Part shown: positions 1 through 33,917 of the stretch, one piece after another
How positions within the stretch are numbered: position 1 is the first letter of the stretch
Layout of the letters: every line of letters begins with the position of its first letter
Origin: Thiobacillus sp.
Lineage (GTDB): Bacteria; Pseudomonadota; Gammaproteobacteria; Burkholderiales; Thiobacillaceae
Direction of reading: 5' to 3'
DNA length: 33,917 nt
Assembly (NCBI GenBank): GCA_024709685.1
Contig: JANJWF010000148.1
Coordinates: 1-33,917 of the forward strand
The notes under the pieces: model-generated
What the model was told of the DNA's origin: nothing
Databases searched by the model: none
The model's input: the letters and a program-made list of their open reading frames with translations, nothing else
Made by a program: the position numbers and the translations under genes

Positions 1-1
1 G

Positions 2-355
2 GAAGACTGGCTCGCCATCATCAACAGCTACGGCGGCGACATGGGCCAGACCTACGGCGTGCCGGTCAGCGAAATCGTCGAGGGCATCAAGAACGGCGTG
101 CGCAAGGTCAACATCGACACCGACCTGCGCATGGCCTCCACTGGCGCCATCCGCAAGCACCTGGCCGAGAACAAGGCCAACTTCGACCCGCGCAAGTTCC
201 TTAAGGAAGCTACCAAGGCCATGAGCGGCATCTGCCAGGCCCGCTACGAAGCCTTCGGCTCCGCCGGCATGGCGAGCAAGATGGGCAAGGTGTTCAACCT
301 GGAAGACATGCAGAAGCGTTACGACAAGGGCGAACTGGACCCGAAGGTCAACTGA
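2..355 (+). CDS. fba: Class II fructose-bisphosphate aldolase, C-terminal fragment (truncated by window edge)
   Basis: Open frame from the window start: EDWLAIINSYGGDMGQTYGVPVSEIVEGIKNGVRKVNIDTDLRMASTGAIRKHL..., typical class II FBP aldolase C-terminus. Confidence 0.92.
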   Translation, partial: EDWLAIINSYGGDMGQTYGVPVSEIVEGIKNGVRKVNIDTDLRMASTGAIRKHLAENKANFDPRKFLKEATKAMSGICQARYEAFGSAGMASKMGKVFNLEDMQKRYDKGELDPKVN

Positions 356-390
356 TCGCCGGTCTGCCAAAGTCAGACGCTGAAATCAAA

Positions 391-417
391 TGGGACGCTG
401 CGGCGTCCCATTTTTTT
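391..417 (+). terminator. Intrinsic terminator downstream of aldolase
   Basis: tgggacgc-tgcg-gcgtccca followed by ttttttt. Confidence 0.9.
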
Positions 418-527
418 GGCTCTCCTCCTTCGTGGCCGAGGCTCTTGACGGGTGCCATCAGCTAAGCGCGGCAAACTGCTCCCTTGTCTATACTGCAGAG
501 GCTACTAATCCGATTGGAGGTCATTCC

Positions 528-1193
528 ATGAAAAAAATCATCGCTTCGCTTAGCGCCCTTGCGTTGGGCCTCGGGGGTCTGGCTGGCTGCGCCAACATGA
601 CTGAAACGCAAAAAACCACCGGTACGGGCGCAGGCATCGGCGCCGCGGCCGGTGCAATCATTGGCGCCGCGACAGCCGGTGGCCACACGGGCAAAAGTGC
701 CGCGACCGGCGCGGCGATCGGCGCAGCAGTGGGTGCGGGGGGCGGTTATCTGTGGTCGAAGCACATGGAGAAACAGAAGGCCGAGATGGAGCAGGCGACC
801 GCGGGAACCGGCGTGAGCGTCAGTCAGACCGCCGATAACCGGCTCAAGCTGGACATCCCGAGCGATGTTTCCTTTGACACGAACCGCTATGAGATCAAAC
901 CGAACCTGCGTCCGGTTCTTGACCGCTTCGCTACCACCCTGAACCAGAATCCGGTCACAACGGTGACCATCATCGGCCACACCGACAGCACGGGCACGGA
1001 CGCCATCAATAATCCGCTTTCGATCAATCGCGCCGCGGCGACGCGCGATTACCTCGTTTCCCACGGTGTCGCGACAAGCCGCATCATCATAAATGGCCGC
1101 GGCTCGCATGAACCGATCGCTGACAACGGTACGGTGGAAGGTCGTGCAAAGAATCGCCGCGTCGAGATCTTTGTGGCGGAATCCGCAAGCTGA
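528..1193 (+). CDS. OmpA-family lipoprotein with glycine-zipper region
   Basis: Starts at MKKIIASLSALALGLGGLAGCANM (lipobox LAGC) after ggagg; glycine-rich zipper; C-terminal OmpA-like IIGHTDSTG...NRRVEI. The supplied ORF start at 390 overlaps the terminator and is too far upstream. Confidence 0.9.
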   Translation: MKKIIASLSALALGLGGLAGCANMTETQKTTGTGAGIGAAAGAIIGAATAGGHTGKSAATGAAIGAAVGAGGGYLWSKHMEKQKAEMEQATAGTGVSVSQTADNRLKLDIPSDVSFDTNRYEIKPNLRPVLDRFATTLNQNPVTTVTIIGHTDSTGTDAINNPLSINRAAATRDYLVSHGVATSRIIINGRGSHEPIADNGTVEGRAKNRRVEIFVAESAS

Positions 1194-1336
1194 CGAAGGC
1201 TTGGGCGGGCAATCCGGCTTGATTCACACCGGGTCACCCGCGTGCAGGATTCATGTCGGGTCGCGGGAAGTCAAAGACGGACAGCTCGCCTTGGCATTTC
1301 TGGTTGACGCACAAAAAGTGCGCCATCCAGCAATAT

Positions 1337-3319
1337 TTACCCGAGCATTTCTTTCAAGGCGGCGAGGCGGTTGCTCCCGCTGGCCTTGGCTTCTGCGGTA
1401 GTAGGTTTGTCCGGCTGGCGCACGTCGTCGCCGAGTTCGTCGATGAAGCGTGAGGGATCACAGGCGACCGATTCGCGCGCGCGCTTGCGGCGCGAGCAGT
1501 ACGACAGCGTCAGCGACTTCTTGGCGCGAGTGACGCCGACGTACATCAGGCGGCGTTCCTCCTCCAGACGGCCCTCGTCGACGGCGTCGCGGTGCGGAAG
1601 GATGTTCTCCTCGACCCCGACCAGGAACACGTGGCCGAATTCGAGACCTTTGGCGGCGTGCAGGGTCGACAGGCGCACGGCGTCGGGCTCTTCCTCCTCG
1701 CGGCCTTCGAGCAGGGTGATGAGCGCGATGGTCTGGGTGAGTTGCAGCAGGTCCTTCTCGTCCTCCTCGCCCTTCTTCGCGATCCACGCGGCGAATTCGA
1801 GCACGTTGTTCAACTTGCTCTGCGCCGCGCGCTGGTCGTCCTGGTCGAAGAGATACACCTCGTAGCCGATCGTCTTCAACAGGTCGTCGAGCAGTTCGCC
1901 GGCCGGCTCGCGCGGGACGCGTTCCTCCATGCGGTTGATGAAGTTGCAGAACTCGATCAGCGGCGCGAGCTGGCGCTCGCCGACCTGCGACGCGGCGGCG
2001 GCCGAGAACACCGCCTCGAACAGGCTGACGTGCAGGGTGGCGGCAACCTGGCCGAGCTTTTCCAGCGTCGCGGCGCCGATGCCGCGCCTGGGCGTGGTGA
2101 CGGCGCGGATGAAGGCGGGGTCGTCGTCGCTGTTGGCGATCAGGCGCAGGTAGGCAATCACGTCCTTGATCTCTGCCTTGTCGAAGAACGACTGCCCGCC
2201 GGAGAGCTGGTACGGCACCTTCTCGTTCCTCAGCGCCTGCTCGAACACGCGCGCCTGGTAGTTGCCGCGGTAGAGGATCGCGTAGTCGCGCCATTCGGTA
2301 CGGTGCTGGAACTTGTGTGACAGCAGCCGCATCACCACCGATTCGGCTTCATGCTCGTCGTCCTTGGTTGGCATCACCTGGATCGCGTCGCCGTGGCCGA
2401 GATCGCTCCACAGCCGCTTCTCGAAGAGCTTGGGGTTATTGGCGATGAGGGCGTTGGCAGCCTTGAGGATGCGCACGGTCGAGCGATAGTTCTGCTCGAG
2501 CTTGACCACGTGCAGATGCGGGTAGTCTTCGTTCAGTTGCCGCAGGTTGTCGGCCGACGCGCCGCGCCAGCCGTAGATCGCCTGGTCGTCGTCGCCGACC
2601 GCGGTGAACGCGGCGCGCACGCCGGTGAGCTTCTGCAGCAGGCGGTACTGGGCGACGTTGGTGTCCTGGTATTCGTCGACCAGGATGTGGCGCAGGCGGT
2701 TCTGCCATTTCTCGCGTAGCTCGGCGTGGGTGTCGAGCAACTCCGCCGGCAGGCGGATGAGGTCGTCGAAGTCGACCGCCTGGTAGGCGCGCAGCGTGGC
2801 GTCGTAGCGGTCGTAGATCTTCGCGTAGACGCGCGCATTGTCGTCCTCGGCTGCCTGCAGGGCGGCAGCGGGCGACTTCAGTTCGTTCTTCCACAAGGAA
2901 ATGCGCGACACCGCGCGGCGGATTTCCTGCTTGTCGGTGGTCTTGAGGATCTCCGACACGATACCGGCGGCGTCGGCCGAATCGAGAATGGAGAAGGCCG
3001 GCTTCAGCTCGGCAAACTTCGCGTCCTCGCGCAGCATCCTCAGGCCCATCGAGTGGAAGGTGGTGACGATGAGGCCCTTGGTGTTGACGTTCGAAGTGAG
3101 CTTGGCGGCGCGCTCGGCCATCTCGCGCGCGGCCTTGTTGGTGAAAGTGATCGCGGCGATCGAGCCCGGCTTGTAGCCGCATTCTCCAATCAAATAGGCG
3201 ATCTTGTGCGTGATCACCCGGGTCTTGCCCGAGCCGGCGCCGGCCAGCACCAGCAGCGGGCCGTCGAGGTACTTCGCCGCTTCGCGTTGCGGTGGATTGA
3301 GCGCGGCCAGCAGGCTCAT
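1337..3319 (-). CDS. rep: UvrD/Rep-family ATP-dependent DNA helicase (Rep)
   Basis: [64 protein letters not shown]; start ATG overlaps the stop of the upstream gene. Confidence 0.93.
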   Translation of the reverse strand: MSLLAALNPPQREAAKYLDGPLLVLAGAGSGKTRVITHKIAYLIGECGYKPGSIAAITFTNKAAREMAERAAKLTSNVNTKGLIVTTFHSMGLRMLREDAKFAELKPAFSILDSADAAGIVSEILKTTDKQEIRRAVSRISLWKNELKSPAAALQAAEDDNARVYAKIYDRYDATLRAYQAVDFDDLIRLPAELLDTHAELREKWQNRLRHILVDEYQDTNVAQYRLLQKLTGVRAAFTAVGDDDQAIYGWRGASADNLRQLNEDYPHLHVVKLEQNYRSTVRILKAANALIANNPKLFEKRLWSDLGHGDAIQVMPTKDDEHEAESVVMRLLSHKFQHRTEWRDYAILYRGNYQARVFEQALRNEKVPYQLSGGQSFFDKAEIKDVIAYLRLIANSDDDPAFIRAVTTPRRGIGAATLEKLGQVAATLHVSLFEAVFSAAAASQVGERQLAPLIEFCNFINRMEERVPREPAGELLDDLLKTIGYEVYLFDQDDQRAAQSKLNNVLEFAAWIAKKGEEDEKDLLQLTQTIALITLLEGREEEEPDAVRLSTLHAAKGLEFGHVFLVGVEENILPHRDAVDEGRLEEERRLMYVGVTRAKKSLTLSYCSRRKRARESVACDPSRFIDELGDDVRQPDKPTTAEAKASGSNRLAALKEMLG

Positions 3320-3717
3320 GCCGCGGGTGCGGTGCCGAATTCGCGGTTCAACCAGGCGTTGATCGCATCCGACTCGTACAGCCAGGTCTGCCGCCCGGCG
3401 GCGTCGGTGATCAGCAGGCACGGCACCTGCGGTTTGCCGCCGCCTGCGACCAGCGCGGCCCGGTGTGCCTCGACGTTCCGGGCGTCGCGCAGTTCGATGT
3501 CGAGCGACAGCCGGTGTATTTCACGCCGCGTTTTCAGGCAGAACGGGCAGGCGGGGAAGTGGTACAGCGCCAGGTTGCGCGTGCGCGCATCGATCGCCTG
3601 CTGCTCGGCTGGTGGGCGCACGATGCCTTTGGGAAGGCGCAGCCGGTGGGCAAGCAGCATGAAGGGACCGAGGACGAGGCGCAGGGATTTGAAAAACAGT
3701 CGGATCAGGGGCTTCAT
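3316..3717 (-). CDS. Glutaredoxin / GST N-terminal domain protein
   Basis: [19 protein letters not shown]... [26 protein letters not shown]. Confidence 0.8.
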
Positions 3718-3794
3718 GCGGGGGGTGTCACGTGGGGTTCAGGCGGGGGCGCTATGATGCGGGCAACACAGCGCGAACGAAACCGTATTTTACT

Positions 3795-4616
3795 ATGCCC
3801 ACCTATGCCATTGGCGACGTCCAGGGTTGCCAGGATTCCCTGCTGAAACTGCTGGAGGCCGTCGGCTTCGATGCTGCCGCCGATCGGTTGTGGTTCGTCG
3901 GCGATCTCGTCAACCGTGGCCCCGATTCGCTCGGTGTGCTGCGCTTCGTCCGCAACCTCGGCGACGCCGCCGTCTGCGTCCTCGGCAACCACGATTTCCA
4001 TCTGCTGGCGCTCGCCGAAGGCTACGGGCGCGTGCACAAGGGCGACACGCTCGACGCGGTGCTCGCCGCGCCCGACCGCGACGAACTGCTCGCCTGGCTG
4101 CGCGGCCGCCCGTTGGCCTGGCGCGAGGGCGGCTGGCTGATGGTCCATGCTGGCGTGCTGCCAGGGTGGACCTCCGACGATACGATGGCGCGGGCGGCAG
4201 AGGCCGAGGCTACGCTGCAGGGCCCGCACTACCGCGATTTCTTCGCACAGATGTACGGCAACGTGCCGGTCGCGTGGGACGACGGCCTCGTGGGCATCGA
4301 GCGCCTACGCGTGATCGTCAACGCCTTCACCCGGCTGCGCTATTGCTCGGCCGCGGGTGAAATGGAATTTCACCACAAGGGCGCGCCCGGCACCCAGCCG
4401 GCCGGATGGCTGCCCTGGTTCGACGTGCCGGGGCGCAGGAGCGCGGAGTCGACGCTCGTCGTCGGTCACTGGTCGACGCTCGGGCTGGTCAATCGCCAGG
4501 ATCTGATCGCCCTGGATACCGGCTGTCTGTGGGGGGGCAGGCTGACCGCGGTCAGGCTGGAGGACCGTCAGGTGTTCGCGGTTCAGTGTCCGCAGATGAA
4601 ACACCCAAAAGCCTAG
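3795..4616 (+). CDS. apaH: Symmetrical bis(5'-nucleosyl)-tetraphosphatase
   Basis: [42 protein letters not shown]; metallophosphatase motifs of ApaH. Confidence 0.93.
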
Positions 4617-5346
4617 CCACGGCCTGTTCGGCCTCCTGCGCCAGTTCGCGCCGGTGGCGATTCGGCTGGATCGGTTCACCGAAATACAGTTGGGCAATGA
4701 GGCCCGGTTCGCTGACGATCTGTTTGAAGCTCTGCCACAGGCTCATCTGGTCGATGTAGGCAGGCGCATCACTGTATTCACCGGCCAGCGTCCGGTAGCG
4801 CAAGGCAGCCGGAACGATGGGACAGTTGAGTTCGACCGCCGGCTGCAGCAGCGAGGGCAGGAAACGCCGCAGCCCGCGCCCGTCGCTGGTGGTGCCTTCC
4901 GGAAACACCGCCACCCAGGCGCCGGATTGTATCAGCGCACGCATTTCGTCGTTGATGCGTGCGGTCGCGGCGCGGCGGCTGCGTTCGAGAAACAGCGTGC
5001 CGGTCTTGTGCGCCAACCAGCCAGCCACCGGCCATGCACGGACCTCCGACTTGGAGACGAAGTGCACCCGCTGGGCTGCGTAGATGAGATAGATATCCAG
5101 CCATGACACGTGGTTGCATACCAGCAGGGCGCCGCCCGGGAGCCTCGGGGCTGCGTCGGCTTTTATCTGCACGCCGAGTACTTTGAGCAGCCGCCGTGCC
5201 CAGGCTGTGATGATGCGGTCGCGTCGCGCAGGCTTGATGAGGGGGAATGCCAGCCCGGCCAGCGCCACGCCCCACGAAAGATGCAGGGCCAACTGGCTGA
5301 AACGGAGGGCGGCGCGGAGAGAAACGGGCAGACGGGCGGTGTTCAC
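4552..5346 (-). CDS. PlsC-family 1-acylglycerol-3-phosphate (or lyso-ornithine lipid) O-acyltransferase; GTG start
   Basis: [12 protein letters not shown] (HX4D motif) and FPEGTTSDG. Confidence 0.85.
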
Positions 5347-5434
5347 CCGCCCATTGTAAGGGGCTCCCCCGTATGGAGGGGGCCGGGCTCACACCGTGCG
5401 CGGCCGTTTCCGGTTCGCTATGGCCGCCATGCGC

Positions 5435-6184
5435 TCACTTGACGAAGCGCCGCGCATAACTGCGGCTGAGCTGCGCCATCGGCAGCAGCATCAGGAGGTC
5501 GGCGGTATTGAAGTCGGGATCCCATGCCGGCTCGCCGCACACCATCGCACCGAGCCGCGAGTAGCCCTTGATCAGCGGCGGCAGCGCGGCGCTGCGGCCG
5601 TCGTCGAGCGACTCGACCGGGAGACGGCAACGCGCGGTGGTGTGCCATTCGACCGGCGCCAGGTGGCGCGCCGCGAGCTGCCGATAAACGCTGGCGGCAA
5701 CGTGGCCACCATCTGCCATGCCGATGCTGGCGCAGCCGACGATGTACTCGTAGCCGGCGCGTGTCATGTAATCGGCGAGCCCCATCCACAGCCGTGCGAT
5801 CACGGCACCGCTGCGATGTGCCGGGTGCACGCACGAGCGGCCGAGTTCCGCCATGCGCGGGCGCAGGAACTGCAGCCGGGTGAGGTCGAATTCCTGCTCG
5901 GAGTAATAGCTGCCGACGCGCTCGGCGGCATCGGGCGGCAGGATGCGATACGTGCCGACGACTTCGCCGCTGACGAGCTCGCGTACGAGCAGATGGTCGC
6001 AGTACGGGTCGTACAGATCGATGTCGTGTCCGGGCAGCACCGACGACAGGCGTGCACCCATCGCCTCGGCGAATACCCGGTGGCGCAGGCGCTGCGCTTC
6101 GCGGATTTCGCGGTCGTCCACCGCCAGCGAGACGTGGTAGCGGCTGGCTGCGGCGGGGTGAAGTTGATGACGGGGGTCGAGCAT
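5435..6184 (-). CDS. OlsB-like GNAT N-acyltransferase (putative ornithine-acyl-ACP N-acyltransferase)
   Basis: LRHRVFAEAMGA...DIDLYDPYCDHLLVRE...VGTYRILPP...ELGRSCVHPAHRSGAVIARLWMGLADYM...; COG3176-like pattern. Confidence 0.75.
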   Translation of the reverse strand: MLDPRHQLHPAAASRYHVSLAVDDREIREAQRLRHRVFAEAMGARLSSVLPGHDIDLYDPYCDHLLVRELVSGEVVGTYRILPPDAAERVGSYYSEQEFDLTRLQFLRPRMAELGRSCVHPAHRSGAVIARLWMGLADYMTRAGYEYIVGCASIGMADGGHVAASVYRQLAARHLAPVEWHTTARCRLPVESLDDGRSAALPPLIKGYSRLGAMVCGEPAWDPDFNTADLLMLLPMAQLSRSYARRFVK

Positions 6185-6284
6185 GGGGCACTCCCTTGGA
6201 TGGAATGCGCCCAGCTTAGTGAGCGGGTGTTAACCCGGTGTGACGGTCCGGTTGCGGGAGGATGACCGACCGGGGTGGCCAGCC

Positions 6285-6740
6285 TCAGTGCGAAACGCGG
6301 GTCGTGCCGCCGCCCGACAGCACACGCACGCGGTCGCCCACCCTGAACTGCTCGTCGGCCGCCTGGGTGATCGCGAGCATCCGTCCGGAGTCGAGCTTGA
6401 CGGTGATTTCCACGCCTTTCTGGCGGGTTACGGCTTCTTCGGCCGCCGCGCCGCCGAGGCCGCCCAGCACCGCTCCGACGGCGGTGCCCACCACACTGCC
6501 CTTGCCGCCGCCGACCGTACTGCCGGCCACGCCGCCGACCACTGCGCCGGCACCGGCGCCGACCGGCGTCTTGGTGCCTTCGATGAGGACCTCGCGCACC
6601 GACTCGACGACGCCCATCTGCACTTCCTGCACGCTGCGCGCCTGGCTGCGGCTGTAGTCCTTGCCTCCGAGCCCGGCCGGGCAGCCTGCCAGCAGCAGGG
6701 AAGCGGCGAACGCGAGGGTGGTAGCGAATGTTCTGTTCAT
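6285..6740 (-). CDS. SlyB/17-kDa-surface-antigen-like glycine-zipper outer membrane lipoprotein
   Basis: LLLAGCPAG lipobox; VGAGAGAVVGGVAGSTVGGGKGSVVGTAVGAVLGGLGG. Confidence 0.8.
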   Translation of the reverse strand: MNRTFATTLAFAASLLLAGCPAGLGGKDYSRSQARSVQEVQMGVVESVREVLIEGTKTPVGAGAGAVVGGVAGSTVGGGKGSVVGTAVGAVLGGLGGAAAEEAVTRQKGVEITVKLDSGRMLAITQAADEQFRVGDRVRVLSGGGTTRVSH

Positions 6741-6755
6741 GATGGACTCCGGTGT

Positions 6756-7691
6756 CTAATCCAAATGATAGCCAAACTGGGCGTGGAAGGCGGCGGCGAT
6801 TTCGTCGCGGCCGGGGCGGTGGTTCTGCCCGCCGCGCTGGGCGATCTTGATCGCTCCCATGAGACTGCCCAGACGCCCCGAGGTTTCCCAGTCGAGCCCG
6901 CAGGCGATGCCGTAGAGGATGCCGCTGCGGTAGGCGTCGCCGCAACCGGTGGGATCGAGGATGGCGGCAGGCTTCGCGGCCGGGATGTCGATCCGGCCGC
7001 CGGCGGTGTGGATCTGCGAGCCCTCGGCGCCGCGTGTCACAATCAGCGCCTCGACGTGGCGTGCGAGCGTGGCCAGGGTTTCGCCGGTGCGGGTTTGCAG
7101 CAATTCGGCCTCGTAGTCGTTGAGGATGACGTAACGGGATTTGTGGACGCATTCCAGCAGTTCTTCGCCGGAGAACAGCGGCATGCCCTGGCCGGGGTCG
7201 AACACGCACGGCACCCCGGCTTCATGGAAACCGCGCACGTGGCGCAGCATGCCATCGCGGCCGTCAGGGGAGACGATGCCGAGCCTGAGGTCGGGCACCA
7301 GACGCACGTCGTTCTCGTGTGAATAGTTCATCGCGCCCGGGTGGAAAGCGGTGATCTGGTTGTCGGCGAGGTCGGTGGTGATGAAGGCCTGGGCGGTGTA
7401 GGTGCCAGCGACGTGGCGGATGTGGTCGCGCGAAATGGCAAGCGCGTCGAGGCGTTCGGCGTAGGCGCCGAAGTCGTCGCCGACTGTCGCCATGATCAGC
7501 GGCTCGCCGCCCAGCAGCTTGAGGTTGTAGGCGATGTTGCCGGCGCAGCCGCCGAACTCGCGCCGCATCTCGGGGACCAGGAAGGACACGTTCAGCATGT
7601 GGATCTTGTCGGGCAGGATGTGATGCTTGAAGTGGTCCTGGAACACCATGATGGAGTCGAAGGCGAGGGAGCCGCAGATGAGGGTGCGCAT
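6756..7691 (-). CDS. PfkB-family carbohydrate/nucleoside kinase
   Basis: MRTLICGSLAFDSIM...GGCAGNIAYNLKLLG...DPTGCGDAYRSGILYG (PfkB signature). Confidence 0.88.
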   Translation of the reverse strand: MRTLICGSLAFDSIMVFQDHFKHHILPDKIHMLNVSFLVPEMRREFGGCAGNIAYNLKLLGGEPLIMATVGDDFGAYAERLDALAISRDHIRHVAGTYTAQAFITTDLADNQITAFHPGAMNYSHENDVRLVPDLRLGIVSPDGRDGMLRHVRGFHEAGVPCVFDPGQGMPLFSGEELLECVHKSRYVILNDYEAELLQTRTGETLATLARHVEALIVTRGAEGSQIHTAGGRIDIPAAKPAAILDPTGCGDAYRSGILYGIACGLDWETSGRLGSLMGAIKIAQRGGQNHRPGRDEIAAAFHAQFGYHLD

Positions 7692-7769
7692 GATGGGTGG
7701 CAACGAAACGAAAGCGGGAATTATAAAGGCCGTGCGGCTGCGATGCTTCCCCGCTGGCCGGTGGACGGT

Positions 7770-8168
7770 TCAGTCCAGCAGTACCAGCGCCCACACGACG
7801 GCGACGTTGACGAGCGCGATCATCACTGCGGCACTGCCCATGTCCTTGGCGCGTTTGATGAGATCGTGGTGCTCCAGGGAAATGCGGTCGACCGCGGCCT
7901 CGACCGCCGAATTCAGCAGTTCGACCACCAGTACGGCGAGCACGGCACCGACCATCAGTACGCGCTCGATCCCGGATTCGCCCAGGTAAAGCCCGAGAGG
8001 AATCAGCAGCAGCGCAAGGAAGACTTCCTGGCGGAACGCATCCTCGTACCGGAATGCGGCAAAGAGGCCGGCCCACGAGTAGCCTGCTGCGCTGATGATC
8101 CGCGCAAGCCCGGTCTTGCCCTTGAACGGACTTTCAGGCGGTGTGGGTGTGGCGTCGGGTCCGCTCAT
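7770..8168 (-). CDS. dgkA: Diacylglycerol kinase
   Basis: [32 protein letters not shown]...[15 protein letters not shown]...[10 protein letters not shown]. Confidence 0.9.
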
Positions 8169-9634
8169 ACCCTGGATGGCATCGATGCGGCGGGCTTGTA
8201 GGTGAGGTCGAGCTCGCGCGCGGCCTTGACGTCGTCCAGCCGCCGCACCGGCAGGTCGTAGGGCGCGCCCTTCACCAGACCGGGATTGCTCTCGGCCTCG
8301 TGCTTGATCTTGACCATGGCCTCGACGAAGGCGTCGAGCATCTCGCGGCTCTCGGTTTCGGTCGGCTCGATCAAGAGGCACTCCGGCACCAGCATCGGAA
8401 AGTAGGTGGTTGGCGCGTGGAAGCCATAGTCCAGCAGGCGTTTGGCGACGTCCATTGCCGACACGCCGGTGGCGTCCTTCAGCTTCTTCAGCGTGACGAT
8501 GAACTCGTGACTGGCGCGGCGGCTGGGGTAGGCGAGCTCGAAGCCGGCCTCGCGCAGCCGGGCCATCAGGTAGTTGGCATTGAGCGTGGCGTATTCGGCG
8601 ACGCGGTGCATGCCCTCGCCGCCCAGCATGCGCGCATACACATAGGCGCGCATCAGTACCCCGGCATTGCCCATGTTGGCGCTCATGCGGCCGATCGACT
8701 GCGGCAGGTCGGCCTCGGTCGCCAGCCGGTAGAAGCCGTTGTCATTCAGCACCAGCGGGATCGGCATGAAGGGCAGCAGCCGTTCCGCCACGCCCACTGG
8801 ACCCGCACCCGGTCCACCTCCGCCATGCGGGGTGGAGAAGGTTTTGTGCAAATTCATGTGGATGACGTCGAAGCCCATGTCGCCGGGGCGCACCTTGCCG
8901 AGGATGGCGTTGAGGTTGGCGCCGTCGTAGTACAGCAGGCCGCCGGCGTCGTGCACGATCTTCTGGATCTCGGCGATGGTTTTTTCGAATACGCCGAGCG
9001 TCGACGGGTTGGTCAGCATGAGGCCGGCGGTCTGCGGGCCAACGGCCGCTTTCAGTGCGCCGAGGTCGACGCTGCCGGTGGCATCCGTCGGGATTTCCCT
9101 GACCGTGTAGCCGCACATGGTGGCGGTCGCCGGGTTGGTGCCATGCGCCGCGTCCGGCACGATGATCTCGCGGCGCGCAGAATCACCCCGGGCGTCGTGG
9201 TACGCGCGGATCATCGCCACCCCGGCGAATTCGCCGTGCGCACCCGCCATCGGCGCCATCGACACGCCCGCCATGCCGGTGACGTCCTTCAGGATCTCCT
9301 GCAGCTCGAACATGCTGGCGAGAAAACCCTGGCCGGTGTCGTCCGGGCTTGCCGGGTGGCGCGCCAGATACTGCGGCAGCATCGCCAGCGAGTTGCACGC
9401 GCGCGGGTTGTACTTCATGGTGCACGAGCCGAGAGGATAGAACTGCGTGTCGATCGAGAAGTTCTTCTGGCTCAATCGCGTGTAGTGGCGCACCACGTCG
9501 AGCTCGGAGACTTCGGGCAGCGCGGGTGCGTCGCGGCGCCGCAGCGCGGCGGGCAGGTCGTCGAGGCTGCCGCCGGCGGCGGGCAGTTGGGCGGCAGCGG
9601 TGCGGCCGGGACGGGAATGGTCGAATATCAGCAT
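8165..9634 (-). CDS. gcvPB: Glycine dehydrogenase (decarboxylating) subunit 2
   Basis: [37 protein letters not shown] (PLP lysine motif). Confidence 0.95.
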
Positions 9635-9637
9635 GAC

Positions 9638-9750
9638 TTCAGGGGCCAGGATTCAGGGGTCAGGGATCAGGGAAGGACCCGGGCGCCTGATCAGTGTGCG
9701 CGGCGAAGCCGCACATCCCCTGAATCCTGACCCCTGGGCCCTGATCCCTA
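9638..9750. repeat. Heptad-arm intergenic inverted element, copy E1 (between tpx and gcvPB)
   Basis: Left arm CAGGGGC CAGGATT CAGGGGT CAGGGAT CAGGGAA; core with GTGCGCGGCGAAGCCGCAC; right arm CCCCTGA ATCCTGA CCCCTGG GCCCTGA TCCCTA; final CTA is the tpx stop (TAG on minus strand). Confidence 0.85.
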
Positions 9751-10239
9751 TTTCAAAGCAGCCAGCGCGGCCTCGTAGTTCGGCTCCTGCTTGATCTCGG
9801 GAACGAGTTCGGCGTGCAGCACCTTGTTGGCTTCGTCGAGCACGATCACCGCGCGCGCGGTGATGCCGGCGAGCGGGCCGCTCACGATGGCGACGCCGTA
9901 GTTCTTCATGAATTCGGCACCGCGCATGGTCGACAGCGTCACCACGTTGTTGGTGCTCTCGGCGCCGCAGAAGCGGTTCATCGCGAACGGCAGGTCGGCC
10001 GAGATGATGAGCACGGCGGTGTTGCCGACCGCGGCGTCGTTGAACTTCTTGGTCGAGATTGCGCACACCGGGGTGTCAAGGCTCGGCACGATGTTGAGGA
10101 TCTTCTTCTTGCCGGCGAAATCGGCAAGCGAGACGTCGGCGAGGTCCTTGTTCACCAGCTTGAAGTCGGGAACGGTGTCGCCGACCTTGGGGAAGGTGCC
10201 GGCGACGTCGATGGGGTTGCCTGCGAGGGTCACTGTCAT
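9748..10239 (-). CDS. tpx: Thiol peroxidase (Tpx-type peroxiredoxin)
   Basis: [29 protein letters not shown]...[17 protein letters not shown]...[12 protein letters not shown]. Confidence 0.93.
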
Positions 10240-10312
10240 GCTTGCTCTCCTTGAACCAATTCAATCAATCGTCGGGCGCGTGCACGATGGCGCGCCCGCT
10301 CATATGCTTCGG

Positions 10313-10597
10313 TCAGCTGCCCGGCTGGTCGAAGCGCGCGAGATGTTCGTCGATGTTCTCGCGCAGCATCTTCTCGTACTGATCCAGAAAGTAGGCGACC
10401 GCGGCTTCCTTCTCGGCGACCATCTGCTCTTTGCTGCCTGCCGCTGCCGCGATGACGAAGGCGTTGAAGCGCGAGGCGGCGAACAGCGCCGCTGCGCTGA
10501 CGCGACTGGGTTTCGCCTCGTTCAACTGGGTGTTGGCGAGCGCGATGTAGGCATCGGCCATGTCGTAGAACGGCTTGTCGCGCAGGACGTCGCTCAT
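10313..10597 (-). CDS. Small conserved protein, DUF3144-like
   Basis: MSDVLRDKPFYDMADAYIALANTQLNEAKPSRVSAAALFAASRFNAFVIAAAA...; family name is a recollection-level call. Confidence 0.65.
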   Translation of the reverse strand: MSDVLRDKPFYDMADAYIALANTQLNEAKPSRVSAAALFAASRFNAFVIAAAAGSKEQMVAEKEAAVAYFLDQYEKMLRENIDEHLARFDQPGS

Positions 10598-10607
10598 GCT
10601 CGCTCCC

Positions 10608-12017
10608 TCAGCTCTTGTACGCGCACGGCGGCGCCTCGCGCCGCTTCGACAGGATGCGCTCCATCTGCTGCGCATACTGATCGAGGTCGGCGCCCGTCTT
10701 GGTTTCGGTCACGCACACCAGGATCGCCTGGCCGAGTTCGGGATACCAGCCGGAAATGTCGAGGCCACCGAGGATGCCCTGCGCGCGCAGCGCGCGCAGC
10801 ACGTTCTTCGCACTGGTGCCTTTCAGCATGTCGTCGGAAAGCTTCAGCACGACTTCGTGGAAGAAGGGGCTGGAAAACGCGCGCGTCACGCCGGGAATCG
10901 CCGTCAGTTTTTCTGCGAGCGCCACGGTGTTGGCGTGGCTGTTTGATGCGACCTTTGCCAGGCCCTGCGGGCCGAGCAGCGCCATGTATTGCGTCGCCGC
11001 CGTGACGACCAGGCCCTGGTTGGTGCAGATGTTGGAGGTGGCTTTGGAGCGGCGGATGTGCTGCTCGCGCGCCTGCAGCGTCAGCGTGAAGCCGGGCTTG
11101 CCGTCGAGGTCGACGGTGCGGCCGACGAGGCGGCCGGGCATCTGGCGCACGAAGTCCTGGCGGCAGCACATGAAGCCGAAATAGGGTCCGCCCGAAGCCA
11201 TCGGTGCGCCGAGCGGCTGGCCTTCGCCCACCGCAATGTCGGCGCCCACGATCTGACTATTCTGGCCCCCCCACTGGCCGGGCGCCTCCAGCACCGCGAG
11301 CGTGGTCGGGTTGACCAGCGCGATCGCCAGCGCGCCTTTCTCGTGCGCCCAGTCGGTCATGGCGTGCACGTCTTCCAGCACGCCGAAGAAGTTGGGCTGC
11401 GGGATCACCAGGCCGGCGAAGCTTCCGGGGTCGGCCGGCAGCACCGTTTTCCCGGTAGCGGGATCGTAGTCGAGTTCGACCAGTTCGATGCCCTGGTTCT
11501 TCACCGTGGTGTCGACCACACGACGATAGATCGGGTGCACGCTCTTCGGCACCAGCACGCGGCGGGAGGTCTTGTGCGAGCGGACCGCCATCAGCACCGC
11601 TTCGGTCAGCGCGGACGCGCCGTCGTAAAGCGACGCGTTCGATACGTCGAGCCCGGTCAGCCGGGTCATCATGGTCTGGTATTCGTAGATCAGTTGCAGC
11701 GTGCCCTGGCTCGCCTCGGCCTGATAAGGCGTGTAAGCAGTATAGAACTCGCCACGCGTGGTGATCTGCCAGACCGCCGCCGGGATGTGGTGCTCGTAGA
11801 CGCCGGCGCCGATGAAATTGAACCAGAAGCCGTCCTGCGCGGCGCGTTCCTGCATCAACCGCGCCACCGCCATTTCCGGCAGGCCGTCCGGCACTTCACG
11901 CAGCTTGCCGGTTTTCAGCGCGGGCGGTATTTCGTCGAACAGGTCCTCGATGCGGGCGACGCCGATGGCGCCGAGCATGGCGGAGACGTCTTCTTCGGTG
12001 TGGGGAATGAAGGGCAT
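10608..12017 (-). CDS. gcvPA: Glycine dehydrogenase (decarboxylating) subunit 1
   Basis: [31 protein letters not shown]...[15 protein letters not shown]... Confidence 0.95.
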
Positions 12018-12021
12018 TTTG

Positions 12022-12130
12022 CTTAGGGGCCAGGAATTAGGGTCTAGGGACTAGGGGAGGCGGGGCCGAATTCAGGAACGCGGCGCAGCCGCACGTTCCC
12101 TAAATCCTAGCCCCTGGCTCCTGGCCCCTA
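12022..12130. repeat. Heptad-arm intergenic inverted element, copy E2 (between gcvH and gcvPA)
   Basis: Left arm TAGGGGC CAGGAAT TAGGGTC TAGGGAC TAGGGGA; core GCGGCGCAGCCGC; right arm CCCTAAA TCCTAGC CCCTGGC TCCTGGC CCCTA; terminal CTA = gcvH stop. Confidence 0.87.
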
Positions 12131-12517
12131 GTGGGCTTCCGACTCGACCAGCTTCTGATACGCCGCGGCGTCGAGCAGTACGGCGACGTCGGCCGGATTG
12201 GCTGGTTTCAGCTTGAACATCCATGCGGCGTAGGCGTCCTTGTTCACCGATTCGGGGCTGGCCTCGACGTCGCCGTTCGCTGCGATCACTTCGCCCGCGA
12301 CCGGGGCGTAGACGTCGGACGCGGCCTTCACCGATTCGACCACTGCGCATTCCTCGCCCTTGGCCAGCGTGCGGCCGGCCGCGGGATTCTCGATGAACAC
12401 CATGTCGCCCAGCAGGTCCTGCGCGTGGTGGGTGATGCCCACGGTCAGCGTGCCATCGGCTTCGATGCGCACCCATTCGTGGCTGGGGGTGTATTTGAGG
12501 TCAGCGGGGATGCTCAT
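12128..12517 (-). CDS. gcvH: Glycine cleavage system H protein
   Basis: [43 protein letters not shown]...[12 protein letters not shown] (lipoyl lysine). Confidence 0.96.
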
Positions 12518-12544
12518 TTGTGTGTTCCTGGTCGCGTTGTATTC

Positions 12545-12639
12545 CAGGGGGCAGGGATCAGGATTCAGGATTCAGGGAATGAACGGCCGCGCCGTGCTGT
12601 TTCCCCTGCTCCCTGGCCCCCGCTCCCTGGCCCCTCCTA
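12545..12639. repeat. Heptad-arm intergenic inverted element, copy E3 (between gcvT and gcvH)
   Basis: Left arm CAGGGGG CAGGGAT CAGGATT CAGGATT CAGGGAA; core ACGGCCGCGCCGT; right arm TCCCCTG CTCCCTG GCCCCCG CTCCCTG GCCCCTC CTA; terminal CTA = gcvT stop. Confidence 0.85.
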
Positions 12640-13731
12640 AATCAAAACCTTGCCGTTGCGCACGAACGGATATTTCACCACTCTGGCTTTCAGTTTCTTG
12701 TCGCGGATCTCGACTTCGACTTCCTCGCCCGGGGCGATGCCGAGCGGGATGCGTGCGAGCGCGATCGATTGCTGCAGTGTAGGCGAGAAGGTGCCGGAGG
12801 TGATCTCGCCGTCTCCGTTTCGGGTGTGGACTTTCTGGTGGCTGCGCAGGACGCCTTTGTCGAGCAGCAGGAGTCCGGCGAGTTGTTTCGTCACTTCGCT
12901 CTTTTCCAGCGCGGCGCGGCCGACGAAGTCGTGTGCGGCCTTCAGGTCGACGGTCCACGCCAGGCCGGATTCCAGCGGCGAGGTGGTTTCATCCATGTCC
13001 TGGCCGTACAGGTTCATTCCGGCTTCGAGCCGAAGGGTATCGCGCGCGCCGAGGCCGATCGGCTTGCCACCGGCTTGCATCAGCGCCTTCCAGAAGAAGG
13101 GCGCGGATTTCGCCGGCACCATCACCTCGAAGCCATCCTCGCCGGTGTAGCCGGTACGGGCAATGAACATCTCGCCCATCGCAACGGCATTGAAGGGCTT
13201 GAGGCTGGCGGTGATCTGGTCGACGCCGGGCAGCGCCTCGTTGAGCACGCGGGTGGCGTCCGGGCCCTGGATGGCGATCATTGCGAGGTCGCGGCGCGGG
13301 GTGAGGGTGAGGCCCATGCTCCAGTCCGCGTTCATCTTCTCCATCCATGCCAGATCCTTTTCCGCGGTGCCGGCGTTCACCACCAGGCGGAACCAGGATT
13401 CATCCATGAAATAGATGATGAGGTCGTCGATGACGCCGCCGGCCTCGTTGAGCATGCATGAATACAGCGCCTTGCCGGAGACCTGCAGCTTGTCGACGTT
13501 GTTCGCCACCAGCCGGCGCAGGAAAGGGCGCACGTTGGCGCCGCGGATGTCGAGCGGAAGCATGTGCGACACGTCGAACAGGCCGCAGCCGCCGCGCACG
13601 GTGTGGTGTTCCTCGATCTGCGAGCCGTAGTTGACCGGCATGTCCCAGCCGCCGAAATCGACCATCTTGGCGCCGATTTCGCGGTGGGTGGCATTGAGCG
13701 GAGTCTGTTTGAGCACTGCTTGATTCGTCAT
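12637..13731 (-). CDS. gcvT: Aminomethyltransferase (glycine cleavage T protein)
   Basis: [40 protein letters not shown]...[11 protein letters not shown]. Confidence 0.96.
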
Positions 13732-13745
13732 GGGGCAACCAAAAA

Positions 13746-13777
13746 TAAAAAGGGTGAAGCGTGGATTCGCTTCACCC
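13746..13777 (-). terminator. Rho-independent terminator hairpin between glycine riboswitch and gcvT
   Basis: Minus strand gggtgaagcg-aatcca-cgcttcaccc-ttttta: 10-bp perfect stem plus U-run, just before the gcvT ATG. Confidence 0.85.
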
Positions 13778-13972
13778 CTCTGTCCTTGGTACCTGAGAGA
13801 TTACGGCCGCTACGCGGGCCGCTGCCCCTTCGGTGGCAGTTTCATTGGCTTTGTTCAAAACCAGCACTGCGCTCTCCAGAGTGTTCCGGCTGTTGCGGTC
13901 CTTTTGCCTGAGCGATTCCGGGTGGGTTACGCCTTCGGCGGCATGCGGTCCATGCGCTCTCCCGCAACGGGA
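13778..13972 (-). ncRNA. Tandem (two-aptamer) glycine riboswitch
   Basis: Minus strand GCGGGAGAGCGC...GCCGAAGGCGTAACCC...ATCGCTCAGGCAAAAGGACCGC...ACTCTGGAGAGCGC...CCACCGAAGGGG...AATCTCTCAGGTACCAAGGACAGAGG, both aptamers recognisable, upstream of gcvT. Confidence 0.93.
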
Positions 13973-14030
13973 ACGCGCACTATACCGAAGAAGCGCCGGG
14001 CCGGCCAGCCTTGCGTATAGGCCCGCCTGA

Positions 14031-15047
14031 TCAATAGCTTAGCTGCAGGTCGAAGCCCATGGGCGCGAGATCGTGCACGGCGAGCGGCAGGCTGAGCGGC
14101 TGTTCGCTGAGCGGGGGGATGCCCTCGGCAATGCGGTGGGCGTCGCCGAGGTATTCGCTCGGCGCGAAGCTGCGCCGCGCCAGCGGCCGGTTGCGCTGAT
14201 CGGTGAGGCTGAGCACCAGTACCGGCCAGGCCTGGGCCTGGCCGGCGCGATTGCCGAGGGTGAGGGTGAGCTTCAGGCGGCCGCTGGCCTCTGTCTCCAG
14301 GTCGGACCCCACGATCCGCAGCAGCGCCAGGTTTTTCGGCAATGAGAGCGTGCAGCCGAGAAGGGCGCACATCCGTTCGAGCAGGGGGCGGGTCTGCGGC
14401 AGCTGACTGACGAGGGTGTCGCGGAGGAAGTAGGCGGACTGCGCAACCAGCAGAACCGCCAGCAGCACGCCGGCACTGCCCCATGCCCACGATCCGCTGT
14501 GCCGGGGCGCGGGCGGGATGTAGGAGTTGGCTGGCTCGGGGGAGGCATATTCGGGCGGATTGTATTCGACCCGGGTTACGGGAGCGCTGACGGCGGCCGG
14601 CTCGTGCGAGTATGGCGGCGGGTACATCAGCGGCATCGCAGACGGGCCGGACGCGGGCGCCGCGTGAATCTGCGGCATCGGACCGAAGTCGTCCGGCACC
14701 GGGATATCGGGGTCGATGATGATGATGGAGGTCAGGTCGAGCGACGTCTCGCGCTGGACAATGCCGACAGGGGGCCCGCTGGTCTGTGGCGTGTTCTCGG
14801 CAGGGGCAGTCGTCTCGGCGGGCTGCGCGGCACCCGGCGAGATGATTCCAGCCGGCGTCGGCTCGACGTTTTCCGTGGGTGCGGATGCGGCTGGCAGCGG
14901 TGAGCCGTCTTCCATGAGGAGGCTCGGGCGTGCATCGAAAGCGTTGCCACACACGCCGCACTGGACCCATCCCTGCGCGGCGTCCAACTGGTCCGCATGG
15001 AGGCGGAAGATGCTGGTGCAGTGCGGGCAGGTGGTGCGGTAGTTCAC
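14031..15047 (-). CDS. Zinc-ribbon (MJ0042-type) and DUF3426-like membrane protein; GTG start overlapping prmA stop
   Basis: VNYRTTCPHCTSIFRLHADQLDAAQGWVQCGVCGNAFDA (CxxC...CxxC), one TM segment, C-terminal domain; GTGA overlap with prmA. Confidence 0.8.
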   Translation of the reverse strand: MNYRTTCPHCTSIFRLHADQLDAAQGWVQCGVCGNAFDARPSLLMEDGSPLPAASAPTENVEPTPAGIISPGAAQPAETTAPAENTPQTSGPPVGIVQRETSLDLTSIIIIDPDIPVPDDFGPMPQIHAAPASGPSAMPLMYPPPYSHEPAAVSAPVTRVEYNPPEYASPEPANSYIPPAPRHSGSWAWGSAGVLLAVLLVAQSAYFLRDTLVSQLPQTRPLLERMCALLGCTLSLPKNLALLRIVGSDLETEASGRLKLTLTLGNRAGQAQAWPVLVLSLTDQRNRPLARRSFAPSEYLGDAHRIAEGIPPLSEQPLSLPLAVHDLAPMGFDLQLSY

Positions 15048-15934
15048 TGTTTGACGCCGGCCAGACGCACCCACCCCTCGTCGATCTCGGGCGAGTCGAA
15101 AACGAACCAGTCGCGGTATACCTTCATTACGTCTTCGGCCTGCTCGGCCAGAATGCCGGACAGTACCAGCTGCCCGCGCGGGCGCACCCGGCCCGCGAGC
15201 AATGGGGCCATGCCCTTGAGCGGGTTGGTGAGGATATTGGCGACGACGACATCGTATTGTCCGGGTGCAAGTTCGCCGGGGAGGCAGAAGCGCGCGGTCA
15301 CGCCATTGAGTTCGGCATTGTCGCGCGAGGCGGTGACCGCCTGCGCGTCGATATCGACGCCGTCGACCCGTGCCGCGCCGAGCTTGGCGGCGGCGATGGC
15401 GAGGATGCCGGAGCCGCAGCCATAGTCGAGCAAGGTCTCGCCGCCTTTCAGGTTTTCGTCGAGCCAGCGCAGGCAAAGCCGGGTGGTCGGATGGCTGCCG
15501 GTGCCGAAGGCCAGGCCGGGGTCGAGCTTGAGGTTGATCGCGCGGTTGTCGGGCGCATCGTGCCAGGTCGGCACGATCCACAGCCGCGGCGAGATCGGGA
15601 TGGGATCGAACTGCGCCTGGGTGAGGCGCACCCAGTCCTGCTCGGCCACGGTTTCGACCGTATACTCGGCGGGAGCAGGAATGCCCGCCTGTTCCGCAGC
15701 GGCCGCCAGCACCGCCGCCACATCTGCGTCTGCCTCCAGCAGCACCATCGCGATGCTATGCGGCCACAGTTCGGCCGTCGGATGGTCCGGTTCACCGAAC
15801 AGCGGGGTCTCGTCCACCGTGCCGGCGTCGGCGTCCTCCAGCGACACCGACAGCGCGCCGGCTTCCATCAGCGCGTCGGACAGCGGCTCGGCCTGCTTGG
15901 AATCGACGAGGATGCGGACGGATTGCCAGGGCAT
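15044..15934 (-). CDS. prmA: Ribosomal protein L11 methyltransferase
   Basis: MPWQSVRILVDSKQAEPLSDALMEAGALSVS...LDYGCGSGILAIAAAKLGA...VVANILTNPL. Confidence 0.94.
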   Translation of the reverse strand: MPWQSVRILVDSKQAEPLSDALMEAGALSVSLEDADAGTVDETPLFGEPDHPTAELWPHSIAMVLLEADADVAAVLAAAAEQAGIPAPAEYTVETVAEQDWVRLTQAQFDPIPISPRLWIVPTWHDAPDNRAINLKLDPGLAFGTGSHPTTRLCLRWLDENLKGGETLLDYGCGSGILAIAAAKLGAARVDGVDIDAQAVTASRDNAELNGVTARFCLPGELAPGQYDVVVANILTNPLKGMAPLLAGRVRPRGQLVLSGILAEQAEDVMKVYRDWFVFDSPEIDEGWVRLAGVKQ

Positions 15935-15943
15935 GGATAAAAA

Positions 15944-16027
15944 CCTAGGGGCTAGGATATAGGGGTAAGGGAAGGTGCAGCGCCGGGTCCAATCCCTGGC
16001 TTCTAGATCCTAAATCCTGTCCCCTCA
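15944..16027. repeat. Heptad-arm intergenic inverted element, copy E4 (between accC and prmA)
   Basis: Left arm CTAGGGG CTAGGAT ATAGGGG TAAGGGA; right arm TCCCTGG CTTCTAG ATCCTAA ATCCTGT CCCCTCA; shorter core; terminal TCA = accC stop (TGA). Confidence 0.78.
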
Positions 16028-17374
16028 AGCTTTTTCCTCCGCCAGCTTGTGCTCCAGGTAATGAATGCTGGTGCCACCGGCGATGAAGGCGGCGTCGTGC
16101 ATCAGCTCCTGGTGCAGCGGGATGTTGCTCTGGATGCCTTCGATGACCATTTCCATCAGCGCGCCGCGCATGCGGGCGATGGCCTGGTCGCGGGTGTCGC
16201 CGTAGGCGATCAGCTTGCCGATCATCGAATCGTAGTGCGGCGGCACGTAATAGCCGTGATACACGTGCGAGTCGACGCGGATGCCGGGGCCGCCGGGTGC
16301 GTGGTAATTGGTGAGCTTGCCGGGGCTGGGGACGAAGGTCGTCGGGTGCTCGGCGTTGATGCGGCATTCGACGGCGTGGCCGCGGAAGCGGATGTCCTTC
16401 TGCTGGAACGGCAGCTTCTCGCCGGCCGCGACACGGATCTGCGTCTGCACGATGTCGATCCCGGTGATCATCTCGGTGACGGGGTGCTCGACCTGCACGC
16501 GGGTGTTCATCTCAATGAAATAGAATTCGCCGTTCTCGTACAGGAACTCGAAGGTGCCGGCGCCCCGATAGCCGATCTTGCGGCAGGCCTCGGCGCAGCG
16601 CTCGCCGATCTTGTCCCTGAGCTTGGGGTCGAGCCCGGGCGCCGGCGCCTCTTCCAGAACCTTCTGGTGACGGCGCTGCATCGAGCAGTCGCGCTCGCCC
16701 AGGTGCACCGCGTTGCCGTGCTCGTCGGCGAGGATCTGGATTTCGATGTGGCGTGGTGTCTGCAGGAATTTTTCCATGTAGACCATGGGATTGCCGAAGG
16801 CGGCCCCGGCTTCGGTCTTGGTCATGGTCACCGCATTCAGCAGCGCGGCCTCGGTGTGCACCACGCGCATGCCGCGGCCGCCGCCACCGCCAGCGGCTTT
16901 GATGATGACCGGGTAGCCGATATTGCGTGCGATCTTGAGGGTTTCTTCGGGATCGTCCGGCAGGGCGCCGTCGGAGCCGGGCACGCACGGCACCTTGGCG
17001 TCGATCATGGCCTGCTTGGCGGCGACCTTGTCGCCCATCAGACGGATGTTGTCGGGGCGCGGGCCGATGAAGGTGAAGCCGGACGATTCGACGCGCTCGG
17101 CGAAGTTGGCGTTTTCCGACAGAAAGCCGTAGCCGGGATGGATCGCCTCGGCGTCGGTGACTTCGGCGGCGGCGATGATCGACGGCACGTGCAGATAGCT
17201 CTGCGAGGACGGCGCCGGCCCGATGCATACCGATTCGTCGGCCAGCTTGACATACTTCGCGTCGCGGTCGGCCTCGGAATACACCACGACCGTCTTGATA
17301 CCCATTTCGCGGCAGGCGCGCTGGATTCGCAGGGCGATTTCGCCGCGGTTGGCGATCAGGATTTTTTCAAACAT
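16025..17374 (-). CDS. accC: Biotin carboxylase subunit of acetyl-CoA carboxylase
   Basis: [42 protein letters not shown]... Confidence 0.96.
17340..17374. repeat. 35-bp direct repeat, copy A (native 5' end of accC)
   Basis: tcgccgcggttggcgatcaggattttttcaaacat, identical to 17461-17495. Confidence 0.95.
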
Positions 17375-17460
17375 AGGAGGTCTCCGCGGCAAAATCGCCC
17401 TGACGGCCTGCGGCCGTTGCGCGTTTTGGCTTCGCCGCTGCGCTGCCTTGCGGCAGCTGG
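17375..17460. repeat. 86-bp REP-like double-hairpin segment between the two 35-bp repeats
   Basis: acggcc-tgc-ggccgt and gctgcc-ttgc-ggcagc hairpins; flanked by identical 35-bp direct repeats. Confidence 0.6.
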
Positions 17461-17495
17461 TCGCCGCGGTTGGCGATCAGGATTTTTTCAAACAT
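17461..17495. repeat. 35-bp direct repeat, copy B (duplicated 5' end of accC)
   Basis: Identical to 17340-17374; offset of 121 bp. Confidence 0.95.
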
Positions 17496-17498
17496 GTC

Positions 17499-17614
17499 TG
17501 TAGGGGCTAGGAGATAGGAGCTAGGGGCTAGGGTTGGAGTTGCTTCACGGATTGCGGTGCACCGCGTGCCGAGTGATTTCCCTGATTCCTAACTCCTAAT
17601 TCCTAGCCCCTGCC
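17499..17614. repeat. Heptad-arm intergenic inverted element, copy E5 (between accB and accC)
   Basis: Left arm TAGGGGC TAGGAGA TAGGAGC TAGGGGC TAGGGTT; core with GCGGTGCACCGC palindrome; right arm CCCTGAT TCCTAAC TCCTAAT TCCTAGC CCCTGCC. Confidence 0.87.
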
Positions 17615-17618
17615 TTTC

Positions 17619-18065
17619 TCAAGCAATAACAAACAGCGGCTCGCCGTATTCGACCGGCTGGCCGTTTTCGACCAGGATGGCCTTGATGACGCCGCCCTGA
17701 TCCGCTTCGATTTCGTTCAGCAGCTTCATCGCTTCGATGATGCACAGCGTGTCGCCGGCATTCACGCTCTGGCCGACTTCGGCAAAGTTCTTGGAGCCGG
17801 GAGCCGGGGCACGGTAGAAGGTGCCGACCATGGGCGAGCGCACGATGTGGCCCTCGGGCATCGCTTCTTCGGCCGGGGCTGCCGCGGTGGGCGCAGCAGC
17901 GGGTGCAGGCGCCTGCATCATCTGCGGCGCGTGCGCCATCATCATGGGGGTGCCGGCGATGCTCTTGGCGATGCGGACCTTTTCTTCGCCTTCAGTGATT
18001 TCAAGTTCGGCGATGCCGGAAGCTTCGACCAGATCAATGAGCTTTTTCAGTTTTCTGAGATCCAT
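17619..18065 (-). CDS. accB: Biotin carboxyl carrier protein of acetyl-CoA carboxylase
   Basis: [32 protein letters not shown]...[15 protein letters not shown] (biotinyl lysine motif EAMKLLNE). Confidence 0.96.
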
Positions 18066-18564
18066 GGGGAGTCCTGTTTTGCAGATAGCGCAGCGCGTAT
18101 TCCAGCGCCAGTTCGTAGCCGTGTGCGCCGAGACCGGATACCACGCCGACGGCGAGGTCGGAAAAGTACGAATGGTGGCGGAACGGCTCGCGCGCGTAGA
18201 TGTTGGAAAGGTGAACTTCGACGAAAGGAATGGCAGTGGCAGCCAGGGCATCGCGCAGGGCGACGCTGGTGTGGGTGTGACCCGCCGGGTTGATGATGAT
18301 GAAGTCGACATGGTCGCGCGCAGCCTGGTGGATGCGGTCGATCAGGGCGCCTTCGTGGTTGTGCTGAAAGGTTTCGACCTGTGCGCCGGCTGTTTCGCCG
18401 CGGCTGACCAGTGAGCGGTTGACGTCATCGAGGGTGGCAAGACCGTAATGCTTGGGTTCGCGGCTGCCCAGCAGGTTCAGGTTGGGGCCGTGCAGAACCA
18501 GCACGTGCGGGTGCAGGCTGGGGACCGTTTTCGCTGGCGTGCGGCTGGTTCGCTTAGTCGTCAT
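18034..18564 (-). CDS. aroQ: Type II 3-dehydroquinate dehydratase
   Basis: [21 protein letters not shown]...[16 protein letters not shown]...[17 protein letters not shown]...[17 protein letters not shown]. Confidence 0.95.
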
Positions 18565-18619
18565 GGCGGCGGAGTTTGCCGTAAATGGGGGTGAATTGTC
18601 CAGATATTGATGCCAATTT

Positions 18620-19147
18620 TCAATTATGCGCCGATTCCAGCAACGCGGCGTCCAGTTGCGCACGCGGCAAGCGTCCAAGATGTGCCAGCACGATATTTCC
18701 GTCGCGATCGAGCACGATCGTATAAGGCAGGGCACCGGTCGGGTTGCCGAGCTGCCGTGCCAGGCTGTGGGCGGCGCCCTCGCCGATCAGGATCGGGTAG
18801 TTGACCGGCTGGCGCTGCAAAAATTGATCGATACGGGTCGGATTGTCGATGGCGATGCCGACAAACTCGACGCCCTTCGCACGATGCTTGGTCCGCAGTG
18901 CGATAAATTCAGGAATTTCCTCGCGGCAAGGCGCACACCAGCTGGCCCAGAAGTTCAACACTAGAACCTGGCCGCGCCATTGCGAAAGCGGTTGAGGCTG
19001 GCCCCGCAGGTCGGGAAAACTGAGTTGCCATAATGCATCGACGGGTGCGGCGGGCGCCTGTGGCGCGTAGCGCTTCTGCGCAAGCCACAACCCGGTCGAC
19101 AGGGCGGCCAGCGCCAGCGGAATGACAAACAGCAGTGTTTTCCGCAT
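18620..19147 (-). CDS. TlpA/ResA-family membrane-anchored thioredoxin
   Basis: [23 protein letters not shown] (WCAPC), N-terminal signal anchor. Confidence 0.88.
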
Positions 19148-19178
19148 GGTGCGCCGCGGGGGCCGCCAGAAGGCCGCC

Positions 19179-20318
19179 CTATAGCTCGCCGTAGGAATGC
19201 AGCCCGGACAGGAACATGTTCACGCCGAGGAAGGCAAAGGTGGTGACGACCAAGCCGATCACAGCCCACCATGCCAGCATTGGCCCGCGCAGGCCCTTGA
19301 CCAGGCGGATGTGCAGCCAGGCCGCGTAGTTCAGCCACACGATCAGCGCCCAGGTCTCCTTCGGATCCCATGACCAGTAGCCGCCCCACGCATCAGCTGC
19401 CCACATCGCACCGAGGATGGTGGCAATTGTGAAGAAGGCAAAGCCGACCGCGACGACCTTGTACATGACATCGTCGATCACTTCCAGCTTCGGCAGGCGG
19501 CTGGCAAGGATGCCGCGCGCGGCAAGCAGATAGGCGACGCCCAGCATGGCGGCGATGGAGAAGGCGCCATAGCCGACGAAATTGGCGGGCACATGCAGCT
19601 TCATCCACCAGGATTTGAGCGCAGGCACCAGCGGCTGGATTTCGTGCGCGCCGCGGTCGAAGGTGTACCACAGAATGAAGCCGACCGCGGCGGAGATCAC
19701 CAGCAGCACGAAGGCGCCCATCTGGCGTGTCTGGTAGCGCGCTTCGTAATACAGATACATCATCGCGGTGATCAGGCAGAACAGCACGAATACTTCATAC
19801 AGGTTGGATACGGGGATGTGGCCGATATCCGTGCCGATGAGGTAGGACTCGTACCAGCGCACCATCAGACCGACAAAGCCGAGCGCTACCGCCGACCAGG
19901 TGAGCGCGCTGCCAGTCTTCATCGTGAACTCCGAACGTGCCAGCATGCCGCCCCAGTAGGCCAGCGTCGCGAGTCCGAACAGCGCGCACATCCACATGAT
20001 GGCCGCCTGGCTGGAGATCAGGTACTTGAGAAAGAAGGCCTCCTCCATGCGCGCCAGGTTGCCCTGGTACTGGCTGACGGCGAACAGACTGATTGCGCCG
20101 ACGACGATGAACAGGGGACGGAACGGTTTCCAGAACCAGCCAAACACCACCAGCGACGGAACCGCCGCCAGCAGGATGGCCTTTTCATAGATATCCATGT
20201 ATTCGCCGAAGCGCGACAGGGTAAAAATGCCGCTCGCTGCGACGATGGCGGCGAACAGCCAGTCGAGCAATGACAGCCGCTTCAGCAGCGGGGCGGGGCG
20301 ATTGAGGACGAGTTCCAT
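19179..20318 (-). CDS. ccsB: Cytochrome c biogenesis protein CcsB/ResC family (System II)
   Basis: Multi-TM; WAADAWGGYWSWDPKETWALIVWLNYAAWLHIR (WWD heme-handling motif). Confidence 0.92.
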   Translation of the reverse strand: MELVLNRPAPLLKRLSLLDWLFAAIVAASGIFTLSRFGEYMDIYEKAILLAAVPSLVVFGWFWKPFRPLFIVVGAISLFAVSQYQGNLARMEEAFFLKYLISSQAAIMWMCALFGLATLAYWGGMLARSEFTMKTGSALTWSAVALGFVGLMVRWYESYLIGTDIGHIPVSNLYEVFVLFCLITAMMYLYYEARYQTRQMGAFVLLVISAAVGFILWYTFDRGAHEIQPLVPALKSWWMKLHVPANFVGYGAFSIAAMLGVAYLLAARGILASRLPKLEVIDDVMYKVVAVGFAFFTIATILGAMWAADAWGGYWSWDPKETWALIVWLNYAAWLHIRLVKGLRGPMLAWWAVIGLVVTTFAFLGVNMFLSGLHSYGEL

Positions 20319-20333
20319 GATGAAGCCTCCGGA

Positions 20334-22346
20334 TTATTTCGCCAGCGCATCGAGCGCCTGCGCGTGCTGGGTGAATTCATTCTCGAAATCGATGGTGTGC
20401 TTGGCCGACGACATGGCAAGCAGCACGTGGCCAGGCTTGATGCGCAGCCAGACGCGGCGTTCGCGTACGTAGAACATGAAGAATACGCCGAGCGTCAGCA
20501 AAAGCGAACCGAAATAGACCACGTTCTTTCCAGGCGAGCGGGTGAGCTGCAGGCCGCTCGCTTTGACCTCGTCGTACTGCATCAGTTGCAGATAAACCGG
20601 CGAGTTGTAGACGAACAGGTCACTGACGCTACTGAGCGTGTCGCGCACCAGCCAGCCGGTGGCGTCGTCGGACGTGGGCGGGGGCAGGCCCGCCTGGCGG
20701 TTGGCGACCTGCAACGCCTCGAACGCAGTGAGTTCCAGAATGCGCAGATAGGTGGCTGCTGCTTTTTCGCGCTCGGCTTCGGGCACTCCACCCTCGATGA
20801 ATTGCCCGAGCGACTGGAAGCCGCCCTTGGCAAACAGCGCCAGCACCTGGGTGGCGCTGAACTTCAGCCGTTCCTCGATTTCCGTTCCCCAGTTTTCCTT
20901 CGGCAACGCCTGGCGGGCGAAGCGGGCGGCGATTTCGGGACGCAATTCCGCGTTCAGCAGCGCGCCGCGCAGGCGCATGAAGGTGTCGATCTTGCCGTCG
21001 GCATCGAGCGGCATGCGCAGGTATTGGAGGGGTTCGTTCGGCGCATCGCGCACTCCCGACATCATGTACCAGCGCCCATCAAGCTCCAGCGGCAGCATGT
21101 AGTTGGAAAACTCGCGCGCCTGTCCGCGTGCATCGCGCAGCTTGTACTGGAAGCTCGGACCGACGTTGCGCAGATGCTTCTTGTCGCTGACCGGGCTGCC
21201 GCCGAGCACGCTCATGGTGTCGCGGGAGGCCTCGGCTTCGTCACCCATGTTTTCGATGTTGAATGGACGGAAATCGACGAATTCCAGGGTGTAGGTGCTC
21301 GCCGCGCTGGCGAGGGTGGTTTTTTGGTAAACCGTGCCATCGATGGGGAAGGACACGGCTGTCGGGGTGAACAGGTTCCAGCCACGCAGCGTCAGGCGGG
21401 TGCCGCCGTCGGCGAAGCTCGCCTGGTAGATGGCGATTCCGTCCTGGATCAGTGGGTGGTTGACGGCGATCGTCGCTTCGCGGATTTTCTTGCCCGAGCG
21501 GTCGAACAGTTCGACGTCGCTCTCGAAGTTCTTCGGCTGGCCGCTGCTGTAGTGCTCGATGCGGAAATCTTTCAAGGCCACGCTGAAGGGCAGGTCCTGT
21601 ACCAGGTAGCCGTCGGCCACATTCAGAAAGACCACGTCCGCACTCGATCCTTCGGGGATCTGGACGCTGCCGCGGAACGACGGATTGGAAGGCGACAGAC
21701 GCGAGATCGCCGGTACCTGGCTTTGCGGGATGTCGCGCTTCTCGATCTTCTTGTAGCCCAGAAGTTGCTGTGCCTTGAACACCAGATTGCCGTCCATCAG
21801 GCCGCCAATGCAGATCATCACGATGGCCGAATGCGCCAGAAAGTAGCCGAGGCGGTTCCAGCTGCCGGCCTTGGCGGCCAGCAGCACGCCGCCGTCGCGC
21901 GGCAGGCTCCTGACCTTGTAGCCCTTGCCTTCGAGATACTGTTTGGCGTTCGCGGCCAGTGCCTCGGGCGCAAGGGTTGTCGCCACTTCGTGCTTGTGCC
22001 TGAACGCGTTGAGCGACTGGTCGCTGACGTGCTCGCGAAAGCTCTTCATCTCCCGCGTGAAATTCGGTGCGTTGCGCCAGATGCACACGCTGGTGGAGAT
22101 GACCAGGAAAGAGAGGATGAGCAGGAACCAGCCGGCGTGGTAGACGTCGTACAGCCCCAGTTTCTCGAATACCTGGAACCAGAAGGGGCCGAACTGGATG
22201 ATGTAGTTGCTGTAGGGTTCGGCCTGCTTGAGTACCGTGCCGATGATGGAGGCGACGGCGAGGATGGACAGCAGGCTGATGGCGAAACGCATCGAGCTCA
22301 GCAACTCGAACACGGACTTGCCGAAGGAGTGGGGGGCAGGCTTCAT
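20334..22346 (-). CDS. resB: ResB/Ccs1-family cytochrome c biogenesis protein
   Basis: [44 protein letters not shown]...; upstream of ccsB. Confidence 0.92.
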
Positions 22347-22379
22347 GGAGGGGTGGCAGCAATATCCTGGGGCACAAGT

Positions 22380-22409
22380 GAGAAAGGGTGACTTGCGTCA
22401 CCCTTTCTC
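22380..22409. repeat. Perfect 13-bp inverted repeat between cytochrome c4 gene and resB
   Basis: gagaaagggtgac-ttgc-gtcaccctttctc; no strong U-run follows on the minus strand. Confidence 0.8.
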
Positions 22410-22431
22410 GACTCAGGTGCGGCCGATAAGT

Positions 22432-23061
22432 TTAGCGCAAACCCTGAATATAAGATGCCACCGCCTTCATGTCGGCGTCGCTCATCTTGGCGGCAATGGT
22501 GCGCATCATCTTGGCGGCGTCATTGGAACGCTCGCCGAGGCGGAACGCGTTCAGCTGCACATAGGTGTAGTCGGCATGCTGGCCGGCCAGGCGCGGGAAC
22601 TGGACAGGAACCCCATTGCCCTGGGGGCCGTGGCAGGAGGCGCATGCCGGAACACCCGTGCCCTGCACGCCGCCGCGGTAGATTTTCTGGCCGAGCAGCG
22701 CCTGCTGCTGATCCTTGGAGGTGTCGGGCTTGGGCTGCTGGGCGGCGAAATAGGCGGACACGTTCAGCATGTCTTGCGGGCTCAGGCCGGCAACCATGCC
22801 TGCCATGATGGCGTTCTGGCGGGCGCCCGATTTGAACTCGGTGAGCTGCTTGTTGATGTATTCGGCATTGAGGCCGGCAATCTTGGGGTTTGCCGGAATG
22901 ACGCTGTTTCCATCCGCCGAGTGGCACGCCGCACAAACCTGGTTGACAATGCTTTCTCCCGCTTTGGGATCGCCTTTGCTGGCCGGGGCAGCGGCAGGTG
23001 TGGCGGCAAAAGCGGAGGTGGAGGCCAAAGCGGCGACCAGAGAGACGACGAGTTTCATCAA
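22432..23061 (-). CDS. Di-heme cytochrome c4
   Basis: Signal peptide; [11 protein letters not shown] and [11 protein letters not shown] heme sites. Confidence 0.92.
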
Positions 23062-23115
23062 AAGCTCCTGAGGCTTGCAAAACTTGGGAAAAAATGTAGT
23101 TTAGCGGCAACTAAT

Positions 23116-23745
23116 ATGACTGCCAAGCCTGTGCTCAATCGCGCCCAATTCCACACTTCGGTCGCCCAGCTGGGCGATTTGCCCTACAGTCGCGCGGAAA
23201 TTGCGTTTGCGGGACGGTCCAATGCGGGAAAATCGAGCGCAATCAACCTCTTAACTCGTAAAAACCGGCTGGCGTTCACCTCCAAGACACCGGGGCGAAC
23301 CCAGCTCATCAATTTTTTCGAGCTGGATGCCGACACTTATCTGGTCGACTTGCCGGGCTATGGTTACGCAAAAGTGCCGCCCGCCGTGAAGGCGAAATGG
23401 GAGAACCTGCTGTCGCGTTACCTGCAGGAGCGTGAAGCGCTGGTCGGGATGGTGCTGATCATGGATGCGCGTCATCCGCTCACCTCGCTGGATCGGCAGA
23501 TGCTCGACTGGTTCACCCCTACCGGCAAGCCGGTGCACATCCTGCTGTCGAAGGCTGACAAGCTTTCCAACAGCGAAAAAGCGCTCACCCTGCGGCGCGT
23601 CAAGCAGGAACTCGCCGCACCGGCCAGCGTCACTGTTCAGTTGTTTTCCAGCCTGTCGCGGCTGGGCGTCGAGGATGCGGCGACCGTGATCGAAGGCTGG
23701 CTTGCTCAGGGCCAGCCCCCCGCGGCTTTGCAGGCCGCAGAATAG
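23116..23745 (+). CDS. engB: Ribosome biogenesis GTPase EngB/YsxC/YihA
   Basis: [46 protein letters not shown]...[12 protein letters not shown]. Confidence 0.95.
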
Positions 23746-23754
23746 CGCCCAACA

Positions 23755-23860
23755 AAAAGCCCCGACCAAGGGAGGGATCGGGGCAAAAAATGCCTTAAGG
23801 GGATTAAGGCATCCCGCTCAGGGAGGAGAAGCGGGAGACGATCGAAACCGTCTGCTAACT
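23755..23860 (-). ncRNA. Candidate small RNA: consecutive hairpins with CU-rich loops and U-tracts (minus strand)
   Basis: Minus strand: AGCGGGA/TCCCGCT stem with loop TCTCCTCCCTG; ATGCCTTAA-TCCCC-TTAAGGCAT-TTTTT; GCCCCGA-TCCCTCCCTTGG-TCGGGGC-TTTTT. 5' end not determined. Confidence 0.6.
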
Positions 23861-23868
23861 CAGAGTAG

Positions 23869-24924
<1,056 letters not shown>

Positions 24925-24955
24925 TGGGCTGTCTCATGCTTTAAGCTTTCGATCA

Positions 24956-24985
24956 GTTGTTGCCGAAATATTGTTTGGCAGCAAC
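24956..24985. repeat. 9-bp inverted repeat upstream of the FeeM-like gene
   Basis: gttgttgcc-gaaatattgttt-ggcagcaac, with one G-T pair. Confidence 0.65.
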
Positions 24986-25035
24986 TAAAGGGCAACGAGC
25001 ATGATCAAACTGCATTCATCGCGTACAACCGGAAC

Positions 25036-25824
25036 ATGCCTGATACCCGCAAACTGCCATTTGGCATCAAGAACCGGCAACGTGACCCCGATGAATGGGA
25101 CAAGACCATCGTTGCCTTCCAGTCGCCTTACCGACTGACGGATTTGTGCATCGATCAGAGCAACGAGCCGACTGGCGAGTCCAAAACCCGCAAGCAGGAA
25201 TTCAAGGTGCGGCTGGCCACCAGCGAGGACCGGCGCAAATCGGCGAGCCTGCTGATCGAAAAAATGTACAGCTGGCGCGGCTACGATGCCGATGTCCTGC
25301 ACCAGGATCCCAACAAGATCACCCTGATGGCTTACCAGGGAGACGTAGTGGTGGGCACTCTCACGCTGGGCCTGGACTCCCCGGATGGCTTGGTGGTCGA
25401 CCAGCTTTACAAGCGCGAGGCTGACCAGTTGCGGGACGCCGGGAGAAAGCCTTGCGATATTACGCGGCTCGCCGTGGATCAGGACATCAAGTCCAAAAGC
25501 GTGCTCGGCGCCTTGTTCCATCTGTCCTTTATCTATGGCCACACCATTCACCATGGCACGGATTTTCTGATCGAGGTGAACCCGCGCCATGTGCTTTTCT
25601 ATCAGCGCATGCTGGGATTCGAGCCGTTTGGAGAGGAAAAGATCTGCCCCCGCGTCAATGCGCCGGCTGTCCTGCTGCGACTGGATCTGGCGTATGCGGA
25701 TGAACAGATTGTCCGCCACGGCGGAACGGCGGCCACCGCCAAGGGGGTCAAATCGATTTATCCCTATTTCTTCTCGCGTGAGGATGAACTGGGTATTACC
25801 CAGCGGCTCCTGAGGGGAGAGTGA
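25036..25824 (+). CDS. FeeM-like long-chain N-acyl amino acid synthase / GNAT-fold acyltransferase
   Basis: EFKVRLATSEDRRKSASLLIEKMYSWRGYDADVLHQDPNKITLMAYQGDVVVGTLTLGLD...ITRLAVDQD...FLIEVNPRHVLFYQRMLGFEPFG; autoinducer-synthase-like layout. Confidence 0.75.
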   Translation: MPDTRKLPFGIKNRQRDPDEWDKTIVAFQSPYRLTDLCIDQSNEPTGESKTRKQEFKVRLATSEDRRKSASLLIEKMYSWRGYDADVLHQDPNKITLMAYQGDVVVGTLTLGLDSPDGLVVDQLYKREADQLRDAGRKPCDITRLAVDQDIKSKSVLGALFHLSFIYGHTIHHGTDFLIEVNPRHVLFYQRMLGFEPFGEEKICPRVNAPAVLLRLDLAYADEQIVRHGGTAATAKGVKSIYPYFFSREDELGITQRLLRGE

Positions 25825-25852
25825 CCATTTGCGGAGCGCCCGCACCGGCCCC

Positions 25853-26710
25853 ATGCAAACCTTCAACTATGACGAAGCGTTCTCCCGCAATATCGGCTGG
25901 TTGACCCGCCCCGAACAGGAAATGCTGCGCCACCAGCGGGTGGCGATTGCCGGTCTGGGGGGCGTGGGCGGCATCCACCTGTTGACGCTGTGCCGGCTGG
26001 GCATCGGCAAGTTCCACCTGGCTGATTTCGACTCGTTCGATCTGGCCAACTTCAATCGCCAGGCCGGCGCCACCGTTGGCAGCATCGGCCAACCCAAGCT
26101 CGACGTCATGATCCGGCAGGCGCGCGATATCAATCCCGAGCTCGAGATCACCGGCTTTGCCGACGGGGTCACCGAGGGCAATCTGGATGCCTTTCTCGAC
26201 GGCGTCGCGCTCTTCATCGACGGACTGGATTTCTTCGTGTTCGAGATGCGGCAGAAGGTCTTTGCCGCCTGCGCGGCGAAAGGCATTCCCGCCATCACCG
26301 CCGCCCCCCTTGGAATGGGGGCGGCGGTGCTCAATTTTCTGCCGGGCGGCATGAGTTTCGACGATTATTTTCGCCTGAACGAGGGCACCGAGGCGGAAAA
26401 GCCCGTGCGCTTCCTCATGGGACTCGCCCCGGCTCGTTTGCAGATGGGCTATCTGGCCGACCCCTCTGCGGTCGACTTCGCCAACCGCAAGGGGCCGTCC
26501 ACTATCATGGCGTGCCAGCTATGCGCCGGCATCGCCGCGACCGAGGCACTGAAGATCCTCCTCGGCCGCGGCCCGGTGCGGGCGGCGCCCACGGGCTACC
26601 ACTTCGACGCCTACCGCAACAAGCTGGCCCTGACTTGGCGGCCGGGCGGCAACCGCAATCCCCTGCAGCGGGCGCTCATCGCGCTGGCCAAACGCAAGCT
26701 CGGTCTATAA
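25853..26710 (+). CDS. E1-like/ThiF-family adenylyltransferase
   Basis: RVAIAGLGGVGGIHLLTLCRLGIGKFHLADFDSFDLANFNRQAGATVGSIGQPKLDVM...; conserved G-G-GG, D-x-D, NRQ, K and IDGLD motifs; CQLCAGIAATEALKILLG. Confidence 0.88.
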   Translation: MQTFNYDEAFSRNIGWLTRPEQEMLRHQRVAIAGLGGVGGIHLLTLCRLGIGKFHLADFDSFDLANFNRQAGATVGSIGQPKLDVMIRQARDINPELEITGFADGVTEGNLDAFLDGVALFIDGLDFFVFEMRQKVFAACAAKGIPAITAAPLGMGAAVLNFLPGGMSFDDYFRLNEGTEAEKPVRFLMGLAPARLQMGYLADPSAVDFANRKGPSTIMACQLCAGIAATEALKILLGRGPVRAAPTGYHFDAYRNKLALTWRPGGNRNPLQRALIALAKRKLGL

Positions 26711-27784
26711 ATGCAGCCGCTCCCCCAGCCCGTCGCCGAAATCCTCGAACTCGCCCGCTGGGCGCCTTCCGGTGACAACACCCAACCCTGGCGCTTCGAG
26801 GTGATCGACGACCATCGTCTCGTCGTCCACGGCTTCGACACCCGCGACCACTGCGTCTACGACCTCGACGGCCACTCCAGCCAGATCGCACACGGCGCAC
26901 TGCTGGAGACCCTGTCCATCGCCGCCAGCGCCCACGGCCTGCGGGCGGAAATCAGACGCCGCCCGGATTCGCCCGACAGCCATCCTGACTATCACGTGGA
27001 ATTGATCCCGGACAGTGCCATCAGGCCCGATCCCCTGCTGCCCCATATCCCGCAGCGTTCGGTGCAGCGGCGTCCCCTGCGCACCACGCCGCTTACCGCA
27101 GCGCAGAAACAGGCGCTGCAGGACGCTATCGGGCGCCACACGGTTCGCTGGTTCGAGGGCGGCACGCAACGCTGGCGCCTGGCCAGACTGATGTTCGACA
27201 ACGCCAAGCTCAGGCTTACCCTGCCCGAGGCCTATCCCGTTCATCGCGACATCATCGAGTGGGACGCGCGCGTCAGCGAGGACAGGGTACCCGACCGGGC
27301 GCTGGGGCTGGACGCCATGACCCTCAGGCTGATGCGCTGGGTCATGGCCAGTTGGAGGCGTGTCGAATTTTTTAACACCTGGCTGGCCGGCCATCTGGCA
27401 CCGCGGATCGAAATGGATCTTCTTCCTGGCGTATTCTGTGCTGCGCACTTCGCGATCCTTGCGGACAAGCCGCCTGCAACGGTCGATGATTACGTCGCGG
27501 CGGGGCGTGCGGTCCAACGTTTTTGGCTGACAGCCACCGGCCTGGGGCTGCAATTGCAGCCGGAGATGACTCCGCTCATTTTCGCCCGGTATTCCAACGA
27601 GGACAGGCTTTTCAGCAGCATGCACGGTGCCGCGGAAACAGCGGCAAAGCTGGGCGAGCGGTTGTCGCGGGTGCTTCCGGAACCGCAAATCGGGCGGGTT
27701 GTTTTTCTTGGGCGTATCGGGAATGGGCAGATAGCCGCCAGCCGTTCGCTGCGCCTGCCCCTGGAGAAACTGCTGAAAACTTGA
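26711..27784 (+). CDS. Nitroreductase-family (FMN-binding) protein
   Basis: ILELARWAPSGDNTQPWRFEVIDDHRL; RSVQRRPLRTTPL; start codon directly abuts the stop of the E1-like gene (TAA|ATG). Confidence 0.8.
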   Translation: MQPLPQPVAEILELARWAPSGDNTQPWRFEVIDDHRLVVHGFDTRDHCVYDLDGHSSQIAHGALLETLSIAASAHGLRAEIRRRPDSPDSHPDYHVELIPDSAIRPDPLLPHIPQRSVQRRPLRTTPLTAAQKQALQDAIGRHTVRWFEGGTQRWRLARLMFDNAKLRLTLPEAYPVHRDIIEWDARVSEDRVPDRALGLDAMTLRLMRWVMASWRRVEFFNTWLAGHLAPRIEMDLLPGVFCAAHFAILADKPPATVDDYVAAGRAVQRFWLTATGLGLQLQPEMTPLIFARYSNEDRLFSSMHGAAETAAKLGERLSRVLPEPQIGRVVFLGRIGNGQIAASRSLRLPLEKLLKT

Positions 27785-27821
27785 ACCCGCTCTGGCTTGG
27801 GCTTGCTCGTAGCATTGGGTC

Positions 27822-27838
27822 TGTCGGAAATATTGACA
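27822..27838. promoter_or_regulatory. Candidate activator half-site pair upstream of sigma-54 promoter
   Basis: TGTC-ggaaatatt-GACA inverted repeat; TGTCGG recurs at 27855-27860. Confidence 0.35.
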
Positions 27839-27902
27839 TTTTTTCCAGTGCGCGTGTCGGGCTGTTCATCTAACCAAATGAATACTAAGAAAAAAATATC
27901 CA

Positions 27903-27918
27903 TGGCACAGTCATTGCT
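27903..27918 (+). promoter_or_regulatory. Sigma-54 (-24/-12) promoter of the PEP-CTERM gene
   Basis: TGGCACAGTCATTGCT matches TGGCACrNNNNTTGCW with correct GG-GC spacing, 48 nt before the start codon. Confidence 0.8.
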
Positions 27919-27965
27919 AGAAATTGGTCAGGCAATTCGCCAATCATATTTCTTAGGGGGTGCCC

Positions 27966-29114
27966 ATGAACAGGCTTTCCAGATTCTTTGTCGCCGGGGC
28001 TGCTTTGCTCGGCTTGTCGTCCGTCAGCGGAACCGCCGCTGCATTTGACCTGAGCAATTGCGATGGGGCCGGCCTCGACTGTCCTTACGTGACGTACGGC
28101 GATGGCAACTCGTATTCGCTCGCACTGAATGCCTATATGTGGGATTTTTATATGGGCGGCGGCACCGGCCCCGGCAACCCGTTCTACGTGCCCTCCACCC
28201 CTGGCGCGATTAAGAACCTGATCGTCAATGCCACCGGCAGCGACGGCAATCCAGTCGTTACCAACTTCACCGGGATGGATAATGCCTACCCGACACCCAC
28301 CGGTGTGAACGGCTCGACCTTCTTCAGCACCAACGAAACTGCCTATGCCGCAGGCGTCGGGACCGCAGACCCGGGTGGGGCGGGCCAGTTCACGGGTGAC
28401 CTGGGGAACAGCTGGGATACCACCGTCGCCGCCTTGACCAATTTCCTCGGTGCAGGCAACACGCCGATCTTCTTCTTCAACAACAACCAGACCAACAGCG
28501 GCAGCCAGATCGATCAGAATCTGGCGGTCTGGGCGCAGATCACGCTGACCGACAGCACGGGTGCAAATACCGCTCTGGTGTTTGACTTTACCAACAACAA
28601 TGGCAGCTTCACTCAGCCGGGTGGCGGCGTGTTCAACGGTGACGTCACGGCTTATACCTCGACCGGCGCGGGGCCGGACGCAGGCACCAACCTCAACACC
28701 GACTACGTCCTCTCCGGCGGCCTGCTTTGTATCACACCGCCGAACCCGCCCGGCCAGCCTTATGCGGGTTTTATTCCGCCTAACGCCGACGGGACCTGTC
28801 CGGCTGGCACGACCGCCATCAATAACAACCTGGGTGCTGACCAGGCCGCCTATGCGGTGGTGTTCCCGGAGCTCAACACGGCACTCCTCTCGGGGCTCTA
28901 TGACGCCATGCATATCGACCTGCGCATGGGCTGCGATCCGGGCACTGCAGACCCAGCGGACTGCGTCGGCCGCGATCTCAATAATGGCTATGAGCAGTTG
29001 TTCATCGCAGCCGTCCCTGGGATTCCCGTGCCGGAGCCCGCGAGCCTTGCTCTGCTGGGACTGGGCCTGGTGGGCATGGGGCTGGCGCGGAGAAAAGCGC
29101 GTCGGGCTGTCTGA
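27966..29114 (+). CDS. PEP-CTERM sorting-domain secreted protein
   Basis: N-terminal signal peptide (MNRLSRFFVAGAALLGLSSVSGTAAA); C-terminus VPEPASLALLGLGLVGMGLARRKARR. Confidence 0.92.
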   Translation: MNRLSRFFVAGAALLGLSSVSGTAAAFDLSNCDGAGLDCPYVTYGDGNSYSLALNAYMWDFYMGGGTGPGNPFYVPSTPGAIKNLIVNATGSDGNPVVTNFTGMDNAYPTPTGVNGSTFFSTNETAYAAGVGTADPGGAGQFTGDLGNSWDTTVAALTNFLGAGNTPIFFFNNNQTNSGSQIDQNLAVWAQITLTDSTGANTALVFDFTNNNGSFTQPGGGVFNGDVTAYTSTGAGPDAGTNLNTDYVLSGGLLCITPPNPPGQPYAGFIPPNADGTCPAGTTAINNNLGADQAAYAVVFPELNTALLSGLYDAMHIDLRMGCDPGTADPADCVGRDLNNGYEQLFIAAVPGIPVPEPASLALLGLGLVGMGLARRKARRAV

Positions 29115-29131
29115 GACCTTAGGATCCACTG

Positions 29132-29157
29132 AAAAGCGGCGCGTAGCGCCGCTTTTT
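29132..29157 (+). terminator. Intrinsic terminator of the PEP-CTERM gene (possibly bidirectional)
   Basis: aaaagcggcgc-gta-gcgccgcttttt. Confidence 0.88.
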
Positions 29158-29244
29158 CTTTGGGGCATGCACAAGCACGCGCTACGCTCGACGCCCTTCA
29201 ATTCTTCCGCGTAAGGCCATTGCAGGGCCTCATTCATTCCTCCG

Positions 29245-30723
29245 CTAGAAGCTGTAGCGCACCTCGGTATAGACGCGGTCTCTTTCGTCGAACGTCCCGA
29301 ACAGGCCGTCGGCCGGGCCCTCGAAAATATCGACGCCGGCAGCGAGCCGCCAGTTGTCGTCCATCCGCCAGCTCACTTTGAATTGGCCCGACCAATCGTT
29401 GCGGTCGAGGCTTCTGATGAGGAACAGCTCGGGTTCCAGCCTGGGGTGCAGCGCCCGGGTGCTGAACAGCAGCGACATGCTGCTCTCGGTCTCATCCGGA
29501 ACGATGCCGGCGTCGTGGTCGGGAAACCAGCGCTGGAAGAACTGCACGTTGAAGCGCGTCTCCTGCGGGAAGCTCCACTCGAGCCCGACGATATAGTCGA
29601 GGAAGTCCTGCCTGACGAGGCCGTCGGCGTCGAGCAGGTCGGTCGTGTGGAACAGCCTGTCACGCGTGTACACCGCCTCAGCCTTCAGCACCATCGGCCC
29701 CAGGTCCTTGCCGAGGGTGGCGCCGAGTTGGTGGATGCGGTCGTGAATGGGCTGGTAGGTAATCATGGTGGGCGAGATCTGGCGCGAGAAGGACGCCGAG
29801 GGGTCGTTGGCCGTGTAGTAGAAGCCGGAGACGTCCCACCCGTTTTGGATCCAGGAAAGCCGCACGCCGTAGGCGGAGTCGTCGATTCCGTGGGGTTTTT
29901 CTTCCTTGGCGATGACCGTCTGGACGCCAGGCACGGCGGACGGGGTGAAGGGGTAGAACTCGGCCCCGGGCTTGCCGATATCGTCATAGGTCATGTAGGG
30001 GATCCACACCGCCTCGGCGTGGAACTCCCCGGAAAAATACTCCGCGCGCGCCGCCCATTGCGGGATGCGGATCATGTCGAAATCGGGCAGCACCAGCTGG
30101 CGCAGATCCTTGGCCGACACCACGTCGGCAAAGAACAGCCCGACCATCTCGCCCCACACGATGTGCTGGCGGCCGAGGCGGAATTCCCAATCGCCCGCGC
30201 CGAGATCGACATAGGCTTCCCGGATCATCGCCTCGAAGCGCTGGTCGTCTCGCACCGCGTCGGGATAGTGGTCGGTCAGGTCGTAGATCGGGTCGTAATA
30301 GACCCGCCCGCCCAACTTCCAGCCCATCCCGCCGGTGGTGCGGCCCTGGCCCGATACGTCGAGCGTATTGTTGAAGCGCGACCAGTGCTCATCCCCGGAA
30401 TACGTGTAGGCCAGGTCGTTCTGGTAGAAGCCGGACAGTGTCGGGCTGCCGGATTCGGCCTGTGCGGCGCCTGGGGCAGGCATCTCCGGGACGGCCGGTG
30501 CCGGAGTTGGGGTTGCGGTGTCGGGCTTCGGCTTCTCGGGAGCGGGCGGCGGCGGTCCGCCGAACAGATCGTCGATCGACTGCGCCGTGATGACGGGGCG
30601 TTCCAAATCGGATTGGGCCGATGCAGCGCTCGCCGTGAGGCCGAGCAATAAGCCGGCAAGCAGGCTGGAGGGACGGGCGGTCAGGCGATTGCGGGTGCGG
30701 GAACGAGGATGAACGGGTGCCAT
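29245..30723 (-). CDS. DUF1302-like outer-membrane beta-barrel protein with proline-rich N-terminal linker
   Basis: Signal peptide; alternating aromatic beta-strands (SGFYQNDLAYTYSGDEHWSRFNNTLD..., LGRQHIVWGEM...), C-terminal aromatic ...EVRYSF. Confidence 0.7.
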   Translation of the reverse strand: MAPVHPRSRTRNRLTARPSSLLAGLLLGLTASAASAQSDLERPVITAQSIDDLFGGPPPPAPEKPKPDTATPTPAPAVPEMPAPGAAQAESGSPTLSGFYQNDLAYTYSGDEHWSRFNNTLDVSGQGRTTGGMGWKLGGRVYYDPIYDLTDHYPDAVRDDQRFEAMIREAYVDLGAGDWEFRLGRQHIVWGEMVGLFFADVVSAKDLRQLVLPDFDMIRIPQWAARAEYFSGEFHAEAVWIPYMTYDDIGKPGAEFYPFTPSAVPGVQTVIAKEEKPHGIDDSAYGVRLSWIQNGWDVSGFYYTANDPSASFSRQISPTMITYQPIHDRIHQLGATLGKDLGPMVLKAEAVYTRDRLFHTTDLLDADGLVRQDFLDYIVGLEWSFPQETRFNVQFFQRWFPDHDAGIVPDETESSMSLLFSTRALHPRLEPELFLIRSLDRNDWSGQFKVSWRMDDNWRLAAGVDIFEGPADGLFGTFDERDRVYTEVRYSF

Positions 30724-30729
30724 GACTTT

Positions 30730-31713
30730 CTATTCCGTGATCCGGCCATCGGCCAGTTCGATCACGCGGTCGGCCATTTCCATGACCCGCGCGTCGTGGG
30801 TGGAAAAAATGAAGGTCGTGCCTTCTTCCTGGTTGAGCTGTTTCATGAGCCTGAGGATGTCCTCGCCGGTCTTGTGATCGAGGTTGGCCGTCGGCTCGTC
30901 CGCCAGCACGATCCTGGGGTGCGTCGCGAGGGCGCGCGCAATGGCGACCCGCTGGCGCTGTCCGCCGCTCAGTTCGTTGGGGCGGTGGTGGGCATGGCGC
31001 GCCAGGCCGACGACTTCCAGGTAGTGTTCGATCCGCTTCCTCCGCTCGTGTTTGTCGACGTCCCGCTTCTGCAACAGGGGATATTCCACGTTTTCCCAGG
31101 CCGACAGCACCGGCAGAAGGTTGAAGGTCTGGAACACGAAGCCGAGCGTGTTCAGGCGCAGGTCGGCCAGTTCGTCGGGCGACTTGCCGCTGACGTCATG
31201 ACCTTCGATGCTGACGCGGCCGGCGCTGGGGGTGTCGATGCAACCGATCAGGTTCAGCAGGGTCGACTTGCCGCTGCCGGAGGGGCCGGCAAGCGCCATG
31301 AATTCCCCTCTCGCCACGCTGAGCGATATCGCCTGCAGGGCAGTCACCATTTGATTGCCGAGCGCGTATTGTTTGCTGACGTTCTCGGCGAGCACGATGT
31401 TTTCTGCCGGGAGCATCTCGACCGCTGCGTCCTCGACAAATTGGAGCACAAAGTGGTGGATGCGGATGCGGTCGCCATGCTTCAATGCAGCGCGCCGGGT
31501 TTTGGCGTCGTTGAGAAAAACCGCGTTGGTGCTGCCGAGGTCCTCGATGAAAAACGCCTCGCCGTCCCGGATGATCTGCGCGTGTTTGCGGCTGACGCGG
31601 GTGGAAGCCAGCCGGATATCGCATTCGGAAGAACGGCCGATCGTGAGGCGGGACTTGTACAAACGGATTTCGCGCAGGGGCTGCTGGTCTTCGTGGATCA
31701 GGAGTTTTGCCAT
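30730..31713 (-). CDS. LolD/MacB-type ABC ATPase with N-terminal FHA domain
   Basis: FHA: LTIGRSSECDIRLASTRVSRKHAQIIRDGEAFFIEDLGSTNAVFLND; ATPase: LAGPSGSGKSTLLNLIG, LSGGQRQRVAIARAL, ILADEPTANLD-type Walker B (VLADEPTANLD). Confidence 0.9.
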   Translation of the reverse strand: MAKLLIHEDQQPLREIRLYKSRLTIGRSSECDIRLASTRVSRKHAQIIRDGEAFFIEDLGSTNAVFLNDAKTRRAALKHGDRIRIHHFVLQFVEDAAVEMLPAENIVLAENVSKQYALGNQMVTALQAISLSVARGEFMALAGPSGSGKSTLLNLIGCIDTPSAGRVSIEGHDVSGKSPDELADLRLNTLGFVFQTFNLLPVLSAWENVEYPLLQKRDVDKHERRKRIEHYLEVVGLARHAHHRPNELSGGQRQRVAIARALATHPRIVLADEPTANLDHKTGEDILRLMKQLNQEEGTTFIFSTHDARVMEMADRVIELADGRITE

Positions 31714-31833
31714 GGCAGAAGATTCGACCCGGGTTTGCAAGCATCCGTTGCGAGCGAGCACGATGCTACTGAAGCAGACTGCATATTGGATATTAGTCGA
31801 TAATGTCGATTCCAAGTTTTACCCGAGGTCGCC

Positions 31834-32658
31834 ATGAACTCCGATAGTCGCAGACTATTGCCTCGCATCCCGCCATGGTCGTGGTCCAGCATGGCTCGCT
31901 GGGGAACCGCACTGCTGCTCGCAGCCTGCGGCGGCTTGGCGTCCGCTGCCGAGGTTCCGGCTGCCGAAGTCCCACCTGATGGCGATCTTGCGCGCGCGCT
32001 CCTGCTGCGCGCAGACCGCATCCGCTTTCCCGAAGGGGGATTCCAGGTCGACGTCTCGATTGCCACCACCGCGCCGAATCAAGAGCCGGAAGAGCGCTCG
32101 TATCGCATCCTGTCCAAGGGCAACAGCCAGACCCTGGTGCAGACGACCGCACCGGCGATCGACCGCAACCAGATTCTGCTGATGCGGGACCGCGATCTGT
32201 GGGCATTCCTGCCCAACCTGTCACAGCCAGTCCGGCTGCCGCTTTCCCAGCGGCTGACCGGCCAGGTCGCCAATGGCGATCTGGCACGGGCCAACTTTGC
32301 GGGGGATTACGAGCCGAAAATCCTGCGCAAGGAAAAGATCCAGGGCGAGACGTATCAGGTCCTGCAATTGGATGCGGTCGATAAATGGGTGACTTACCGG
32401 CGCGTGCTGTATTGGGTGAACGCAGGGAATTACAGACCATTCAAGGCGGAATTCTATGCCCTGTCAGGGCGCCTTCTGAAAACCAGCTACTACCAGGAGT
32501 ATGAAACCCTGGGGGGGGCGCCCCGGCCCACTCGGCTGTTGATAGAAGATGCGCTGCGCCGCGGTCATCGCTCGGTGCTGGAGTACAGCAACATGGTCGA
32601 GCGCGACTTGCCGGACAAGATATTCACCAAGGATTACCTGAAGAAGCTGAGCCGTTGA
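31834..32658 (+). CDS. LolA-like outer membrane lipoprotein-sorting family protein
   Basis: FQVDVSIATTAPNQEPEERSYRILSKGNSQTLVQTTAPAIDRNQILLMRDRDLWAFLPNLSQPVRLPLSQRLTGQVANGDLARANFAGDY; signal-like N-terminus. Confidence 0.8.
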   Translation: MNSDSRRLLPRIPPWSWSSMARWGTALLLAACGGLASAAEVPAAEVPPDGDLARALLLRADRIRFPEGGFQVDVSIATTAPNQEPEERSYRILSKGNSQTLVQTTAPAIDRNQILLMRDRDLWAFLPNLSQPVRLPLSQRLTGQVANGDLARANFAGDYEPKILRKEKIQGETYQVLQLDAVDKWVTYRRVLYWVNAGNYRPFKAEFYALSGRLLKTSYYQEYETLGGAPRPTRLLIEDALRRGHRSVLEYSNMVERDLPDKIFTKDYLKKLSR

Positions 32659-32691
32659 ACGGGCGGCAGTCGCCGCTTCTCGAACCGGTGA

Positions 32692-33903
32692 TCAAATATT
32701 GTGGCGCAAGGCCTCCACCACTGGAAGCTGCGAAGCGCGACGCCCGGGAAGGATGGCTGCCATGCTGGCAGCCAGCACGCCGATGACAGCGGCGGCGATC
32801 AACACCGATGGCACCACGCGTACGTACGCGATGTAACCGATATTCGAACCCGGCGGCGGCGGCATCGGAATGCCTATTCCGGAAATAATGGCGGCAAGGA
32901 TTACGCCGACGCTCACGCCGAGCATGCCGCCGACGCATCCGAGGAGGATGTTTTCGAGCAGCACCAGCTTGAATATCTGAAGCCTTCTCAGGCCGATCGC
33001 CAATAGCGTGCCGAATTCGCCGGTGCGCTCGAAGATCGCCATGTTGATGGTGCTTGCCACGCTGAGCGCCAGCATCACCAGGATGATGAACTGCAGTGCC
33101 CCGAACTGGCGTTTGTACAGTGCCACTGTCTTGTTGTAGAAGTCTGCCAGTTCGTGCCAAGGCTTGACGTCGTAGCTCTGTCTTCCGAGTGTTCCCTTCA
33201 CTGTACTCGTCACGCTATCGGTAGCGCCGGTGTCATCCAGCAAGACGACAAGGCTGTGGACTGAGGTGGTGGACAAGAGCTCCTGGGCCGCAGCCAGGGG
33301 AATTCTGACCGCCCGGTCGTCATAATCCTTGGAGAATGTGCGGAATACGCCCACCACCTCGAACTCGAGCGTGTTCAGTGCGCCTTCGGGCGTACTGACC
33401 ATCAGGGTCAGGTAACTGCCAGGCTGAAGCTGCAGCGCCGTGGCAACGCCTTCTCCAATAGTGACGCCGAAGGCATCCGTGCCCGTCAGCGCGCGGCCGG
33501 CCACCAGGGTGGCGGCCGTTCCCAACCGGGCTTCCTTGTCCGGCTCGACGCCTTCGCCGATGATGGGCAGGTCTGCCTGGCCGTTGTTGGCCAGCCCCGA
33601 GAAGTTCAGCCGTGCCATAACCTCCTTGACATCGGGAATCGGGCGCAGCCTATCGATCACTTGCTTGGGGTCACTGATCAGGTAGCGGGAGGGGTCGCGT
33701 TGGCCATACTCCAGATAGCCTTGGCGAAAAATCTGCAGGTGGCCGATACGGGAGTGTATGGTTGACTCCCGCAACTGGATGAAGGTGTCCTCGACAAACC
33801 CCCCGCTCAGGATGATGGCGGTCACGCCGGTGATGATCGCCGCCAGTGTCAGCAGCGTGCGCGAGCGATTGCGGAAGATGTTACGGAAGGCGAGTTTGAG
33901 CAT
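32692..33903 (-). CDS. FtsX/MacB/LolC-type ABC transporter permease
   Basis: MLKLAFRNIFRNRSRTLLTLAAIITGVTAIIL...; periplasmic MacB_PCD-like domain; C-terminal FtsX TM domain ...ASMAAILPGRRASQLPVVEALRHNI. Confidence 0.9.
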   Translation of the reverse strand: MLKLAFRNIFRNRSRTLLTLAAIITGVTAIILSGGFVEDTFIQLRESTIHSRIGHLQIFRQGYLEYGQRDPSRYLISDPKQVIDRLRPIPDVKEVMARLNFSGLANNGQADLPIIGEGVEPDKEARLGTAATLVAGRALTGTDAFGVTIGEGVATALQLQPGSYLTLMVSTPEGALNTLEFEVVGVFRTFSKDYDDRAVRIPLAAAQELLSTTSVHSLVVLLDDTGATDSVTSTVKGTLGRQSYDVKPWHELADFYNKTVALYKRQFGALQFIILVMLALSVASTINMAIFERTGEFGTLLAIGLRRLQIFKLVLLENILLGCVGGMLGVSVGVILAAIISGIGIPMPPPPGSNIGYIAYVRVVPSVLIAAAVIGVLAASMAAILPGRRASQLPVVEALRHNI

Positions 33904-33917
33904 GGCAGCGGCGCAAA

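Follow-up and report, generated by a model that had tools for sequence, protein, structure and literature searches.

Gene junctions in Thiobacillus are occupied by a dispersed family of palindromic elements, in which a G-rich and a C-rich arm of degenerate 7-nt units enclose a core. Both arms mostly carry the same unit variant, the G-rich arm precedes the C-rich arm, the core can be inverted, and whole elements are replaced as blocks at fixed junctions. With a probability of roughly 0.48, these elements are exchangeable intercistronic palindromic heptad cassettes, which would be shaped by slippage and arm-arm recombination and would act in cis on polycistronic mRNA.

Five paired heptad arrays in the window

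The window, a 33.9 kb stretch of a Thiobacillus MAG, had been described in an earlier note as containing five gaps with this layout. An automatic search of the 33.9 kb returned five paired arrays and no more, at the same positions and with the same layout, which confirms the observation as real. The elements (named by the nucleotide preceding AGG, their flavor) and the genes adjacent to them are:

9638 to 9750, unstranded: element 1, tpx/gcvPB gap, CAGG flavor (G-rich arm 9639-9672; core 9673-9716 with palindrome GTGCGCGGCGAAGCCGCAC; C-rich arm 9717-9749)
12022 to 12131, unstranded: element 2, gcvH/gcvPA gap, TAGG flavor (G-rich arm 12023-12057; core with GCGGCGCAGCCGC; C-rich arm approx. 12097-12131)
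12544 to 12639, unstranded: element 3, gcvT/gcvH gap, CAGG flavor (G-rich arm 12544-12578; core; C-rich arm approx. 12602-12638)
15944 to 16027, unstranded: element 4, accC/prmA gap, TAGG flavor (G-rich arm approx. 15945-15972; short core; C-rich arm approx. 15993-16026)
17499 to 17614, unstranded: element 5, accB/accC gap, TAGG flavor (G-rich arm 17500-17534; core with CGGTGCACCG; C-rich arm approx. 17579-17613)
8165 to 9634, minus strand: gcvPB (NCBIfam NF003346), flanks an element
9748 to 10239, minus strand: tpx (NCBIfam NF001808), stop codon inside element 1
10608 to 12017, minus strand: gcvPA (NCBIfam NF001696), flanks an element
12128 to 12517, minus strand: gcvH (TIGR00527), stop codon inside element 2
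12637 to 13731, minus strand: gcvT (TIGR00528), flanks an element
15044 to 15934, minus strand: prmA (TIGR00406), flanks an element
16025 to 17374, minus strand: accC (TIGR00514), flanks an element
17619 to 18089, minus strand: accB (TIGR00531), flanks an element

The elements are thus located in gaps, as described before, but they also fill them, starting at about one gene's stop codon and ending shortly ahead of the next start codon. The C-rich arm runs to within a few nucleotides of the start codon and an intrinsic-terminator T run is absent. AGG or CCT at a 7-nt step forms 8 arrays of at least 4 units in the window, compared to a mean of 0.01 in dinucleotide shuffles of the window and 0.0 in shuffles of the five gaps. 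Among periods 4 to 15 other than 7, no such arrays were found, except for one at 14, a harmonic of 7. Chance or GC-rich composition as the source of the pattern is ruled out by the shuffles, the other periods and other trinucleotides. A sequence-agnostic scan revealed period 7 in 77 of 100 inverted tandem arrays and none in the block-shuffled control. The data support a single family, in which the 7-nt period and the AGG/CCT are conserved and the full sequence is not. It had been supposed that ordinary repeat finders could miss such elements; Tandem Repeats Finder, run at a low threshold, sees parts of most arms but never the paired architecture. An Rfam 15 scan of positions 9000-18500 returned only two glycine riboswitch aptamers above the gathering score and no match to the elements. 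The copies are able to form hairpins, with predicted RNA minimum free energies (MFE) of -53 to -69 kcal/mol for four of the five (-69.1 kcal/mol for element 1 on the sense, i.e. minus, strand) and -28 kcal/mol for element 4, the weakest.

All five lie in same-strand clusters, as had been noted, but such gaps are not enriched above the local baseline (42 same-strand, 5 convergent and 3 divergent gene pairs versus 182:19:19).

Arm coupling, polarity and core inversion

In the genus, the unit can be written as NAGGRNY, with AGG as the sole invariant part and the other positions drifting. The commonest units are CAGGATT, CAGGGGT, CAGGGAT and TAGGGGC, mostly with 4-5 units per arm. A pyrimidine in front of AGG, as given in the earlier note, holds only in part, since the genus has G and A flavors beside T and C. 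Both arms belong to one flavor in 109 of 120 elements, and at the unit level arm agreement is 0.637 (permuted mean 0.336, permuted maximum 0.418). The purine (G-rich) arm comes first in all 120 elements, giving a ratio of 120:0 against C-first elements, and the reverse polarity was found in 0 of 399 genomes. A GC palindrome is conserved in many cores. At the gcvT-gcvH junction, the core and inner units of L028 are inverted relative to L032 (local score 65 reversed, 36.5 forward), and inverted cores were found in four locus pairs. Perfect runaway arrays of a single unit, such as CCCCTAG in L056 and CCCTGAC in L033 (each more than 10 times), would fit slippage. We propose that the 7-nt units multiply within a cassette by slippage and that exchange between the arms, including inversion of the core, keeps them alike, so that a flavor would sweep both arms even as their precise sequence drifts.

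According to Mrazek 2007, as cited in PMC4679880, heptamers predominate among long simple repeats in most genomes rich in such repeats, and polymerase slippage was proposed for them. With this precedent, the elements could be a neutral or selfish heptad satellite, arising from 7-nt slippage and fold-back copying, tolerated where it harms neither gene nor promoter and devoid of function. This is a possible, though less probable explanation; the exclusive purine-first polarity would be unexpected for it, whereas the behavior of the arms at the RNA level is in its favor, as no pairing signal was detected. Matching of the variable positions in mirror register is weak (0.55/0.58 versus approx. 0.47/0.53), and strict in-register maintenance of the stem is therefore not shown. 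The sense strand is less stably folded than the antisense strand in 144 of 222 gaps and has A.C mismatches more frequently than G.U pairs. The sign is opposite to that expected for selection via G.U pairs, and selection at the RNA level is thus not supported, nor does this test favor an action of the elements on mRNA. A role in mRNA processing or stabilization, raised in the earlier note, is possible.

Distribution and turnover at fixed gene junctions

Genome-wide pattern searches located copies dispersed across the host genome and most of the genus Thiobacillus. The element was present in 27 of 60 relatives, with zero copies in several complete genomes, as well as in 26 of 158 sampled Burkholderiales genera and in other Proteobacteria. 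This patchiness would suit a neutral satellite. One tailed-phage contig (IMGVR_UViG_3300010379_000036) also carries elements, about a dozen of them in the gaps of its structural-gene cluster, an accumulation that is odd for neutral bulk. No DNA-level relative of the contig was found, and its capsid matches did not exceed 34% identity.

One and the same gene junction holds unrelated unit families in different species, among them CGCGAAG, GTGACAAA and TTGGCAG. Loci whose coding DNA is 91-95% identical differ completely in the cassettes at corresponding junctions. When mapped onto the gcv gene tree, cassette type changes as often as with shuffled labels (16 versus 14.4, 15 versus 14.2 and 12 versus 11.9; in further comparisons 5 versus 5.7 and 5 versus 4.6), i.e. 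it is without phylogenetic signal. Turnover of this kind is compatible with a neutral satellite, but such a satellite would not lead one to expect that unrelated unit families fill the same junction again and again in different genera. The replacement of AGG by unrelated units at the same junctions also argues against a binding array, in which a DNA- or RNA-binding protein would read AGG every 7 nt and the inverted arms would offer two docking faces. Within the genus nothing but AGG is invariant, as such an array would require, but no candidate protein was identified, and we regard this reading as extremely unlikely.

Conversely, near-identical cassettes occur beside diverged genes. One locus from another lineage (70.7% amino acid identity in gcvPA) has a tpx-gcvPB cassette that matches a Thiobacillus cassette at 92% identity, and the following 120 nt of gcvPB are only 71% identical. 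Around near-identical cassettes, hitch-hiking of the flanks amounts to 0.03-0.05 within the closest 30 nt, a signal so small and short that it gives only a faint trace of homologous exchange. When loci were compared by cassette type, the adjacent coding DNA differed by at most 0.017 and only accC-prmA reached a permutation p of 0.04, so that hitch-hiking with the type was rejected. At some junctions the element is absent and the stop-start spacing is as short as 1 nt (L068, L073), hence it is dispensable.

Horizontal movement of cassettes, shared cores such as GCGGCC-NNN-GGCCGC in dispersed copies at different places, and junctions that are empty in one and occupied in the other of two close species (L073, L069) might point to a non-autonomous mobile element, MITE- or REPIN-like and moved by a hairpin-acting transposase. 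Genes of the Y1 transposase family are present in 33 of 40 genomes of the genus. The element copy number, however, does not follow PF01797 (G020, a genome 87% complete, has about 20 matches and zero PF01797 genes), and RAYT/Y1 was rejected as the driver for lack of agreement with copy number. Moreover, a constant terminal sequence is missing, with ends varying freely across copies and species, and the near-identical cassettes compared sit at the same junction. Empty junctions measure 1-11 nt, in species too diverged to define an insertion site or target duplication. As for the mobile-element role proposed earlier, the data support horizontal exchange of whole cassettes, but transposition of this kind is improbable and a classical transposon unlikely.

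In the explanation we prefer, the cassette fills the intercistronic junction between one gene's stop codon and the start of the next, and it would be swapped as a block between species through horizontal, probably homologous, exchange that ends at, or very close to, these two codons. In polycistronic mRNA it would most likely act in cis, forming a strong intercistronic hairpin that shifts register and may protect or attenuate the message, so that neighboring genes are expressed in unequal amounts; the number of units would serve as an evolvable tuning knob. A more radical version is doubtful: only architecture and stop-to-start address would be kept, an arbitrary unit would be swapped wholesale by dedicated or recombination-based exchange bounded by stop and start codons, and such a sequence-free cassette would move across species, genera and phages and tune expression.

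Relation to known repeats and implications

A literature search for the element in Thiobacillus yielded nothing relevant. The earlier impression that it resembles nothing known was nevertheless not borne out, since repeats of the same kind are known: the inverted G-rich heptameric ones in Xanthomonas and the paired heptamer/octamer sites in Geobacter metallireducens. The class has a precedent in Rehm et al. 2015 (PMC4692102), who described G-rich heptameric repeats in Xanthomonas (GGGNATC) and Nostoc (GGGGA(C/T)T). These are dispersed, many at the same place across species, and are found on the coding strand near stop codons and on the non-coding strand near start codons; a Xanthomonas genome has 70-75 inverted pairs in convergent orientation, i.e. 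G arm first (PMC4692102). Tandem G-rich 7-nt units, intergenic and dispersed location and, for Xanthomonas, inverted pairing with the G arm first are shared, and the element can be counted as a member, in the broader sense, of the Xanthomonas repeats. It differs in the unit, which does not follow GGGANTN including GGGAATC, in four flavors coupled across the arms, in the conserved GC palindrome and core inversion, in block replacement by unrelated unit families and in its occurrence in Betaproteobacteria and phage. New are the arm flavor coupling, the purine-first rule, junction replacement by unrelated families, core inversion and the location among phage structural genes.

For the Xanthomonas and Nostoc heptamers a G-quadruplex (G4)/i-motif function was proposed, and Xanthomonas oligonucleotides form G4 in vitro (PMC4692102). 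The arms described here likewise have G-tracts every 7 nt. Unlike in Xanthomonas, where four intact G3-tract units are preferred, only 53 of 240 arms reach four or more G3 tracts; GGG is present in 665 of 1147 units and the constant part is GG. Since the same-junction families named above are incapable of a three-tetrad G4, this function is very improbable.

In the available text of PMC2700814, the G. metallireducens paired sites (classes 1-3) are tandem octamers GTTGCTYN or heptamers MTYCTGA, on opposite strands and at variable pair distance as here; they have other units and are read there as global regulator sites, without turnover analysis. The TAACTGA repeats of Beggiatoaceae are likewise intergenic with 7-nt units, and most lie ahead of start codons, but they consist of one fixed heptamer in direct, not inverted, arrangement (one exception in 170 sets; PMC4679880). 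The distinction from REP, ERIC and CRISPR layouts made before is supported. REP/REPIN with RAYT are likewise dispersed intergenic palindromes with a GC-rich hairpin core, but have no tandem heptads, and the elements lack a fixed REP head and show no dependence on a Y1/RAYT gene. MITEs have constant terminal inverted repeats, and CRISPR identical repeats with unique spacers instead of degenerate contiguous 7-nt units.

Bacterial heptameric repeats were first noticed nearly two decades ago, yet there is no agreement on their origin or role. Any explanation can now be tested against three constraints: the shared arm flavor, the purine-first order (with no exception in the scanned samples) and the junction-fixed cassette replacement independent of gene phylogeny. 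The density of elements in the phage structural-gene cluster offers a compact experimental system. Should the cassettes prove to tune operon stoichiometry, they would constitute a fast-evolving layer of gene control, which alignment-based methods miss because the conserved thing is not the sequence.

Heptad elements of the window and their host

The architecture described in the earlier note, a G-rich heptad arm, a core and an inverted C-rich arm, is present in all five gaps (9638-9750, 12022-12130, 12545-12639, 15944-16027 and 17499-17614). A mechanical search of the 33.9 kb for AGG-then-CCT arrays at a 7-nt step returned exactly these five, in line with the statement that none lies elsewhere in the window. 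Comparison with shuffled sequence, set beforehand as a check, gave 8 arrays of at least four units, whereas dinucleotide-shuffled versions of the window averaged 0.01. Other periods between 4 and 15 yielded at most one array each, and the one at period 14 is a harmonic of 7. When other trinucleotides took the place of AGG/CCT, none approached its array count in the window.

Genes adjoining the elements (in transcription order) and associated features
minus strand: accB, accC, prmA
minus strand: gcvT, gcvH, gcvPA, tpx, gcvPB
13770-13885 and 13886-13974 (minus strand): two glycine riboswitch aptamers in tandem, upstream of gcvT

Since the tandem aptamers precede gcvT, the gcv cluster bearing heptad elements is riboswitch-controlled. 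The accC start is present twice, via a 34-nt direct repeat at the 5' end of the gene (17341-17374 and 17462-17495) enclosing an insert of 87 nt (17375-17461). This resembles a small, separate insertion that duplicated its target; an accB-accC insert of like kind is found in four comparison loci (L024, L026, L090 and L054).

The host is represented by a MAG of 2.55 Mb (79% complete), and the gcvPA of the window shares up to 92% identity with that of Thiobacillus MAGs. The pattern was matched elsewhere in the same MAG, as the earlier note had proposed to check, while a reversed control pattern was not. In a 60-genome sample, most of the 35 genomes from the same genus were matched, as was one other family. 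Within the Burkholderiales, 45 of 399 genomes (26 of 158 genera) were matched, and in a phylum-wide sample 13 of 399 (9 of 213 genera). Some of these last lie outside the class and carry units like AGGCAGT and AGGTTCT.

Arms, unit families and polarity

Arms mostly contain 4-5 units with a constant AGG, preceded by a C, T, G or A (the flavour). In 109 of 120 elements the two arms have the same dominant flavour; arm-arm agreement at unit level was 0.637, compared to a mean of 0.336 and a maximum of 0.418 in 2000 permutations. At non-flavour positions agreement varies weakly with register; the arms are therefore alike as unit populations more than as a base-by-base stem.

A sequence-free scan of the comparison loci detected 100 inverted tandem arrays, 77 of them at period 7, and none in a block-shuffled control. 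Non-AGG families recovered were CGCGAAG, GTGACAAA, TTGGCAG, GGGAAAC, CGGTGAG, AGAGGACA and GGGATTC. A second inverted short-repeat family, with CGCGAAG units spaced 9-10 nt, takes the same sorts of junction in other Thiobacillus genomes (loci L039, L046, L053 and L057; 19 of 40 genus genomes). In L070, L075 and L078, from other genera of the family, 8-nt units (AGAGGACA / TGTCCTCT) occupy the same gcv junctions, likewise with the purine arm first.

The purine-rich arm comes first in 120 AGG elements and the pyrimidine-rich arm in 0, a rule identical on both strands because the element is inverted. Among non-AGG arrays, 32 were counted with none pyrimidine-first, and four mixed ones resemble repetitive coding sequence or palindromes of another sort. 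The reverse-polarity pattern was matched in 0 of the 399 Burkholderiales genomes, against the 45 for the forward pattern.

Cassette turnover and viral copies

The comparison loci represent one chromosomal region, mostly from MAGs, and cassette types (a cassette being the whole element filling a gene junction) were assigned by simple rules. At five orthologous junctions (accB-accC, accC-prmA, gcvT-gcvH, gcvH-gcvPA and tpx-gcvPB) the whole cassette differs from species to species. L026 and L090, 94.5% identical over gcvT-gcvPA, have unlike types at four of five junctions and agree at accB-accC. On a tree of gcvT, gcvH, gcvPA and gcvPB, changes of cassette type were as frequent as with shuffled labels. 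Element-free compact junctions also exist (TGATATG in L068 and L073).

Diverged genes can flank near-identical cassettes. L074 belongs to another lineage (70.7% identity in gcvPA). Its tpx-gcvPB cassette and that of L032 share 92% identity, while the last 120 nt of tpx share 87% and the first 120 nt of gcvPB 71%. For cassette pairs at least 80% identical, the nearest 30 nt of flank are slightly more alike at most junctions; exchange carrying very short flanks would give this picture. The core with inner units occurs in either orientation at gcvT-gcvH, an outcome that arm-arm exchange would produce; such exchange would also maintain the likeness of the arms.

The element is not limited to cellular genomes: IMG/VR contigs, which are fragments and may include prophages, contained 46 CAGG-type and 32 TAGG-type stretches. 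The 29-kb contig L164 (IMGVR_UViG_3300010379_000036) carries about twelve elements, all CAGG type, between the genes of a structural cluster (major capsid protein, head-tail connector, tail protein, tape-measure protein). L149 and L184 are further CAGG-type viral contigs, and close lookalike stretches occur in other metagenomes. Another viral contig, with two elements, encodes a terminase large subunit, and L203 is a gene-transfer-agent-like cluster.

TAGG-type heptad elements adjoining gene-transfer-agent-like tail genes, L203
506-564
923-998
9653-9711

Relation to known repeats and putative role

Rehm et al. described G-rich GGGNATC repeats in Xanthomonas, with 70-75 inverted pairs per genome and a location near stop and start codons; the repeats formed G4 in vitro, with no function demonstrated (PMC4692102). 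The Geobacter metallireducens genome paper lists heptamer and octamer sites that form pairs across opposite strands (PMC2700814). The present elements belong to the same kind as these repeats. They differ in the unit and in the loss of GGG tracts from most arms, and for flavour coupling, polarity, cassette turnover, core inversion and phage copies no description was found in the open-access literature.

As to function, the main rival to a role in mRNA is a neutral or selfish satellite. Sense-strand RNA is on average predicted to fold less stably than antisense, and the orientation of neighbouring genes (called around the extra elements by a crude codon score) is not enriched over baseline. For these reasons an mRNA role is proposed with moderate to low confidence. 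Four of the five window elements have predicted RNA folds of -53 to -69 kcal/mol (the accC-prmA element is weak, -28), and elements adjoin both flanking genes, usually within about 20 nt. Strong predicted folds and closeness to both genes fit an intercistronic hairpin in a polycistronic mRNA; glycine cleavage proteins are required in unequal amounts.
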